From Fulvimarina manganoxydans (GTDB taxonomy: Bacteria > Pseudomonadota > Alphaproteobacteria > Rhizobiales > Rhizobiaceae), in contig NZ_FWXR01000022.1 of NCBI RefSeq assembly GCF_900176465.1, positions 1 through 64,000 of the forward strand: 64,000 nucleotides of DNA, in the 5' to 3' direction. Every line of letters begins with the position of its first letter. The first letter of the stretch is position 1. The position numbers were made by a program, and so were the translations under genes. Positions 1 to 64,000 of this stretch are shown here, one piece after another. Under the pieces are notes generated by a model. It was given only the letters and a program-made list of their open reading frames with translations, was not told where the DNA came from and searched no databases.

Positions 1-55
1 ACAGACCGCCGGCGGCGATCAGACAAGAGCAAAGCATGAACATCAGGCAAGCCGC

Positions 56-490
56 TTAAGCCCAGAATCCTGTCTCAAATCCTTGCCCCGGTACACCTTC
101 GAAATCTCGGCTGTTCGCGGTTGCCACGACACAGTCATTTGCAGCCGCAACGGCAGCAATGATCATGTCGAGGGGACTCCTTGGCCGACCTTGGGCCTTC
201 CCCTCCGCCATCAATCTCGCCCAGATCATGGCCGCGTCTTCATCGAAAGCCAGAATTCGCCCTTCGAACAGTTTCGGCGGACCTTCAGGGCCGGAAAACC
301 AAGCAGCCAGCTCCCGGCGCTTCTGTCCGTCGGGCTTTTGAAGAATGCCTCGCCATATCTCGGCAATCGTCAACGTAGCAACGAACAAGTCCTCGTCACG
401 GCGCTCGCCGAGCCATTGCAGGAGCAATTGGGACGGTCTCGGCTGAATCGCGTAGCTTAGGATGTTCGTATCGAGACAATATCGGGTCAA
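56..490 (-). CDS. vapC: VapC-family PIN-domain toxin
   Basis: A 144-residue protein with the PIN-domain layout. The N-terminus LDTNILSY carries the first catalytic Asp (residue 7), a conserved Glu follows in TIAEIWRGI, and a third acidic position lies in SPLDMIIAA before the TANSRDF motif. PIN toxins are Mg-dependent RNases that usually cleave tRNA or rRNA. The gene starts inside the last codons of the upstream antitoxin gene (4-base overlap), the usual antitoxin-first order. Family assignment is secure. The RNA target cannot be read from sequence. Confidence 0.9.
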   Translation of the reverse strand: MTRYCLDTNILSYAIQPRPSQLLLQWLGERRDEDLFVATLTIAEIWRGILQKPDGQKRRELAAWFSGPEGPPKLFEGRILAFDEDAAMIWARLMAEGKAQGRPRSPLDMIIAAVAAANDCVVATANSRDFEGVPGQGFETGFWA

Positions 491-762
491 AACTCGATCT
501 CGCGATCCCCGCCCTTTGCTCGCTCGAACTCGATATCCGAGCCGACGAGAGGCGAACGTCGCAGCGCTTTGATGACACCGCCTCTCCCCGATCGTCGCTC
601 GTCATTCAGCAGTGCTTCCAACTCATGTCTGATGAGGGCGGCCTGTCCATCGTCCGCGATCAGTCTTTCCGCCAGAGAGCGGATAAGATCACGATCCGTC
701 GACCGGGCGAGAACCTGGAATTCCTGCAAGCTCTCGGTCGGATGCGAGTGCTGGTCGGACAT
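487..762 (-). CDS. Phd/VapB-type antitoxin of the VapC pair
   Basis: A 91-residue partner of the PIN toxin. The C-terminal tail LRRSPLVGSDIEFERAKGG followed by an acidic end resembles the toxin-wrapping segment of Phd/YefM/VapB-like antitoxins encoded next to PIN genes. I chose the ATG at 762 because GGGAGAC lies just upstream on the minus strand. An in-frame ATG at 777 has no ribosome-binding site. It should neutralise VapC and probably represses its own promoter with it. The N-terminal fold is not obviously ribbon-helix-helix, so the subfamily is uncertain. Confidence 0.75.
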   Translation of the reverse strand: MSDQHSHPTESLQEFQVLARSTDRDLIRSLAERLIADDGQAALIRHELEALLNDERRSGRGGVIKALRRSPLVGSDIEFERAKGGDREIEF

Positions 763-831
763 CGTTCTGTCTCCCATCCACGGCGTTGCTGCGGCAATGC
801 GGGAAGCTTGGCGACCATCGCTTCCAGATCA

Positions 832-937
832 TTAGAGCATGATGCCGAAAAGTTGCATGACTTTTCGGATCACATCATGCGTCAAAACAAAAACTTAGAG
901 CGAAATCGCGATTTCAGTTTATCGCATTTCGCTCTAA
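832..937. repeat. Intergenic double-palindrome repeat, family A copy 1
   Basis: A 106-bp element with TTAGAGC / GCTCTAA ends. It contains two tandem palindromes: 837-880 (GCATGATG...CATCATGC, with GAAAAGT / ACTTTTC inside) and 895-937 (TTAGAGCGAAAT...ATTTCGCTCTAA). It lies between the antitoxin gene and the PhoD-like gene. The same element recurs at 19432-19536 and, degenerate, at 51067-51164. Elements starting GAGCATGAT with a GAAAAGT/ACTTTTC stem are common between genes in Rhizobiales. RNA from it would form two hairpins. Confidence 0.85.
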
Positions 938-968
938 CGGGAAGTCAGTCGCGGGTCGATCATGAAAG

Positions 969-2438
969 TCACTGGAGCTGAAGCGGCGGGGTGCGTCCCT
1001 GGTCCTCCAGCTCCCATTCGGCCGACCAATCGCGGCCCTTGCGAGACAGCGTCATGAAGTTGCGCTCCTCCACATAGACCGTCTTGATCGAGGGCAGGCG
1101 ATGGAGGCGGATCTTACGCTTTGGAAGCGGGCTCTCGCCGAGCCGCGCCAGCATGGTGAGGACGACCGCATAGGCCTTGGGCGGGGCGCGATGGGCAATG
1201 CCGGAAGATACGAGCTGATGGAGATGGGTTCCATCGCGAAGCCGCATCTCGCCGCGCGTCGCCAGATGGATCTCGCCTGAGACGATGGTGATTGGCCCGG
1301 CGCCGCTCTCCTGATGATTGGCCAGCAATTTCAAAAGTCTGATCCATTCCTCGCGATGGGCTCGGCTCTGCCACTGATCGCGCAGATCATCCTCATATTT
1401 GCGGGCCGGCTCCACCCAATCGGCAACGAATTCGAGCCAGGAGAGGCGCGGCCCCATGACCGGCACGCTGGACATCAGGAAGACACGGTCGCCCTTGGGC
1501 GTCTCGGCCAGCATCCGTTCCAGGCCCGCCCAGCCCTTCGGGCCGAGCACGCGCTCCAGGCGGCGTTCGCTGCGAAGATCGGGCACGACGATGCTGTAGC
1601 CGGGATAGCGCAGGGCATAGCCGAGGCCTTCGCCCGTCCGGTCGGGCATCGCCGCCGGCAGATCGTCCTCGGTCGCGCCGAGCTGGAACAGAAGAAAGAT
1701 CTCGCGCGCCGCCTCGAACAGGCCGCGGCCGACGGGGCCATCCAGAAGCGGTGCGGGATGGCTGCCCCAGCCGTCGATGATGTCGTGATCGTCCCACATC
1801 ATCGCGCCCGGCACCTCGGCCGAGAGATGGCGCATGGCCGGCCGTGAATAGGTCAGGCAGTAGCGCTCCAGATAGAACAGCCGGATGGCGTTCTGCGCCG
1901 CCTCGCTCAAGGCCATGGTGCCGCGCTCTTCATCGGGCAGCGTGTTCCAGTGGACGATGTCCGGATGGCATTGGAGGACGTCGTCGGCATAGAGCTGGTC
2001 GCCGCCTTCCATGATGAGCGCGAAGGGCGAGACGGCGTGTTCGGCCGCGAGCCGGTCCCACATTGCGTCCCGCTCTTCGAGGGGCCGGTCCATGTCGCCG
2101 GCCTCCTGCCCGTTGCAGGAGACATAGGCGATGCGCGCATCGGCGGGCCCTGGCGGCATGATGCGAAATGTCTCGCCCTCGAAGTCATATGAAGCCGGGG
2201 CGTTTTCGGGCAGATCGAGGGAAAAGCGCCAGACGCTCGTCTCGAAGAGGTCCTTCAGATGCTTTGCCTCGAGCGCGCCATGGCCGTCCAGGGTCAGGCT
2301 CGGCGCGGGCTCGGCGCTCGGCCGCGCGACGATCGCATCGACATGGTGGACGCCCTCCGAACAGCCGCGCGAAACGAGAATCGGACCGGCGCGAAAGCCA
2401 GCGCTCGCGGGCGCGTCATGCATCTGAGCCTGCGTCAT
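969..2438 (-). CDS. PhoD-like alkaline phosphatase/phosphodiesterase-family protein
   Basis: A 489-residue metallophosphoesterase of the PhoD-like group. Visible metal and active-site motifs are YVSCNGQE, ALIMEGGDQLYADD, MMWDDHDIIDGWGSHP and, near the C-terminus, ITIVSGEIHLATRG, in the order typical of this family. There is no convincing Sec or Tat signal in the chosen form, so it is probably cytoplasmic, unlike secreted Bacillus PhoD. I chose the ATG at 2438 because GAGGAC precedes it. The open frame continues to a TTG at 2528 without a ribosome-binding site. Substrate unknown. The gene stands alone. Confidence 0.85.
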   Translation of the reverse strand: MTQAQMHDAPASAGFRAGPILVSRGCSEGVHHVDAIVARPSAEPAPSLTLDGHGALEAKHLKDLFETSVWRFSLDLPENAPASYDFEGETFRIMPPGPADARIAYVSCNGQEAGDMDRPLEERDAMWDRLAAEHAVSPFALIMEGGDQLYADDVLQCHPDIVHWNTLPDEERGTMALSEAAQNAIRLFYLERYCLTYSRPAMRHLSAEVPGAMMWDDHDIIDGWGSHPAPLLDGPVGRGLFEAAREIFLLFQLGATEDDLPAAMPDRTGEGLGYALRYPGYSIVVPDLRSERRLERVLGPKGWAGLERMLAETPKGDRVFLMSSVPVMGPRLSWLEFVADWVEPARKYEDDLRDQWQSRAHREEWIRLLKLLANHQESGAGPITIVSGEIHLATRGEMRLRDGTHLHQLVSSGIAHRAPPKAYAVVLTMLARLGESPLPKRKIRLHRLPSIKTVYVEERNFMTLSRKGRDWSAEWELEDQGRTPPLQLQ

Positions 2439-2680
2439 TGCAGCATCGTCCTCGTCGCGGGTTTCGCGAGCGGCGGAAAGGCCCGCCGCGCTCGTTAGGC
2501 GACTTATGCCGTCTTCGCCGCTTCGCAACAGGGATGAGGCCGGAGCGGCAAAAAGACTTCTGTGATGCCGCCGGCGGTCAAAATCTCTGCATCCGGTCCG
2601 ATCGGCCCAGGATCAGGGCTCCTGCGGGGACGCAATCGGCTTTCTCATCCGTCATTTGGAAGAACGAAAGGGCTGTTCGA

Positions 2681-3484
2681 TCACTCAGCGATCCCCGCCC
2701 CGGACACACCGGGAAGGTCGCCGAAACGCGCCGGATCGGGCTCGTTCGCATCAGCAGGATTTGCCGCCGAAGCGACCGGCGCCTTTTGCGGCTGGGTCGC
2801 CGCTTGCTGGCCCGTCAGCCCGTCGAGAAGGCTCTTGAAGGGGCTGCGGGCCGGTGCCTTTTCAGCCGCATCGAGCGCAAGAGCGCTGGTCGCGGCTCTC
2901 GCGCCGCCGCGCTCGTCCTGCCGAAGGGCCGCGAAGTCGAAGCTCGTCTTGCCCGCCGCGACATCGGCCTGTGTCGCGAGCCGCGCCCGGCTTCTCAGGC
3001 TCTTACCGATCTTCTCGTAGAAGGCGTTGCCTCCGGCAATCGCCACATAATGCATGTTCGGATAGGAGAAATTATAGCCGGCGGTGTGGAAGAACTTCGC
3101 TTCGCGCACATTCTCGGCCCGCTCGCCGCGCAGCACCTTGGCCGCCGTCGCCATGGCGAGCTCGCGGCCGGCATTCATCTCGCGGGTCATGACGCCCGGC
3201 GCGAATTGCCTCGGCTGGCCGACGACCGCGCAGACATCGTTCGGAAAGGCGGAGCTTTCCACACGGTTCATGACGACCGTCCCGACCGCCATCATGCCGG
3301 CCTCGCTGGAGCGGTTCGATTCGAAATACATCGCCCGGGCAAGGCATTCCCGCTCATCCGGGTTGACCGAGGCGAGAACCTCCTCGACAGGGGAGCGGCT
3401 TCCCATGCAGCCGCTCGCCAGGAGCGTTGAGACCAGCACGCCGGCAGTCGCCGCGGCACGAAGGGAAAAGATCGTCGTCGTCAT
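2681..3484 (-). CDS. SleB-like cell-wall hydrolase, predicted lipoprotein
   Basis: 267 residues. The N-terminus has a short basic start, a hydrophobic segment and a lipobox ending LLASGC (Cys26), so it is a predicted lipoprotein. Residues about 40-165 match the Hydrolase_2 (SleB/CwlJ) domain: CLARAMYFESNR, AVGTVVMNRV, FPNDVCAVVGQPRQF and FFHTAGYNFSYPNMHYVAIAGGNAFY. Such domains cleave peptidoglycan glycan strands. The C-terminal ~100 residues are low-complexity Ala/Pro-rich. In a non-sporulating bacterium a role in wall remodelling is more likely than germination. Confidence 0.88.
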   Translation of the reverse strand: MTTTIFSLRAAATAGVLVSTLLASGCMGSRSPVEEVLASVNPDERECLARAMYFESNRSSEAGMMAVGTVVMNRVESSAFPNDVCAVVGQPRQFAPGVMTREMNAGRELAMATAAKVLRGERAENVREAKFFHTAGYNFSYPNMHYVAIAGGNAFYEKIGKSLRSRARLATQADVAAGKTSFDFAALRQDERGGARAATSALALDAAEKAPARSPFKSLLDGLTGQQAATQPQKAPVASAANPADANEPDPARFGDLPGVSGAGIAE

Positions 3485-3603
3485 GGCGGATAGCCGTCAC
3501 GCCAGAATCGGGCGGCTTCACGACACAATCGGTTACAGTCCGTGTTCAGTCGTCCTGCTGTTGCCCTTGGGCATCAGTTTCAGCCATGGCCTCCAAGAAG
3601 CGA

Positions 3604-4068
3604 TCAAGCCGATCCCGCCTTGAACGCTTCCGAATGGCGCTTGAAATTGTCGAGGATCGACTGCCAACCCTGACGCTGCAGCTCGACCGGATTCTGGGTC
3701 TCGGTGTCGAACGTGGTGGACACCTGTGTGCCGCCCTTCATCGGGGTGAAGGTTGTGCGAGCCTTTCGGCCATCCGCGATCACTAGCGTCAGCGCCTGTT
3801 GAGGCTCGACCTCTTCGAACGTTCCTGCAAAATCGAAGCCGAAGCTGCCGTCCCGTGCTTCCATGCGGGCCCTATAGGGACCCCCCACGCGAATGTCGGC
3901 GTCGGCGCTCGGACAGCACCAATCGGGCGAAGCGAAGTTCCACTGCGTAATATGATCGGGCTGCGTCCAGCACTGCCAGACGTGATCGACGGGCGCATCG
4001 ATCCAAGTGCTGATCGTAATTGTGCTGATCGTGATGGGTTCGGATGTCATTGCTCTCTCCTCAGACAA
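3604..4068 (-). CDS. AHSA1/SRPBCC-family protein (activator of Hsp90 ATPase-like)
   Basis: 154 residues with the START-like SRPBCC fold of the AHSA1 family: ISTWIDAPVDHVWQCWTQPDHITQWNFASPDWCCP, then RVGGPYRARMEARDGSFGFDFAGTFEEV and a C-terminal GWQSILDNFKRH helix. These proteins form a hydrophobic ligand pocket, and the bacterial members mostly lack a defined function. An internal ATG at 4050 (MTSEP) is an alternative start. Its downstream neighbour on the same strand is the cell-wall hydrolase gene, 119 bases away, with no evidence of an operon. Confidence 0.85.
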   Translation of the reverse strand: MSEERAMTSEPITISTITISTWIDAPVDHVWQCWTQPDHITQWNFASPDWCCPSADADIRVGGPYRARMEARDGSFGFDFAGTFEEVEPQQALTLVIADGRKARTTFTPMKGGTQVSTTFDTETQNPVELQRQGWQSILDNFKRHSEAFKAGSA

Positions 4069-4140
4069 TGATCACCCGAACTTATCAGACCGGTGTCGCA
4101 GGGTCCCACAGAAGGCGCGCGAATGGGCGCCGAATACGTA

Positions 4141-4920
4141 TCAGACCCGGCGTTCCACCATCATCTTCTTGATCTCGGCGATCGCCTTGGCCGGGTTGAG
4201 GCCCTTCGGGCAGGCCTGGGTGCAGTTCATTATCGTGTGGCAGCGATAGAGCTTGAAGGGGTCTTCCAGCGCGTCGAGGCGCTGGCCGGTGGCCTCGTCG
4301 CGGCTGTCGATCAGCCAGCGATAGGCCTGGAGGAGCACCGCCGGGCCGAGATAGCGCTCGCCATTCCACCAATAGGAGGGACAGGAGGTCTGGCAGCAGA
4401 AGCAGAGAATGCACTCGTAAAGACCATCGAGCTTCTCGCGGTCGGCATGGCTCTGGCGCCATTCCTTCTGCGGCTCCGGGCTCTCGGTCTGTAGCCAGGG
4501 CTCGATCGAGCGGAGCTGGGCGTAAGGCACGGTGAGGTCGGGGACCAGATCCTTGACCACCGGCATATGGGGCAGCGGATAGACCTTCACCGAACCGTCG
4601 ATCTCGTCCATGCCCTTGGTGCAGGCCAGCGTGTTCGCGCCGTCGATATTCATGGCGCAGGAGCCGCAAATGCCCTCGCGGCAGGAGCGGCGCAGGGTCA
4701 GCGTCGAATCGACCTTGTTCTTGATCCACAGCAGCGCGTCGAGAACCATCGGGCCACAATCATCGAGATCGACATAATAGGTGTCGATACGCGGATTGTT
4801 CCCGTCATCGGGCGACCAGCGATAGATCTTGAATTCCCGAATATTGTTCGAGCCCTTTGGCCGATCCCAGGTCTTGCCCTCGGTCAGCGTCGAATTTTTC
4901 GGGAGTGCCAGTTCGACCAT
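4141..4920 (-). CDS. sdhB: Succinate dehydrogenase iron-sulfur subunit
   Basis: 259 residues, normal length for SdhB, the electron-transfer subunit of membrane complex II. The [2Fe-2S] cysteines are C80, C85, C88 and C100 ([10 protein letters not shown]...LAC). The 4Fe-4S cluster uses CILCFCC...C (C170, C173, C176, C180) plus C237, and the 3Fe-4S cluster uses C227, C233 and C180-region ligands in [14 protein letters not shown]. All cluster ligands are intact. Unusually, sdhC, sdhD and sdhA are not upstream: the preceding minus-strand gene is an App1-like phosphatase 238 bases away. Confidence 0.97.
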
Positions 4921-5058
4921 GGTCCGTCACATCCGGTCCTAGTTTTGGAATCGTTCGCAACATAACGAGTGCGCCGCAAAACGGAAGAGACGAAACAGCG
5001 CGGTTTTCGCCTCAAATCGATTAAGGGCTTAGAGCCTGTCCGGAAAACCCCTCGAGTC

Positions 5059-5100
5059 GGCTTGGCGGCTCTTAGGCTTTTTGGCCGAAACCGCCAAGCC
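5059..5100. repeat. Perfect 10-bp inverted repeat between the App1-like gene and sdhB
   Basis: GGCTTGGCGG at 5059-5068 is mirrored by CCGCCAAGCC at 5091-5100 with a 22-base loop. It lies downstream of the App1-like gene and upstream of sdhB, both on the minus strand. On that strand the stem is followed by GGGGTTTT, so it may terminate the upstream transcript and insulate sdhB, but it lacks a strong U-run. Confidence 0.5.
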
Positions 5101-5158
5101 TTGCGCGATGATGAGAGCGAAAGCGTCGGCGATCGCGGCCCGTCACAGGCCGAATCCA

Positions 5159-6292
5159 TTACGCGGCAGACCCTTCCGCGCGGCGTTCGCCGATGCGGTT
5201 TTCGATCCGCCGCAGATCGCCTGCCGTGATGTAGCCTGCCTCCTCGGCAGCGGAAGCGGCCGCTTGCAGGGTCGGCGCAAGCGTCACCGTCACGCCGCTT
5301 TGACGCAAATCCTCGATACCGTCCGTGATGTGGTCTTTCAGAACGCCTTTGGTGACGTCCCGGATATGAACTTGCCTGATGCGCCCCGGATAGCGGCGCG
5401 CGGCATCGGCATAGATCGCCCCGTCATCCTGGCCGGAGTCACCGATAAGCAGGAAGGGCAAATTGGGACAGGCGGCGAGGATCTGGTCGATCATCTCGCC
5501 CTTGTGCCCGTCATGGCCACCCGTCAGCCATTTCGCCTTGTCGAGCCCGAAATCCTTGAGCATCATCGGCCCACGCGGAATTTCGTGAATGGTCAGGAAA
5601 CGGTCGAAAAGATCGAAGAGGTTCCAGGGACTGGAGGAGACATAAAAGACCGGATGGGTCTCCGGCCCGTCGGCCCCCTTGGCCAGCGCGCGATAGAACT
5701 CCGACACGCCCGGAAAAGCGGTCCGACTTTCGGCGGAATTGGCTACGACGGTCCGCCAATGCTTCAGGAAATTGAAGGCGCCGGTTCTTACGATCGTATC
5801 GTCGATATCGGAAATGACGCCATATTCGGCTTTGTCCGACACGACACGGATCCAGGCTTCGGCCCCGAGCGGCGCCATATCGTAGCCGGGGGCGTCGATC
5901 AGTTCCAATTCGACGATCGCCCAGGGTGCTTCGAGCGGATCGGCGCCGGGGGGAATGACGAATTCGAAATAGCCTTCTTCGTCCGTGACGACCTGGCCCT
6001 TGGCTTCGCCGAAGCGCCAAGCGACCTTCGCCTTTCGGATTTCATCCGTCTCATAGCGTTTGATCGACAGGCGGATGTTCTGAATGGTCGAGGTCGTCGG
6101 CGGAGCGCCGATCGCGCCATTTTCCTCCAGCACACGGCCCCGCACCCAGACCCCGTCCGGGCCGGCGATCCCGTGAAAGGCGAGGATCATCGGCGTGCCG
6201 AGCCAGCCGGCCCGCCGCTTCACGGCAAAGCGCGCCCGGTCCCAGCGGTTCTCGACCCAATGCACGGTCCGTCGGAGCGCTCGTTCCACCAT
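5159..6292 (-). CDS. App1-family (DUF2183) phosphatidate-phosphatase-like protein
   Basis: 377 residues from the ATG at 6292. The C-terminal half carries the HAD-like App1 signature: VISDIDDTIVRTG (nucleophile Asp pair), VFYVSSSPWNLFDLF, PRGPMMLKDFG, KGEMIDQIL and LLIGDSGQDD. The N-terminal half is the beta-sandwich-like region usual in bacterial members. Yeast App1 is a Mg-dependent phosphatidate phosphatase, and bacterial substrates are unproven. The open frame extends to 6586, but the extra ~98 residues are compositionally unlike a protein, and typical members begin with a basic stretch as in MVERALRRTVHWVENR. No strong ribosome-binding site marks either start. Confidence 0.85.
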   Translation of the reverse strand: MVERALRRTVHWVENRWDRARFAVKRRAGWLGTPMILAFHGIAGPDGVWVRGRVLEENGAIGAPPTTSTIQNIRLSIKRYETDEIRKAKVAWRFGEAKGQVVTDEEGYFEFVIPPGADPLEAPWAIVELELIDAPGYDMAPLGAEAWIRVVSDKAEYGVISDIDDTIVRTGAFNFLKHWRTVVANSAESRTAFPGVSEFYRALAKGADGPETHPVFYVSSSPWNLFDLFDRFLTIHEIPRGPMMLKDFGLDKAKWLTGGHDGHKGEMIDQILAACPNLPFLLIGDSGQDDGAIYADAARRYPGRIRQVHIRDVTKGVLKDHITDGIEDLRQSGVTVTLAPTLQAAASAAEEAGYITAGDLRRIENRIGERRAEGSAA

Positions 6293-6645
6293 GCTTGGCC
6301 ATCTAAGGAGACCATCACAAAAGCATAGGGCTGAGGATGAAGGCGCCGGCGATGGCATTGTCATGGGGCTTACCTGCCTGCCCAATAGGCAGGATATGAC
6401 GCAAGGATAGGCATTTGCTGGGCTCAGTTGCCGATCACGAGCGTCCTCACGAGACGGTGGCGGCGATCTCGGCTTTGCGAAGAGGCAAAGCGCCAATGCG
6501 GCAGATTGCCTCCGCAGCACTGGGGGGCAACCGGACAAGGAGTTCGGAAATTCGCCGGGCTGTAGAACGGCGCCCATGACATTCACATGTCTTATTGGCG
6601 CACCAAGTCACGTCGTATCCCCACGGCACCGCACTTCAGAATAAG

Positions 6646-6800
6646 AGCGAGCCTCGACACTTCGTCATTCTCGGTCTCCGGACCGAGAATCCAGAGCGGC
6701 GTTTCAAGCTACGGAAACCATGGAGGAATGCTATCTTGCACCGCTTTTGGGCGGCGCCAAGCCTGGATTCTCGGCACGGTGGCCGAGAATGACGATGCGT
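6646..6800. repeat. 155-bp hairpin-ended intergenic element, family B copy 1
   Basis: The element begins AGCGAGCCTCGACACTTCG and ends GAATGACGATGCG. Near each end is a perfect hairpin: ATTCTCGGTC/GACCGAGAAT on the left and ATTCTCGGC/GCCGAGAAT on the right, and the outer edges form CGTCATTCTCGG...CCGAGAATGACG terminal inverted repeats. A second copy in opposite orientation is at 56955-57108. No coding capacity is evident. It looks like a small non-autonomous mobile or REP/MITE-like element. The region 6293-6987 holds nothing else I can support. Confidence 0.75.
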
Positions 6801-6987
6801 GGCGGTGGGCGGCTTAAATCTCAACGGGTGGGAAAGTTGATACGCCGTCAGGCTGCTGATGTTGTTGCGTCTGGCGGACTTGTCGATTTCGTCAGCATGA
6901 GGCGGGCAAGAGCGTTTCATGACAGCTACCACCAACCCCGGACGGTAACCTAAACTTCCATTATTGCACATCGAGCAAAAAGCGGTC

Positions 6988-7003
6988 TGGCACGACCCTT
7001 GCA
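6988..7003 (+). promoter_or_regulatory. Sigma-54 (RpoN) promoter of the guanidine operon
   Basis: TGGCACGACCCTTGCA fits the sigma-54 consensus TGGCACR-N4-TTGCW at every position, with the -24 GG at 6989-6990 and the -12 GC at 7001-7002. The start of transcription would fall near 7013-7015, just before the first paired base of the riboswitch at 7016, which supports both assignments. Sigma-54 promoters need an enhancer-binding activator such as NtrC, which would link the operon to nitrogen status. Confidence 0.85.
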
Positions 7004-7015
7004 ACGTTTCTCATC

Positions 7016-7144
7016 GTGCGGTGCGTCTAGGGTTCCGGCTCGTCTTCATCCTTCAAGGTGGGACGGGTGGCTGGTCCGAGAGACGCACTCCCCGCCGGCC
7101 GGCGGGGAGACACGGCGGGCCAAAATCCCGGGAGAACGCCGCAC
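7016..7144 (+). ncRNA. Guanidine-I (ykkC) riboswitch aptamer
   Basis: All conserved blocks of the ykkC class are present in order: CTAGGGTTCCG (7027-7037), CTGGTCCGAGAG (7071-7082), ACACGGCGGG (7110-7119) and CCCGGGAGA (7127-7135). P1 forms between GTGCGG-TG-CGT (7016-7026) and ACGCCGCAC (7136-7144) with a two-base bulge. A GC-rich peripheral stem (CCCCGCCGG / CCGGCGGGG) sits between the second and third blocks. The class senses free guanidinium and usually turns on genes for its export or breakdown, in agreement with the genes that follow. Confidence 0.95.
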
Positions 7145-7175
7145 GGACCCGCGCGAGAAGCGGGCCGTCTCCCGG
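7128..7175 (+). promoter_or_regulatory. Riboswitch expression platform (anti-aptamer pairing)
   Basis: TCTCCCGG at 7168-7175 is the exact complement of CCGGGAGA at 7128-7135, the conserved 3' block of the aptamer. It can therefore compete with ligand-binding folding. A small hairpin CCCGC/GCGGG (7148-7164) lies inside the alternative stem. There is no clear U-run, so control may act through a weak terminator, Rho access or downstream structure. The leader to the first ATG is about 275 bases. Confidence 0.55.
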
Positions 7176-7178
7176 TCC

Positions 7179-7192
7179 TTATCGCGCGATAA
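7179..7192. promoter_or_regulatory. 14-bp perfect palindrome in the operon leader
   Basis: TTATCGCGCGATAA is a perfect palindrome just after the anti-aptamer strand and 98 bases before the first gene. It could be part of the RNA platform or a DNA operator for an unknown regulator. No factor can be named. Confidence 0.4.
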
Positions 7193-7290
7193 CCTCGTCG
7201 GTCGCTCCGGCTTGATGAGGCAAGGAAGAGATAGAGCGGGGTCGTGACGAAACGCCCGGCGCTCTCAAGCGACGAAAAGGATGACGCTTC

Positions 7291-8352
7291 ATGAAGATGC
7301 TCGCCTCCGCCCTGGCCCTCACCGCCGCGACGATCCTCGCCACACCCGGCGCCACATTCGCGCAAGAAAAGACCGACTTCTCGGTCTGCTGGTCGATCTA
7401 TGCCGGCTGGATGCCCTGGGGCTACATGCAGGATTCAGGCATCTTGAAGAAATGGGCGGACAAATACGGGCTGACCATCGAGGCGGTGCAGATCAACGAC
7501 TATGTCGAATCGATCAACCAATACACCGCCGGCCAGTATGACGGCTGTTCGATGACCAATATGGACGCCCTGTCGATCCCGGCCGGCGGCGGCGTCGACA
7601 CGACCGCCCTCATCGTCGGCGACTATTCCAACGGCAATGACGGCATCGTCCTGAAGGGCGAAGGCGAGGACACGCTGGAAAAGATCGCGGGCCAGTCGGT
7701 CAATCTCGTCGAGCTTTCGGTCTCCCACTATCTTCTCGCCCGCGCCCTCGACACGGTCGGCCTGTCGGAGCGCGACATCACCGTCGTCAACACCTCCGAT
7801 GCGGACCTCGTCGCCGCCTATCAGACGCCGGACGTCACTGCCGTCGTCACCTGGAATCCGCTGCTCTCGACCATCAAGGCGATGCCGGAGTCCCACGAGG
7901 TCTTCGATTCCTCCCAAATTCCCGGCGAGATCATCGATCTGATGGTCGTCAACACCGACACGCTTCAAGCCAATCCCGATTTCGGCAAGGCTCTGACGGG
8001 GGCCTGGTACGAGACGATGGAGCTGATGCAATCGGGCGACGAAGAGGCGCTCAGCGCCATGGCAGCGGCCTCGGGCACGGATCTTCAAGGCTATAAGGAT
8101 CAGCTCGCCACGACGCAGATGTTCTACGAGCCGGCGCAGGCGGTCGACTTCACCAAGTCGGAGAAGCTGCCCGAGACGATGACCTTCGTCGCGAACTTCC
8201 TCTTCGACCACGGCATTCTCGGCACCGGGGCGCCGAGCGCCGATTTCGTCGGCATCGCCTATCCGGGCGACAAGACGACGGGCGACACGAACAACATCAA
8301 GCTGCGTTTCGATACGACCTACATGCAGATGGCCGCCGACGGCTCCTTATAA
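7291..8352 (+). CDS. Guanidine ABC transporter, periplasmic substrate-binding protein (NMT1/TauA-like)
   Basis: 353 residues with a Sec signal peptide (cleavage likely after TFA at residue 24). The mature part resembles the NMT1/TauA-like binding proteins often annotated as putative urea transporters next to urea/guanidine carboxylase genes: FSVCWSIYAGWMPWGYM, NQYTAGQYDGCSMTNMDALSIPAGGGVDTTALIVGDYSNGNDG. It is the first gene behind the guanidine-I riboswitch. AAAAGGA lies 9 bases before the ATG. By context the ligand is guanidine or a guanidino compound. This is inference, since nitrate, sulfonate or thiamine-precursor binders share the fold. Confidence 0.88.
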   Translation: MKMLASALALTAATILATPGATFAQEKTDFSVCWSIYAGWMPWGYMQDSGILKKWADKYGLTIEAVQINDYVESINQYTAGQYDGCSMTNMDALSIPAGGGVDTTALIVGDYSNGNDGIVLKGEGEDTLEKIAGQSVNLVELSVSHYLLARALDTVGLSERDITVVNTSDADLVAAYQTPDVTAVVTWNPLLSTIKAMPESHEVFDSSQIPGEIIDLMVVNTDTLQANPDFGKALTGAWYETMELMQSGDEEALSAMAAASGTDLQGYKDQLATTQMFYEPAQAVDFTKSEKLPETMTFVANFLFDHGILGTGAPSADFVGIAYPGDKTTGDTNNIKLRFDTTYMQMAADGSL

Positions 8353-8364
8353 GGGAACCGGACC

Positions 8365-9186
8365 ATGCGGCTGATCAACCGCAAGCCCACTCGCCCGGCG
8401 CGCGTCGCGCTGGGCGCCCTGCCCTTCTTCTTGGCGATCCTGGCTTACGCCATCGGCAGCGCGATCCGCCGGGCGGAAAACCCGGCCGACAAGCTCCTGC
8501 CCTCCTTCGAGGCGATCGCGGCGGCCTTCTCCAACATGGCCTTCGTCGCCGATCGGCGGACGGGCGACTATCTTCTTTGGGTCGACACCTTCGCCAGCCT
8601 CGAGCGGCTGGCGATCGGTATGGCGATCGCCGCGTTTCTGGCGCTCGTCCTGGGCCTTCTGATCGGCGTCCTGCCGATCGGGCGGGCGCTGTTCTCGCCC
8701 TTCGTTTCGGCCTTCTCGCTCATCCCGCCGATCACCGTCCTGCCGATCCTCTTCATCGTTCTGGGGCTCGGCGAGGCGGCGAAGATTGGCCTCGTCGTCG
8801 TCGGCACCGCGCCTTTGATGATCCGGGCACTCGGCCAGGCGATCCTCGACATTCCGCGCGAACAGATCGTCAAGGCCGAGACCCTCGGTGCCTCCACCTG
8901 GCAGATGACGATGCGGGTGATCCTGCCGCAGCTCTGGCCCCATCTCATCCGCGCCGTGCGCCTCGGCCTCGTCCCTGCCTGGATATTCCTGATCTCGGCC
9001 GAAGCCATCGCCTCGACCGAGGGACTCGGCTATCGCATCTTCCTCGTTCGCCGTTATCTCGCCATGGATGTGATCATCCCTTACGTCCTATGGATCACGC
9101 TTCTCGCCTATGCGATCGATCGGGCGCTCGCCCTTCTGTCGAAGCGTCTCTTCGGATGGGCGCATCTCGCGGGGGAAAGCCTATGA
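8365..9186 (+). CDS. Guanidine ABC transporter, permease
   Basis: 273 residues, a BPD_transp_1 permease of the TauC/SsuC type with about six membrane segments. The cytoplasmic EAA loop that contacts the ATPase is readable around residues 172-190 (EQIVKAETLGASTWQMTMRVILPQL). It starts 12 bases after the binding-protein gene, and its stop codon overlaps the ATPase start (ATGA at 9183-9186), so translation is coupled. One permease gene implies a homodimeric channel. Confidence 0.9.
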   Translation: MRLINRKPTRPARVALGALPFFLAILAYAIGSAIRRAENPADKLLPSFEAIAAAFSNMAFVADRRTGDYLLWVDTFASLERLAIGMAIAAFLALVLGLLIGVLPIGRALFSPFVSAFSLIPPITVLPILFIVLGLGEAAKIGLVVVGTAPLMIRALGQAILDIPREQIVKAETLGASTWQMTMRVILPQLWPHLIRAVRLGLVPAWIFLISAEAIASTEGLGYRIFLVRRYLAMDVIIPYVLWITLLAYAIDRALALLSKRLFGWAHLAGESL

Positions 9187-9965
9187 GCTTCGTCACCGCC
9201 CGCCAGATCGCCGTCTCCTATGGCGATGCCCTCATCCTGGAACGAGTGTCGCTGGAGGTTCAAAAAGGGGCCTTCGTCACCATTGTCGGCGCGTCGGGCT
9301 GCGGCAAGTCGACCTTTCTGCGCATCCTTCTCGGCCAGGAGCAGCCGTCCTCGGGCCATGTAGAGATCGACGGCCACCCCATGGCGCCCGAGCCGGACCC
9401 CGAACGCGGCGTCGTCTTCCAGAAATATTCGGTCTTCCCGCATCTGACCGTCTTGCAAAACCTGATGCTCCCCTTCGAGCTGGAGGGATCGGCCTTTCTC
9501 GGCCGCGTTTTCGGGGCACGGAAGCGCGAGGCGCGGGACAAGGCGCAAGCGATGATGGAGACGATCGGTCTTGCCCACGCCGCGAAGCGGTTTCCCGCCC
9601 AATTGTCGGGCGGCATGCAGCAGCGCCTCGCCATTGGCCAGGCGCTCCTCAAACGCCCGAAGATTATGCTCCTCGACGAGCCCTTCGGCGCGCTCGATCC
9701 CGGCACGCGCAAGGACATGCAGGCGCTTCTCCTGGAGCTGTGGCGCGAGACCGGCATGACCGTCTTCATGGTCACCCACGACATTCAGGAGGCGTTCGAA
9801 CTCGGCACGCGCCTCCTCGTCTTCGACAAGGTGCGCCACGACCCGCAATATCCGAACGCCTATGGCGCGACCGTCACCTACGACCTGCCGCTCGACCATG
9901 GCGAACGCAAGAAGACCGCCGCCATCGAAGCGGCCCTCATCCAATCGCAAACGGACAAGGCCTGA
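9183..9965 (+). CDS. Guanidine ABC transporter, ATP-binding subunit
   Basis: 260 residues of the TauB/SsuB/NrtD type. Walker A GASGCGKST is at 36-44, Q-loop Gln at 80, signature LSGGMQQR at 141-148, Walker B IMLLDEP at 161-167 and the switch His at 199. The C-terminal ~50 residues (after LLVFDKVRHDPQYPNAYGATVTYDLPL) are typical of the putative urea/guanidine transporter ATPases. It energises the permease upstream and is followed after three bases by the hydrolase gene. Confidence 0.9.
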   Translation: MSFVTARQIAVSYGDALILERVSLEVQKGAFVTIVGASGCGKSTFLRILLGQEQPSSGHVEIDGHPMAPEPDPERGVVFQKYSVFPHLTVLQNLMLPFELEGSAFLGRVFGARKREARDKAQAMMETIGLAHAAKRFPAQLSGGMQQRLAIGQALLKRPKIMLLDEPFGALDPGTRKDMQALLLELWRETGMTVFMVTHDIQEAFELGTRLLVFDKVRHDPQYPNAYGATVTYDLPLDHGERKKTAAIEAALIQSQTDKA

Positions 9966-9968
9966 AGC

Positions 9969-11186
9969 ATGAACGACACCCGTTTCGACCAACCCGCCCG
10001 CACGAGCCGCAAGGCCGGTGCCCGCAAAGGCCCAACGCGCACCCGGCTGCACCACCCCAATTTCGACGCCAAGGAAACGCGCGGCTGGAAGGCTTTGGAA
10101 GCCGAGGACAAGCTCTCGGCGGAAGGCTGGAAGCGCGAGGTTAAATGGGCGCTCGACATGGGCCTGCCCGGCGCGGACTCCATCACCGATAAGTCGATCC
10201 CGACCTTCGCGCGCGGCGAGCTTCCCCATTTCGCCGGCATCAACACCTTCCTGAAGGCCCCCTACGTCGAGAATGTGCGCGACGTCGGCAAATACGACGC
10301 CGCCGTTCTCGGCATTCCCTTCGATAGTGGCACGACCTACCGGCCCGGCACCCGCTTCGGGCCCCAGGGCATCCGCCGCATCTCGGCCCTCTACACCACC
10401 TATAATTACGAACTCGGCGTCGATCTGCGCGAGCAGATGACCTTATGCGACGCCGGCGACGTCTTCACCATTCCCGGCAATCTGGAAAAGTCGTTCGACC
10501 AGATCTCGCGCGGTGTCTCCCACGTCTTCTCGTCCGGGGCCCTCCCGATCATGCTCGGCGGCGATCACTCGATCGGTTTCCCATGCGTGCGCGGCATCGC
10601 CGAATGCACCTCCAAGCGCATCGGCATCATCCATTTCGATCGGCATATCGACATCCAGGAAAAGGATCTCGACGAGCGCATGCACACGACGCCCTGGTAT
10701 TGGGCGACGAACCTGCCGAATGTGCCGGCGGTCAATCTCGTCCAGCTCGGCATCGGCGGCTGGCAGGTGCCCCGCCCCGGCGCCAAGGAGGCCTATAAGC
10801 GCCAGACCAACGTCCTCACCATCGAGGATATCGAGCATTATGGCCTCGAAAAGACCGCCGAGATCGCGCTGGAACTCGCCTGGAAGGACGCCGACGCGGT
10901 CTATATCTCCTTCGATGTGGACAGTCTCGATTGTGGCTTCGTACCCGGAACGGGCTGGCCGGAGCCGGGCGGCTTCCTGCCGCGCGAAGCCTTGAAGATC
11001 CTCGGCCTAGTCTCGGCGCCCGGCATTTGCGGCCTCGAAGTGGTCGAGGTCTCGCCGCCCTACGACACCTCCGACATCACCGCGCTGATGGGGGTCCGGG
11101 TCTGCGTCGAGGCGCTCGGCTCCATGTGCGCCCATGGCACGATGGGCAAACACAAGAGCATCATCGACAAGCCGGTGGCCTTCTGA
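9969..11186 (+). CDS. gdmH: Guanidine hydrolase-type ureohydrolase (GdmH family, agmatinase superfamily)
   Basis: 405 residues, longer at the N-terminus than ordinary agmatinases (~300), as in the cyanobacterial guanidine hydrolase GdmH. Metal-ligand motifs are GGDH (His200), FDRHID (Asp224, His226, Asp228) and SFDVD (Asp316, Asp318). The second motif reads D-R-H-I-D instead of the D-A-H-x-D usual in agmatinase, and FVPGTGWPEPGG (324-335) replaces the usual DPxxAPG region. Both are features I associate with the GdmH group, which hydrolyses guanidine to urea and ammonium with nickel. Position behind a guanidine-I riboswitch and transporter makes guanidine the likely substrate. Homologues are often mis-annotated as agmatinase. 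Confidence 0.88.
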   Translation: MNDTRFDQPARTSRKAGARKGPTRTRLHHPNFDAKETRGWKALEAEDKLSAEGWKREVKWALDMGLPGADSITDKSIPTFARGELPHFAGINTFLKAPYVENVRDVGKYDAAVLGIPFDSGTTYRPGTRFGPQGIRRISALYTTYNYELGVDLREQMTLCDAGDVFTIPGNLEKSFDQISRGVSHVFSSGALPIMLGGDHSIGFPCVRGIAECTSKRIGIIHFDRHIDIQEKDLDERMHTTPWYWATNLPNVPAVNLVQLGIGGWQVPRPGAKEAYKRQTNVLTIEDIEHYGLEKTAEIALELAWKDADAVYISFDVDSLDCGFVPGTGWPEPGGFLPREALKILGLVSAPGICGLEVVEVSPPYDTSDITALMGVRVCVEALGSMCAHGTMGKHKSIIDKPVAF

Positions 11187-11209
11187 TCACCGGGCAGAGG
11201 ACGAGACCC

Positions 11210-11686
11210 ATGCATCGCGGTCACGACGACCATTTCCATCCCTATGACATGCCGCACGGCCATATGGGCGCTGGGCACAATGCTCAGGCGACGGCCCAAT
11301 GGCAGCTGCCCCACGAGCATCACGCCCATGGCGGCGAGTCGCAGGACCACCATCACGAGGCGGATTTCGACCTCGTCGAAAAGGCCTTCGCGGAGGGCTT
11401 TTATGCCGCCAGCGATCCGACGAGCTTCCTGAGGCTCGCCGGGGTGCCCTTCCGCGCCAGGACGAGCGAGGGAACCGACCTCTCGCTTCTCCGGGTGGAA
11501 GAGACCTTGCGCGTCGACACCGGTTCTCTCGCCCCCCATCTCGGGGGCGGGAGCTTTCGCTACGACCCGCTCCCCGCCGCCATGATCTCCAAGCGCCGAG
11601 CGCTTGCCTTCCAATATTTCGACGGCAGCGAGGTGAGAACCTTGTCGCTCGAAGAGGCGCGAGGTCTGGAGCGGATCGAGCCGTAA
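11210..11686 (+). CDS. Histidine-rich protein of the guanidine operon, candidate nickel carrier
   Basis: 158 residues. The first 50 contain 14 histidines (positions 2, 5, 8, 10, 16, 18, 23, 35, 37, 38, 40, 47, 48, 49) plus several Asp/Glu, like the metal-storage tails of nickel chaperones such as HypB or UreE. Residues 53-158 (from FDLVEKAFAEGFYAASDPTS) look like a small globular domain I do not recognise. It is the last gene before a terminator and starts 23 bases after the hydrolase, with AGAGGAC as ribosome-binding site. GdmH enzymes need nickel, so a metallochaperone role is the natural hypothesis. HypA/HypB-like GhaA and GhaB genes are not in this window. Confidence 0.75.
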   Translation: MHRGHDDHFHPYDMPHGHMGAGHNAQATAQWQLPHEHHAHGGESQDHHHEADFDLVEKAFAEGFYAASDPTSFLRLAGVPFRARTSEGTDLSLLRVEETLRVDTGSLAPHLGGGSFRYDPLPAAMISKRRALAFQYFDGSEVRTLSLEEARGLERIEP

Positions 11687-11703
11687 GATCAGGAAGGCCC
11701 AGA

Positions 11704-11745
11704 AGCGCCGGCCGGTCGAAGGATGCCCGCCCGGCGCTATTCTTT
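11704..11745 (+). terminator. Terminator of the guanidine operon
   Basis: AGCGCCGG (11704-11711) pairs with CCGGCGCT (11731-11738) and is followed by ATTCTTTC. It lies 18 bases after the histidine-rich gene and before the next gene, which marks the operon end. Confidence 0.6.
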
Positions 11746-11778
11746 CGCCCTGATCCCCATCAGGAAAGCGCCGATCTC

Positions 11779-13383
11779 GTGAAGCTGCCCCACGTTCCGA
11801 TCTATGCCTCGCGCCGCTCGCCGGTCCTTGCCCGCAATGTGGTGGCGACATCCCAGCCGCTGGCCGCAGAAGCCGGAATCGCGGCCTTGCGGCGGGGCGG
11901 CAATGCGGTGGATGCCGCGCTCGCCGCCGCGATCACGCTCACCGTCGTCGAGCCGACCGGCAACGGTCTCGGCAGCGACGCCTTCGCCATTCTCTGGGAC
12001 GGCAACCGTCTCCACGGCCTCAACGCATCCGGCCGCAGCCCCCGCGCCTGGACGCCCGACCGCTTTGCCCACCGCGAGGCGATGCCCGCCACCGGCTGGG
12101 AGAGCGTCACGGTTCCCGGCGCCGTCTCGGCCTGGGTCGCACTGTCGGAGCGCTTCGGGCGCCTGCCCTTCGCCGATCTCCTCAGCGATGCGATCCGCTA
12201 TGCCGAAGACGGCTTTCTCGTCTCGCCTATCATCGGCGCGCTCTGGGCGCGTGGCGCGTCGATGCTCTCCGGCGAGCCCGGCTTTGCCGCCCATTTCATG
12301 CCGGGCGGCCAAGCACCGAAGGCCGGCGAGACCTTCGCCAGTCCCGATCTCGCCCGCTCCTTGCGGCTGATTGCCGAAAGCCGGGGCGAGGCCTTCTATC
12401 GCGGCGAACTCGCCGAGCGCATGGCGCGCTTTGCCGCCGACAACGGTGCGGCGCTGACTTTGTACGATCTCGCCGCCCATGAGGCCGACTGGCCGGGCAC
12501 GATCCATCAGGGCTTTGCGGGCCGCGAGGGGGCGGTCGATCTTCATGAAATCCCGCCCAACGGGCAGGGCATCGCGGCACTGATGGCGCTCGGCATCCTC
12601 GAGCATTGCGGCATCGAGCGTTTCGCGCCCGACAGCGCCGATGCGCTGCATCTCCAGATCGAGGCGATGAAGCTCGCCTTTCGCGACGTTTCGGCCTTCG
12701 TCGCCGATGCGCCCCATATGACCGATCCGAGCACGTCCGATCTCCTCGCCCCGAGCTATCTGAAGGCGCGGGCCGCGCTCATCGATCAGGATAGGGCGAT
12801 CGACTTTCAGTCCGGCGCGCCGAAGGCGGGCGGCACGGTCTATCTGTCGGCGGCCGACGAGGCCGGGATGATGGTCTCCTTCATCCAGTCGAATTATGCC
12901 GGCTTCGGCTCGGGCGTCGTCGTGCCGGGCACGGGCATCTCGCTGCAGAATCGCGGCGCGGGCTTCTCGCTTCGCCCCGACCATCCCAATCGCGTCGGCC
13001 CGGGCAAGCGGCCTTTCCATACGATCATTCCGGGTTTTCTCATGCGTGAAGGGGTGCCGGTCGCGAGCTTCGGCGTCATGGGCGGGCCGATGCAGGCCCA
13101 GGGCCATCTCCAGATGACGCTGCGCACCCAAGTCTGGGATCAGGACCCGCAAACGGCGATCGACGCGCCGCGTTGGCGGGTGATCGAAGGGCTCGCCGTC
13201 GCGGTGGAGCCGGCTATCGGCGAAAAGGTCCTCGCCGATCTGAGCGCGCGCGGCCACGAGCTCAGCCTGGAGCCGCCCGAGGCGAGCTTCGGCTTCGGCG
13301 GCGCGCAATTCGTGGCGAAGATCCCCGGCGGCTATGTGGCCGGCTCCGACCCGAGAAAGGACGGCGCGGCGGTGGGGTTTTAA
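11779..13383 (+). CDS. Gamma-glutamyltransferase-family Ntn hydrolase (YwrD/oxamate amidohydrolase-like)
   Basis: 534 residues from a GTG at 11779 preceded by AGGAAAG. The protein follows the GGT fold: ATSQPLAAEAGIAALRRGGNAVDAALAAAITLTVVEPTGNGLGSDAFAILWD near the N-terminus, and an autoprocessing Thr353 in KAGGTVYLSAADEAG, where the precursor should split into two subunits. No signal peptide is present, so it should act in the cytoplasm. FGSGVVVPGTGISLQNRG differs from classical GGT and matches the YwrD/HpxW-like branch, so glutathione, gamma-glutamyl compounds or oxamate are candidate substrates. A terminator separates it from the guanidine operon. Confidence 0.85.
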   Translation: MKLPHVPIYASRRSPVLARNVVATSQPLAAEAGIAALRRGGNAVDAALAAAITLTVVEPTGNGLGSDAFAILWDGNRLHGLNASGRSPRAWTPDRFAHREAMPATGWESVTVPGAVSAWVALSERFGRLPFADLLSDAIRYAEDGFLVSPIIGALWARGASMLSGEPGFAAHFMPGGQAPKAGETFASPDLARSLRLIAESRGEAFYRGELAERMARFAADNGAALTLYDLAAHEADWPGTIHQGFAGREGAVDLHEIPPNGQGIAALMALGILEHCGIERFAPDSADALHLQIEAMKLAFRDVSAFVADAPHMTDPSTSDLLAPSYLKARAALIDQDRAIDFQSGAPKAGGTVYLSAADEAGMMVSFIQSNYAGFGSGVVVPGTGISLQNRGAGFSLRPDHPNRVGPGKRPFHTIIPGFLMREGVPVASFGVMGGPMQAQGHLQMTLRTQVWDQDPQTAIDAPRWRVIEGLAVAVEPAIGEKVLADLSARGHELSLEPPEASFGFGGAQFVAKIPGGYVAGSDPRKDGAAVGF

Positions 13384-13388
13384 CGGGA

Positions 13389-14000
13389 TCAGCCCGCCAG
13401 CCGCTTCACCCAGAACTGCATGTCCTTCTCGCTCTCCTCGATCTCGCCGATGTCGCGCCAGGACATGGGGGCGTGGATGGCGTCCATCTTGGCATAGCCG
13501 CGCTTCATCCAGAAGGGATCGAGCGGGCTGTAGTCCTTGGGCCGTGCCGGATGGTCGGGCGGGCGGATCACCGCGCAGAAGGCGACGAGCGAAAAACCTT
13601 GCTCGCGGGCCGCCGCCTCGCGCTCCTCGAAGAAGCGATGGCCGATGCCATATCCGCGCCAGTCCGGCAGGAGAACCGATTCAGCGCAATAGAAGACCGC
13701 GGCCGGATCGATATCGTTCTTGGCGAAGCTTTCGGCGAGCTGGGGCTGATGGTCGGCGAGCGGGGCGGCAGTCGAGGCGCCGACGATCTCGCCGGAGGGC
13801 GCCCGCGCCACGACGACGACCGCGCCGGGCGAGGCCACATAGGTTTCGAGATAGCGGCGCTCGTAAGCCGCATCGCCGGCATAAAGATAGGGAAAAGCCG
13901 CAAAGACAGAGATGCGCAGACGCGCCACCTCGTCGAGGACCGGCCGGATCGCCTCGCCGGTCAGTCTTTCGATCGTGGGTGTGCCTTGGCGATCAGCCAT
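13389..14000 (-). CDS. GNAT-family N-acetyltransferase
   Basis: 203 residues. The acetyl-CoA-binding motif is seen in AESVLLPDWRGYGIGHRFFEEREAAAREQGF (motif A, Q/R-x-x-G-x-G/A as RGYGIG), followed by FCAVIRPPDHPARPKDYSPLDPFWMKRGY. The start at 14000 overlaps the end of the upstream lipoprotein gene by 8 bases, so the two are probably co-translated. Converges with the GGT-like gene, whose stop is 6 bases away. Acceptor substrate unknown. Confidence 0.85.
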   Translation of the reverse strand: MADRQGTPTIERLTGEAIRPVLDEVARLRISVFAAFPYLYAGDAAYERRYLETYVASPGAVVVVARAPSGEIVGASTAAPLADHQPQLAESFAKNDIDPAAVFYCAESVLLPDWRGYGIGHRFFEEREAAAREQGFSLVAFCAVIRPPDHPARPKDYSPLDPFWMKRGYAKMDAIHAPMSWRDIGEIEESEKDMQFWVKRLAG

Positions 14001-14421
14001 CGAAACCGAGCGTGCCCCGGCAGCCGGCGGTCTCGCCGCTCTTCAGACGTGGGTCCGCGACCCGTCCGATTTTGGCGATCGCGCCAGCCTCGTTGGTCAG
14101 GATGTCGAGCTCGCAGACATAGGTCGGCCCGGCAGCGGCCGCCGCCGCCGCTGGCGCCGCATCCGGCGCGGCAGGGGCCGCAACGGTCTCGGTGTAGCGC
14201 TTGCGCCATGTGTAGCGGGTGCCGCCGCCGCGATCGACATATTCGGAATAGGGCTGGCCATATTGGGAGAAGAAGCTCGTCGCGGGCTTGCCCGCCCAGC
14301 GCCCCTGAAGCGTCGTCGCGCCGGAAGCGCCCGCATCCGCCCCGCCGGTGCTCGTGCAGCCCTGAACCGCGACAAGCGGCAGCAAGCAGAAAAGCAAAGC
14401 CAGTCCCCGGTGGATCACCAC
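13993..14421 (-). CDS. Small predicted lipoprotein of unknown function
   Basis: 142 residues from a GTG at 14421 with GAGAGGG 6 bases upstream. A hydrophobic N-terminus ends in LVAVQGC, a lipobox. The mature protein contains LQGRWAGKPATSFFSQYGQP..RGGGTRYTWRKRY, an Ala/Pro-rich linker, and PTYVCELDILTNEAGAIAKI...RLKSGETAGCRGTLG with a probable Cys pair. The pattern resembles small outer-membrane lipoproteins that relate sequence variation to transmission signals (SmpA-like length), but I cannot assign a family. The frame continues far upstream without coding character. Confidence 0.7.
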   Translation of the reverse strand: MVIHRGLALLFCLLPLVAVQGCTSTGGADAGASGATTLQGRWAGKPATSFFSQYGQPYSEYVDRGGGTRYTWRKRYTETVAAPAAPDAAPAAAAAAAGPTYVCELDILTNEAGAIAKIGRVADPRLKSGETAGCRGTLGFDG

Positions 14422-14805
14422 GTCAATCCCTCTCGAATGACACACCGTCCCAGGATGGGACGCGCCACGCCCCTGATGGACGCGAGGGAACCCTTTCGTC
14501 AAGCGAGCATCTTGGGGCTCGTTCACCGGCCCGCCATCTCCCGCGCTAGGATCGCGACCCGATGCGCTCCGCGGCTGGGCGCGCCGGGGCTGGGCAGGCC
14601 TGTCATGATATTGCAATAATCGGAAGGATGCGCCCGAAGCCCATCCGACACGCCATGCGCGTTCGGGCCCTTTGGGCGCGAGAAGGCTTTGCCGGCCGGA
14701 ACCGGACCATTGCCGTGCTGATCGCGCGGGGATAGGCAAGGGACGATCGGTCTCGTCCGCCCTCACCAGCGGGCGGGAAGCGGCAATGGGTAAAAGGGTT
14801 GAGAG
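14422..14805. other. Intergenic region without recognisable features
   Basis: 384 bases between the divergent lipoprotein and Xre-type genes. Promoters for both must lie here. I see no repeat, tRNA or long inverted repeat. Confidence 0.5.
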
Positions 14806-15075
14806 ATGACGCCGGACGCGTTCAAGGCCTGGCGCAAGAGCCTGGGGCTGAAGCAGAAGGACGCCGCCGACAAGCTCGGCCTGAAGAAGCGCGTCATCCA
14901 ATATTACGAAAAGGGCGCGCGGGACGGCAAGAATATCGAAATCCCCAAAACCGTCGAACTCGCCTGCTTCGCCCTTTCCATGGGCGTTGAGACCTATGAC
15001 GGCCGCCAACTCCCCGGCGCCGTCGCGATCGCGAGCGAGGGAACCGAGCCGGCGGGAGAGGTTATGCCAGCTTAA
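14806..15075 (+). CDS. Small Xre-type helix-turn-helix DNA-binding protein
   Basis: 89 residues. Residues 2-45 form an HTH_3/Xre motif (PDAFKAWRKSLGLKQKDAADKLGLKKRVIQYYEKG), followed by VELACFALSMGVETYDG and a short disordered tail. Single-domain regulators of this type repress a local promoter or act with partner proteins. No toxin gene adjoins it. It is upstream of carB by 225 bases on the same strand. Confidence 0.8.
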   Translation: MTPDAFKAWRKSLGLKQKDAADKLGLKKRVIQYYEKGARDGKNIEIPKTVELACFALSMGVETYDGRQLPGAVAIASEGTEPAGEVMPA

Positions 15076-15299
15076 AGACCGCCTTCGCCGCAATTTCGTA
15101 TCGCGATCGAAACAAGGATTCCGCGTCGAAAAAGCGAATGCACCAGCGCCAGCAGGTTTCCCCTTCCCTCGCCCCGACCTTGTCCCTATAAGGCGGCCTC
15201 AGCCTGATGACTCAATTTGCGACCGGTCGGACCGAGCGGCTTTCGAGATGAAAGCGCCGGATGGCCGGTCTTCGCACGCCGACAAGATGGACTGAACCC

Positions 15300-18200
15300 A
15301 TGCCCAAACGCACCGACATTAAATCCATCCTCGTCATCGGTGCGGGGCCGATCGTCATCGGACAGGCCTGCGAATTCGACTATTCCGGCACGCAGGCGAT
15401 CAAAGCCCTCAAGGAAGAGGGCTACCGGATCATCCTGGTCAATTCCAACCCGGCGACGATCATGACCGATCCCGATCTCGCCCATGCCACCTATGTGGAG
15501 CCGATCACGCCGGAAGTGGTCGCCAAGATCATCGAGAAGGAGCGGCCCGATGCGCTTCTGCCGACCATGGGCGGGCAGACGGCGCTGAACACGGCGCTCT
15601 CGCTCCAGCGCATGGGAACGCTCGATCGCTACAATGTGGAGATGATCGGCGCCAATGCCGCCGCCATCGACAAGGCCGAGGACCGCGCGCTGTTCCGGGA
15701 GGCGATGGCCAAGATCGGTCTGGAGACGCCGCGCTCGGTGCTCGCCAATGCCGCCGGGCCGAAGGCGGAGGACCGCAAGGCCCATGAGGCGCGCCGGGCG
15801 GAACTGAAGGCCGCGATCACCGATACCGACGCGCTCAACGCCGCGCTCGACAAGCTGGAAGCCGAATGGCAGCTCGGCGAGGCCGATCGCAAGCAGCGCT
15901 ATATGGGCCACGCTTTGGCCGCGGCCGCCAATGCGCTCGACCATGTGGGCCTTCCCGCGATCATCCGCCCCTCCTTCACCCTCGGCGGCACCGGCGGCGG
16001 CATCGCCTATAACCGCTCGGAATTCTTCGAGATCGTCGAGGGCGGGCTCGACGCCTCCCCGACGACGGAAGTCCTGATCGAGGAGTCGGTGCTCGGCTGG
16101 AAGGAGTTCGAGATGGAGGTGGTCCGCGACCGGGCGGACAATTGCATCATCATCTGCTCCATCGAGAACGTCGATCCGATGGGCGTCCATACCGGCGATT
16201 CGATTACCGTCGCCCCGGCACTGACGTTGACGGACAAAGAATATCAGATCATGCGCAACGCCTCGATCGCGGTCTTGCGCGAGATCGGAGTTGAGACCGG
16301 CGGCTCCAACGTCCAGTTCGCCGTCAATCCCGAGACCGGGCGGCTCGTGGTCATCGAGATGAACCCCCGCGTCTCGCGCTCCTCGGCGCTCGCCTCCAAG
16401 GCGACCGGCTTTCCCATCGCCAAGGTCGCGGCTAAGCTCGCCGTCGGCTACACGCTGGACGAACTGGAGAACGACATCACCGGCGGGGCGACGCCGGCCT
16501 CCTTCGAGCCCTCGATCGATTACGTCGTCACCAAGATCCCGCGCTTTGCCTTCGAGAAGTTCCCGGGCGCAACGCCGATCCTGACGACGGCGATGAAGTC
16601 GGTCGGCGAGGTCATGGCGATCGGCCGCACCTTCGAGGAAAGCCTGCAAAAGGCGCTGCGGGGCCTGGAGACCGGCCTGTCGGGCCTCGACGAGATCGCC
16701 ATTCCGGGGATCGAGGAGGGCGACGACCTCAACGCCGTGCGCGCGGCGCTGGGCACGCCGACACCCGATCGCCTGCTGATGGTCGCCCAGGCGATCCGCA
16801 TGGGCACGAGCCTCGAACAGGTCCATGCCTCCTGCAAGATCGATCCCTGGTTCCTCGCAAGGATCAAGGCGATCATCGATCTCGAAGCGCGGGTGAAGGA
16901 GCATGGCCTGCCGCAGGATGCCGACAATCTGCGCTTCTTGAAGTCGGTCGGCTTTTCCGATGCGCGCCTCGCCCATCTTTCTGGCAAGACGGAGGTCGAG
17001 GTCGCCGATCTCAGGCGCTCGCTGGAGGTCCATCCGGTCTATAAGCGCATCGATACCTGCGCGGCCGAATTCGCCTCGCCCACCCCTTATATGTATTCGA
17101 CCTATGAGCGGCCCTTTGCGGGCGCCCCGCGTTCCGAGGCCGAGGTGTCGGATGCCAAGAAGGTCGTCATTCTGGGCGGTGGCCCGAACCGGATCGGCCA
17201 GGGCATCGAATTCGACTATTGCTGCTGCCATGCCGCCTTCGCGCTCGGCGATGCCGGCTATGAATCGATCATGATCAACTGCAATCCGGAGACCGTGTCG
17301 ACCGACTACGACACCTCCGACCGGCTCTATTTCGAGCCGCTGACGGCCGAGGACGTTCTCGAAATCCTGCGGGCGGAAAAGCAGGCCGGCACGCTGCACG
17401 GCGTCATCGTCCAGTTCGGCGGCCAGACGCCGCTGAAGCTCGCCGAGGCGCTGGAGGCCGCCGGCATCCCGATCCTCGGCACCTCGCCCGACGCGATCGA
17501 TCTCGCCGAGGATCGGGACCGCTTCCAGAAGCTCCTCAACACGCTGACCCTCAAGCAGCCGCGCAACGGCATCGCCCGGTCGGTCGAGGAAGCGCGGGAG
17601 ATCGTCAAAGAGATCGGCTATCCGGTCGTCATCCGCCCCTCCTATGTTCTGGGCGGGCGGGCGATGGAAATCGTCCATTCGCAGAGCCAGTTCGAGCGCT
17701 ATATCAGTCAGGCCGTGGTCGTCTCCGGCAAGTCGCCGGTCCTGATCGACAGCTATCTGTCGGACGCGATCGAGGTGGATGTGGACTGCCTGTCGGACGG
17801 CACCGACACCCATGTCGCCGGCATCATGGAGCATATCGAGGAGGCCGGCATCCATTCGGGCGACTCGGCCTGTTCGCTGCCCGTCCATTCCCTGTCGCGC
17901 GAGATCACCGACGAATTGGAGCGCCAGACCCGTGAAATGGCGCTGGCCTTGAAGGTCGGTGGGCTGATGAACATCCAGTTCGCCATTCAGGGCGGCGAGA
18001 TCTACGTCTTGGAGGTCAATCCCCGCGCCTCGCGCACCGTACCCTTCGTCGCCAAGACCATCGGCCGGCCGATCGCCAAGGTCGCCGCCCGCATCATGGC
18101 CGGCGAGACGCTGACCGACGCCTTCGCCGCCTATGGCGGCTTTGCCGACGTCAAGAACCTCAACCATATCGCGGTGAAGGAAGCCGTCTTCCCCTTCTCT

Positions 18201-18731
18201 CGCTTTCCCGGCGTCGACACGCTGCTCGGGCCGGAAATGCGCTCGACGGGCGAGGTCATGGGCCTTGCCGGCGATTATTCGCTGGCCTTTGCCAAGAGCC
18301 AGCTCGGCGCCGGCGTCGAGCTGCCGCGTGAGGGCACGGTCTTCGTCTCGGTCAAGGATTCCGACAAGCAGCGCATTCTGCCGACGGTCAAGCGGCTCGA
18401 TGAACTCGGCTTCCGCATCATGGCGACGAGCGGGACCCAGCGCTTCCTGACCGAGAACGGCATTTCGGCCGAAAAGGTCAACAAGGTGCTGGAAGGCCGT
18501 CCGCATATCGAGGACGCCATGCGCAACCGTCAGGTCCAGATCGTGTTCAACACGACCGAGGGCGCGAAGGCTCTGTCGGATTCGCTCTCGCTGCGCCGGG
18601 CCGCTCTCCTGCACAAGCTGCCCTATTATACGACGCTCGCAGGTATGGAGGCGGCTGCGGATGCCGTTGCCGCCCTGAAGACCGGCAATCTTGAAGTCCG
18701 GCCTCTCCAGTCGTATTTTACAGCGGCGTGA
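15300..18731 (+). CDS. carB: Carbamoyl-phosphate synthase large subunit
   Basis: 1143 residues, full length. The N-terminus [33 protein letters not shown] is characteristic. Two homologous ATP-grasp halves are visible, the second beginning near [23 protein letters not shown], and the C-terminal MGS-like regulatory domain (from [27 protein letters not shown]) is present. It makes carbamoyl phosphate for pyrimidine and arginine synthesis using ammonia channelled from CarA, which is not nearby. I chose the ATG at 15300 because homologues start there. An upstream in-frame start at 15261 adds 13 residues. Confidence 0.97.
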
Positions 18732-18737
18732 AGCGAA

Positions 18738-18772
18738 GGCCGGTCTTTGAACGACCGGCCGCGTCGTTTCAG
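18738..18772 (+). terminator. Probable carB terminator
   Basis: GGCCGGTC (18738-18745) and GACCGGCC (18753-18760) form a perfect 8-bp stem with a 7-base loop directly after the carB stop. The downstream tract GCGTCGTTTC is only weakly T-rich. Confidence 0.5.
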
Positions 18773-18960
18773 GTTTTCGCGGGTTCTTCGGACAGACGCC
18801 GCGAACAGGATTTCAAAGTCCGCTGAACCCGGCTGGCTCCGGGCGGCTCCTCGTCGCTCGGCCCGGCCTGTCTTTGTATCCCGGCCCCGGCCGGCAATGA
18901 ACGAGAAGAAGACGCCCGGCGCGGTAGACGCGAAGGGCGTTTCGAGAAGGTGGAGGCCCT

Positions 18961-19434
18961 ATGGAAAAGGTTCCGATGACGCAGCGTGGCTTCGAAGCGC
19001 TGAAGGAGGAACTGCGCCGCCGTCAGCAGGAGGAGCGCCCCCGGATCATCCAGGCGATCTCCGAAGCGCGCGCCCATGGCGACCTGTCCGAAAACGCGGA
19101 ATATCATGCGGCCAAGGAATCCCAGAGCCTTAATGAGGGCCGGATTTCCGAGCTGGAGGATTTGACGGCGCGCGCCGAAGTCATCGACGTCACCAGGATG
19201 TCCGGCGACAAGATCAAGTTCGGTGCCACCGTCAAGCTGGTCGACGAGGAGACCGACGAGGAGCGCAGCTTCCAGATCGTCGGCGAGCAGGAAGCCGATG
19301 TGAAATCCGGTAAGATTTCCGTCACCTCGCCCATCGCCCGCGCCCTGATCGGCAAGAGCGAAGGCGACACGGTGGAGGTCGCGGCTCCCGGCGGCGCGCG
19401 CTCCTACGAAGTGCTGGAAGTCGTCTGGCGATAG
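18961..19434 (+). CDS. greA: Transcript cleavage factor GreA
   Basis: 157 residues, the usual GreA length. The N-terminal coiled coil contains the [18 protein letters not shown] tip, including the Asp/Glu pair that enters the RNA polymerase secondary channel to rescue backtracked complexes. The C-terminal FKBP-like domain ends [30 protein letters not shown] precedes the ATG. The stop codon TAG is the first three bases of an inserted family A repeat, so the original terminus may have been altered or the insertion restored it exactly. Confidence 0.97.
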
Positions 19435-19536
19435 AGCATGATGGGGAAAAGTTGCATGACTTTTCCTATCACATCATGTGTCAAGACAAAGGTTTAGAGC
19501 GAAATCGCGATCCCAACTCGGTCGCGTTTCACTCTA
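19432..19536. repeat. Intergenic double-palindrome repeat, family A copy 2
   Basis: 105 bp, opening TAGAGCATGATGGGGAAAAG and closing GTTTCACTCTA. It aligns end to end with 832-937, in the same orientation and with the same two tandem palindromes, with about a dozen and a half changes. Its left end supplies the greA stop codon and its stems could act as the greA terminator. Confidence 0.85.
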
Positions 19537-19552
19537 GGAGAGGCGCTGAGCG

Positions 19553-20134
19553 ATGAGCGGAACGGCGGCCAAGCGGTGGACGCTTCAGGAGTTTCTCGAC
19601 TGGGAAGAACGCCAGGAGCATCGCCACGAATTCGTCGATGGTGAAATCCGCATGATGACCGGCGGGACCAAGGGTCACGCCGGGATCGCTCGCAACATTC
19701 TCTTCGCTCTTTACGGCCGGTTGCGCGGCTCGCCCTGCCTTCCCTTCGGAAGCGACCTTCGGGTGACCATTCCGTCCTATGGCAATGTTCGCTATCCCGA
19801 CGTGACAGTCGATTGCGGGCGCCAGGATCCTGATTCTCAAGAGGCATCCAAACCCGTCGTGGTCTTCGAGGTCCTGTCGAAATCGACCGCCTGGTACGAC
19901 CAGACGCGCAAGCTCCGGGACTACGAGGCCTGCCCGGACATCCTGCATTATGTCTGCGTCTCCCAGTCCGAAGTGCGGGTCAGCGTTTGGCTGCGCGATG
20001 GGGATGGCCGGCTGGTGGCGCAGGACGACATCACCGATCTGACTGCGACGCTCGATCTGCCTGCGATCGGGGTCGATCTCGCCTTGGCCGATATCTATGA
20101 GGGCCTTGCGCCGATCTCGGAACCGCAAGCCTGA
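19553..20134 (+). CDS. Uma2-family (DUF820) putative restriction-endonuclease-like protein
   Basis: 193 residues with Uma2 motifs: WTLQEFLDWEERQEHRHEFVDGEIRMMTGGT at the N-terminus and the PD-(D/E)XK-like core YPDVTVDC... (Asp near 83), KPVVVFEVLSKST (Glu-x-x-Ser-Lys), then TRKLRDYEACPDILHYV. These proteins are common in cyanobacteria and scattered in alphaproteobacteria, and their biological target is unknown. GGAGAGG precedes the ATG. It follows a family A repeat and is a plausible accessory insertion between greA and lpcC, which are close in other rhizobia. Confidence 0.88.
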   Translation: MSGTAAKRWTLQEFLDWEERQEHRHEFVDGEIRMMTGGTKGHAGIARNILFALYGRLRGSPCLPFGSDLRVTIPSYGNVRYPDVTVDCGRQDPDSQEASKPVVVFEVLSKSTAWYDQTRKLRDYEACPDILHYVCVSQSEVRVSVWLRDGDGRLVAQDDITDLTATLDLPAIGVDLALADIYEGLAPISEPQA

Positions 20135-20150
20135 TGCCGCGTCGGGCGCC

Positions 20151-21236
20151 ATGACGAGACCGAACGCACGCGACCTCGAGGTTCTCGCGCCGAACTTCAA
20201 GCGGCGCCTGTCGGGCGTCACCTCGACGATCGTCCAGCTCGTCCCGCACCAATCGAAGCGGCTGCGCATCGCCTCCTGCGGCCCCGACGTCCTGCCCGCC
20301 AATGTGCCCCGCCTGCCCTATCGCGCGTTTCCCGGGCTCTGGCGGGCTCCCAAGACGCGCCCGACCCGCATCTGGCACGCCCGGCGAAACACCGAGATGC
20401 TGGCGGGCGTGATCATGCGGGATGCCTTTCGCATGCCGCTCTCCCTGGTCTTCACCTCGGCCTCTCAGCGCATTCACACCGGCTGGACGCGCTGGCTGAT
20501 CGGCAGGATGGACGCGGTGATTTCCACGAGCGCCCGCACCGCCGCCTATCTTCGCGTGCCGAACAGCGTCGTCATGCATGGGATCGACACGGCGCGCTTC
20601 TCACCGCCTGCCGACAAAGCCGCAGCGAAAGCGGACATCGGCCTGCCGCCAGACAGGAAAATCGCCGGTTGTTTCGGTCGGGTGCGGCATCAGAAGGGTA
20701 CGGATGTCTTCGTCGACGCCATGTGCGCGCTTCTCCCGCGCCTGCCCGACTGGATCGCGGTCGTGGCCGGCCGCACGACCGGCGAACACAAGCAGTTCGA
20801 AACCGATCTGAAGGAGCGCGTGAAGCGCGCCGGTCTCGAGACGCGCATCCTCTTCGTCGGCGAGCATTCGCCCATCGATCCCTGGTACAAGGCGCTCGAT
20901 CTCTTCGTCGCGCCCCAGCGCTGGGAGGGTTTCGGCCTGACCCCGCTGGAGGCAATGGCCTGCGGCGTGCCAGTCGTTGCAACGACAGTCGGCGCCTTTC
21001 CCGAGCTCTTGGTCGAAGGCGAGACCGGCCATCTCGTCGAACCCGGCTCCCCGGACGCGATCGCCTCGGCTGCGGACACGATCATGAGCGAGGCGGTCTT
21101 GCGGGTGCGGATGGGCGAGCATGCCCTTGCCCATGCGAAGGCCCATTTTGATCTGTCCCGGGAGGCCCGGGAGATCGAGGCCGTCTATGAGGCGGTCTGG
21201 CGCAAGGCCGAGCGGCGCGAGACGACGGCCCGATAG
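20151..21236 (+). CDS. lpcC: Lipopolysaccharide core mannosyltransferase, GT4 family
   Basis: 361 residues. The opening DLEVLAPNFKRRLSGVTSTIVQLVPHQ is highly typical of rhizobial LpcC/LpsB, which add mannose to the inner LPS core from a nucleotide-sugar donor on the cytoplasmic side. The GT-B C-terminal domain shows FGRVRHQKGTDVFVDAM and the E-x7-E motif EGFGLTPLEAM, with GVPVVATTVGAFPELL. Position near greA agrees with rhizobial gene order. The ATG at 20151 was chosen because the conserved N-terminus begins just after it. The ribosome-binding site is weak. Confidence 0.92.
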   Translation: MTRPNARDLEVLAPNFKRRLSGVTSTIVQLVPHQSKRLRIASCGPDVLPANVPRLPYRAFPGLWRAPKTRPTRIWHARRNTEMLAGVIMRDAFRMPLSLVFTSASQRIHTGWTRWLIGRMDAVISTSARTAAYLRVPNSVVMHGIDTARFSPPADKAAAKADIGLPPDRKIAGCFGRVRHQKGTDVFVDAMCALLPRLPDWIAVVAGRTTGEHKQFETDLKERVKRAGLETRILFVGEHSPIDPWYKALDLFVAPQRWEGFGLTPLEAMACGVPVVATTVGAFPELLVEGETGHLVEPGSPDAIASAADTIMSEAVLRVRMGEHALAHAKAHFDLSREAREIEAVYEAVWRKAERRETTAR

Positions 21237-21301
21237 ACGATGCGCGCAATCGGCGTGATTTTGATCTTGTTCCTTCGACAGCACCGTGAGATCGTCCGGC
21301 A

Positions 21302-21538
21302 ATGGCGAACAAACTCGATATTCCCGCCGACTTGACCGAACGCATCGAAGCTCTTGCGTCTCGATATCGTCTCGATGGAGCGCTGATCCTTCGCAGCGCC
21401 ATCGAGGATGGCCGCTCTCTCGAATGGCAGGAGACCTATTTTCGCGAGGTCACCGCCGGTCTCGCTGAGGCCGAGAAAGGCGATTTCGTCGACAGCGAAG
21501 CCGTGACGGCTCTGCAAGCGCGCTTCCGCGCACGTTGA
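21302..21538 (+). CDS. Orphan antitoxin-like ribbon-helix-helix protein
   Basis: 78 residues: MANKLDIPADLTERIEALASRYRL with a short CopG/RelB-like fold, then EWQETYFREVTAGLAEAEKGDFVDSEAV, a C-terminal segment common in antitoxins paired with RelE/ParE toxins. No toxin follows: the next gene is convergent and ends 8 bases away. It may be a remnant of a lost module or act in trans. Confidence 0.65.
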   Translation: MANKLDIPADLTERIEALASRYRLDGALILRSAIEDGRSLEWQETYFREVTAGLAEAEKGDFVDSEAVTALQARFRAR

Positions 21539-21546
21539 GGCCAGAG

Positions 21547-22371
21547 TCACCCGTCCTCCCCGGCCGACACGAAATCGGAGAAATCGACCTGAGGTTTGCG
21601 CATGGTCAGCCTCGTCAGTCGGCCGGCCTGATAGGGCAGAAGTGACAGCTGCGTCGCGAGGCGGCGCCAATGATAGGGGGCGTTTTTCGGCGCAAGGCTC
21701 GGCCGGCGGCGGGGCGCCCCGATCTGGCTCGTCGTGTCGATCGGGGGCTCGAAGCCTTCCGCCTTCAAGATATGCGCCTGGATGGCGAGGGCCGGCTCGG
21801 CCTGGCCGACGACGAGGCGGCCGCTGGCAAAGAGGAAAGCGTCGGACGGTCCCGCCCGGTCAGAAGCGGCAAGAAGGAGCTTGCGGGCCCCGCGCGGCGT
21901 GACGAGATAGGCGGCGGAGCCGGCCTTGTCGCGGGCGACCTGCGAGATGCAAAGCCCTTCGGCCATAGGCATTGCGCCGGTCCGTCCAAAATATTTGCGC
22001 CGGCCGATATATTCCAGATTGATCAGATCGAAGCGCTCGCCCGCCTCGCCCGGAAGGCTCGCAAGAGAGGCCGGCAGCCGGCGGGACAGAACCGCATCGT
22101 CCTCGAGAATGACGAGCGGTCGCATCTCCTCGCAGCAGCGCTCCCAGAGCGCCTTGTGGGAGAAGAAGAGGCCAAGTTCGGCGCCGCTCAAGGGGCGTTC
22201 CCAGCTTGCGGCGAGACGCTCGCGCTCAGCCTTGGCGATGTCGTCGGGTCCAAAGGCGGACAAGCGTTCCAGGGTGAGGCCAAGCCGGGCGCCCTGGTCC
22301 TCCATGAAGGCCCGCCGATCCCTCGCCCTGTCCAGATTGATGAAGACGAGGCTGACGTCTTCCAGGGCCAT
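21547..22371 (-). CDS. Glycosyltransferase family 25 protein
   Basis: 274 residues. GT25 motifs are VFINLDRARDRRAFMEDQ at the N-terminus, SGAELGLFFSHKALWE, and the acidic RPLVILEDDAVLS, where the EDD likely binds metal and nucleotide sugar. RKYFGRTG and GSAAYLVTPRGARKLL follow. GT25 enzymes, often galactosyltransferases of the LgtB/LpsA type, build LPS outer core, which fits the nearby lpcC. It starts 4 bases after the trkH stop on the same strand, so the two may be co-transcribed. Confidence 0.88.
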   Translation of the reverse strand: MALEDVSLVFINLDRARDRRAFMEDQGARLGLTLERLSAFGPDDIAKAERERLAASWERPLSGAELGLFFSHKALWERCCEEMRPLVILEDDAVLSRRLPASLASLPGEAGERFDLINLEYIGRRKYFGRTGAMPMAEGLCISQVARDKAGSAAYLVTPRGARKLLLAASDRAGPSDAFLFASGRLVVGQAEPALAIQAHILKAEGFEPPIDTTSQIGAPRRRPSLAPKNAPYHWRRLATQLSLLPYQAGRLTRLTMRKPQVDFSDFVSAGEDG

Positions 22372-22375
22372 CGCT

Positions 22376-23908
22376 TCACTCCGTCCAGGTGCGCGGGAAG
22401 AGGAGGATGAGCACCGTGACGAGTTCCAGCCGGCCGAGCAGCATGGTGATCGACAGGATCCAGAGCGCGCCATCGGGCAGCGAGGCGAAATTGCCGGCCG
22501 GGCCGATGATCTGGCCGAAGCCGGGGCCCACATTGGCCAGCGCCGTGAGGGTGCCGGAAAAGGCCGTGATGAGATCGAGGCCGAACATGGACAGAAGCAC
22601 GGTGCCCATGAGCAGGGTGCCGAAGAACAGGAAGAAGAAGATCGTCACTGTCTGGATGCCTTCCGGCGCGATCTCGCTATTGCCATAGCGCAGGCGGATG
22701 ACGGCATGGGGCCGCACGAGGCGCCGGAAATTCGTCTCGACCAGATGATAGAGAATATAGAGCCGGTTCGCCTTGATGCCGCCGGCGGTCGAGCCGGCGC
22801 AGCCGCCGAGGAACGTGGCGAGGAAGAACAGACCGATCGCCGCATTCGACCAGAGGGTGAAATCCTCCGACGCATAGCCGGTCGTGGTGATGATCGAGAC
22901 GAGATTGAAGGTCGAGGAGATCAGCGCCTCGCCGAAGTCAGTGCCGTTGATCACGCGGCGCGAGATTGCGATGGCGAGGCTGAGGACGAGACAGATGAGC
23001 AGGAAGAGCTTGATCTGCGGATCGCGCCAGAGATGGAAGCGGCGTGGCAGGAAAGCGCGGATATAGACGACGAAGGGCAGCGAGCCGAGGATCATGAACA
23101 GCGTCGAGGCGGCGAGAATGCGATTGTCATCGAAATAGCCCATGGAGGCGTCATGGGTCGAATAACCGCCGGTCGACAGCGTCGTCATCGCGTGATTGAC
23201 CGCGTCGAAGAAGGTCATGCCAAGCGCCGTATAGACGATGGCGCAGGTGAGCGTCAGCGCCGTATAGGCCGCCACCAGCCCGCCGGTCAGCTGGTTGATG
23301 CGCGGCAGAACCTTGTCCGACTTGTCCGAGCTTTCCATGTGGAACAGCGCCATGCCGCCCGCGCGCAAGGACGGCAGAATGAGCAGCGCCATACCGATGA
23401 TGCCGATGCCGCCCAGCCATTGCAGCAGCGAGCGCCACATCAGAATGCCGCGCGGCAGGGCGTCGAGACCGGAGATGACCGTCGACCCGGTCGTCGTCAG
23501 GCCGGACATGGATTCGAAGAAGGCGCCGGCATAGGTCAGATTGACCGAGGAGACATAGAGCGGGATCGCGCCGACCGTCGCGCCGAAAATCCAGACCGAG
23601 GTCGTGACGAGAAAGCCCAGACGTTGGGTGAAGCGGGGCTTTTCCTCGCGGGTCGCCACCGCGATCATGGCGCAGACCATGCCGATCAGCGCGCTCGAAC
23701 CCACAAAGACCTTCCAGTCCGGATTCTCGTCGGCGAGATCGATCAGCGCCGGGACCAGCATCGCCCCGGCAAGGGCGAGGCCGAAATTCGCGGTGACATT
23801 GGCAATGGTCCTGAAAATGGCCGGCTCTCCATGGCATCGAACGGGATCGGGCGTCTGAAGTCCATTCGCCGACCGGTTCCGCATCGCCCCCGATGCGCAT
23901 CGTTTCAC
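22376..23908 (-). CDS. trkH: TrkH-family potassium uptake channel subunit
   Basis: 510 residues from a GTG at 23908 (an ATG at 23884 is an alternative). About ten or more membrane spans are seen. The four selectivity-filter loops typical of Trk/Ktr are readable as LTTTGSTV, TLSTGGYST, ITTTGYASE and LANVGPGFG. Works with the NAD/ATP-binding protein TrkA, which is not encoded here. A long antisense open frame over this gene is not coding. Confidence 0.93.
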   Translation of the reverse strand: MKRCASGAMRNRSANGLQTPDPVRCHGEPAIFRTIANVTANFGLALAGAMLVPALIDLADENPDWKVFVGSSALIGMVCAMIAVATREEKPRFTQRLGFLVTTSVWIFGATVGAIPLYVSSVNLTYAGAFFESMSGLTTTGSTVISGLDALPRGILMWRSLLQWLGGIGIIGMALLILPSLRAGGMALFHMESSDKSDKVLPRINQLTGGLVAAYTALTLTCAIVYTALGMTFFDAVNHAMTTLSTGGYSTHDASMGYFDDNRILAASTLFMILGSLPFVVYIRAFLPRRFHLWRDPQIKLFLLICLVLSLAIAISRRVINGTDFGEALISSTFNLVSIITTTGYASEDFTLWSNAAIGLFFLATFLGGCAGSTAGGIKANRLYILYHLVETNFRRLVRPHAVIRLRYGNSEIAPEGIQTVTIFFFLFFGTLLMGTVLLSMFGLDLITAFSGTLTALANVGPGFGQIIGPAGNFASLPDGALWILSITMLLGRLELVTVLILLFPRTWTE

Positions 23909-24133
23909 TCAGCGAAACGCCCGGCCCTCAAAATTAAACCACCAAGCGATCTTAAAGCCGGATACCACTCTGTCGCCCGGCCCGGCGGTGCGACCGAATA
24001 CTCCGTGCCGACCCCGCGCACAACGCCCGCATCTGAGACGCTCTGCCCGATGTTGCGGCGCTGCACGGCCTCGCCTATTGAACGGGCCAAGCATTACGTC
24101 CATCTGCCTCAGTGACCAAGAGCGAGGGCCATC

Positions 24134-25108
24134 ATGAGCGAACGTCACGCCGAAGTCCTGATATTGGGTTCGGGACCTGCCGGATATACGGCGGCGATCT
24201 ATGCCGCACGCGCCATGCTGAAGCCGTTGATCGTCGCCGGTCTCCAGGAAGGCGGCCAGCTGACCATCACGACGGATGTCGAGAACTATCCGGGTTATGC
24301 CGATCCCGTGCAGGGCCCCTGGATGATGGAGCAGATGAAGGCGCAGGCGCTGAATGTGGGCGCCGAGATGGCGAACGATCTCATTGTGTCGGCCGATCTC
24401 GATGTCCGCCCCTTCCGGCTGACCGGCGATTCCGGCACGGTCTATACCTGCGACGCGCTGATCATCGCGACGGGCGCCCAGGCGAAATGGCTCGGCCTCG
24501 ATTCGGAAGCGAAATTCCAGGGTTTCGGCGTTTCGGCCTGCGCCACATGCGACGGCTTCTTCTATCGCGGCAAGGATGTCGTGGTGGTGGGCGGCGGCAA
24601 TACGGCTGTCGAGGAAGCGCTCTATCTCGCCAATATCGCGAAATCGGTCACCCTCGTTCATCGCCGCGACGAATTGCGCGCCGAGCGCATTCTTCAGGAG
24701 CGCCTGTTTGCGATGGAGAACGTCTCCTTGCGCTGGAACAGCGAGATCGAGGAAATCGTCGGCGAGGAGAAGCCGATGAAGTCGGTGACCGGCGTGCGCC
24801 TGAAGGATCGCTCGACCGGCGACGTCTCCGATCTTGCGGCCGACGGCGTCTTCATCGCGATCGGCCATGCGCCGGCGGTCGAGCTTTTCGAGGGCAAGCT
24901 GAAGCAGAAGCCCTCCGGCTATCTCTGGGTCGAGCCGGGCACGGTCCGCACCTCGCTCGAAGGCGTCTTCGCCGCCGGCGATGTGGCCGACGACGTCTAT
25001 CGCCAGGCGGTGACGGCGGCGGGCATGGGCTGCATGGCGGCCCTCGACGCCGAGCGCTATCTGCAGTCACGCCCTGTCGCGGACGAAACCAAAGTCGCGG
25101 CCGAATAG
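24134..25108 (+). CDS. trxB: Thioredoxin reductase
   Basis: 324 residues, standard length. FAD-binding GSGPAGYTAAIYAARA is at 13-28, the redox-active CATC at 136-139 (SACATCDGFFYRG), the NADPH-binding GGGNTAVEEALYL follows, and the C-terminal FAD motif is GVFAAGDVADDVYRQAVTAAGMGCMAA. It keeps thioredoxin reduced using NADPH. The LysR gene follows 65 bases downstream, the conserved rhizobial trxB-lsrB arrangement. Confidence 0.97.
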   Translation: MSERHAEVLILGSGPAGYTAAIYAARAMLKPLIVAGLQEGGQLTITTDVENYPGYADPVQGPWMMEQMKAQALNVGAEMANDLIVSADLDVRPFRLTGDSGTVYTCDALIIATGAQAKWLGLDSEAKFQGFGVSACATCDGFFYRGKDVVVVGGGNTAVEEALYLANIAKSVTLVHRRDELRAERILQERLFAMENVSLRWNSEIEEIVGEEKPMKSVTGVRLKDRSTGDVSDLAADGVFIAIGHAPAVELFEGKLKQKPSGYLWVEPGTVRTSLEGVFAAGDVADDVYRQAVTAAGMGCMAALDAERYLQSRPVADETKVAAE

Positions 25109-25173
25109 GCCATCTGGAAGGCGCGCGACCACCCGGCGACGCCGACGACCGCTTCCAAGGAGGCATTTGATCT

Positions 25174-26070
25174 ATGGCCCTCGACTGGGACAAGCTGCGG
25201 ATCTTCCACGCCGCGGCCGAGGCCGGGTCTTTCACCCACGCCGCAGAGGCCCTCAATCTCAGCCAGTCGGCGATCAGCCGGCAGGTCGCGGCCTTAGAAC
25301 AGGAAGTCGGCGTCTCGCTGTTTCACCGTCATGCGCGCGGTCTCGTCCTGTCCGAACAGGGCGAGATGCTGTTCCGCACGGCCGACGACGTGTTGCAACG
25401 GCTCGAGACCGTTCGGGTCCAGCTCACCGAGACCAAGGAGAAGCCGACAGGCAAGCTTCGGGTGACGACGACGGTGGGCCTCGGTTCGGGCTGGCTGACG
25501 GAGCGTTCGAAGGAGTTTCTCGAACTCTATCCCGATCTCGAACTCCAGCTCGTCTTCGACAATGAGGAGATCGACCTGACCCTGCGCAAGGCGGATGCCG
25601 CGATCCGGCTGCGCCAGCCTCAACAGCCGGATCTCATCCAGCGCCGCCTCTTCACGGTGCATCTCCATGTCTATGCCTCGCCGACTTATCTCTCACGATT
25701 CGGCTCGCCGGAGACGGTCGAGGATCTCGATCAGCACCGCATCATCACCTTCGGCGAGCCGGCGCCCAACTATCTGCGCAATCTCAACACGCTCGAAACC
25801 GTCGGTCTGCCCGACGGCCAGAGCCGCTCACCGATCCTGCAGATCAACAATCTGATTGCCATCCGCTCGGCGATCGAGAGCGGCATCGGGCTTGGCCTCC
25901 TGCCCGATTACATGATCGATAAACGCTCCAAGCTCGTCCAGATCCTGCCGGAGATGGAGATGCCCACCTTTGACACCTATCTCTGCTATCCCGAGCAGAT
26001 GCGAAACGCGGCCAAGCTCAAGGTCTTCCGGGACTTCTTGATCTCCAAGGCCCGGACATGGACCTTCTGA
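25174..26070 (+). CDS. lsrB: LysR-type regulator LsrB/VtlR
   Basis: 298 residues. The winged HTH at about 6-65 (DWDKLRIFHAAAEAGSFTHAAEALNLSQSAISRQVAALE) is followed by a LysR substrate domain. The N-terminus MALDWDKL and the location directly after trxB match LsrB of Sinorhizobium and VtlR of Brucella/Agrobacterium, which control LPS, redox homeostasis, small RNAs and host interaction. Only one cysteine is present (Cys271). AAGGAGG lies 10 bases before the ATG. The next gene overlaps by 13 bases. Confidence 0.92.
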   Translation: MALDWDKLRIFHAAAEAGSFTHAAEALNLSQSAISRQVAALEQEVGVSLFHRHARGLVLSEQGEMLFRTADDVLQRLETVRVQLTETKEKPTGKLRVTTTVGLGSGWLTERSKEFLELYPDLELQLVFDNEEIDLTLRKADAAIRLRQPQQPDLIQRRLFTVHLHVYASPTYLSRFGSPETVEDLDQHRIITFGEPAPNYLRNLNTLETVGLPDGQSRSPILQINNLIAIRSAIESGIGLGLLPDYMIDKRSKLVQILPEMEMPTFDTYLCYPEQMRNAAKLKVFRDFLISKARTWTF

Positions 26071-26996
26071 GGCGCCTCGGCTTCAGGCGAAAGCCGGCCG
26101 ATGGAACGCGAGCCTTTGCCGATCGTCTCGTTTCCATGACAGACGACTTGATCGACGCCCTCCGCCCGGCCCCCTCCGTCGCGCTTGATGAGACGGGCCT
26201 GCCGCTGCGCATCGTCGCGATCGCCGACACCCATGGCGAGTCGAGGCTTTTCGCGCGTCTTCTTCAAGGGCTTCATGGGATCGAGACGGCACGCGACGCC
26301 GCCATCTATCTTCTCGGCGATCTCGTCGATAGAGGCCCAGACAGTCGCGGCTGCCTCGATATCGCGAGCCGCATTCTTCGAGAGCGGCCGGCCTCGCGGG
26401 TCTTTCTCGGCAATCACGACGAATGGTTCCTGCGCTTTCTAAAAGGCGATCTGAGCGAGGACGAAGCCCTGAACTGGCTGAGCCAGGGCGGGTCCGAGAC
26501 GATCGAGAGCTACGGTCTTGCGGCGGATGGTAATCTGTCCCGTGTCAAAGACGCGGTGATCGAGACGGCACCGGATCACCTCGCGCTTCTCAACGAAGCC
26601 GAGGCGATCGGTCTCGTGGGCGATTTCGCCTTCGTTCATGCCGGTGTCGATCCGGCCAAGCCACTGGACGCTCAGGACCCCCATGACTGCGTCTGGATCC
26701 GGGCGCCCTTCATGCGCCATGAAGGCCCGCTTAGCCATGTGGTCGTCCATGGCCATACGCCCCAGAAGGGCCGCCGCCCGACGGTGACCGAGAACCGCAT
26801 CTCGATCGACACCGGCGCCTGTTTCGTCGGAACCATGACGGCGGTCGTTATCGACCGGGCTGCCGGCAGCATCGACTTCTACGCCGTCGACCGGGGCGGC
26901 ACCTTCTCGGAGATCGCGGCCCATCGGCTCGATCGCGGCTTCGGCACGGTTCTCGACCGGTTCGGCCCCAGCCGGCCGATGGCCGCCAAAGGCTGA
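26058..26996 (+). CDS. PPP-family metallophosphoesterase (serine/threonine-phosphatase/ApaH-like)
   Basis: 312 residues with the full PPP signature: VAIADTHGE (usually GDxHG), YLLGDLVDRGPDSRG, VFLGNHDEW, AFVHAGVDP and VVVHGHTP. These bind two metals and hydrolyse phosphoprotein or Ap4A-type substrates. The deviation of the first motif to ADTHGE still keeps the Asp and His ligands. The gene starts inside lsrB (13-base overlap), suggesting coupled expression. Substrate unknown. Confidence 0.88.
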   Translation: MDLLRRLGFRRKPADGTRAFADRLVSMTDDLIDALRPAPSVALDETGLPLRIVAIADTHGESRLFARLLQGLHGIETARDAAIYLLGDLVDRGPDSRGCLDIASRILRERPASRVFLGNHDEWFLRFLKGDLSEDEALNWLSQGGSETIESYGLAADGNLSRVKDAVIETAPDHLALLNEAEAIGLVGDFAFVHAGVDPAKPLDAQDPHDCVWIRAPFMRHEGPLSHVVVHGHTPQKGRRPTVTENRISIDTGACFVGTMTAVVIDRAAGSIDFYAVDRGGTFSEIAAHRLDRGFGTVLDRFGPSRPMAAKG

Positions 26997-27018
26997 TCGG
27001 GCGCGGTCTGAGACGAAA

Positions 27019-27050
27019 CCGGCCCGCCGAGGAAACGCTCGGCAGGCCGG
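27019..27050. terminator. Hairpin between convergent genes
   Basis: CCGGCCCGCCGAG (27019-27031) mirrors CTCGGCAGGCCGG (27038-27050), a strong near-perfect stem between the convergent phosphatase and SRPBCC genes. No clear T-run on either side, so bidirectional termination is likely but not certain. Confidence 0.45.
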
Positions 27051-27079
27051 ATGGACCCTGAAAGGTCTCGCCTTCTGGC

Positions 27080-27562
27080 TTACATCCCCTTGGCTTTTTC
27101 CGCGATCGCCTGGATGCCGGCGTCATAAATGCCGCCGATCGCGTTCTCGGCCTCTTCGTCGGTGGCATTGGCCGCATCGAAGGTGCCGGACCAGGAGAGG
27201 GTCGCGGTATCCCCCTCGCCCGAGACCGAAATCGTCGATTCGTAATTGGCCACCGGAAGCGGGCTCTCGACGATCCGATAGGTATAGGTGTGGGCCGCAT
27301 CGTCGCGCGAGACCAGTTCCTCGACGATGGTGCCGCCGCCCTTGAGGGTCAGCGTGCGCCGTTCCTTGCCGTCCGCTTCGCCATCCTCGCAGGATTCGAC
27401 AGCCGGGTGCCAGTCGCCGATGGCGCAGAAATCGCCGACCACCTGCCAGACCGTATCCGGCGAGGCGGCGACCTCCGTCGACTTCTCGACCCCGAGCGCG
27501 AAAGCGGGCGTTGCCGCAAGGGCAAAACCGAAGGCGGCGAGCGGCAGAGCATAAGATTTCAT
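27080..27562 (-). CDS. Secreted SRPBCC-family (polyketide cyclase-like) protein
   Basis: 160 residues from the ATG at 27562, which has GGGAGGA upstream. A Sec signal peptide (MKSYALPLAAFGFALAATPAFA) precedes a START-like domain: VEKSTEVAASPDTVWQVVGDFCAIGDWHPAVESCE, TLKGGGTIVEELVSRDDAAHTYTYRIVESPLPVANYESTI. Such periplasmic proteins presumably bind a small hydrophobic ligand. Two cysteines flank the HP motif and may form a disulfide. Function unknown. Confidence 0.85.
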   Translation of the reverse strand: MKSYALPLAAFGFALAATPAFALGVEKSTEVAASPDTVWQVVGDFCAIGDWHPAVESCEDGEADGKERRTLTLKGGGTIVEELVSRDDAAHTYTYRIVESPLPVANYESTISVSGEGDTATLSWSGTFDAANATDEEAENAIGGIYDAGIQAIAEKAKGM

Positions 27563-27857
27563 GATGTGGTCCTCCCGAACATGAAAGCCGGCCATTCGCG
27601 CCAGGGATCGCCAATGGAAGAACGACCACGGCAACGCCGCGGCGCCATCTTACGGCCAGCTGGTTGGTCAGTGTCCGAGCGAGAATTTATCTCGCTGCCC
27701 GAGACTGACAAGCTGGCGGATGGGTAGAGCCAAGCAGATCGCGATGCTCCGAGGCTGACCACCGGCCTCGACAGCCGCCCGAGGCGTTTCCTCGGCGCCG
27801 GCTCCTTCTTAACATTTGGCATGTGGCGCATAAGAACGGCAACTGAGGCTAGACCCA

Positions 27858-27894
27858 AACAAAAAACGCCGCCCGCTGGGAGCAGACGGCGTTT
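27858..27894 (-). terminator. Rho-independent terminator of the acidic secreted-protein gene
   Basis: On the minus strand AAACGCCG...CGGCGTTT (arms 27887-27894 and 27864-27871) is followed by a run of Ts (TTTTTTG), directly after the gene ending at 27921. Classical intrinsic terminator. Confidence 0.8.
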
Positions 27895-27920
27895 CGCATT
27901 CGAATGTCTTTGGCTCAGGC

Positions 27921-28334
27921 TTACTGAACGGCCTGGGTGTTTGCCTCGTCCTGCAGCGCGGCGGCTTCGCCGGTCGCGTTCTGGCCCGGCGAGAAGGTCG
28001 CGCCCGAACCCGGAACCAGCGGCTGGTCGCCCGATGCCATGTCACCCGTCGTCTCGGCGGGCGTGCCGGCGGCGACGGCGTTCCGCTCGTCGGCTTCGTT
28101 CATTTCGATCTGCGATTCATTGCCAGGAATGATCGTCTCATTGGTCGCGTTCGCGACCGGTGCATCCGTCATCACATCCGGCTGGGCGGCGACGGCATCA
28201 CGCGTGGCGGCATTGTTCTCTTCGATCACCGTCTCCGAACCCGGAACATTCGGGATGGCGTCCTGGGCGAAGGCCGGGAAGGCAAAGGCGGAAACGCCGG
28301 CGATGATGGTGGCGGTGCGAATGGTCTTCAACAT
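27921..28334 (-). CDS. Secreted acidic protein with imperfect internal repeats
   Basis: 137 residues from the ATG at 28334 with AAAGGA upstream. A Sec signal (ending FPAFA-QDA) leads to a low-complexity, acidic Ala/Asn/Glu-rich chain with an imperfect ~45-residue repeat: IPNVPGSETVIEENNAATRD then IIPGNESQIEMNEADERN, each followed by AVAA, and a third degenerate unit VPGSGATFSPGQNATGEAAA. No known domain. It resembles other small PG-motif secreted proteins in this window. Confidence 0.7.
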   Translation of the reverse strand: MLKTIRTATIIAGVSAFAFPAFAQDAIPNVPGSETVIEENNAATRDAVAAQPDVMTDAPVANATNETIIPGNESQIEMNEADERNAVAAGTPAETTGDMASGDQPLVPGSGATFSPGQNATGEAAALQDEANTQAVQ

Positions 28335-28543
28335 GATTTTGCGTCCTTTGATGTCTGGCCACCGGGTCTCGGGCGGCCCGTCAATTTTCGCGAACCTTTT
28401 GTCTTGGCTCGTTCGGTCGGATAACGGCAGGATGGGCAGATAGTTTCCGGACGAACTGTCAACCGTGCGTGAACGAGAAAAGATCACGCATGACAGAACC
28501 GTGAAGGTACGAAAACCGGTTCGAATGACTGGTCTACTTGACG

Positions 28544-29275
28544 TTACGACGTCTCGATATTGGCGGCTCTGCGCGTTTCGTTTGCGCCGCTCCCCTCGCG
28601 AGGATCGGTTTTTCGTTCAACGATCAGGTCCCGATGGCTAGTCAAATGTGCCTCGATCGCGCGGCGACAGGCTTCCGCGTCGCGTTCTGTCGCCGCTTTC
28701 AGGATCGCCGCATGTTGGGGGATCGTCTCAGGCCGGAAACCATAGGTTGGCAGGATGGCGACGACCTGCTGGCGATAGCGCTCGAAACTGTTGCGATGGG
28801 CCTCGCGCAGCGTCGTCGACGGGCAGGCCGACATCAGCACCTCGTGAAACTCCCAGTCGATGCGTGTCCAGACCGGGATGACGGGCTTGATCTGCGCCAT
28901 CTCGTTCATTCGATGCTCGATATGGGCGAGCTTGTGATGGGCGGCATAGAGCCTCGCCTCCCATTCCAGATCGCCATGAAGAAAGGCGAGCCGGGCCCCT
29001 TCGGCCTCCAGAAGCAGGCGATAGGCGAGCGTCTCCTCCAGCTTTTCGAAAGAGGCCTCGGGCATATGGAAGCCACGCTGCTCTTCCGTTGTCAGGAGCT
29101 GCTCGCCGGTCAGGCGCAGGAACACCTCCCGGATCGCCGTCGCGCCCATTCCGTATTCGTCCCGGAAGCGATCGGGGCGCAGGCGCTCGCCGGCCGCGAA
29201 TTCTCCCGAAATCAGCCGCCCTTTGAAGGATTGGTACATCGCCTGGGGCGAGACACCGATGCGCCGTGTCGTCAA
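28544..29275 (-). CDS. GntR/FCD-family regulator of the TRAP-dehydratase operon
   Basis: 243 residues from a TTG at 29275 preceded by GAGGG (ATG at 29239 is an alternative). The winged HTH covers SFKGRLISGEFAAGERLRPDRFRDEYGMGATAIREVFLRLTGEQLL, and the C-terminal FCD domain has the metal-binding pattern (DWEFHEVLMSAC, QHAAILKAATERD, AIEAHLTSH). Divergent from the dctPQM-uxaA genes with 250 bases between, so it most likely represses them until a sugar acid binds. Confidence 0.87.
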   Translation of the reverse strand: MTTRRIGVSPQAMYQSFKGRLISGEFAAGERLRPDRFRDEYGMGATAIREVFLRLTGEQLLTTEEQRGFHMPEASFEKLEETLAYRLLLEAEGARLAFLHGDLEWEARLYAAHHKLAHIEHRMNEMAQIKPVIPVWTRIDWEFHEVLMSACPSTTLREAHRNSFERYRQQVVAILPTYGFRPETIPQHAAILKAATERDAEACRRAIEAHLTSHRDLIVERKTDPREGSGANETRRAANIETS

Positions 29276-29360
29276 GGTCGCCCTCGCATGGCTCTCCCCC
29301 TCCTCCCACGAGTCCGCGCCTCCCTCGCGCCGATCTCGACATTTCTATTTTCGCGACTTG

Positions 29361-29370
29361 AGAAAATTTT
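29361..29370. promoter_or_regulatory. Candidate GntR operator
   Basis: GAAAATTTTC is a perfect 10-bp palindrome in an AT-rich stretch of the divergent interval between the GntR gene and dctP, within an otherwise GC-rich region. The position suits regulation of both genes. Confidence 0.4.
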
Positions 29371-29525
29371 CGAAATTATGTCAATCGACGAAAATGACGC
29401 TTGTCTGCGAACACAGGTTTGCTAGGGTCGCGGCGCCAGAAGGGAGTGCTGGCCAGACGGGAGTGGTCTCAAGGAGGGGTCGCTCGAGCTCCGGCTTGCC
29501 GCCTGAATTCTCGAGGGAGGAAATC

Positions 29526-30599
29526 ATGACGATCATCAAGAGCGCGATCGCCGCGCTGACGGCCACCACGCTGCTCGCAGGCGCGGCGGCGGCCCAGACC
29601 ACCACGCTGCGCATCCAGACCCATTACGGCCCGGAGACGCCGTCGGGTAAGCTCGCGGCCGAATTCATCGACGACGTCCAGACCATGTCGGGCGGCGATA
29701 TCCAGATCGAGATGTTCTATTCGTCCTCGGTTGTGAAGACGGTCGAAGCCTTCGACGCCGCCGCCAACGGCATTCTCGACTGCGACATGACGGGCGGCGC
29801 CTATCAGACCGGCAAGAACCCGGCCTTCCAGTTCGTCGGCGACATCATGGGCGGCTACGACACGCCCTATCAGCAGCTGTCCTGGCTCTATTACGGCGGC
29901 GGTCTGGAAAAGGCCCAGGAGCTCTACAACCAGTTCGGCATGCAGCTGATCGGCTGGTGGATCTATGGTCAGGAATCCCTGGCTTCCTCGACGGAGCTCA
30001 AGGGTATCGACGATCTGAAAGAGTGGAACTTCCGCTCGCCTCCGGGCCTGGAAACCGAGATCTTCGCCTCGCTCGGCGCCAAGCCGACCGTTCTCGACTT
30101 CACCGAAGTGCCGACCGCGCTGGAGACCAAGCTGATCGCGGGCTCCGACGCGTCCGGTCTTGCGAACAATGTCGGCCTCGGCCTCTACGACATCGTCAAC
30201 AACGCGACCTATCCGGGCTTCCACTCGATGCCGTCGGATCATCTGGCCTGCAACAAGTCCGTCTATGACGCGATGCCGGACGCCCATAAGCGCATCCTGA
30301 ACGTCGCCATGCAGGCGCTCGCTCTGAAGACCGCGCTGACATTCGAGAAGAAGAACGCGGAAGCGGCCGCCCAGCTGCGCGAGAAGGGCGTCAATCTGTG
30401 GGATTGGAGCCAGGAGGATCGCGCCAAGTTCCGCGAGGCCGCTCAGGCCAAGTGGCAGGATTGGGCCGAGAGAAGCCCCGAGGCCCGCGCGCTGGTCGAC
30501 AGCCACGTCGCTTATCTCAAGGAACTCGGTCTGATCGCGAGCTCCGATGGCGGCGAAGCCGGCAACGAGGCGGCCGCCGAGGGCCAGAGCGCCAACTGA
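29526..30599 (+). CDS. dctP: TRAP transporter substrate-binding protein (DctP family)
   Basis: 357 residues with a Sec signal ending AGAAAAQ. The mature domain shows the DctP pattern: LRIQTHYGPETPSGKLAAEFIDDVQTMSGGDIQIEMFYSSSVV, then LKEWNFRSPPGLETEIFASLGAKPTVLDFTEVPTALETKLI, where the conserved Arg-Ser-Pro segment contacts carboxylate ligands. GAGGGAGG is 5 bases before the ATG. By context (altronate/galactarate dehydratase downstream) a sugar acid is the likely ligand. Confidence 0.92.
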   Translation: MTIIKSAIAALTATTLLAGAAAAQTTTLRIQTHYGPETPSGKLAAEFIDDVQTMSGGDIQIEMFYSSSVVKTVEAFDAAANGILDCDMTGGAYQTGKNPAFQFVGDIMGGYDTPYQQLSWLYYGGGLEKAQELYNQFGMQLIGWWIYGQESLASSTELKGIDDLKEWNFRSPPGLETEIFASLGAKPTVLDFTEVPTALETKLIAGSDASGLANNVGLGLYDIVNNATYPGFHSMPSDHLACNKSVYDAMPDAHKRILNVAMQALALKTALTFEKKNAEAAAQLREKGVNLWDWSQEDRAKFREAAQAKWQDWAERSPEARALVDSHVAYLKELGLIASSDGGEAGNEAAAEGQSAN

Positions 30600-30692
30600 T
30601 CGCGCTTTCACGACAACAATGACTTGCGGGCCGGCAGGCGAAAGGCATGCCGGCCCGCCGACAAGCCAAGGACCAAGGGCGGGAGGCCAAGA

Positions 30693-31268
30693 ATGGTCGA
30701 ACATGAGAAGACCGGTCCCGTCGACTGGATCGTCTGGGGTTTCTCGCGGATCGCGATGTGGGCGCCCGCCTTCGTCGTGGCGATCATGTTCTACGAAGTG
30801 ATCATGCGTTACATCTTCGTCGCGCCCACCTTGTGGGTAAACGAGATGAGCCTTTGGGTCGCGGGCGGCATCTATCTCTCCGCCGGGCTCTACGCCATGC
30901 AGCAGCGTAGCCATATCCGCATCACGCTGATCTACGATGCCTGCCCGCGATGGCTGCGGCGCAGCTTCGACATCATCTCGACGCTCTGCATCCTCACCTT
31001 CGCCTTTGTGCTTATTTGGGGCGGATATGGCGAAGCCTACGACAAGCTGATGCGCTGGGAGACCTTCGGCACGGCCTGGGACCCGCCGATCCCGGCAACC
31101 TTGAAGCCGGCGATCCTCTTCGCGCTTCTGGTTCTCTCCTGCCAGGCGATCTCCAATCTCATCGCCGATTGGAATGCCGATCCCCAAAGCGAGGATCCGG
31201 CCGAGGACTTCTACATCCCGACCGAGGATCAGCCGGACGGCAATACGCGCAAGCCCGCAGGCCGATAA
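30693..31268 (+). CDS. dctQ: TRAP transporter small membrane subunit (DctQ family)
   Basis: 191 residues with four predicted membrane helices and the DctQ motif PTLWVNEMSLWVAGGIYLSAGLYAMQQRSHIRI. It bridges the binding protein and the large subunit. The ATG at 30693 has GGGAGG upstream. A hydrophilic acidic C-terminal tail of ~40 residues extends into the cytoplasm. Confidence 0.9.
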   Translation: MVEHEKTGPVDWIVWGFSRIAMWAPAFVVAIMFYEVIMRYIFVAPTLWVNEMSLWVAGGIYLSAGLYAMQQRSHIRITLIYDACPRWLRRSFDIISTLCILTFAFVLIWGGYGEAYDKLMRWETFGTAWDPPIPATLKPAILFALLVLSCQAISNLIADWNADPQSEDPAEDFYIPTEDQPDGNTRKPAGR

Positions 31269-31353
31269 AGCACTCCGCGACAAGCCAGCTTGTCGCGGCC
31301 TCCGGCTTTTGCCCACGTCAAAGCCCCGCCTCTTTTAGTTAAGGACGCCGCCG

Positions 31354-32955
31354 ATGGACGTCGGAACGATCTCCCTCATTCTGCTTTTCGGCCTCTTCGC
31401 CCTGCTCGCGATCGGCATGCCGCTGGGCTTTGCCTCCGGCTTCCTGGCCGTCGTGACCATGGTGCTGAAATTCGGCCCCGACCTTCTGTTCCGCAATTTC
31501 GGCACCGGCCCGCTCGGCATTCTCTCCCAGCGCATCTACGGCGTCCTGACCGACTATGTCCTCATCTCGGTGCCGCTCTTCATCCTGATGGCGACGCTGC
31601 TCGAACGATCCTCGATCGCCAAGGATATGTATGAGAGCCTCAATATGTGGTTCTCGCGCACGCGCGGCGGCATTGCCGTCGTCACCGCCGTGATGGCGAT
31701 CATCATGGCGGCAATGAGCGGTATCATCGGCGGCGAGGTGGTACTTCTCGGCCTCATCGCCCTGCCCCAGATGCTGCGCCTTGGCTACAACCAGAATCTC
31801 GCCATCGGCACGATCTGCGCGTCCGGTTCGCTCGGCACCATGATCCCGCCCTCGATCGTCCTCATCTTCTACGGCCTGACCACCGAGACCTCGATCCAGG
31901 CCCTGTTCCAGGCGGCCTTCCTGCCCGGCTTCATCATGGGCGGCCTCTATATCGTTTATATTCTGGTGCGCACGCGCATCAATCCGGACCTTGCCCCGCT
32001 GCCCGAGCCGAGCCCGGGCGACCTCACCGGTCTCGATAAGATCAAGGCCTTCGGCACGCTCGTCGGCTGGATCGCTGGTGCCATCGGCGTCCTTGTCGTG
32101 GCCTCCGCGATCATGCACGAGGTCCAGAATTCCGTCGGGGTCCTCAGAACCGGCGAATACGACCCGTTGGATCTGACGACGGTCCTGATCTGGGCGGTCG
32201 TCGCGGTCGCCGGCCTTCTTGGCCCCAAACTCGCTCTTCCCGGCTTTATCGTCTCCAAGACCTGGGAGATGACCCGCGGTCTCATCGCGCCGATGTTCAT
32301 CGTCGTCGTGGTGCTCGGCTCGATCTATGGCGGCTTCACCGGCATCACCGAGGCGGCCGGCATGGGCACGGTGGCGGTTCTCATCATCATCATCCTGCGC
32401 GGCGAGTTCACGTTCAATCTCATCAAGGAAGCCTCGATGCGGACCTTCCGCTCGACCGGCGCGATCATCTGGGTGACCTTCGGCGCGACGGCGCTCGCCG
32501 GGGCCTACACGATCGCCGGCGGCCCGACCTATGTCGCCAATCTGATCGTCGGCTCCGATCTCGGCACTTGGGCGGTGCTCGGCTTGATGATGATCATCTT
32601 CCTCATCCTTGGCTGTCTGATGGACTGGGTCGGCATCGTGCTCCTCGTCATGCCGGTCTTCTTGCCCATCGTCCTGCAGCTGCCGATCGAGGAGATCGGC
32701 CTTCTGGGTGGGCTCGCGGTCGATCCGCGCTTCGTGTCGGTCTGGTTCGGCGTTCTCTTCTGCGTGAATATGCAGGTCTCGTTCCTGTCACCGCCTTTCG
32801 GTCCCGCCGCCTTCTATCTGAAGTCCGTCGCCCCGCCACACATCACCCTGCCGCAGATCTTCAAAGGCTTCATGCCCTTCATCGCCCTGCAGCTCTTCAC
32901 CCTCGCCTTGATCTTCTTCTTCCCGGAGATCACCATGGCGTTCAGGTCCGAATAG
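31354..32955 (+). CDS. dctM: TRAP transporter large membrane subunit (DctM family)
   Basis: 533 residues, about 12-13 membrane helices. Typical segments include GMPLGFASGFLAVVTM, MSGIIGGEVVLLGLIALPQMLRLGYNQNLAIGTICASGSLGTMIPPSIVLIFYG and GCLMDWVGIVLLVMPVFLPI. It is the sodium-coupled transport subunit. A ~100-residue insertion in the middle (about 195-290) is present, as in the longer DctM subgroup. AAGGA precedes the ATG. Confidence 0.93.
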   Translation: MDVGTISLILLFGLFALLAIGMPLGFASGFLAVVTMVLKFGPDLLFRNFGTGPLGILSQRIYGVLTDYVLISVPLFILMATLLERSSIAKDMYESLNMWFSRTRGGIAVVTAVMAIIMAAMSGIIGGEVVLLGLIALPQMLRLGYNQNLAIGTICASGSLGTMIPPSIVLIFYGLTTETSIQALFQAAFLPGFIMGGLYIVYILVRTRINPDLAPLPEPSPGDLTGLDKIKAFGTLVGWIAGAIGVLVVASAIMHEVQNSVGVLRTGEYDPLDLTTVLIWAVVAVAGLLGPKLALPGFIVSKTWEMTRGLIAPMFIVVVVLGSIYGGFTGITEAAGMGTVAVLIIIILRGEFTFNLIKEASMRTFRSTGAIIWVTFGATALAGAYTIAGGPTYVANLIVGSDLGTWAVLGLMMIIFLILGCLMDWVGIVLLVMPVFLPIVLQLPIEEIGLLGGLAVDPRFVSVWFGVLFCVNMQVSFLSPPFGPAAFYLKSVAPPHITLPQIFKGFMPFIALQLFTLALIFFFPEITMAFRSE

Positions 32956-33040
32956 CCCGGCCGGCAGGATCATGGTTCAGAACGGGCGCGATGGCTTTCA
33001 AGCGATCGCGCCCGTCGCCCGTTCACTTGAAAGCACCCCC

Positions 33041-34552
33041 ATGCTCGACTTCATCCGTCTCGACGCCTCCGACAATGTCGTCACCCTCACAAAGCCCGTC
33101 CAGACAGGCCACGACGTCGATGGCGTCGCCACCACCAGCATGATCCCCAAGGGCCACAAAATGGCCATTCGCGCGATCGCCAAGGGCGAGGCCGTGCGCA
33201 AATATGCGCAAGTCATCGGCTATGCCTCGGTGGACATCGCGCCCGGCGATCATGTCCACACCCAGAACACCGAATTCCGCAACACGACCGCGACCTACGA
33301 ATTCTCGACCGATCTTCGCCCGGCCGAGATGGTGCCGGAATCAGCCCGCGACAGCTTCATGGGCTATCGCCGCAAGAACGGCTCGGTCGGGACCCGCAAC
33401 TATATCGCCATCACCACCTCGGTGAATTGTTCGGCGACCGCGGCGAGGCGCATCGCCGACCATTTCGGGCCTGACGAGCTCGCCGCCTATCCCAATGTCG
33501 ACGGCGTCGTCGCCTTCGTCCACGGCACCGGCTGCGGTATGGCCGGCGACGGCGACGGCTTCGAGGCGCTGCAACGGGTCTCTTGGGGCTATGCGCGCCA
33601 TCCCAACCATGCGGGCGTCCTGATGGTGGGTCTCGGCTGCGAGATCAACCAGATCGATTGGCTGCTCGAAGCCTATGGCCTGGAGCGCGGACCGATGTTC
33701 CAGACCATGAACATCCAGGATGTGGCCGGTCTTCGCCGGACGATCGAGCTCGGCATCGAGAAGGTGAAGGCGATGCTGCCGATCGCCAACGAGGCCAAGC
33801 GCGAGCCCTGCCCGGCCTCGGAGCTGAAGGTGGCACTCCAATGCGGCGGCTCGGACGCCATGAGCGGCATCACCGCCAATCCGGCCCTCGGCTATGCCTG
33901 CGATCTTCTCGTCGCCCAAGGCGGCACGGGGGTGCTGGCCGAAACGCCCGAGATCTACGGCGCCGAACATCTTCTCACCCGCCGGGCGATCGACGAGAAG
34001 GTCGGCCAGAAGCTGATCGAGCGAATCCGCTGGTGGGAAGACTATACGCTGCGCAACAAGGGCTCGATGGACAACAATCCCTCGCCCGGCAACAAGCGCG
34101 GCGGCCTGACCACGATCCTCGAAAAATCCCTCGGCGCCGCCGCCAAGGGCGGCACGACCCCGCTGACCGGCGTCTATAAATATGGCGAGCCGGTCACCGC
34201 CAAGGGCTTCACCTTCATGGATTCCCCCGGCTACGATCCGGCCTCGGTCACCGGCCAGATCGCGTCGGGCTGCAATGTCGTCGTTTTCACCACCGGCCGA
34301 GGCTCGGCCTTCGGCTCTAAACCGGCACCGTGCATCAAGATCGCGACCAACACCGACATGTATACGCGCATGGTCGAGGACATGGACATCAATGCCGGCG
34401 CCATGCTGACCGACGGCGTGACGCTGGAGGAAAAGGGCCGCGAGATCTACGAGACGATCCTGCGCGTGGCGTCCGGCGAGAAGTCGAAATCGGAAGCCCA
34501 GGGCTTGGGCGATGAGGAATTCGTGCCCTGGCAGATCGGCGCGGTGATGTAG
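33041..34552 (+). CDS. uxaA: UxaA/GarD-family altronate or galactarate dehydratase
   Basis: 503 residues, a fusion of an N-terminal SAF domain (about 1-85, with KGHKMAIRAIAKGEAVRKYAQVIGYASVDIAPGDHVH) and the UxaA catalytic domain (GYRRKNGSVGTRNYIAI, HGTGCGM, GLGCEINQ, LQCGGSDAMSGITANPALGYACDLL, FTTGRGSAFG). These iron-dependent enzymes dehydrate D-altronate to 2-keto-3-deoxygluconate or D-galactarate to a keto-deoxyglucarate. Length lies between UxaA and GarD, and I cannot decide which. Last gene of the TRAP operon. Confidence 0.88.
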   Translation: MLDFIRLDASDNVVTLTKPVQTGHDVDGVATTSMIPKGHKMAIRAIAKGEAVRKYAQVIGYASVDIAPGDHVHTQNTEFRNTTATYEFSTDLRPAEMVPESARDSFMGYRRKNGSVGTRNYIAITTSVNCSATAARRIADHFGPDELAAYPNVDGVVAFVHGTGCGMAGDGDGFEALQRVSWGYARHPNHAGVLMVGLGCEINQIDWLLEAYGLERGPMFQTMNIQDVAGLRRTIELGIEKVKAMLPIANEAKREPCPASELKVALQCGGSDAMSGITANPALGYACDLLVAQGGTGVLAETPEIYGAEHLLTRRAIDEKVGQKLIERIRWWEDYTLRNKGSMDNNPSPGNKRGGLTTILEKSLGAAAKGGTTPLTGVYKYGEPVTAKGFTFMDSPGYDPASVTGQIASGCNVVVFTTGRGSAFGSKPAPCIKIATNTDMYTRMVEDMDINAGAMLTDGVTLEEKGREIYETILRVASGEKSKSEAQGLGDEEFVPWQIGAVM

Positions 34553-34606
34553 TCCCCTTCCCCATAGCGGACATTTGGCCGGAGCTTCCGTAACCGCCCC
34601 TTGCAG

Positions 34607-34647
34607 GCTGCGCCATCTGTCGCCTATTTTACGACAGATGGCGCAGC
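34607..34647. promoter_or_regulatory. Operator of the Xre/RES toxin-antitoxin operon
   Basis: GCTGCGCCATCTGTCG (34607-34622) is mirrored exactly by CGACAGATGGCGCAGC (34632-34647), 16 bp per arm with a 9-base AT-rich spacer (CCTATTTTA) that could hold the -10 element. It ends 29 bases before the antitoxin start. Outer TTGCAG/CTGCAA arms extend the symmetry. Confidence 0.75.
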
Positions 34648-34676
34648 ATGGCTGCAAGACCGGGGGCGCGTGAGAC

Positions 34677-35129
34677 ATGGAACAGGGTGAATTTTCAAAG
34701 GTCACGTCGCTTCTCGGCGGCGAAGCGACACTGAGACAGGCTGTGAACTCGCCTTTCGAGGCCCATGAGCTGATCGAAAGCGGGATTCCCTCCGGCGCCC
34801 TGTCCGCCCTCAGGGCCCATATCGCCGATCTTCCCTTTGCCGCTGTCGAACGGGTGGTCGGCATCAGCCTGAGAACGGTGCAGCGTCACGAGGCGGAAGG
34901 CGGAAAGCGTCGTCTCAGCACCGAACAGAGCGGCCGCGCCTGGAAATTCGCGGAGATTCTCGGTAAAGCTACGGAGGTCTTCGGCACACAAGCTGCAGCG
35001 GAGGACTGGCTGAAGCGCCCTGCACTTGCGCTCGATCAGCGAACGCCCCTCGAACTCCTCTCGACGCCGGCCGGCACGAAGCTCGTCGAAGATCATCTCA
35101 CGCGCCTGGAATATGGCGTCTATGAATGA
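34677..35129 (+). CDS. Xre/MbcA/ParS-type antitoxin of a RES-Xre module
   Basis: 150 residues. The N-terminal part (about 20-75) is an Xre-like HTH (GALSALRAHIADLPFAAVERVVGISLRTVQRHE), and the C-terminal part (RAWKFAEILGKATEVFGTQAAAEDWLKRPALALDQRTPLELLSTPAGTKLVEDHLTRLEYGVY) is the MbcA/ParS toxin-binding domain. Stop overlaps the toxin start by 4 bases. Complexes of this type autorepress through palindromes such as the one at 34607-34647. Confidence 0.92.
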   Translation: MEQGEFSKVTSLLGGEATLRQAVNSPFEAHELIESGIPSGALSALRAHIADLPFAAVERVVGISLRTVQRHEAEGGKRRLSTEQSGRAWKFAEILGKATEVFGTQAAAEDWLKRPALALDQRTPLELLSTPAGTKLVEDHLTRLEYGVYE

Positions 35130-35626
35130 TCGCGCCGTCATTGCCCTTCGACACGAGCGGTTTTCGCTTCTGGCGTCTCGACGACGCTCGCTTTGCGAAG
35201 AGCTGGGATAGCGGCGAGGGCAGTTTCCGCGTCGGTGGACGGTGGAATGCGCCTGGCCAACGCGTCGTCTATGCCGCGCTCGATCCCTCGACGGCCATTC
35301 TCGAAGTCGCCGTGCATAAGGGATTTCGCACCCTCGACACGGTTCGGCATGTGCTGACCTCGGCCCGGATCGCCGATCCGAGCGCCGTGCATATCGTCAT
35401 GCCTTCCGACATTCCCAATGCGAATTGGCTGACCCCAGGTCTTTCCAGCGCGGGTCAGAAGGCGTTCGGGGCCGACCTGCTCCGCCGGCATGCCGTGATT
35501 GCAATTCCCAGCGTCGTTTCGCGCCATAGCTGGAATCTGATCTTTCAGGTCCCCGCCGGTTTCGTTCTTGACGACATCCAGCAAGAGCCCTTCGCGCTCG
35601 ATCCCCGACTTCATCCTCCGTCCTGA
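35126..35626 (+). CDS. RES-domain toxin
   Basis: 166 residues. The RES motif set is present: FRFWRLDDARFA (first Arg/Trp-Arg), GGRWNAPGQRVVYAALDPSTAILEV (Arg and Glu of the NAD pocket), and SVVSRHSWNLIFQVP near the C-terminus with the conserved Ser and Asn. RES toxins (Res/MbcT) degrade or phosphorolyse NAD+. Converges with aceA. Confidence 0.93.
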   Translation: MIAPSLPFDTSGFRFWRLDDARFAKSWDSGEGSFRVGGRWNAPGQRVVYAALDPSTAILEVAVHKGFRTLDTVRHVLTSARIADPSAVHIVMPSDIPNANWLTPGLSSAGQKAFGADLLRRHAVIAIPSVVSRHSWNLIFQVPAGFVLDDIQQEPFALDPRLHPPS

Positions 35627-35654
35627 GGAACGCGCTGGGCATACCGTCCGTGAA

Positions 35655-35690
35655 AAACGAAGCCGCCGGGCCTTTCGACCCGGCGGCTTC
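35655..35690. terminator. Terminator between RES toxin and aceA
   Basis: GAAGCCGCCGGG (35659-35670) and CCCGGCGGCTTC (35679-35690) form a perfect 12-bp stem with an 8-base loop. On the minus strand it is followed by GTTTTTCA, an intrinsic terminator for aceA. Confidence 0.85.
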
Positions 35691-35717
35691 CGCATTCCCG
35701 CTTGTCGTAAGCCGCGC

Positions 35718-37322
35718 TTACTCCGCGGCGACCGAGAACTGGTTCATCGTGTTGTCCTTGCCGCCGGCCTTGAGGGCCGCTTCGCCGGCAAAGTATTCCT
35801 TATGGTCGTCGCCGAGGTCGGAGCCGGCCATGTTCTGGTGCTTGACGCAGGCGATGCCCTGGCGGATTTCCTCGCGCTGCACCGTCTTGACGTAGCCGAG
35901 CATGGCTTCGTCGCCGAAATAGCGCTTGGCGAGATTGTCGGTCGACAGCGCCGCCGTGTGATAGGTCGGCAGGGTGATGAGGTGGTGGAAGATACCCGCC
36001 TCGCGCGCCGCATCCGCCTGGAAACTCTGGATCTGGCGGTCGGCCTCGATGCCGAGCTCCGTCACGTCATACTGGGCCGACATCAGCTTGGAGGCGTCAT
36101 AGGCGCTGACGTCGCGGCCCTCGTTCGACCAGGTCTCATAGACATGCTGGCGGAACTTCAGCGTCCAGTTGAAGGAGGGCGAGTTGTTATAGACGAGCTT
36201 GGCGTTCGGGATGACCTCGCGGATGCGCTTCACCATGCCGCCGATCTGGGCCACATGCGGCTTCTCTGTCTCGATCCAGAGCAGATCGGCGCCGTTCTGG
36301 AGCGAGGTGATGCCGTCGAGGACGCAGCGATCCTCGCCCGTGCCGGGCTTGAACTGGTAGAGGTTCGAGGGCAGGCGCTTGGGGCGCATCAGCTTGCCGT
36401 CGCGCTTGATGACGACGTCGGACGGCTTCAGATCGTCGATCGAGACCTCCTCGCAGTCGAGGAAGGCGTTGTACTGATCGCCCAGATCGCCGGGCTCGGC
36501 CGAATAGGCGATTTCCTTGGTGAGGCCCGCGCCGAGCGAGTCGGTCCGGGCGACGATCACGCCGTCGTCGACGCCCATTTCCAGGAAGGCGTAGCGCAGG
36601 GCCCGGATCTTGTGGATGAAGGCCTCGTGCGGAACTGTGACCTTGCCGTCCTGATGGCCGCACTGCTTCTCGTCCGACACCTGGTTCTCGATCTGAAGCG
36701 CGCAGGCGCCCGCCTCGATCATCTTCTTGGCCAGGAGATAGGTAGCCTCCGCATTGCCGAAACCGGCATCGATATCGGCGATGATCGGAACCACATGGGT
36801 CTCGTGATTGTCGATCTCGTTCTGAATGCGCTGGGCCTTCGTCTCGTCGCCGGCCTCGCGGGCCGCGTCGAGATCGCGGAACAGCATGCCGAGCTCGCGG
36901 GCATCGGCCTGACGCAGGAAGGTGTAGAGCTCCTCGATCAGCGCCGGCACGGAGGTCTTCTCATGCATGGACTGATCGGGCAGCGGGCCGAATTCGGAAC
37001 GCAGCGCCGCGACCATCCAGCCGGACAGGTACAGATAGCGGCGCTTGGTCGAGCCGAAATGCTTCTTGATGGAGATCATCTTCTGCTGGCCGACGAAACC
37101 ATGCCAGCAGCCGAGCGACTGGGTGTATTGGGACGGATCGGCGTCGTATGCCGCCATGTCTTCGCGCATGATCTTGGCGGTGTATTTGGCGATGTCGAGC
37201 CCGGTCTTGAACTTGTTCTGGGCGCGCATGCGGGCGACCGCCTCGGGCTCGATGGCGCCCCAGGAATCGTACTTCTTCTTGAGGTCGGTGATGTATTGGA
37301 TGTCGCTCTGATAGGTCGTCAT
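35718..37322 (-). CDS. aceA: Isocitrate lyase
   Basis: 534 residues, the longer alphaproteobacterial/Pseudomonas-type ICL. The catalytic loop reads EKQCGHQDGK (Cys221), a K-Q-C-G-H variant of the KKCGH signature. Other motifs are GWMVAALR, IIADIDAGFGNAEATYLLAKKMIEAGACALQIENQ, and SLQNGADLLWIETEKPH. Splits isocitrate to succinate and glyoxylate for growth on acetate or fatty acids. Strong AAAGGGGG ribosome-binding site. Malate synthase and a ScfR-like regulator are not adjacent. Confidence 0.96.
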   Translation of the reverse strand: MTTYQSDIQYITDLKKKYDSWGAIEPEAVARMRAQNKFKTGLDIAKYTAKIMREDMAAYDADPSQYTQSLGCWHGFVGQQKMISIKKHFGSTKRRYLYLSGWMVAALRSEFGPLPDQSMHEKTSVPALIEELYTFLRQADARELGMLFRDLDAAREAGDETKAQRIQNEIDNHETHVVPIIADIDAGFGNAEATYLLAKKMIEAGACALQIENQVSDEKQCGHQDGKVTVPHEAFIHKIRALRYAFLEMGVDDGVIVARTDSLGAGLTKEIAYSAEPGDLGDQYNAFLDCEEVSIDDLKPSDVVIKRDGKLMRPKRLPSNLYQFKPGTGEDRCVLDGITSLQNGADLLWIETEKPHVAQIGGMVKRIREVIPNAKLVYNNSPSFNWTLKFRQHVYETWSNEGRDVSAYDASKLMSAQYDVTELGIEADRQIQSFQADAAREAGIFHHLITLPTYHTAALSTDNLAKRYFGDEAMLGYVKTVQREEIRQGIACVKHQNMAGSDLGDDHKEYFAGEAALKAGGKDNTMNQFSVAAE

Positions 37323-37837
37323 CTCGGTGCCCCCTTTGGGAATGGAATTGTCAAATCTTGTAAGTCCGGTCTGCCAAGCGCGCCGGCGACTGCAAGAGCC
37401 GAAGGCGGCGGCTGAACCGCTTGGGTCTGTTGTGCGCCCTGAGCGGCCGCCTGTCGACGCAAGCCGGTGGTTCAGCTTGTCGAAATCGAGTCACGCTGTT
37501 GCACTGCGACAGGACAAAATCTGTCGATTTGTAAAGATTGTGACAGATCCATTTGCCCTCTGATCAGGCCACACGCCTTCCGATCCATGAATTTCGGCGG
37601 CTCTCGCCTCACTCCCGAGAGATCATAACGCTGTGAGACAATGACTGGCGCGCCGGCCCGAACGCGTGTTAGATCGGATCCCTGTCCATCAGGGCCGGCA
37701 GTCAATTTCCCCTCGCCCCACCGGGTATCCGCTTGGCGGAGGGGCCGCGTCCTTTAGCCTTCCGTCTCCCGGGCGAGACTCGTATCTGCCGACCGTCCTT
37801 CCGCCGGCAGATCGCGCCCCCCGCATGATCAGTCGAG
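37323..37837. other. aceA upstream region, no gene
   Basis: 515 bases between divergent aceA and the DMT transporter. It must carry the aceA promoter. An AT-rich stretch at about 37511-37555 (GATTTGTAAAGATTGTGACA) is the likeliest control segment. No confident operator or small RNA is seen. Confidence 0.4.
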
Positions 37838-38761
37838 TTGCCCATGGTCGGCCTTGCCTCGAAAGCCAGAGAAGACAGAGTGCTGCTCGGCATCGTGCTG
37901 ACGCTCGCCGCCTATGCGGGCTTCTCTTGCATCGATTCCAGCGCCAAATGGCTCGCTTTGGCCGGGCTTCCCGCCTTTCAGATCGCCTTCATGCGCTATT
38001 TCGGCCATTTCCTGATCTCGACCGGGCTGATCGCCCGGGGCGGCGTCTCGCTCGATCGGTTTTCCACCGAGCGCTTCGGCCTCGTTCTGTTACGCTCGGT
38101 GCTGCTGATGGCCTCGACAGCGCTCAATTTCATCGCCGTACGCTATCTGCCGCTGACGCTGACCGGCACGATCATGTTTTTGGCGCCGATCCTCATCTGC
38201 GCCCTGTCCTTCCCGCTTCTGGGCGAGCGCGTCGGTCCCTGGCGCTGGTCGGCCATCGTCGTCGGCTTCTTCGGCGTCGTCATTGCCATTCGCCCCTTCG
38301 ATGCCGACTTCCATTGGGCGGTGTTCCTGTCTCTGACGAGCGTCACCTGCATGTCCGGCTATTCGATCCTGACGCGAAAGCTCGCCGGCATCGTCGCCCC
38401 CGACACGATGCAGTTCTATAGCGGGCTCGTCGGCACGCTCGCGCTCCTGCCGCTGGCAATCCTCGTCTGGGAGATGCCCGAGACGGGGCTCGAACTGACG
38501 ATCCTCGTCTCGATCGGCTTTTTCGGCTGGTTCGGCCACCAATTGCTGACGACTGCCTTTTCCTATGCTCCGGCCAGCGCCCTGACGCCGTTCTCCTATG
38601 TCTTCATCGTCTATCTAACGATCTGGAGCATCGTGCTCTTCGACGAATGGCCGGATCATTGGACCATCGTCGGCGGCGCGATCGTCGTCGCCTCGGGCCT
38701 CGTCATCTGGTTCCGCGAAAAGCGGCTCGACAAGGTCAAGCGCCTCGCGCCGCATCATTGA
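37838..38761 (+). CDS. EamA/DMT-family transporter
   Basis: 307 residues with ten predicted membrane helices in two EamA repeats. SCIDSSAKWLALAGLPAFQIAFMRYFGHFLI in the first, FSYAPASALTPFSYVFIVYLTIWSIVLFDEWPDHWTIVGGAIVVASGLVIWFRE in the second. These usually export amino acids or metabolites. An ATG at 37844 is an alternative start. Confidence 0.9.
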   Translation: MPMVGLASKAREDRVLLGIVLTLAAYAGFSCIDSSAKWLALAGLPAFQIAFMRYFGHFLISTGLIARGGVSLDRFSTERFGLVLLRSVLLMASTALNFIAVRYLPLTLTGTIMFLAPILICALSFPLLGERVGPWRWSAIVVGFFGVVIAIRPFDADFHWAVFLSLTSVTCMSGYSILTRKLAGIVAPDTMQFYSGLVGTLALLPLAILVWEMPETGLELTILVSIGFFGWFGHQLLTTAFSYAPASALTPFSYVFIVYLTIWSIVLFDEWPDHWTIVGGAIVVASGLVIWFREKRLDKVKRLAPHH

Positions 38762-38809
38762 GGGGGTCGAAGGCTCTCGCCATCATCGAAAATCTGCGGA
38801 GCTGGCAAG

Positions 38810-39190
38810 CTAGGCAGCTTCAAAACCGTCAAGCCGATAAGGGCGAACGAGAAGATCGGCGGAGATCGACCATCCATTTGCGATCCGGTGGATCATCTCG
38901 ACCGTCAGCGGGCGTCGACGCGCAAGAACGTCGTCGGCAAGGTCCGGCGTGCCGATCAAACCATTGAAGTCCTCGCGCGTCCTTTCGCCGGACAATAGGA
39001 ACTGGTTTAGAAGCGAGATCGGATCGGGCGCTTCGACCGGCCAACGCTGCTCTTCATAGGCATTGACGAGGGTGGCGAGGACATCGAGTTTGTCCCCATC
39101 GTCGCTTCCAGGCACAGCACCCCAAAGTCGCTCGATTTCAGCCAGGGCCGCCGCATGATCCTGATCGCTTCGGATTGGGCGAATATCCAT
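38810..39190 (-). CDS. higA: HigA-type antitoxin
   Basis: 126 residues from the ATG at 39190: MDIRPIRSDQDHAAALAEIERLWGAVPGSDDGDKLDVLATLVNAYEEQRWPV, the typical N-terminal half of HigA antitoxins, followed by a degenerate C-terminal HTH (DFNGLIGTPDLADDVLARRRPLTVEMIHRIANGWSISADLLV). It neutralises HigB encoded 13 bases upstream, the toxin-first order of the family. Confidence 0.92.
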   Translation of the reverse strand: MDIRPIRSDQDHAAALAEIERLWGAVPGSDDGDKLDVLATLVNAYEEQRWPVEAPDPISLLNQFLLSGERTREDFNGLIGTPDLADDVLARRRPLTVEMIHRIANGWSISADLLVRPYRLDGFEAA

Positions 39191-39203
39191 TCTGCGGCTC
39201 CCT

Positions 39204-39506
39204 TCAAAACTGCGACACAGTGCGCGCGTCGACGCGGTCGTATTCGGCATGTGTGCCGATGAATTTGATGAATGCGATGCCCCGATGGAAGTCGAAGGCC
39301 GCGATCAATCGGAAATTCCCTCCGGCAATCTCGAAACGGATGCGTTCGCCGTCAATGACTTTCGCCTTTGGAAAGGTCGATTGGACGTCGGCCGTGCTTC
39401 GCCAGGACGCACTTTTGGCGAGGGTATACCAATGGGCAAGCGATGGCTCGGCACGCGGATCCTTGCTACAAAAAGCGATCAGGGCCTGCCGAGAGATGAT
39501 ACGCAT
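39204..39506 (-). CDS. higB: HigB-type mRNA interferase toxin
   Basis: 100 residues: MRIISRQALIAFCSKDPRAEPSLAHWYTLAKSASWRSTADVQSTFPKAKVIDGERIRFEIAGGNFRLIAAFDF with a C-terminal FIKFIGTHAEYDRVDARTV, the canonical HigB (RelE fold) pattern. The final His-x-x-Tyr-Asp segment is the proposed catalytic site. Cleaves mRNA on the ribosome. A 5-bp inverted repeat TCGGT-N5-ACCGA (39534-39548) upstream is a possible operator. Confidence 0.92.
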   Translation of the reverse strand: MRIISRQALIAFCSKDPRAEPSLAHWYTLAKSASWRSTADVQSTFPKAKVIDGERIRFEIAGGNFRLIAAFDFHRGIAFIKFIGTHAEYDRVDARTVSQF

Positions 39507-39632
39507 ACCGACGCGGTCCTGCATTCCTCATGATCGGTTTGCTACCGAAAATGATCGCCGAACAGAAGTCCTTTTCACTCAGCGGATCCCAACCCCGTGA
39601 GAGTGGCACCCAACGCATTTGCGTGCCCGAAC

Positions 39633-39650
39633 ATTAATGTATACATTAAT
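39633..39650. promoter_or_regulatory. Perfect 18-bp GntR/FCD-type operator
   Basis: ATTAATGTATACATTAAT is a perfect palindrome with the ATGTATACAT core typical of FCD-family GntR operators, 57 bases before the dehydratase start and overlapping a plausible -10 (TATACA). The GntR gene at 44585-45340 ends the same gene cluster and is the likely binder. Confidence 0.75.
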
Positions 39651-39706
39651 CGCCGAGACTGCGATTGGCGGCGAATCGCCGAAATGCGGCATCTTCCGAG
39701 GATATC

Positions 39707-41503
39707 ATGACCACCGAGACCCCGAATAAGCTGCGCTCGCGCGCCTGGTTCGACAATCCCGCCAATCCCGACATGACGGCGCTCTATCTGGAACGCTATC
39801 TCAATTACGGGATCAGCCAGGAGGAGCTGCAGTCCGGCAAGCCGATCATCGGCATCGCCCAGACCGGCTCCGATCTGTCCCCCTGCAATCGCCATCATCT
39901 CGAACTCGCCAAGCGGGTGCGTGAAGGCATTCGCGACGCGGGCGGCATTGTCCTCGAATTTCCGGTCCATCCGATCCAGGAGACCGGCAAGCGGCCGACC
40001 GCCTCGCTCGACCGCAATCTCGCTTATCTCGGCCTCGTCGAACTCCTTTACGGCTATCCGCTCGACGGCGTCGTTCTGACCATCGGTTGCGACAAGACGA
40101 CGCCGGCCTGTCTGATGGCGGCGGCGACCGTCAACATCCCGGCGATCGCGCTCTCGGTCGGGCCGATGCTGAATGGCTGGTTCCGGGGCGAGCGCACGGG
40201 CTCGGGCACCATCGTCTGGAAGGCCCGCGAGATGATGGCCGCCGGCGAGATCGACTATGCCGGCTTCATCAAGCTCGTGGCTTCGTCGGCTCCGTCCACC
40301 GGCTATTGCAACACGATGGGCACGGCGACGACGATGAACTCGCTCGCCGAAGCCCTCGGAATGCAGCTTCCGGGCTCGGCGGCGATCCCCGCGCCTTATC
40401 GCGACCGGCAGGAAATGGCCTGGCGCACCGGCAAGCGCATCGTCGACATGGTCCACGAAGACCTGAAGCCGACCGACATCATGACGCGCAAGGCCTTCGA
40501 GAACGCCATTCGCGTCAATTCGGCGATCGGCGGCTCCACCAACGCGCCGATCCATCTGAACGCGATCGCCCGCCATCTCGGCGTCGAGCTCACGGTCGAC
40601 GACTGGCAGACGATCGGCGAGGACATCCCCCTCCTCGTCAATCTCCAGCCGGCCGGCGAATATCTCGGCGAAGACTATTACCATGCCGGCGGCGTGCCGG
40701 CGGTCGTCAACCAGCTGATGGAACAGGGCCTGATCCACGAGGATGCCCTGACCGTGAACGGCAAGACGATCGGCGAGAACTGCAAGGGCGCCGAGATCGC
40801 CGACGCCAATGTCATCCGGACCTATGACGACCCGCTGAAGCCGCGCGCCGGCTTCCGGGTTCTGAAGGGCAATCTCTTCTCCTCGGCGATCATGAAGCTG
40901 TCGGTCGTTTCGGAGGAGTTCCGCAAGCGCTACCTCTCCAATCCCGACGATCCGATGGCCTTCGAGGGCAACGCCGTCGTCTTCGACGGGCCGGAGGACT
41001 ATCATCACCGGATCGACGACCCTTCGCTGAAGATCGACGAGCATTCGGTTCTGTTCATGCGCGGCGCCGGGCCGATCGGCTATCCGGGCGCAGCCGAGGT
41101 CGTGAACATGCGCGCCCCGGATTATCTCATCAAGCGCGGCATCACCTCGCTCGCCTGTATCGGCGACGGGCGCCAGTCGGGCACGTCGGGCTCGCCCTCG
41201 ATCCTCAACGCCTCGCCGGAAGCGGCTGCCGGCGGCGGACTGGCCCTACTCAAGACCGGCGACAAGGTGCGCATCGATCTCGGCAAGGGCACGGCCGACA
41301 TGCTGATCTCCGAGGAGGAACTGGCCGAGCGGCGCCAGGCACTCGAGGCGGCCGGCGGCTTCCCCTATCCGGATCACCAGAGCCCCTGGCAGGAAATCCA
41401 GCGCGGCCTCGTCGGTCAGATGGAGACCGGCGCCTGTCTCGACATGGCGACCGCCTATCAGCGGATCGCTCAGACCAAGGGCCTGCCCCGGGACAACCAC
41501 TGA
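39707..41503 (+). CDS. IlvD/Edd-family sugar-acid dehydratase
   Basis: 598 residues from the ATG at 39707. The three [2Fe-2S] cysteines of the family are Cys60 (SPCNRHH), Cys128 (GCDKTTPAC) and Cys201 ([11 protein letters not shown]). The length and motifs such as [24 protein letters not shown] and [27 protein letters not shown] place it with pentonate dehydratases (L-arabonate, D-xylonate, L-fuconate-like) rather than IlvD itself. It should remove water from a C4-C6 aldonate to a 2-keto-3-deoxy acid. First gene of the cluster, under the 18-bp palindrome. Confidence 0.9.
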
Positions 41504-41602
41504 CACCGACCGGTCCGGCCGGGTGCGTGAGGCCCGGCCATTCCCGCGTCCGGGCCGCCCGATGGCGGTCCTCCCCAACAGAAGACAAGGCAGAGACAAG
41601 AC

Positions 41603-42352
41603 GTGTCGAAACGCTTGGAAGGCAAGATCGCCGTCGTGACGGCGGCAGGACAGGGCATCGGCCGGCGGACGGCCGAGCGCTTCGCGGAAGAAGGCGCAAA
41701 GGTCTATGCCTCCGATCTCGATCGGGCAAAGCTCGAAGGCCTTGATGCGCTGGGAATTACGACCGAAGCGTTGGACGTGACGGACAAGGAGGCCATCAGG
41801 GCCTATTGCGAGCGCCTGCCGACGCCTCAGGTGGTCTTCAACTGCGCCGGCTTCGTCCATCACGGAACGATCCTCGAATGCGACGAAGCGGCCTGGGACT
41901 TCTCCTTCGATCTCAATGTGAAGGCGATGCACCGCATCCTGTCGGCGCTTCTGCCGCGCATGATCGAGGCGGGCGGCGGCTCGATCGTCAACATGTCGTC
42001 GGCTGCCTCCTCCATCAAGGCGGCGCCGAACCGTTACGTCTATATGGCCTCGAAGGCGGCCGTCGTCGGCCTGACGCGCTCGATCGCGGTCGATTTCGTC
42101 GGCAAGGGCATTCGCTGCAACGCCATCTGCCCCGGCACGATTGAATCGCCGTCGCTGGAGGGCCGCATCGCCGATCTCGGCAAGAGCGTCGGCGGCACCG
42201 ATAAGGCGCGCGAGATGTTCGTCTCGCGCCAGCCCATGGGGCGTCTCGGCACCCCGGACGAGATCGCCAATCTCGCGCTCTATCTGGCATCCGACGAAAG
42301 CAGCTTCACCACCGGCACGACCCAGGTGATCGACGGCGGCTGGTCGCTGTGA
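41603..42352 (+). CDS. Short-chain dehydrogenase, 2-keto-3-deoxy-L-fuconate dehydrogenase-like
   Basis: 249 residues from a GTG. NAD-binding TAAGQGIG is at 13-20, NCAG near 80, catalytic Ser in NMSSAA (about 132) and Tyr147/Lys151 in YVYMASK. The opening RLEGKIAVVTAAGQGIGRRTAERFAEEGAKVYASDLD matches the DHRS6/keto-deoxy-fuconate dehydrogenase branch. With the dehydratase upstream it would oxidise the 2-keto-3-deoxy acid, but the substrate is not proven. Confidence 0.88.
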   Translation: MSKRLEGKIAVVTAAGQGIGRRTAERFAEEGAKVYASDLDRAKLEGLDALGITTEALDVTDKEAIRAYCERLPTPQVVFNCAGFVHHGTILECDEAAWDFSFDLNVKAMHRILSALLPRMIEAGGGSIVNMSSAASSIKAAPNRYVYMASKAAVVGLTRSIAVDFVGKGIRCNAICPGTIESPSLEGRIADLGKSVGGTDKAREMFVSRQPMGRLGTPDEIANLALYLASDESSFTTGTTQVIDGGWSL

Positions 42353-42366
42353 TGGCGAGGGAATGA

Positions 42367-42387
42367 CCGGAAAAGGGCGCTTTCCGG
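42367..42387. repeat. Small inverted repeat after the SDR gene
   Basis: CCGGAAA (42367-42373) and TTTCCGG (42381-42387) pair with a 7-base loop in the 208-base gap between the SDR and DenD-like genes. It may attenuate or stabilise the operon transcript. No T-run follows. Confidence 0.3.
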
Positions 42388-42560
42388 CAGAACCTGACCG
42401 ACGCGACGCAACTCGGCCACGCCGAAGACGCGTGACACTCGGGCTCGGCCCCAGGATGACGCCGGCGAGAGTTTGAACGCCGATGCAGTTCGCCGAATGA
42501 GGATGGCATGGGTCATCGTGGCCTCGCCCCTGCCAGCGGCGTCAATATGGGAGGAAAACA

Positions 42561-43550
42561 ATGCGGATTCTCGTCCTCGGAGCGGCGGGCATGGTGGGGC
42601 GGCGGTTGATCGACCGTCTTCTCGCCGAAGGGACGATCGCCGGCCAGGCGATCGACGTGATCGACGCCGTCGACGTGATCGCGGCTGAAATCCCGGCGAC
42701 CGGCAGGATCACGATCGACGTGAAAGCGAGCGACGTCTCCGATCCGGACGAGATCACGGCGCTGATCGACAAGCGACCCGACATCATCTTCCATCTGGCG
42801 GCGATCGTCTCCGGCGAGGCGGAGGCCGATTTCGAGAAGGGCTACCGGATCAATCAGGCCGGCATGTCGCATCTTCTGGAAGCGATCCGGGCAAAGGGCG
42901 GGAACTACCGCCCGCGCCTCGTCTTCACCTCCTCCATCGCGGTGTTCGGCGCGCCCTTCGAGGAGCCGATCGGCGATACCTTCCTGATGGCACCGCTCAC
43001 CAGCTACGGCACCCAGAAGGCGATCTGCGAACTCCTCCTCAACGATTACAGCCGCAAGGGCTTCGTCGACGGCGTCGGCATCCGCCTGCCGACCATCGTG
43101 GTGCGGCCCGGCAAGCCCAACAAGGCGGCCTCCAGCTTCTTTTCCGGCATCATCCGCGAACCGCTCGCCGGCCAGGAGGCGATCCTGCCCGTCGCCGACG
43201 ACGTGCGCCACTGGGTGGCAAGCCCTTCGGCCGCCATCGGCTTCCTCATGCACGCCGCGACCATGGATACCGAGCGCCTCGGCGCCCGGCGCTGTCTGAC
43301 CATGCCGGGGCTGTCCGTCACCATCGCCGAGATGATCGAGGCGCTGCGCATGGTGGCAGGCGACGAGGTGGCGGGGCGCATCCGCCGCGAGCCGGACGCA
43401 GTGATCGAAAAGATCGTCGCCGGCTGGCCGCGCGATTTCGCCGCCGATCGGGCACTTCAGGCCGGTTTCACGGCCGACCCGGACTTCGCCTCGATCATCA
43501 AGGCGCATATCGCCGACGAGAAACAAAGAGTCGCACAAGCGGGCGCGTAA
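42561..43550 (+). CDS. denD: D-erythronate dehydrogenase-like NAD-dependent epimerase-family protein
   Basis: 329 residues. Rossmann motif VLGAAGMVGRRL at the N-terminus, FHLAAIVSGEAEADFEKGYRIN, VFTSSIAVFG and the SYGTQKA Tyr-x-x-x-Lys pair. The family is the DenD group, which oxidises C2 of D-erythronate. GGGAGGA is upstream. The kinase DenK and OtnC/OtnI partners of the known tetronate pathway are absent, so the true substrate may be a longer sugar acid. Confidence 0.87.
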   Translation: MRILVLGAAGMVGRRLIDRLLAEGTIAGQAIDVIDAVDVIAAEIPATGRITIDVKASDVSDPDEITALIDKRPDIIFHLAAIVSGEAEADFEKGYRINQAGMSHLLEAIRAKGGNYRPRLVFTSSIAVFGAPFEEPIGDTFLMAPLTSYGTQKAICELLLNDYSRKGFVDGVGIRLPTIVVRPGKPNKAASSFFSGIIREPLAGQEAILPVADDVRHWVASPSAAIGFLMHAATMDTERLGARRCLTMPGLSVTIAEMIEALRMVAGDEVAGRIRREPDAVIEKIVAGWPRDFAADRALQAGFTADPDFASIIKAHIADEKQRVAQAGA

Positions 43551-43568
43551 AATGGGAGAAACGGACCG

Positions 43569-44483
43569 ATGAACCAAACCACGGACACACCGCGGATCGG
43601 CTTTGCCGGCGTTGGCCTGATGGGCCAGGGCATGGCGAAGAACATTCTCGAAGCCGGCTTTCCGCTGACCGTCCTTGCCCATCGCAAACGCGAGCCGGTC
43701 GAGGACCTGAAGGGACGCGGGGCGGAAGAGGCGAGCGATGCCGCCGATCTCTGCGCGAGATCCGATATTCTCGTCCTCTGCCTGCCCGGCTCGCCACAGG
43801 TGGAAGCATTTGTCGCCACCTTCCTCGCTGGTGACTGCGAGGGAAAGACGATCGTCGACTGCTCGACCTCGAACCCCGTTTCGACCCGCGCGCTTGCCGA
43901 GAGCTGCCGGGAGAAGGGCGCGACGCTGATCGATGCGCCTTTGTCGCGCACGCCGAAGGAGGCCTGGGAAGGCACGCTCGACGTGATGGCCGGAGCGAGC
44001 GAGGCGGACTTTCAACGTGTGAAGCCGCTTCTCGAAAGCTTTGCCGGCAAATTGGTGCGAGTGGGCGAGACCGGCGCTGGCCATACGATGAAGCTACTCA
44101 ACAACTTCATCTCTCTCGGCTATGCCTCGATCTATGCCGAGGCCTTTGCCATCGGCGCCAAGAACGGGCTCGATCCGGCGACGATCGACGGTGTCATTTC
44201 CGGCGGGCGCATGGACTGCCCCTTCTGGCAGACCTTTAAGCTCTTTGCGGTCAATGGCGATCGGGAGGCCCATAAATTCGCGCTCTCCAACGCCCATAAG
44301 GACATGCGCTACGTGGTCTCCATGGCGACGGAGTCGGGTGTCGCGACCCGGATGGCCGGGCCGATCAAGGACGGGCTGGCAACGGCCGAGGCGATCGGGC
44401 GTGGCGGGGATTATCTACCCTTCCTGACCGAGATCGTCGCCGAACTGAACGGCGTCAAGCCGCTCAAGACGACGACGGGCTGA
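43569..44483 (+). CDS. 3-hydroxyisobutyrate dehydrogenase-family oxidoreductase (LtnD/GarR-like)
   Basis: 304 residues. GFAGVGLMGQGMAKNIL (11-27) is the beta-hydroxyacid dehydrogenase nucleotide motif, DAPLSRTPKEAWEGTLDVMAG the substrate motif, and Lys175 in GAGHTMKLLNNFI the catalytic lysine. Family members oxidise tartronate semialdehyde, threonate or hydroxyisobutyrate. 18 bases after denD, so in the same operon. The Ser-Arg-Thr-Pro in place of the common VSGG suggests a distinct substrate. Confidence 0.88.
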   Translation: MNQTTDTPRIGFAGVGLMGQGMAKNILEAGFPLTVLAHRKREPVEDLKGRGAEEASDAADLCARSDILVLCLPGSPQVEAFVATFLAGDCEGKTIVDCSTSNPVSTRALAESCREKGATLIDAPLSRTPKEAWEGTLDVMAGASEADFQRVKPLLESFAGKLVRVGETGAGHTMKLLNNFISLGYASIYAEAFAIGAKNGLDPATIDGVISGGRMDCPFWQTFKLFAVNGDREAHKFALSNAHKDMRYVVSMATESGVATRMAGPIKDGLATAEAIGRGGDYLPFLTEIVAELNGVKPLKTTTG

Positions 44484-44584
44484 CCCCTTGATGGGCGCGG
44501 CGCTCTTGAAGGCCTGTTTCGCGATGGCTTGCACGGCAGGCAGGCCCTGCCCTGCCGCCGCCTGCCGCCGGACGGGCTGACCGG

Positions 44585-45340
44585 ATGGCGGGGCGCGGGA
44601 GCGATCGGGAAAGACGGGGCGGACGGCGCGTCCTGCCGCGCGGCTCGCGGCCAAGGCCTTCGCGGGAGGGGATCGAGCGGCTGCCGGCGCGGGACCGGGC
44701 CTATCACGAACTGAAATTCCGCATTCTCGAAGGCCGCCTCGCGCCTGGCACGACGCTTCTGGAAACCGAGGTCGCGGATCTTCTCGCTCTCTCGCGCACA
44801 CCCGTGCGCGAAGCGCTCATCCGCCTGGAGGAAGAAGGTCTCGTCGAGGTCAAGCCCCGTCATGGCGTGACGGTCAAGGCGCAGTCGCTGGAGGATATCC
44901 GCGAGATCCTCGATGTCTTCTCTGCTCTTGAAGTGAAAGCCGCCGGCCTTCTCGCCACACGCGGACTCGCTGCCGCCGACGCGGCCAAGCTATCGGACAT
45001 GCTCGACGCGATGGAGGATCATACGCGCTCGGGCGAGATCGAACCCTGGTCGGAACTCGACGACGTGTTCCATTCGGAAATCGTCGCCCTGTGCGGCAAT
45101 CGCCGCCTGCAACTCACTTTGCAGCAATATTGGGGGCAGCAATATCGGGCGCGGGTCGCGATCGTTCGCCTTCGCCCGCCCCCGTCCCAATCGGACGCCG
45201 AGCACCGGGCCATTCTTCATGCGATCCGGGACGGAGACGAACGCTTGGCGATGTGGCTGCATCGACAGCACCGCGACCGGGCGGATGCAGCTCTCATCCG
45301 CCTCCTGGCGACCCAACTCGACGTCTCCGTCGCGCCATAG
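44585..45340 (+). CDS. GntR/FCD-family regulator of the sugar-acid cluster
   Basis: 251 residues. The winged HTH starts near residue 37 (RDRAYHELKFRILEGRLAPGTTLLETEVADLLALSRTPVREALIRLEEEGLV), and the FCD domain shows DDVFHSEIVALCGN and EHRAILHAIRDGD. The first ~35 residues are Arg/Gly-rich with no homologous look, so the true start may be internal. Probably binds the 18-bp palindrome at 39633-39650. Confidence 0.85.
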   Translation: MAGRGSDRERRGGRRVLPRGSRPRPSREGIERLPARDRAYHELKFRILEGRLAPGTTLLETEVADLLALSRTPVREALIRLEEEGLVEVKPRHGVTVKAQSLEDIREILDVFSALEVKAAGLLATRGLAAADAAKLSDMLDAMEDHTRSGEIEPWSELDDVFHSEIVALCGNRRLQLTLQQYWGQQYRARVAIVRLRPPPSQSDAEHRAILHAIRDGDERLAMWLHRQHRDRADAALIRLLATQLDVSVAP

Positions 45341-45658
45341 GTTTCAACACGAGCGACGGGCCGCGAGAAGGGTATTCCTGATGCGTCGTTTCGCAAATGG
45401 TCGTTGGATCTGCAGAGTTCGAAGGTGAGACCGATACCCCCGACGCTTTATGATCCTCGAACTTGAAGAGTGTGGGGACCCATGCCTCCGCCGTCAGAGC
45501 GGCATTCGGGTCGAGGAAAACGAAGGCGAAAGACCGCAATCGTTTAGGACTTTGAAGAGCTTGCGAGGCATGGGCTCCCGGCCCTGACGGGACGAGGATG
45601 CCGACCGGCATCAATGGCTGCGACCAAACCTCTTATGCATTCATTTGAGGCAGGAGAA
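45341..45658. other. Intergenic region without recognisable features
   Basis: 318 bases between the convergent GntR and secreted-protein genes. Small open frames here lack coding character, and no strong terminator is visible. Confidence 0.4.
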
Positions 45659-45997
45659 CTAACGCGGCTCCTGGCCCGGAATGAGACCGCCCGATGGCGT
45701 CGAGGCTTCAGCCGTTGGCGTCACGCCGCCCTTGGTAGGCAGGCCTGAGGGCACGCCGCGATTGTCGCCGAGACCGAAGAGGAACGGTATACCCTGACTG
45801 ACAGGACGCAGCACGACACGGCCGTCTGGCAGGCGGACGGGACGGCTTTCCTCACGCTCGCGCTCGGAAAGACGAACGCCGACAATGTCGTAGCCGTCGC
45901 GGTCTTTCAGCTGCGCGTCGGCTTGCATCGGCAATAAAAGGGGGGCGGTCAGAGCCGCCGAGACGACGGCAATGACCGAAAGAAAGGGTTTGCGCAT
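45659..45997 (-). CDS. Small secreted protein with C-terminal IPGQ tag
   Basis: 112 residues from the ATG at 45997 with AGGAGG upstream. Signal peptide MRKPFLSVIAVVSAALTAPLLLPMQADA, then a charged segment (DGYDIVGVRLSEREREESRPVRLPDGRVVLRPVSQGI) and a flexible tail ending TPSGGLIPGQEPR. The next minus-strand gene upstream encodes a lipoprotein with nearly the same tail motif. No known domain. Confidence 0.72.
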   Translation of the reverse strand: MRKPFLSVIAVVSAALTAPLLLPMQADAQLKDRDGYDIVGVRLSEREREESRPVRLPDGRVVLRPVSQGIPFLFGLGDNRGVPSGLPTKGGVTPTAEASTPSGGLIPGQEPR

Positions 45998-46151
45998 GAC
46001 ACTACGCCTCCTTTTCCCATTCGACCCTCTCACCAGGCAATTGATCCCAGCGGACATATGAAAGCGCCGCTTTCGCATGGCTGCTGGCAGCCTGATCAGC
46101 CTTTTGCCTGACGAGAATTGACTGCAAAGGTCGTTTCTTCGTCGGGCTGTC

Positions 46152-46313
46152 TTACAGCGCCGTTTCCGAAGGAGTCTGGCCGGGTATGATGCCATCGGAC
46201 GGGGTGCGCTGTTCCATGGGCGTCGGCTGGTCCATGGTGGTTCGATTTGCGCCGGTGCAACCGGCGAGAGCGGCGAGGCCCGCAAGGGCGATGATGAGGC
46301 TTTTCTGTTTCAT
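46152..46313 (-). CDS. Tiny lipoprotein with C-terminal IPGQ tag
   Basis: 53 residues: MKQKSLIIALAGLAALAGC is a signal with lipobox, then an unstructured tail containing TPMEQRTPSDGIIPGQTPS. Below the usual length cut-off for gene finding, but the lipobox and the shared TPS-x-G-x-IPGQ motif with the gene at 45659-45997 support it. Function unknown. Confidence 0.65.
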   Translation of the reverse strand: MKQKSLIIALAGLAALAGCTGANRTTMDQPTPMEQRTPSDGIIPGQTPSETAL

Positions 46314-46402
46314 GAGTGCGCAACGCGCCGAGAGAGCGGCGAGTTGCAACGGTTGCGATCACACAAAGGCGAGGCCGCCTGGGCGCCCCTCATCAGAAAG
46401 GA

Positions 46403-47029
46403 CTAGAAGCGTTCGGGAATGTCGCGCTTGGGCTCGCCGGGATGCAGTTCGCTGAGAAGGCGATGGACGGCGCCGCGCACCCTTCCAAGCCGCTCGCCCT
46501 CGATCGCGCAGAACATCGTGAAGAGCCGGCCCTTCGATGTCCAGAAATACAAAGGCACGCTCAGCGCGCCGCCGCTCGCCTTGACCGAATAGATGCGCCG
46601 GGCAAAACCTTCGCCATTGAGATCGATGACCAGGGGTTTGTCGGCGATCGCCCAATCGCTCGCGGGCGCGGCTGGATCGGGAATGACCGGACCGGCGACC
46701 TCGTTCACCTTATGGGCGAGCCAGTTTTCGACCGGCCCCCAGGGCCAGACGGCCGGATTGGTCACATCCTCGACCTTCAGCCAGCGCGAGGCGGGTGGAC
46801 GCGGCGGCGCGGCGGCATAAAGACAGGTGAAGCCACCGCCGCAATCGGGGCCGTCGCACGTGAATCGCTGGCCGACATCCATGGTCGCATCGGCGGCGGG
46901 ACCGGCGGTCCAGCCGGGAACCGATGTCTCGGCTTTGGAAGAGGAAACGCCGACCGCAATGACGACGAGGCTTGCCGCCGCAAGACGTAAGGAGCCGAGG
47001 ATCGAAGACGATCGGATCAAGAGAACCAT
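46403..47029 (-). CDS. Secreted protein of unknown function
   Basis: 208 residues with an N-terminal signal (LRLAAASLVVIAVGVSSSKA). The mature part contains a Cys-rich segment (FTCDGPDCGGGFTCLYAA), a Pro-rich linker, and a C-terminal domain with PLVIDLNGEGFARRIYSVKASGGALSVPLYFWTSKGRLFTMFCAIEGERLGRVRGAVHRLL. I do not recognise the family. Probably periplasmic with disulfides. Confidence 0.65.
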   Translation of the reverse strand: MVLLIRSSSILGSLRLAAASLVVIAVGVSSSKAETSVPGWTAGPAADATMDVGQRFTCDGPDCGGGFTCLYAAAPPRPPASRWLKVEDVTNPAVWPWGPVENWLAHKVNEVAGPVIPDPAAPASDWAIADKPLVIDLNGEGFARRIYSVKASGGALSVPLYFWTSKGRLFTMFCAIEGERLGRVRGAVHRLLSELHPGEPKRDIPERF

Positions 47030-47124
47030 CCCGTTGGCAAGGCAAGACTACTCTGCCGCCCAGCATAGGAAGGGAGCCTTGCCGAGACCTGTCGCGCCTG
47101 GCCTCTCGGAAATGGCCTCCAAGC

Positions 47125-48033
47125 TCAGACCTTGCGCGCGATGACGAGATGGCCCGGCGCCGGTTGGCCTTCCTGCATGCGCACGGTGATTGGCTGAAAT
47201 AGCTCGATGTCAAAGCCTGCGGCGGATAGCGCTTCCCGCATATAGGCTTCGCCGTGATGGAAGCGCTGCGCCTTGCCGACCGCGAAAGGCCGCCCAGCAA
47301 GGCTCTCTTCGTCCATCGTCTCGGTGGAGACGGCCAAAAGGCCTTTGGAGGAAAGCCGCGCGGCGGCCTTGCCGAAAAACGGGGCGAGATCGCCGAGATA
47401 GGGCAGGACATCCGTCGCGACGATGAGATCGAACGCTTCGCCCGGCGCGCCGCTTTTTAAGAAGGCGACAGCCTCGGCGACGAAGAGCCGATCATAGACC
47501 TCCTTTTCGTAGCAGATCCCCACCATCGCTTCGGAGAGATCGACCCCCGTCATATGGCCCGAGCGCTCTCGAAGGATTTCGCCCGACAGGCCGGTGCCGC
47601 AGCCGAGATCGAGAACCCGCTCGAAGGCGCCGGCCTCATTCGGCAAGCGTTCGCCCAAGAGGGCAGGCACGCCATAGCCGAGCTGATGAACGAGAATGTC
47701 CTCGAAGGCTTCGGCATGCTGGTCGAAAAGCGTCGCGACATAGGCATCGCCCGCGCTTGCCGGCGTCTCCCCGGCGCCAAGGCCCGCCAGCCTGATGCGC
47801 ACACCGCAATGATCGGCGGGGTCGATGGCGAGGCAACGCTGATAGGCGGCGACGGCAGCGGTCAGATCGCCCATCCGCTCGGCCGCCAGCCCCGCGTCAT
47901 AGGCTTCGCCCAAGGCGTCCTCGTCGAATTCGGTGGTCAGGCTCGCGGTGCCGGCATCGCCAGGGCCGGGCTCGTGCCCAGCCTCAGGCGCCGCGATGGG
48001 GGTCTTCGGATCGAAGGGGGTGCTGTCACTCAT
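47125..48033 (-). CDS. TPR-containing SAM-dependent methyltransferase
   Basis: 302 residues from the ATG at 48033 (AGAGG upstream). Residues ~40-85 hold a TPR-like unit (EAYDAGLAAERMGDLTAAVAAYQRCLAIDPADH), then the class I methyltransferase core: VLDLGCGTGLSGEIL (motif I), MTGVDLSEAMV, DLIVATDVLPYLGDL. The region SAGDAYVATLFDQHAEAFEDILVHQLGYGVP is typical of a proteobacterial family that methylates an unknown substrate. Confidence 0.88.
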   Translation of the reverse strand: MSDSTPFDPKTPIAAPEAGHEPGPGDAGTASLTTEFDEDALGEAYDAGLAAERMGDLTAAVAAYQRCLAIDPADHCGVRIRLAGLGAGETPASAGDAYVATLFDQHAEAFEDILVHQLGYGVPALLGERLPNEAGAFERVLDLGCGTGLSGEILRERSGHMTGVDLSEAMVGICYEKEVYDRLFVAEAVAFLKSGAPGEAFDLIVATDVLPYLGDLAPFFGKAAARLSSKGLLAVSTETMDEESLAGRPFAVGKAQRFHHGEAYMREALSAAGFDIELFQPITVRMQEGQPAPGHLVIARKV

Positions 48034-48224
48034 GCCCGCCTCTTTAGCCGCCATCGCCGAGCGGAGAAAGACGCGATATCAGGCGCGCTTCGGTGAAACA
48101 TCGCGCTGCGGGAAAGGCTTCTCGCGAGCGCGACAGGCTCAAACGCTACGGTCCGACCGGAGACGATCCGGCCGCAACACGTGCCCGGCGATGATTGCGC
48201 CGGGGCGGAGCGGCCCAAGAAAGC

Positions 48225-48566
48225 TCAGCGGCGTGACCAGGTCTGCGACTTGCAGAAGATTTTCAGCGCGCAACCCGTAAGCTTCATCGACGCGCCGTTG
48301 ACCTTGGCGCTGCCGGCATAGGTCTTGTTCGCCGCAGGATCGGTGATCTCGCCCGAATAGGACCCGCCGCTGCCGCTCATCCGGCCGATCTGGCGGCCCT
48401 TGAACTGACCGGTCTGCAGGGTGATGCAATAGGCGTTGCCGCAAGGAGCGATCTTGGCAGTTTCGCCGCTGGCGGTCTTCCAGGAGCCGACGACGGGCTC
48501 GGCCGCACCGGCGGCACCAGCGCCGATCAAAAGCGCGGCGATGGCGAAAGTGGTTGATTTCAACAT
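48225..48566 (-). CDS. Secreted DUF2147-family protein
   Basis: 113 residues. Signal peptide MLKSTTFAIAALLIGAGAAGA, then the DUF2147 pattern VGSWKTASGETAKIAPCGNAYCITL...GRMSGSGGSYSGEITDPAANKTYAGSAKVNGASMKLTGCALKIFCKSQTW. Four cysteines can form two disulfides. GGGAGGA ribosome-binding site. Periplasmic, function unknown. Confidence 0.85.
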   Translation of the reverse strand: MLKSTTFAIAALLIGAGAAGAAEPVVGSWKTASGETAKIAPCGNAYCITLQTGQFKGRQIGRMSGSGGSYSGEITDPAANKTYAGSAKVNGASMKLTGCALKIFCKSQTWSRR

Positions 48567-48950
48567 GCTGTCCTCCCGATTGTTTCAGGGATGCGCCTGC
48601 CATTCCCGGCGACCTCCGCGCTTCCCTTGACGTAAGAGTAAACGAAGGCGCGAGTGTGAGAAAGAGCAAAGTTCCGGCGCTCCTGCGACGGCCGGACATC
48701 TGCCGTTCCTACGGACGAGGATGGGAGAAACCGATCGCCCTTGTTGCTCTGCGACAAGGCAAAGGAGAGACACGTTTTTCGGAGCCCGAAGCCCCGCCTC
48801 GGACCCCGAAAAGATCGCCGCCTGTCGGCCAAGCGCGGCGATAGGTTCATCCGGGATCCGGCTGATGCAGATTGATCCCGTATCAATGCCCGCGCGGCTC
48901 TTGAGCGGCTCTTAAAATCCGGATCGCGAAGCGATCAAACGGATTTCGCA
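48567..48950. other. Intergenic region without recognisable features
   Basis: 384 bases upstream of the DUF2147 gene. It should hold that promoter. Overlapping small frames look non-coding. Confidence 0.4.
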
Positions 48951-49304
48951 TCAGTCGGCGACGGGGGTTTCCAGCGGAATACCGCCACCCTCGCCCGCCC
49001 GATCGGTCTGGAGCGGCAGCGGATTGGCGCTGGAGGTGTCGGGCGCCGACATGCCGATCGCGCCGATATTGTTCTGAAGACCGCCTGGGCCGCGGGGCTC
49101 CTCCTCATTGGCGCTTTCGCCCTCGCCGACGCCGGGCAGATTGCTTCCCGCGCCGATCGGCGCCAGAGCTTCGCCCTCGCCGGAGATGGTCGTCCCCGGC
49201 AGCGGTGCGCTGTCTTGCGATTGGGCGTAAGCGGGGCCGGCAGCAAGGACAGCCGCCATTGCCAGCGCGGCGAGAATAGGATTGCGATCGCGGGATGCGG
49301 CCAT
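48951..49304 (-). CDS. Secreted Gly/Pro-rich protein of unknown function
   Basis: 117 residues with a signal peptide (LAALAMAAVLAAGPAYA-QSQ). The mature chain is low-complexity with PG motifs (APLPGTTISGEGEALAPIGAGSNLPGVGEGE). GAGGAG ribosome-binding site. Resembles in composition the acidic secreted protein at 27921-28334. No domain. Confidence 0.62.
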   Translation of the reverse strand: MAASRDRNPILAALAMAAVLAAGPAYAQSQDSAPLPGTTISGEGEALAPIGAGSNLPGVGEGESANEEEPRGPGGLQNNIGAIGMSAPDTSSANPLPLQTDRAGEGGGIPLETPVAD

Positions 49305-49525
49305 AGGGGAAGGCTCCTCGGGTCAGACGCCAGAAAGCTGTTCGACGGTTCGGATCACGGCTGTCGAATGACAGGGGGCTTCAGAGCCGGCAAGCGGGCT
49401 GGCTCGATCGCGTTCCCCTGCCAGGCTACCAGCCGCGTTCGATCATGTCGGTTTCAACGGCGAGACCCGCCCCGATGATCCCTCACGATCCCGTCAGACG
49501 AAGCAATATTGGTCAAGGGGAGAGG

Positions 49526-50164
49526 TCAGGCCGTGGCCGGCGAATCCACTGAAAGAAGCGCGAACAGATCGTCCGCAAGGCCAAGAAGGGCGTCCGCCGA
49601 AACGGAATTGAAGACCGCTGGCACCTCTTCGCCTGAGGCCATCATGTCGCCCACCCGCTCGTCGCTGAGCGGCAGATGGATGAAGCCGAACGCCTCGATC
49701 CCCAACCGGTCGGCATGGTGGGCGAGCTTATAGAGCGTATCGTTGCACAGATAGCCGCCTGCATTGGTCGACCATTCGAAATCCAGCCGATGGCGCCGCA
49801 GAAGACGCGCGAGATCGCTTAAAGGAAGGCGGCAGGCATGGGTGGCTGGCCCTTCGAGGATACTGGGACCGGCGGGAAAGCGACCAACGGCGTCCTCCAG
49901 GCCAAGCTCGCGCCGGTTGCGCGCGAGAAGCTCGATCCGCAGTCGCTCGGCCGACATGTGCAGTCCGAACAAGATCACACCCCGCGCGCCGCTCTCCTCG
50001 ATCGCCGCCTGCAGCACCGGCCAGCTGTCGTCCCAGGAAACGGGGAGCGTCACCAGGGCGCGGCCGGGCCGTTGCGGCGCTTGGCGCAACGCCGCGACGA
50101 GATCGGCGCTCGGATTGAAGGGAGCGCCGGGAAAAGGCGCGAAACCGGCGATGAGAACCGTCAT
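49526..50164 (-). CDS. Pyroglutamyl-peptidase I-like protein (peptidase C15)
   Basis: 212 residues. Opening VLIAGFAPFPGAPFNPSADLV is the C15 signature. The catalytic triad can be placed at Glu78, Cys140 (STNAGGYLCNDTLY) and His163 (FIHLP). It removes N-terminal pyroglutamate from peptides in the cytoplasm. Triad intact, so an active enzyme is likely. No linked genes. Confidence 0.87.
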   Translation of the reverse strand: MTVLIAGFAPFPGAPFNPSADLVAALRQAPQRPGRALVTLPVSWDDSWPVLQAAIEESGARGVILFGLHMSAERLRIELLARNRRELGLEDAVGRFPAGPSILEGPATHACRLPLSDLARLLRRHRLDFEWSTNAGGYLCNDTLYKLAHHADRLGIEAFGFIHLPLSDERVGDMMASGEEVPAVFNSVSADALLGLADDLFALLSVDSPATA

Positions 50165-50447
50165 GTCGTTTCGGGAGCGTTAAGGTTTAGAGTGGCTCAA
50201 ACCGGCACAGTCATCCTGCGAGGCGAACCACGTCAGAAAAGTTTTACTTGCCAAGCGGCGAGGTCCATAGCATTGATAGGCGTGTTCGGGCAAATTCGCG
50301 AACGCTAGGTATGGACGATTTGCGTATCGGAAGCGCCTCTTCCGGGCGGTCCTCTTGGGCCGCGATGTGTTGGTCCCTTTCCTGAGTCAAGACTTGCCTG
50401 CCACCGCCTTCGGGCGCAATTGAATGCCAAGGAAAAGGGTTCCGATC

Positions 50448-50663
50448 ATGGCGCAGACCGGCACGGTCAAATTCTTTAACACCGAGAAGGGCTTCGGCTT
50501 CATCAAGCCGGACAATGGCGGCGCAGACATCTTCGTGCATATCTCGGCTGTCCAGGCTTCCGGTCTTCCGGGCCTCGAGGAAAACCAGAAGGTTTCCTTC
50601 GAGACCGAGCCGGACAAGCGCGGCAAGGGCCCCAAGGCCGTCAATTTGCAAGCGGACGCCTGA
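50448..50663 (+). CDS. cspA: CspA-family cold-shock protein
   Basis: 71 residues. RNP1 [11 protein letters not shown] and RNP2 DIFVHIS are intact, opening [15 protein letters not shown]. Single-stranded nucleic-acid chaperone. AAGGAAAAGGG lies before the ATG at 50448. The ~280-base upstream region is free of genes, allowing the long structured leader typical of csp mRNAs. Confidence 0.95.
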
Positions 50664-50712
50664 TTTCAGGCTCGACCAATCTTTGAAACGATCCGCTTGG
50701 CGGATCGGATGG

Positions 50713-50745
50713 ATGCCGGCTCTCGATGGGCCGGCATTGTTGTTT
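50713..50745 (+). terminator. cspA terminator
   Basis: ATGCCGGC (50713-50720) and GCCGGCAT (50730-50737) form a perfect 8-bp stem followed by TGTTGTTT, 50 bases after the cspA stop. Confidence 0.75.
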
Positions 50746-51066
50746 CTGGCCCCTAAAGCGGCGAACACCGTTTGGGTAAGCAGTCGCGAGCGAGAGACGA
50801 AACGCTGGGCAACCGTCTTTCGACCATCCGGCGCTCGCTCTGAAAGCCGCCACGCCCATCGAGCCCGAGCCACAGTCGCTCTCCCCTTGCGCCCAAAAGC
50901 GCAGGAGAGGTGATCCAGCCTTCAACTCGGGAGGATCGTTGATCTGACGGTGTCAGACAGTGACGGCATGCCCACCTCTTCGACCGCGACCATGACGAAG
51001 CATCGGGGGATCGCTCTCACCTGCAAGCGCTGCAGATATCTTTCGCTTCGTCATGCGCCTAAATCT

Positions 51067-51164
51067 GAAGCATGATGGGAAGAATTTGCACAGATCGTCG
51101 ATAGTATCTTCCGTTAGTATAAGCGCCTGTATTTGGAACTTCGATTGATCGCGTTCCGCTCAAA
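51067..51164. repeat. Degenerate family A repeat, copy 3
   Basis: GAAGCATGATGGGAAGAATT at the left and CGATTGATCGCGTTCCGCTC at the right match the two ends of the element at 19432-19536, with the same spacing, but the right arm of the first palindrome is lost. The surrounding stretch 50746-51361 holds no gene I can support. Confidence 0.55.
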
Positions 51165-51361
51165 GCGCGGAGCGGAAAAGAGGGTCCCGATTCTTCGACC
51201 ACCCGGCGCGGCATCAAGGCGTTCAAGACCATCTGGCAATGCCGATCGATCGCCTGATCCGCTAAGGCCGAGGCTGGTTCTCCATCGGGGAAGGCCTCAC
51301 GCCTCCAAACAGTGGAAGAAACCGCCCTTCCCGATCTCTTCCAGCGCTCGGCAACACGCGA

Positions 51362-51610
51362 TCAGTTGCCGCCTCCGCCACCGCCCGCCGATGGCGCTTC
51401 GACATTCACGTCGGGAAGCTGAACGTTCACGTCTCCACTGCCGCCGCCGAAGAAGCCACCATTGAAGAGAAAGAAGCCACCGATCACGATGAGCGCGATA
51501 AGGAGGCCCGCGACGAGCCATCCGCCGCCGCCGCCACCTCCCCCCGAGCCTCGGTCATTGTTGACGATGACCGTGCGCTCACGCGGCTCATTCGGCGGTG
51601 TGTGGGTCAT
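51362..51610 (-). CDS. Small glycine-rich single-pass membrane protein
   Basis: 82 residues from the ATG at 51610 with AGAGG upstream. N-terminal charged part MTHTPPNEPRERTVIVNNDRG, an 8-Gly run, one transmembrane helix (WLVAGLLIALIVIGGFFLF) and a C-terminal segment DVNVQLPDVNVEAPSAG ending in five Gly. Seen occasionally in alphaproteobacteria as a hypothetical membrane protein. Function unknown. Confidence 0.7.
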   Translation of the reverse strand: MTHTPPNEPRERTVIVNNDRGSGGGGGGGGWLVAGLLIALIVIGGFFLFNGGFFGGGSGDVNVQLPDVNVEAPSAGGGGGGN

Positions 51611-51829
51611 GCCTCTAGCTGCCTGTTCGTTGTTTATAATCCGGCTAACGAACAGGATCGCCAGAGATTGGTTCCCTCGAAGTCGGGTAAGGCTCGCATG
51701 GCGGACCTTGCTGCCATTCGGGAAAAGAAAATCGCTCCGGCCGAGCACCGCCTCAGCGTGCGTCCTTGGCCCGGCGTAACGAGCCGCCCGGCCTTTCGCC
51801 GAGCGGCAGTGTTTTAAAGGTTCAGGCGA

Positions 51830-53185
51830 TCAGCTCGCAAAGCGCCCGGCGCTGGGCAGCGTGCGCATCAAGAACCAGTAGGAGAGACCGGCCGGAACGA
51901 GGCTGGCATACCAGGACATGCCCGAGAAGATCAGCGCCACGACGACGCCGATCGCCATCGCGATCACCGCAGCCCAGTTGACGCCCTGATAAGGGCCGTT
52001 CTCGTCATAGAGCTTGTCGAGATCGAGTGTCTGCCGGCGAAGGACGAAATAGTCCACCACAAGGATCGCGAAGATCGGCCCGAGAAAGGCCGAATAGGTC
52101 TGGATGAAGAGGTTCAGCCCGGCCGCGGACTCGTCCTTCACCAGCTCCCAGGGGAAAGTCGCGAAGGCGAGAAGGCCGACAAGGACGGCCGAGGTGCGGA
52201 ATTTCAGCTTGAAGACATCCATCAGCGCGTAGGCCGGCGGGACTACATTATTGAGGATGTTGGTCGTCACCTGGGCAAAGGCGATAAAGAGCAGGGTGAC
52301 GACGAGCAGGAGCTTGTTGTCGACGGCGCTGGCGAAGACCTTGATGGGATCGACCTCGCCTGTCGCGCCCGAGACCATGAGGCCGATCAGACCCATGAAC
52401 AGCGTCGCCGGCAGGATCGAATTGGCATAGATCGCGACCTGACCGAGCGGCCCGACACTCTTGCGAAGCTCGCGCGAATAGTCCGACACGTTCAGCATCA
52501 TCGTGCTGTAGATGCCGAGAAACAGCATCGTCGCGCCCCAGAAGGGCGCACCCCAGGTGCCTTCGACATTGACGAGGTTCGTCGAGATCTCGTCGCCATA
52601 TTTCCCGATGACGCTGAAGAACATATAGACGAGCGCGCCGATGATGAAGATCGAGCCGATATTCTCCAACCACTTGATTCCGTGGAAACCGAGCACGGAG
52701 AGGCCGATCTGCAGGAATTGGAAGCCGACGAAGAAGACGACCATGTTGTCATAACCGAACAGCGTCGCCGAGACGAGGTTCAGCGCGCCGGCTCCGATCC
52801 AGCTCTGAAAGCCGAACCAGACGATTGCCGGTACGGAACGCACCAGCGCCGGAATTCGGCTGCCCGTAAAGCCGAAGGCCGAGCGCGCCTGGACCATGAA
52901 GGGGATGCCGTATTTATGGCCGGCCTGGCCATTGATCATCAAGGCGAGGCCGATGACCAGGCAGCCTATGGCGATGGCGAGCACGGTCTGAAAGAGGTTC
53001 AGCGTGCCGACCAGCCCCGAGCCGACGGTAAAGGTGCCGATCGAGACGCAGCCACCAAGCCAGGCAAAGAGATAGGACCAGGGGTCCATGATCCGCGTTG
53101 TCTGGGGCGCAAGGCTTTCCTCGCCAATCGCCTTTTCATTCAGCGGTTCGACGCCGGGCGCTCCGGTTTCGTTTATCGTGCTCAT
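51830..53185 (-). CDS. NCS1-family nucleobase/hydantoin/allantoin permease
   Basis: 451 residues from the ATG at 53185 with GGGAGGAG upstream. About twelve membrane helices. Family motifs: DPWSYLFAWLGGCVSIGTFTVGSGLVGTLN near the N-terminus (sodium and substrate site), YGIPFMVQARSAFGFTGSRIPALVRSVPAIVWFGFQSWIGAGAL, and DYFVLRR toward the end. Sodium-coupled uptake of hydantoin, allantoin or pyrimidine. Downstream of the racemase with 46 bases between, one operon. Confidence 0.9.
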   Translation of the reverse strand: MSTINETGAPGVEPLNEKAIGEESLAPQTTRIMDPWSYLFAWLGGCVSIGTFTVGSGLVGTLNLFQTVLAIAIGCLVIGLALMINGQAGHKYGIPFMVQARSAFGFTGSRIPALVRSVPAIVWFGFQSWIGAGALNLVSATLFGYDNMVVFFVGFQFLQIGLSVLGFHGIKWLENIGSIFIIGALVYMFFSVIGKYGDEISTNLVNVEGTWGAPFWGATMLFLGIYSTMMLNVSDYSRELRKSVGPLGQVAIYANSILPATLFMGLIGLMVSGATGEVDPIKVFASAVDNKLLLVVTLLFIAFAQVTTNILNNVVPPAYALMDVFKLKFRTSAVLVGLLAFATFPWELVKDESAAGLNLFIQTYSAFLGPIFAILVVDYFVLRRQTLDLDKLYDENGPYQGVNWAAVIAMAIGVVVALIFSGMSWYASLVPAGLSYWFLMRTLPSAGRFAS

Positions 53186-53231
53186 TGTCCGCTCTCCTCC
53201 CAATTCATTTTTCATTCTCCTCCCGGTTCCA

Positions 53232-53930
53232 TCACATGATCGGCTCCGCATAGGCGCCGACCTTGCTCGTCTTCAGGCCACAGACGACGAGCGCCTCGAC
53301 CATCCGCGTCGCCACCGTCACGCCGTCGATGACCGGCACGCCCGTCTCCTGAGTGAGCCATTCGGTGAGATCGGCCATGCCCGCACAGCCGAGAACCACG
53401 GCCTCGCAGCGATCCTCCTCGACCGCGCGCAAGATCTCGGCCCGCACCTTCTCGCGGGCACCCGACCCCTCTTCCTCCAAGGCAAGGACGGGGATCGCCG
53501 CCGAGCGGACACGCCGACAGCGATGGGACAGGCCATAGCCGTGAACGAGATGCTCGATGACCGGCACGGAGCGCGGCAGCGTGGTGACGACCGAAAAGGA
53601 GGTGGAGATCATGCTGGCGGCAGTCACCGCCGCTTCGCAAATGCCGAGCACCGGCCCGGAAAAGACCTCCCGACAGGCGCCGATGCCCGGATCGTCGAAA
53701 CAGGCAACGACGACCCCGTCCAGGCTGTCCGCCTCGGCCTGTCTCAGGCGGGCGATCAGGCCGGGCACCGACATGGCCTCGTCGTGATGGCCTTGGATGC
53801 TCGGCGGTGCAGGCGGCTCGCCCGTTGCCGCGACGATCGTCGTGCCCTGGCTCGCCACGCGGCGCGCGCTCTCGACGATCTTGTCCGTCATCGACGCCGT
53901 CGAATTCGGATTCATGACCAGAATCTTCAT
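53232..53930 (-). CDS. Asp/Glu/hydantoin-type racemase (allantoin/hydantoin racemase)
   Basis: 232 residues from the ATG at 53930. ILVMNPNSTASMTDKIVESA at the N-terminus and the two catalytic cysteines Cys77 (VVACFDDPG) and Cys182 (LGCAGMADL) match hydantoin/allantoin racemases (HyuE/HpxA). Converts enantiomers of 5-substituted hydantoins or allantoin. No hydantoinase or allantoinase gene lies in this window. Confidence 0.88.
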   Translation of the reverse strand: MKILVMNPNSTASMTDKIVESARRVASQGTTIVAATGEPPAPPSIQGHHDEAMSVPGLIARLRQAEADSLDGVVVACFDDPGIGACREVFSGPVLGICEAAVTAASMISTSFSVVTTLPRSVPVIEHLVHGYGLSHRCRRVRSAAIPVLALEEEGSGAREKVRAEILRAVEEDRCEAVVLGCAGMADLTEWLTQETGVPVIDGVTVATRMVEALVVCGLKTSKVGAYAEPIM

Positions 53931-53953
53931 GGCTTCTCCCTTGTCGCCAAAGA

Positions 53954-53963
53954 TTGTCGACAA
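53954..53963. promoter_or_regulatory. Candidate GntR operator
   Basis: TTGTCGACAA is a perfect palindrome 24 bases before the racemase start and 77 bases before the divergent GntR gene, so it could control both. Confidence 0.45.
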
Positions 53964-54039
53964 AATTTGTTAGCACGTTTCTGTGTGTTTGTCAGCAAGG
54001 CGTTGCGAGGTCCGATGATGATCGGCTAGAGCTTCGAGT

Positions 54040-54759
54040 ATGAGCGAGAATATCCCTGCCGATCAGAGCATTGACGCTGCGCGCGTTCCCGAGGATGCGA
54101 TCACGGCATCCATCCTCGCCGCCGTTGCAGAGCATCGCCTGCCGGCTGGCACCAAGCTCGGCGAACAGGCGCTGAGCGATCTGTTCGCGTGTCATCGCTC
54201 CAATGTTCGGCGCGCGCTGACGAGCCTTGCGGCGCAGCATGTCATCGAGCTTCAGCCCAATCGTGGCGCCTTCGTCGCCACACCGTCGCCGGAGGAATCC
54301 CGCGAGGTCTTCGAGGCCCGGCGCACGATCGAACGCACGCTTGCGCGGTTGGCGATCAAGCGGGCGCGCCCCGAGGATATCGCCGAAATGCGCCGGTTGA
54401 CCGTTCAGGAAGCCGAGGCGCGAGCCAGGAGCGACAAGCCGGCCGAACTGCGTTTGTCGCGCGCCTTTCACATGCAGCTTTCGGTGATTGCCGGAAATAG
54501 TGTCCTGAGACAGTTCCTGACGGAACTGACCCTCCGGACGACCCTCATTCTCGGGCTTTACGGCGATCGCGGATCATCTTCCTGCGCGAAAGACGAACAT
54601 GGTCCGATCGTGGATGCGCTCGAGGCGCGCGACGAAGCGCGTCTCGTCGCCCTGATCGACGAGCATCTGGCGCATTTGGAAGCCGGGCTCGACTTCGACT
54701 GCCCGGCGAACCGCGCAATGACCCTGGCCGAGCAGCTGATCCCGCAACGACCACTTTGA
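54040..54759 (+). CDS. GntR/FCD-family regulator of the racemase-permease operon
   Basis: 239 residues. HTH: ITASILAAVAEHRLPAGTKLGEQALSDLFACHRSNVRRALTSLAAQHVIELQPNRGAFV. FCD domain: SRAFHMQLSVIAGN and EHGPIVDALEARD with EHLAHLEAGL. Divergent from the racemase gene by 109 bases, as for PucR/GntR regulators of purine or hydantoin catabolism. Confidence 0.87.
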   Translation: MSENIPADQSIDAARVPEDAITASILAAVAEHRLPAGTKLGEQALSDLFACHRSNVRRALTSLAAQHVIELQPNRGAFVATPSPEESREVFEARRTIERTLARLAIKRARPEDIAEMRRLTVQEAEARARSDKPAELRLSRAFHMQLSVIAGNSVLRQFLTELTLRTTLILGLYGDRGSSSCAKDEHGPIVDALEARDEARLVALIDEHLAHLEAGLDFDCPANRAMTLAEQLIPQRPL

Positions 54760-55496
54760 ACGAAAGCCGTCGCGCCAGGATTATGCGGCGGCCAAGCCGT
54801 TTCCCGTTGCATCTTGGGGCGGCATAGGGATCTCAAACGGTCGGACGACCGAGATTCCCGGCTCCACTCTCCGCTCGGAAAGTCGCGACCACCGGCCAAT
54901 CCCGTTCACGGGCTCTGCGGCCGAACTTCCGGCCGCCCACCTCTGCCCTGTTTCAATCGCCCGAAGGCAAGACCCCGAAGGCAAGCCCCCCGAGACAGCC
55001 CGAACGGGCGCTCCAGATCACTTCACGTCTGACGGAATGAAATACGCCCCTCATGACGGGAGCGAGGCATCTCGTCGTGAGCCTTGCCAATTGCGCCTTG
55101 AAAATTGAGCCTCGCCTCGCCGTGCTGCGCAAGATGCGGCCAGTCCCGGATCGGACGATCGGCAAGAACGGAAGGTGTGACACATCGCGCCGATTGGCAA
55201 TCTTCTCCAATGGCTAAGCCACGGTTTTCACGGTCGAGATCGCGGCGGCCTACAACTGGCGGCTGGGAAGGGAGTCAATACGGTCGAACTTATCCGCATC
55301 GCTGATTTTCTCACTTTGCAGGATAAATTCCCGTCTTCCCTGAACAAGCCCGAAGAGCCATCCCGAACCGTGTCGGCGCGCTCACCGCTTCCATTCTGAG
55401 GCTTGACCTTTGCCAATCTTGAGGTACGCTAATCAATAGAACTCACCGACGCGTTCCCGCGAGGAGGCGGGCGCCGGCGACACGGAGGACATCCCC
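54760..55496. other. Intergenic region, no gene supported
   Basis: 737 bases between the GntR gene and the sugar-binding-protein gene. Short frames on both strands show no coding character. The promoter of the downstream operon must lie in its last ~150 bases, where AT-rich sequence (55380-55440) occurs. Confidence 0.4.
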
Positions 55497-56756
55497 ATGA
55501 AGCGAAGCCTGGCTCTCGCCGCGCTTTTCGGCGCGCTCAGCGCAACGAGCGCTTTTGCGCAGACCGAGATCAACATTCTCCGGGCAGCGACCAGCCCCGA
55601 GCAGGAGGCCTATTACGAGGGCATCGCCAAGGCCTATGAGGCCGAGCATGACGGGGTGACCATCACCTTCGAATATGTCGCGAACGAAGCCTATAAGGCC
55701 AAGCTCCCGACGCTGCTCCAATCCGATGCCCGGCCCGACATCTTTTACAGCTGGGGCGGCCAGACGCTTCTGGAGCAGGCGAAAGCCGGCTTCACCCAGC
55801 CGATCGGCGAGATGCTGCCGCAAGAGTTTCTTCAGACGATCCCCGAGGCAGGCCTCAACGCCTATACGGTGGACGGCAAGCTCTATGGCCTGCCGCTCTA
55901 TGCGACCGAGGTGGTCGTCTGGGTGAACACCGAGCTGACAAAGAAGGCCGGCGTCGACCATACGGCGATCAAGACCTGGGACGACTTTCTCTCGGCGGTA
56001 AAGACGCTGAAAGAGGCGGGCGTGACGCCGATCATCGCCGGCGGTCAGGACAAATGGCCCCTGCATTTTTATTGGAGCTATCTGGCGGTGCGTGAAGGCG
56101 GCCCCGATGTCGTCACCAACGCCATGGCCGGTGAAAGCGGCGGCTTCGAGAACGAGGCTTTTGTCGAGGCGGGCAAGGATTTTCAAGAGCTGATCGAGCT
56201 CGAGCCGTTCCAGGCGGGCTTCATGGGCACGACCTATGAGACCGCAAGCGGCATGTTCGCCGACGGCGCTGGCGCCTTCCACGTCATGGGCGACTGGGAC
56301 TATCTGCCGATGCGCGAGCGCTCCACCAGCGGCGAAGGCCTGCCCGATTCCCAACTCGCCATCATGACCTTCCCTGTGGTGTCCGATCCGGTCTCCGAAG
56401 GCGGTGATCAGGCGACGCTCGGCGGGATCAATGGCTGGGCCGTGTCGAGCTCCGCCGAGCCGGAAGCCGTCGACTTCCTCGCCTTCATGCTGAGTGAGGA
56501 GCATCAGAAGGAGGCTGCCCGCCAGCAGCTCTTCATCCCGATCGTCAAAGGAGCGGGTGAAGCACTGGAAAATCCCTTCTTCCGGGAGGTCAGCCAGCAT
56601 ATCGAGGCGAGCAGCTACCACCAGATCTTCCTCGACCAGTTCCTCGGCGCCTCGGTCGGGGCGACGGTCAACGACATCTCGGCCGATCTGGCGCAAGGGG
56701 CGGTGAGCCCGGAGGATGCGGCGGCACAGGTCCAGGAAGCCTGGGATTTCCGCTAA
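55497..56756 (+). CDS. ABC transporter sugar-binding protein (SBP family 1)
   Basis: 419 residues. Signal peptide ends TSAFA-QTE. Family 1 features: INILRAATSPEQEAYYEGIAKAYEAEHDGVTITFEYVANEAYKAKLPTLLQSDARPDIFYSWGGQTLLEQ, YGLPLYATEVVVWVNTEL and GGINGWAVSSSAEPEAVDFLAFML. Ligand probably an oligosaccharide, given the GH43 enzyme. Separated from its permease genes by 594 bases that contain a family B repeat. Confidence 0.92.
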   Translation: MKRSLALAALFGALSATSAFAQTEINILRAATSPEQEAYYEGIAKAYEAEHDGVTITFEYVANEAYKAKLPTLLQSDARPDIFYSWGGQTLLEQAKAGFTQPIGEMLPQEFLQTIPEAGLNAYTVDGKLYGLPLYATEVVVWVNTELTKKAGVDHTAIKTWDDFLSAVKTLKEAGVTPIIAGGQDKWPLHFYWSYLAVREGGPDVVTNAMAGESGGFENEAFVEAGKDFQELIELEPFQAGFMGTTYETASGMFADGAGAFHVMGDWDYLPMRERSTSGEGLPDSQLAIMTFPVVSDPVSEGGDQATLGGINGWAVSSSAEPEAVDFLAFMLSEEHQKEAARQQLFIPIVKGAGEALENPFFREVSQHIEASSYHQIFLDQFLGASVGATVNDISADLAQGAVSPEDAAAQVQEAWDFR

Positions 56757-56954
56757 GTCGAAGGGTGGCTTGGATCGGCATCTGCCGGTTCGGGCCGCCT
56801 CCTTCGGCAGCTCCTTTAGGCAAGGAGGCGAAACGGGGCGGCATCGGCCCGCTAGCGATGGACGCATCCATCATCGCGGCCGGGACGGGGCGTGAGGCTC
56901 GAAAGCTCTGGATGCGCGGCGACTGAGGCACGGTGGCCGGGGCACAGCCCTCCG

Positions 56955-57108
56955 CGCATCGTCATTCTGGGGCCCCGTCCCGAGAATTGAGGCTTTGGTC
57001 CTGGCGACTGCGTCTTGAAGGCGGCTTCGTCGAGGACGTCGGAGACATCGAACGTTGTTCCGGATTTTCGGCACTGTGGCCGAGAATGACGAAGTTTCGA
57101 TGCTCGCT
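56955..57108. repeat. 154-bp hairpin-ended intergenic element, family B copy 2 (inverted)
   Basis: Its reverse complement aligns with 6646-6800 over the full length: left CGCATCGTCATTCT and right GAATGACGAAGTTTCGATGC match the two outer ends of copy 1. The internal hairpins (CGGCACTGTGGCCG region at the right) are partly conserved, the centre diverges. It lies between the sugar-binding-protein gene and the permease genes of one transporter. Confidence 0.7.
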
Positions 57109-57350
57109 TCCCGTTTCGTCCGAACTTCCGGTGCCGACGAGATAGAGGCCTGAAGGCGACGACCAGTTGGCTAAGCCGACGGCCAAACGACTGCCCCCTA
57201 AGAGAACAGGCCCCTTCGCCCTCGCCGAACACAAAAGACCGAGCAAAGCGGCGGACCTTACGCGCGGCCCGCTCGTTCGTTCCGCCGGACGGTTCGCCGA
57301 CCGCTGCAAGGCCAACCGCTAGACCCATTCACCAAACGGGAGGGCCCTCA

Positions 57351-58283
57351 ATGGCCAGCCTCGACGCGGCGCGTTCAAGCGAGCCGCTCTCCCTTCGCCT
57401 CAGGCGCGGGCTCGGCAACGGCCGCGTGACCGCCGTCCTGATCCTTCTGCCGCCGGCGCTGATCCTTTTCACGCTCTTCGTCATCCTGCCTCTATCGGAA
57501 TCGGGCTATTACGCCTTCTTCAACTGGAACGGCTACGGCTCGCCGACCGACTATGTCGGGGTGGAGAATTTCGAGCGCATTGTCGGCCATTCGATCTTCC
57601 AGACCGCGGTCGGCAACACGCTGAAGATTGTCCTGATCTCGCTCTTCATCCAGATGCCGCTGGCGCTCGTGCTAGCGCTTCTGATCTATCGCAAGACGCC
57701 GACCAACGCCGTCTTCCGGCTGATCTTCTTCGTCCCCTATATTCTTGCCGAGGTCGCGGCCGGTCTCATCTGGAGCTTCGTCTTCGACGGCAATTACGGG
57801 GTTTCGGCCTCGATCGCGGCCGCCATCGGCAGCGAGCCCTATTTCCTTCTCGCCGATCGGGACTGGGCCTTCGTCGCGGTCATGACCGTCATCGTCTGGA
57901 AGTATTTCGGCTTCCATATGATGATCTATATCGCCGCCCTGCAGGGCGTGCCCGAAGACCTCATCGAGGCGGCGCGCATCGAGGGGGCGAGCCGCACCCA
58001 GATCGTGCGTTATGTCCAGGTGCCGCAGATCAAGCCGGCCCTCATCGTCAGCGCCTTCTTCGCGATCATCGGCGCCCTGCAGGTCTTCGACATCATCATT
58101 CCGCTCACCAATGGCGGACCGTCGAACCAGACCCACACCATCGTCACCTATCTCTACACCTTCGGCCTGACACGCCTGAATATCGGCTTCGGCAGCGCCG
58201 TCGGCGTCATCCTCTTCATCGCCGCCGTCACCGTCGCGGTCTTCTATCAGCGCTTCTTCATGAAACGGGGGGCCGTCGCATGA
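57351..58283 (+). CDS. Sugar ABC transporter permease (MalF/UgpA-like)
   Basis: 310 residues, six membrane helices, with the EAA loop EDLIEAARIEGASRTQIVRYVQVPQIKPAL. The long N-terminal cytoplasmic stretch is short compared with MalF. GGGAGGG precedes the ATG. Its stop overlaps the next permease start (ATGA at 58280). Confidence 0.92.
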   Translation: MASLDAARSSEPLSLRLRRGLGNGRVTAVLILLPPALILFTLFVILPLSESGYYAFFNWNGYGSPTDYVGVENFERIVGHSIFQTAVGNTLKIVLISLFIQMPLALVLALLIYRKTPTNAVFRLIFFVPYILAEVAAGLIWSFVFDGNYGVSASIAAAIGSEPYFLLADRDWAFVAVMTVIVWKYFGFHMMIYIAALQGVPEDLIEAARIEGASRTQIVRYVQVPQIKPALIVSAFFAIIGALQVFDIIIPLTNGGPSNQTHTIVTYLYTFGLTRLNIGFGSAVGVILFIAAVTVAVFYQRFFMKRGAVA

Positions 58284-59110
58284 GCCGCGCCCAGCTTATC
58301 CGCAACATCGCGAGGGTCGCCTTTCTCTGCCTCGTCGCGAGCTTCGTTCTCGCGCCGATGCTCGCGACCGTCCTCGGCGGCTTCAAGACCAATGCCGAGA
58401 TCCGCACGGGGGCGCTTGCCCTGCCCGAGACGTGGAACCTCGAATTCTACGCCTCGATCGCCGAGGATCCGATGTTCTGGCGCTATCTCCTGAACTCGCT
58501 CCTCATCTCGATCGGCTGCGTCCTTCTCACCCTCTTCGTCGGGGCGGCCGCCGCTTACGTCTTTGCGCAGATCCGCTTCTTCGGCTCGCGGATGCTGTTT
58601 TCCTATCTTCTCCTCGGCCTGATGTTTCCCTTCGCGACGGCGATCCTGCCGCTCTTCATCAAGGTCCGTGATCTCGGCCTTCTTGACACCTACTGGGCCG
58701 TCATCCTGCCGCAGACCGCCTTCGGCCTGTCGCTCGCGATCCTCCTTTTCCGCACCTTCTTCGAGCAGCTGCCGAAGGATTTGTTCGAGGCCGCCTATCT
58801 CGATGGCTGCGGCTATGTGCGGTTCTTCTTCCGCTTCACCCTGCCCCTCTCGACGCCGATCCTAGCGACCGTCGGGGTCTTCGTCTTCGTCCAGAGCTGG
58901 AACAACTTTCTCCTGCCTCTGGTCGTCCTCAATTCGCGCGAGGCCTTCACCTGGCCGCTCGGCATGATGCAGTTCCGGGGCGAATACGTCACCCAATGGA
59001 ACCGGACGCTCGCCTTCGTGACGCTGAGCATCCTGCCGGCCATCGTCTTCTTCCTCGCCGCCCAGAAATACATCGTCGCCGGCCTGACCGGTGGCGCCGT
59101 CAAGGGATGA
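58280..59110 (+). CDS. Sugar ABC transporter permease (MalG/UgpE-like)
   Basis: 276 residues, six membrane helices. EAA loop KDLFEAAYLDGCGYVRFFFRFTLPLSTPIL and the terminal VAGLTGGAVKG are typical of MalG-type subunits. Overlaps the preceding permease and the following GH43 gene by four bases each, so all are translationally coupled. Confidence 0.92.
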   Translation: MSRAQLIRNIARVAFLCLVASFVLAPMLATVLGGFKTNAEIRTGALALPETWNLEFYASIAEDPMFWRYLLNSLLISIGCVLLTLFVGAAAAYVFAQIRFFGSRMLFSYLLLGLMFPFATAILPLFIKVRDLGLLDTYWAVILPQTAFGLSLAILLFRTFFEQLPKDLFEAAYLDGCGYVRFFFRFTLPLSTPILATVGVFVFVQSWNNFLLPLVVLNSREAFTWPLGMMQFRGEYVTQWNRTLAFVTLSILPAIVFFLAAQKYIVAGLTGGAVKG

Positions 59111-60729
59111 CCACCGCCACAATGACCATGATCCAGAACCCGATCCTGCCCGGCTTCAACCCCGATCCCTCGATCGTCCGGGTGGGTGAGGACTATTTCA
59201 TCGCGACCTCCACCTTCGAATGGTATCCGGGCGTCCAGATCCATCATTCCCGCGATCTCGAGAACTGGCGCCTCGTCAAACGCCCGCTCGATCGCGCCAG
59301 CCAGCTCGACATGCGCGGCGATCCGGATTCGGGCGGCGTCTGGGCGCCGTGCCTCACCCATTCCGACGGCCTGTTCTGGCTGATCTATACGGATGTGAAA
59401 CGGCGTGACGGGGGGTTCAAGGACACCCACAACTATCTGGTGACCGCCCCTTCCATCGAAGGGCCCTGGTCCGATCCCGTCTATCTCAACTCGTCCGGCT
59501 TCGACCCCTCGCTGTTTCACGACGAGGACGGCCGCAAATGGCTGGTCAATATGATCTGGGACCACAACCATGTGGCGCCGGGCGACCGCTTCGTCGGCAT
59601 CGCGATGCAGGAATATGACCCCAAGGCCGAGCGTCTGACCGGGCCGATCCGCAACATCTATCGCGGCACGCCCTCCAAATTCACCGAAGGTCCGCATCTG
59701 TATCGCCGCGACGGCTGGTACTGGCTCTTAACGGCGGAAGGCGGCACCGGCTACGACCACGCCGTCACCATCGCCCGCTCCAAGAGGCTCGAAGGGCCTT
59801 ACGAGACCGATCCGCGCCAGCATGTGCTGACGGCGAAGGGAACCGAAGGCACGCTCCAGCGCGCCGGCCATGCGGACATCGTCGAGACGGCCGATGGCGA
59901 CTTCTACATGGTCCATCTCTGCTCCCGGCCTTTGTCGCTCACCGACAATCGCCGCTCGCCGCTCGGCCGCGAAACGGCGATCCAGAAGCTCGAATGGCCG
60001 GCCGGCGAGTTTCCGCGTCTCGCCCATGGCGGAACGGCCCCGGCCGATCGGGTGGAGGCGCCCAAGCTTGCCGAACATCGCTTCGACCCGCCGCCTGCAC
60101 GCACCGATTTTGCCTCCCCTGACCTGCCCCTCGCCTTCCAATGGCTGCGCACGCCGGAGCCGGGCCGGCTCTTCTCCCTCACCGAGCGACAAGGCGCCTT
60201 GCGGCTGTTCGGGCGCGAAAGCCCCGGCTCGGCCTTCGAACATGCGCTGATTGCCCGGCGACAGACCGACTTCGCCTTCGCCGCCGAGACGCAAACCGAT
60301 GTGGAACCGGGGGACTATCAGCAGCTCGCCGGGCTGATCTCCTGGTATGGCCGCGACAAGTTCCACTATCTGGCGGTCTCCGCCGACGAGGCCGGCAACC
60401 GGCTTTTGACGGTCTATAGCTGCGCCGGCGATTTCCCCCTCGCGCGGCTCACCTTTCCGCTGGAAAGCCCGATCGCGCTGCCTCCTACGGGCGTCGTCCG
60501 GCTCGGCTGCGACGTCGACCGGGCCGACTTGCGCTTCCGCTACGCGCTCGGCGACAGCCAGGACTGGACCACTCTTCCCATCGTTCTCGACCAATCGGCG
60601 ATCTCCGACGAGGCCGGGAGCGGCGAAGGCGCGAACTTCACCGGCGCCTTTATCGGCATGGCCGCCCATGACACCTCGGGCCGCGGCCGGCCGGCCGATT
60701 TCCTGTCATTTTCCTACGAGGCGCGCTGA
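59107..60729 (+). CDS. GH43 beta-xylosidase/arabinofuranosidase (GH43_11-type)
   Basis: 540 residues, as in Selenomonas-type beta-xylosidases. The N-terminal five-bladed propeller carries the general base Asp20 (NPILPGFNPDPSIVRV), the pKa modulator Asp133 (SSGFDPSLFHDEDG) and the general acid Glu194 (FTEGPHLYRRDGWYWL). The C-terminal ~200 residues form the beta-sandwich (GH43_C2). No signal peptide, so it acts on imported xylo-oligosaccharides in the cytoplasm. Starts with ATGA overlap inside the transporter operon. Confidence 0.93.
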   Translation: MTTATMTMIQNPILPGFNPDPSIVRVGEDYFIATSTFEWYPGVQIHHSRDLENWRLVKRPLDRASQLDMRGDPDSGGVWAPCLTHSDGLFWLIYTDVKRRDGGFKDTHNYLVTAPSIEGPWSDPVYLNSSGFDPSLFHDEDGRKWLVNMIWDHNHVAPGDRFVGIAMQEYDPKAERLTGPIRNIYRGTPSKFTEGPHLYRRDGWYWLLTAEGGTGYDHAVTIARSKRLEGPYETDPRQHVLTAKGTEGTLQRAGHADIVETADGDFYMVHLCSRPLSLTDNRRSPLGRETAIQKLEWPAGEFPRLAHGGTAPADRVEAPKLAEHRFDPPPARTDFASPDLPLAFQWLRTPEPGRLFSLTERQGALRLFGRESPGSAFEHALIARRQTDFAFAAETQTDVEPGDYQQLAGLISWYGRDKFHYLAVSADEAGNRLLTVYSCAGDFPLARLTFPLESPIALPPTGVVRLGCDVDRADLRFRYALGDSQDWTTLPIVLDQSAISDEAGSGEGANFTGAFIGMAAHDTSGRGRPADFLSFSYEAR

Positions 60730-61739
60730 TGGCCGATGTTCGATTGGAAGGGATCACCAAGCGCTTCGGCAGCCTGACGGTCATCCCGGACCTTCATCTG
60801 ACTGTCCCGGACGGTTCTTTCACGGTCCTGGTCGGCCCGTCCGGCTGCGGCAAGTCCACGCTTCTGCGCATCATCTCCGGTCTCGAGAACCCGTCGAGCG
60901 GACGCATTGCGATCGGCGGAAAGGACGTCACCAAGACCGAGCCGTCCCAGCGCGGCATCTCCATGGTATTTCAGTCCTATGCGCTCTATCCGCATATGAC
61001 GGTCGCCCAGAACATCGATTTCGGCCTGCGGCTCGCCAAGACGCCCACGGTCGAGCGCGAGGCGCGTGTCGCGGAAGCTGCCCGCATCCTGGCGCTGGAC
61101 GACTATCTCGACCGCAAGCCGGCGCAGCTTTCGGGCGGCCAGCGCCAGCGCGTGGCGATCGGCCGCTCGATCGTGCGCAAGCCCGAGGTCTTCCTCTTCG
61201 ACGAGCCGCTCTCCAATCTCGATGCGGCTTTGCGCACCCAGATGCGGGTGGAACTCGCCCAGCTTCATCAGTCGATCGACGCGACGATGATCTACGTCAC
61301 CCACGACCAGGTCGAGGCGATGACGCTGGCCGACCGGATCGTGGTCATGAACAAGGGGCGCATCGAGCAGGTCGGCGCGCCGATGGACCTTTATGACAGG
61401 CCGGAAACGGTCTTCGTCGCCGGCTTCATCGGCTCGCCGAAGATGAATTTCGTCAAGGGCGCGGCGATCGGGCACGAGGAGGCCGAGACCGTCGGCTTCC
61501 GGCCCGAACATGTGACGGTCTCGGACGGCGGCGAGGGCTTCGAGGCTCACACCAAGGTGGTCGAGACGCTCGGCGCCGACACCATCGCCTATGTGGAGGC
61601 CGACAGGCTCGGCGAACTGACCGTCAGGCTTCCAGGCCATATCCGCCTGAAGGCGGGCGAGACCTTAAGGCTCGCGCCGCAGGACGAATATCTTCACTTC
61701 TTCGATCAGAACGGACAGCGAATGGAGGTCTCCCGATGA
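60729..61739 (+). CDS. Sugar ABC transporter ATPase (MalK/UgpC-like)
   Basis: 336 residues. Walker A GPSGCGKST at 36-44, signature LSGGQRQR at 134-141, Walker B VFLFDEP at 154-160, and a C-terminal TOBE/regulatory domain (from VGAPMDLYDRPETVFVAGFIGSPKMNF). One-base overlap with the GH43 gene. Energises the two permeases. Confidence 0.93.
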   Translation: MADVRLEGITKRFGSLTVIPDLHLTVPDGSFTVLVGPSGCGKSTLLRIISGLENPSSGRIAIGGKDVTKTEPSQRGISMVFQSYALYPHMTVAQNIDFGLRLAKTPTVEREARVAEAARILALDDYLDRKPAQLSGGQRQRVAIGRSIVRKPEVFLFDEPLSNLDAALRTQMRVELAQLHQSIDATMIYVTHDQVEAMTLADRIVVMNKGRIEQVGAPMDLYDRPETVFVAGFIGSPKMNFVKGAAIGHEEAETVGFRPEHVTVSDGGEGFEAHTKVVETLGADTIAYVEADRLGELTVRLPGHIRLKAGETLRLAPQDEYLHFFDQNGQRMEVSR

Positions 61740-62836
61740 GACGTTTGGGCATCGGCGTGATCGGCTGCGGCGTGATCAGCGAAATCTATTGCAGCAATAT
61801 TCCGCGCTTCTCCAATCTCGCTCTGCGGGCGGTCGCCGATATGAGGGCCGAGGCAGCCCGGGCCAAGGGTAAGGCCCATGGCGTCCCAGCGGTCAGCGTC
61901 GACGAGCTTCTGGCGCGCGAGGACGTGGATATTGTCCTCAATCTCACAGTGCCTCAGGCCCATGTGGAGGTCGGCCTTGCCGCGATCGCGGCCGGCAAGC
62001 ACGTCTATTCGGAAAAGCCGCTCGCGGGGAGCGTCGCCGAGGCGCAGCGCCTGGTGGAGGCGGCCGAAAAGGCCGGGCTTCGCATCGGCTCGGCTCCCGA
62101 TACCTTTCTCGGCGGGGCCCATCAGAGCGCCCGCGCGCTTCTCGACGAGGGGCGGATCGGCACGCCGACGGCGGGAACCGCGACCTTGATGCTCGCCGGC
62201 CATGAGCGCTGGCATCCCAATCCCGACTTTTATTATGCCGGGCCGGGCGCTGGGCCGCTGATGGATATGGGCCCCTATTACATCACCGCGATGGTCCATT
62301 GCCTCGGCCCCGTCGCCAGGGTCTTTGCCCGAGGCGCCAAGGGACGCAGCGAGCGCGTCATCGCGACGGGCCCGCGCGCCGGGGAAGCCGTGCCGGTTGA
62401 GACCCCGACCCATATCACCGGCATCTTGGAATTTCACAGCGGCGCCCTCGTCCAGATCGCGACGAGCTTCGACGTGCGCGCCCATCTCCACACGCCGCTC
62501 GAACTCTACGGCACCGAGGGCTCGCTCGCGATTCCCGATCCGAACCGCTTCGACGGCACGGTCCGCCTGTTTGAGAGCGAATGGCGGGACCAGCCGACCA
62601 CCCATGCCTTTGGCGACGACAATTGGCGCGGCCTCGGCCTTGCCGATATGGCGGCGGCGATCAGCGAGAACCGGCCGCACCGCGCCAATGGCGACCTCGC
62701 CTTGCATGTGCTCGACGTCATGGAGTCGGCGCTCAGATCCGTCGAGACCGGGCAGATGGAAACCCTTCGAACCGATTGCGTCCGGCCCGAGCCGATGGCG
62801 CGCGAGACCACACTGACAGAACAGGACGCGGCATGA
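61736..62836 (+). CDS. Gfo/Idh/MocA-family oxidoreductase (ThuB-like)
   Basis: 366 residues. N-terminal Rossmann motif GIGVIGCGVISEIYCSN and the family signature VYSEKPLAGSVAEAQ, followed by a C-terminal alpha/beta domain with GPLMDMGPYYITAMVHCLGPVARV. Placement before thuA recalls rhizobial thuAB, where ThuB oxidises the 3-hydroxyl of a disaccharide with an NAD-type cofactor. Substrate here is unproven. ATGA overlap on both sides. Confidence 0.88.
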   Translation: MRRLGIGVIGCGVISEIYCSNIPRFSNLALRAVADMRAEAARAKGKAHGVPAVSVDELLAREDVDIVLNLTVPQAHVEVGLAAIAAGKHVYSEKPLAGSVAEAQRLVEAAEKAGLRIGSAPDTFLGGAHQSARALLDEGRIGTPTAGTATLMLAGHERWHPNPDFYYAGPGAGPLMDMGPYYITAMVHCLGPVARVFARGAKGRSERVIATGPRAGEAVPVETPTHITGILEFHSGALVQIATSFDVRAHLHTPLELYGTEGSLAIPDPNRFDGTVRLFESEWRDQPTTHAFGDDNWRGLGLADMAAAISENRPHRANGDLALHVLDVMESALRSVETGQMETLRTDCVRPEPMARETTLTEQDAA

Positions 62837-63492
62837 GCCAGACCAACAAGACGGCCCTCATCTTCTATGGCGGCTGGGAGGGTCACGAGCCCGAAGCGAC
62901 CTCGAAGATCGTCGAGACGATGCTCGCGGACGAAGGCTTCGTGGTGACGCGCGTCGCCGGCACGGACATCCTCTCCGATGGCGGTCTCGAGCGCTTCGAC
63001 CTCATCGTGCCGATGATGACCCAGGTCGAGGTCGCCAAGGACGGGCTCAGCCATCTCGTCGCGGCGATCGAGGCGGGAACGGGTCTCGGCGGCTTTCACG
63101 GCGGCATGGGCGATGCCTTCCGCAAGGAGCCCGCCTATCAGTTCATGACCGGCGGCCAATGGGTCGCCCATCCCGGCAATATCATCGATTACCGGGTCGA
63201 GATCACCAAGCCGGACGATCCCCTGGTCGAAGGCATTGGCGACTTCGACTACCACTCGGAGCAATATTATCTCCATGTGGATCCCGGCATCGAGGTGCTG
63301 GCGACGACGATCTTCAGCGGCGAGCATGCCCCCTGGACCAAGGGAACCGTCATGCCCGTCGTCTGGAAGCATCGCTATGGACGGGGCCGTGTCTTCTACT
63401 CTGCCCTCGGTCACGTGGCCGCCGAGTTCGACGCGCCGCAGATGAAGGAAATCCTGCGCCGAGGCCTCGTCTGGGCCGCAAGTTGCGACTGA
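62833..63492 (+). CDS. thuA: ThuA-family protein
   Basis: 219 residues, complete ThuA domain with a glutamine-amidotransferase-like fold: ALIFYGGWEGHEPEATSKIVETML, GTGLGGFHGGMGDAFR, YHSEQYYLHVDPGIEVLATT, MPVVWKHRYGRGRVFYSALGH. In rhizobia ThuA works with ThuB in trehalose and sucrose use, through 3-keto sugars. Last gene of the operon. Confidence 0.9.
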   Translation: MSQTNKTALIFYGGWEGHEPEATSKIVETMLADEGFVVTRVAGTDILSDGGLERFDLIVPMMTQVEVAKDGLSHLVAAIEAGTGLGGFHGGMGDAFRKEPAYQFMTGGQWVAHPGNIIDYRVEITKPDDPLVEGIGDFDYHSEQYYLHVDPGIEVLATTIFSGEHAPWTKGTVMPVVWKHRYGRGRVFYSALGHVAAEFDAPQMKEILRRGLVWAASCD

Positions 63493-63510
63493 GCGCAGTC
63501 GAGGAACAAC

Positions 63511-64000
63511 CTATTCGGCGTGTCTTACTCGGACGGGGCGATAAAGGAGCACCCTCGCCCAAGGGCGAAGCCGGAGCAGGATGTCGAATTCGGCCGCATT
63601 CGCCGTCAGCAGCGTCAAGCCGAACTTTTCCGCCTGCAGGAACAAGGCGCAGTCGTTGAGCGCCTTGGCCCGATCGTTCTTGGCATAGCCCTGCGTTCGG
63701 GCGAGGATGCCGGCAAGGACGGCGGCCGCCCCATGACGTCGGCATCCGGCACGAACAGGCGATGCCTCGGCATCGCCTCGACGATCCGTTTTATGGCGGC
63801 CTTCACATTCGGCATGCGCGGATCGTCTTCGCTGAGGAAGCCGATCGCGAAGATCAATTCTTGGACCGCGACCATCAAATGGTTCACAATGCGAATATCG
63901 GCTAGGCGGTCGACGGCGTCGGGCGCCGTTCCCTTCATCTGATCGAGATAGACACAGGTATCGAGAAGCAGCGGACCACCCGCAAAAGCCGTGTGCCCCA
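63511..64000 (-). pseudogene. Frameshifted PIN-domain (VapC-like) gene, cut by the window edge
   Basis: On the minus strand one frame encodes LLLDTCVYLDQMKGTAPDAV...VQELIFAIGFL...MPRHRLFVPDADVMG, and the continuation is only found in another frame: AGILARTQGYAKND, ALNDCALFLQAEKFGLTLLTANAAEFDILL, ending in TAG at 63511-63513. Together these give the PIN pattern (first Asp, Glu, the ND pair, TANAAEFD). The frame change is near 63725-63735, by one base. It is either a true mutation or a sequencing error. Upstream start and antitoxin lie beyond the window. Confidence 0.7.

Follow-up and report, generated by a model that had tools for sequence, protein, structure and literature searches.

A predicted guanidine-assimilation operon of Fulvimarina manganoxydans with a sigma-54 promoter element, a guanidine-I aptamer and a histidine-rich GdmH partner

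Genes of the operon

The DNA analyzed here, referred to as the window, is a stretch of 64,000 nucleotides from Fulvimarina manganoxydans that carries a five-gene operon on its forward strand. The first three genes encode an ABC importer composed of a substrate-binding protein (7291-8352; 558 bits to TIGR03427, for which the cut-off is 334), a permease (8365-9186; PF00528) and an ATPase (9183-9965; PF00005); that the importer binds and carries guanidine is a prediction. They are followed by gdmH (9969-11186), predicted to encode a Ni-dependent guanidine hydrolase, and by a gene for a histidine-rich protein of 158 amino acids (11210-11686), which we call hisR here. The initial annotation of this DNA correctly recognized the importer and the GdmH-type hydrolase while leaving the fifth gene unnamed. 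It also described the transcript as closed by a terminator. A hairpin with a AGCGCCGG/CCGGCGCT stem followed by ATTCTTTC is present at 11700-11746 and closes the unit near 11746, but its folding energy is not clearly beyond chance (z -1.3, with 17 of 200 shuffles equally good) and it is absent from the list returned by a terminator scan. A terminator at this position is plausible only.

The best solved relatives of the gdmH product are 7esr/7oi1 (E 2e-159) and 9fek (E 6e-159), with the next protein at 4e-49; in bits, 534 to 7esr/7oi1 compare with 171 to the next non-GdmH protein, a guanidinobutyrase. The metal-ligand motifs GGDHS, DRHxD and SFDxD are common to the window protein and the solved enzymes. 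The tryptophan in GTGWPEPGG is likewise common to the window protein, 7esr/7oi1 and 9fek, and its equivalence to Trp313 of the Nitrospira inopinata enzyme was inferred by aligning the proteins, allowing for a shift of two residues in numbering. A tryptophan at this position is one criterion for a guanidinase, 7OI1 being Synechocystis GdmH and 9FEK the N. inopinata guanidinase (PMC11410670). An agmatinase was considered and rejected, TIGR01230 scoring 166.9 against a cut-off of 174.3 and the solved GdmH enzymes being far closer. Judged by these similarities, gdmH encodes a GdmH-type guanidine hydrolase; nickel-dependent hydrolysis of guanidine and not of agmatine is inferred. Urease is encoded elsewhere in the window's genome, and urease alpha was found in 13/13 gdmH genomes of a class sample.

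Promoter element and riboswitch

The promoter element TGGCACG-N4-TTGCA at 6988-7003 (forward strand, with ACCC as the spacer) agrees with the sigma-54 consensus at 12 of 12 fixed positions. By the usual sigma-54 convention transcription would presumably start near 7014, two nucleotides ahead of a guanidine-I riboswitch aptamer that begins at 7016, 12 nt downstream of the end of the sigma-54 site. The aptamer (7016-7136, forward strand) matches Rfam model RF00442 over its full length (1-107 of 107) with 84.1 bits against a gathering score of 63. No other Rfam match within the window exceeds its cut-off, and no second guanidine-I match turned up anywhere in the genome. By covariance model this RNA is a guanidine-I aptamer, while guanidine binding and a resulting change of expression are inferred. 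The consensus promoter and the switch starting at 7016, both proposed by the initial annotation together with the RF00442 search, are upheld.

Perfect sigma-54 motifs occur six times genome-wide compared to three for the motif read backwards, so that the motif by itself is weak proof and the weight is carried by its placement and conservation. When the upstream DNA of the window is aligned with that of 12 relatives, the conserved block consists of the sigma-54 site and the aptamer start, and the remaining upstream DNA aligns poorly. The criterion for a sigma-54 promoter, conserved GG and GC elements at fixed spacing near the transcript start, is met, and rpoN is encoded in the window's genome (PF04552 at G000:C37).

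Two drawn samples of Pseudomonadota genomes yielded 104 guanidine-I aptamers, 51 from Alphaproteobacteria and 53 from other Pseudomonadota. A sigma-54 site (at most two mismatches, within 124 nt upstream of the aptamer) precedes 87 of the 104, where about 2 are expected from shuffles. Such sites were found for 39/51 alphaproteobacterial aptamers (1.1 expected from shuffles, 1 with the reversed motif), 4-13 nt ahead of the aptamer, and for 48/53 of the others (0.67 expected, 0 with the reversed motif). Families whose aptamers have sites number 16 of 18 and 13 of 15, and carboxylase-type guanidine-I operons in the sample also have them. TPP riboswitches, used as a control, have a site in 1/29 cases (30 fetched loci minus L247, which was short). 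Not counted among the 104 are L115, which begins at a contig end, and eight alphaproteobacterial aptamers below the gathering score, none of which (0/8) has a site. Sites go together with an rpoN match: 0/5 aptamers have one in genomes without an rpoN match over the cut-off vs 87/99 in the others (Fisher p 6.7e-5), and 12 of the 17 aptamers without a site are in rpoN genomes. The promoter-switch pairing recurs widely in Pseudomonadota. The initial annotation had presented this combination as that of a single alphaproteobacterial operon; the combination is real, but the arrangement is not peculiar to this genome. Among the rpoN-positive genomes without a site is G674, a sixth member of the family in which rpoN was lost.

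In a named set of 80 loci, the site was found in 48, at 9-13 nt ahead of the aptamer, while 28 have the aptamer core and no site (at most two mismatches, within 420 nt), two of these (L014 and L074) with a three-mismatch site at the usual place. No aptamer core was found in four (L052, L064, L069 and L077); 16 of the 80 gave no nhmmer aptamer match under E 1 and were assessed by core motif. A strict sigma-70 scan was positive in 2 of the 28 loci without a site, with TATACT-like boxes seen by eye in Sinorhizobium. These 28 loci, together with a genome-wide count just twice the reversed control, leave room for the view that the sigma-54 motif arose by chance and that the operon is transcribed from an undetected sigma-70 promoter. 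We regard this as very improbable, given that the site is conserved in sequence and position, that it is missing from aptamer genomes without an rpoN match and that no sigma-70-like promoter was detected at 6600-11900.

A candidate expression platform on the forward strand (7128-7182) contains CCGGGAGA (7128-7135, within the aptamer), which could pair with TCTCCCGG (7168-7175) followed by TCCTTAT. Complementarity of at least 7 nt was found in 39/76 loci, with a mean of 6.5 vs 4.8 in base shuffles; these loci are the window and 75 named loci with the motif, many of them close Mesorhizobium relatives. Across the wider sample such a hairpin is not a common feature, mean complementarity being 5.8 vs 5.6 shuffled in Alphaproteobacteria and 6.1 vs 5.8 in the others. 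A generic intrinsic terminator downstream of every sampled aptamer was rejected. In the window group, the aptamer can be closed by an outer helix of 7 nt (7015-7021 paired with 7139-7145). Helices of at least 5 nt occur in 11/51 alphaproteobacterial aptamers vs 2.7 with swapped partners and in 4/53 vs 3.0 elsewhere, so this helix is backed in part only. Termination as the mechanism is an inference.

Evidence for nitrogen control

An E. coli-type NtrC site, our criterion for membership in an NtrC regulon, was not found in the window. The best NtrC-like score is an unconvincing 10/14 at 6737, 251 nt upstream, and the dyad TGC-N11-GCA is absent from 6701-6987. A weak, degenerate remnant of this NtrC-like dyad, partly kept, lies at 6892-6908 (forward strand) and matches the place of the dyad in relatives L002, L004, L005 and L007-L010, which have it 89-103 nt ahead of their sigma-54 sites. 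TGC-N11-GCA occurs in 18/39 alphaproteobacterial regions, compared to 1-9 for other spacings, and the full NtrC consensus in 13/39 vs about 6 expected, a modest enrichment. Non-alphaproteobacterial regions reach a best score of at least 10/14 in 38/48 cases, with about 8 expected.

It is possible that the sigma-54 promoter responds to an activator other than NtrC, one sensing guanidine breakdown products or some other cue; the missing clear site in the window and the loose fit of the alphaproteobacterial dyad to the full E. coli consensus would both allow this. We consider it unlikely in view of the good NtrC-like sites in the non-alphaproteobacterial regions and of the 'urea carboxylase' operon of Burkholderia cenocepacia H111, which needs NtrC. 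RNA-seq showed I35_7283-7286, importer-carboxylase genes, lowered in the ntrC mutant, with a log2 change of -6.0 for the 'urea carboxylase' I35_7286 (PMC5491218). This operon was reported as serving urea use, and the words 'guanidine' and 'riboswitch' do not occur in the main text (PMC5491218). The enzyme is probably a guanidine carboxylase. NtrC remains our preferred activator, and nitrogen control through NtrC in F. manganoxydans is inferred.

The histidine-rich partner and comparison with known systems

The hisR protein has a histidine-rich N terminus and conserved residues in its C-terminal part. No Pfam or NCBIfam match was found for the window protein, HypA and other chaperone families included, and the family profile had no match among PDB sequences. 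A Pfam search with 47 members of the family, accepting E values up to 1, pointed to three families, each through a single member (the best being ZrgA zinc uptake at E 0.017), and these matches were discarded. Foldseek with the C-terminal domain gave nothing at E < 1e-3, and VIA-align against solved folds, the double tudor among those considered, gave Z up to 6.2 over 42 residues, which is not convincing. A missing match does not establish a new fold.

The gene accompanies all 80 named gdmH relatives and adjoins gdmH in 79. In the class sample, hisR is present in 13/13 gdmH genomes vs 2/374 genomes without gdmH; HypA, searched for without HypB, was detected in 3 of the 13 and not in the other 10, which include the window's genome. 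We predict that the protein loads nickel into GdmH, the nickel role being inferred, as richness in histidine is no proof of nickel. Some histidine-rich proteins store metals, and the conserved C-terminal residues could bind GdmH, so a role in storing or sequestering nickel, or as a GdmH subunit with a structural or regulatory function, is a serious though less favored possibility. The tight coupling to gdmH better suits a GdmH-specific role than a general store, and it is no argument against a subunit. A nickel loader, which we prefer, is not universal for guanidinases: four actinobacterial gdmH loci have no hisR within 5 kb, and no nickel chaperone was found for the comammox N. inopinata guanidinase, whose nickel source is called unclear (PMC11410670).

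The components of this operon are already known. Cyanobacteria are not known to have sigma-54. The Synechocystis gdmH operon resembles the window in its guanidine-I switch, GdmH family (7esr/7oi1), ABC importer and passage of urea to urease (PMC12186494). It has accessory nickel-delivery proteins, in whose place the window encodes the histidine-rich hisR product, assigned to no known family. N. inopinata shares the guanidine-I switch and a GdmH-type enzyme (9FEK) but has an APC permease and no ABC importer (PMC11410670). Guanidine carboxylase operons, which enterobacteria and other Pseudomonadota have, share guanidine-I, importer and nitrogen assimilation (PMC12186494), whereas carboxylase and UAAP-type proteins replace GdmH in two cluster representatives. 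A sigma-54 link is already partly visible in print: 102 sigma-54-regulated COG3665 genes were listed for the alpha, beta and gamma classes, 59% of them termed urea carboxylase, with no occurrence of 'guanidin' (PMC12316311). Our literature search, mostly without subscription papers, found nothing tying guanidine-I to sigma-54 or NtrC and nothing on a guanidinase with a histidine-rich protein; within that literature, neither the architecture nor the partner was found described.

Our main reading, to which we assign a probability of roughly three in four, is a guanidine-assimilation operon with two serial locks, sigma-54/nitrogen and guanidine-I, and a histidine-rich nickel loader. The promoter would require an activator, most likely phosphorylated NtrC, permitting transcription only under nitrogen shortage. 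The RNA would then present the switch, whose first helix begins at most a few bases from the predicted 5' end. When guanidine is absent, 7128-7135 may pair with 7168-7175 and stop transcription early; with guanidine, the aptamer would keep the 7128-7135 strand and transcription would continue. Guanidine would be imported by the ABC transporter and hydrolyzed by GdmH to urea and ammonium, the urea passing to the urease encoded elsewhere, while the fifth protein may substitute for HypA/HypB-type chaperones in handing nickel to GdmH.

More tentatively, at a little under even odds, hisR could represent a new GdmH-dedicated nickel insertase family unrelated to HypA/HypB and UreE, and Pseudomonadota guanidine-I could form a standing two-key system in which sigma-54/NtrC reads nitrogen status and the RNA reads guanidine, with the alphaproteobacterial promoter fixed so as to make the RNA start at the switch. 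If most guanidine-I switches of Pseudomonadota follow sigma-54 promoters, their output would go unseen in reporter assays run with plentiful nitrogen, and published NtrC regulons would include guanidine genes among those labeled 'urea carboxylase'. The hisR protein is a direct candidate for the nickel supply of guanidinases without HypA/HypB neighbors, and a new insertase, if confirmed, would explain how alphaproteobacterial guanidinases obtain their nickel.

Promoter, riboswitch and genes of the operon

A perfect match to the sigma-54 element (TGGCACG-ACCC-TTGCA) is found at 6988-7003 on the forward strand, followed at 7016-7136 by a full-length guanidine-I aptamer (RF00442) on the same strand, which scores 84.1 bits against a gathering score of 63. 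Guanidine-I was the only family over cut-off in an Rfam scan of the window, and a search of the genome found no second such match. Downstream of the aptamer, on the same strand, are genes for a substrate-binding protein (SBP; TIGR03427) and then for a permease and an ATPase, both identified by profile matches. The next gene encodes a GdmH-type hydrolase with 7esr/7oi1 (E 2e-159) and 9fek (E 6e-159) as its best solved relatives. The initial annotation had proposed a sigma-54 promoter, a guanidine-I riboswitch, an ABC importer and a GdmH-type hydrolase, and all four are borne out, the promoter also by retention of the site in relatives and genome samples. The gene junctions are short, with 12 nt after the SBP gene, 4 nt of overlap between the permease and ATPase genes, 3 nt before gdmH and 23 nt between gdmH and the fifth gene. 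A hairpin upstream of 11746, which may mark the end of the transcription unit, has only weak support.

CCGGGAGA (7128-7135, within the aptamer) is able to pair with TCTCCCGG (7168-7175), which is followed by TCCTTAT, and a single-strand fold of 7014-7200 alone favours the aptamer-type pairing. Complementarity of at least 7 nt was detected in 39 of 76 loci (the window and 75 named gdmH loci with the motif, many of them close relatives), with a mean of 6.5 versus 4.8 in base shuffles; in the wider aptamer sample such complementarity was barely above chance. This hairpin is inferred to be the platform in the window's group, without being a general rule.

The DNA separating the operon from the divergent gene contains a palindromic element, ATTCTCGG-N8-CCGAGAAT, twice, at 6667-6690 and 6767-6790 (0 in 100 shuffles). 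A gamma-glutamyltransferase gene (ggt) is located directly 3' of the operon at 11779-13380, and ggt is also found three genes downstream of gdmH on a Rubrobacter radiotolerans plasmid. A published ntrC-mutant table lists gamma-glutamyltranspeptidase I35_7874 at log2 -4.8 (PMC5491218).

Sigma-54 sites upstream of guanidine-I aptamers

Perfect sigma-54 matches number six in the genome and the reversed motif has three, so a motif match by itself does not settle the matter. Among the best 80 gdmH loci kept from our search, a site with at most two mismatches was detected 9-13 nt upstream of the aptamer in 48, most commonly at 11 nt (33 loci) or 12 nt (12 loci), and the fully conserved columns in an upstream alignment of the window and 12 relatives lie within the sigma-54 site and the aptamer start. 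An aptamer core with no such site within 420 nt was found in 28 loci, including many from Ancylobacter, where the switch is mostly directly upstream of gdmH, and from Sinorhizobium or Ensifer. No aptamer core was found in four loci, at least two of which are truncated upstream by a contig end.

RF00442 matched in 38 of 387 alphaproteobacterial genomes and in 57 of 397 genomes drawn over Pseudomonadota; 84 genomes contributed 104 aptamers over cut-off, and for each of these 120 nt upstream and 4 nt of the aptamer were scored. Sites with at most two mismatches precede 39 of 51 alphaproteobacterial aptamers and 48 of 53 from the rest of Pseudomonadota, where dinucleotide shuffles predict 1.1 and 0.67 and the reversed motif gives 1 and 0, respectively. 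Only 1 of 29 TPP riboswitches used as a control has a site. The distance to the aptamer is 4-13 nt in Alphaproteobacteria and 33-83 nt outside them, with one exception at 12. Sites are present in 16 of 18 alphaproteobacterial families with aptamers and in 13 of 15 others; site counts are not independent events, since kinship inside families was not removed.

The distribution of rpoN provides a natural control. A PF04552 search of all 84 aptamer genomes gave no match over cut-off in five, all from one family (f21), with one sub-threshold match. None of the five aptamers in these genomes has a site, versus 87 of 99 in the others (Fisher p 6.7e-5). A sixth f21 genome (G674) has rpoN matches and no site. 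The site is likewise missing from two named Rhodobacterales plasmid loci that carry all five genes of the operon; this suggests, without proving, that f21 belongs to Rhodobacterales.

The outline of an NtrC site is TGC-N11-GCA. When dyads with spacings of 3-16 were counted over the 200 nt preceding each sigma-54 site, this spacing stood out, occurring in 15/48 non-alphaproteobacterial cases (other spacings 3-12), 18/39 alphaproteobacterial cases (1-9) and 16/48 named loci (1-11); for site-less aptamers the counts are 1/5 and 3/12. A fuller NtrC consensus (at least 10 of 14 positions) is met in 38/48 non-alphaproteobacterial cases versus about 8 expected and in 13/39 alphaproteobacterial cases versus about 6. 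Seven close relatives in the upstream alignment have the dyad 89-103 nt upstream, and the window retains only a remnant at 6892-6908. In a published RNA-seq study, I35_7283-7286 are reported as down-regulated in a Burkholderia cenocepacia H111 ntrC mutant, with the "urea carboxylase" I35_7286 at log2 -6.0 and no fold value printed for I35_7283 and I35_7285 (PMC5491218). For the non-gdmH gene clusters of our sample, two representatives gave matches to UAAP1 and urea carboxylase models; the urea carboxylase match is a fragment below cut-off. According to a review, guanidine is preferred by urea carboxylases under guanidine-I control and is the predicted substrate for about 75% of urea carboxylase genes (PMC12186494). 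The dyad enrichment and the published NtrC-dependent "urea carboxylase" genes therefore make NtrC the likely activator, which remains an inference in F. manganoxydans.

In one genome (G621, locus L230) a pair of guanidine-I aptamers lies back to back on opposite strands, and both have a sigma-54 site of their own; one precedes a binding-protein gene and the other UAAP/carboxylase-cluster genes. Relatives of the importer binding protein are common on plasmids (235 records, 124 from Rhizobium and 73 from Pantoea).

The histidine-rich partner of GdmH

The fifth gene (11210-11686, same strand as gdmH) encodes a 158-aa protein that starts with a histidine-rich stretch, has a QWQxPH motif and is conserved in its C-terminal part. 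An alignment of 47 family members has 20 invariant columns; ahead of QWQxPH the median histidine count is 13 in 38 residues (range 2-25; 7 in 29 in the window), and 40 members have no cysteine. Neither Pfam nor NCBIfam gave a match to the window protein, and the family profile matched no PDB sequence. The structural model is confident in the C-terminal part (ten-residue means of 91-97 from residue 61 onward), yielding no Foldseek match under E 1e-3 and a VIA-align Z of up to 6.2 over 42 residues, possibly meaningless.

The partner lies beside gdmH on the same strand in 79 of 80 named loci, its match starting 11-464 nt downstream; in the exception (L003) it is elsewhere in the genome. Of the 387 alphaproteobacterial genomes, 13 have gdmH and 15 have the partner, which adjoins gdmH in all 13 gdmH genomes. 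The two genomes with the partner alone are G107, a weak match with a stop, and G309. The G309 locus (L142) appears to be a collapsed operon: its contig has an aptamer and an SBP fragment that overlaps the gene for the histidine-rich protein, and a search of the genome at E 1e-90 found no gdmH.

Related hydrolases that act on metformin and dimethylguanidine need HypA/HypB (PMC11399263), and nickel loading of the N. inopinata guanidinase is called unclear (PMC11410670). HypA was identified in 3 of the 13 gdmH genomes, on other contigs, and was not found in the window's genome; urease alpha is present in 13/13. The simplest reading is that the fifth protein is a GdmH-specific nickel loader, its role with nickel being inferred. 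Six-frame searches within 5 kb found family-profile matches at three alphaproteobacterial plasmid loci and none at four actinobacterial gdmH loci (L269, L270, L273 and L274), which speaks against a universal need for such a loader.

In the literature searched we found no statement of the promoter-switch combination as a rule. The single-operon scope of the initial annotation was modest: the visible parts were right, but the arrangement is widespread and the fifth gene had gone unnamed. The operon consists of known kinds of parts joined in a way that amounts to a widespread rule, and its fifth protein is a genuine unknown.
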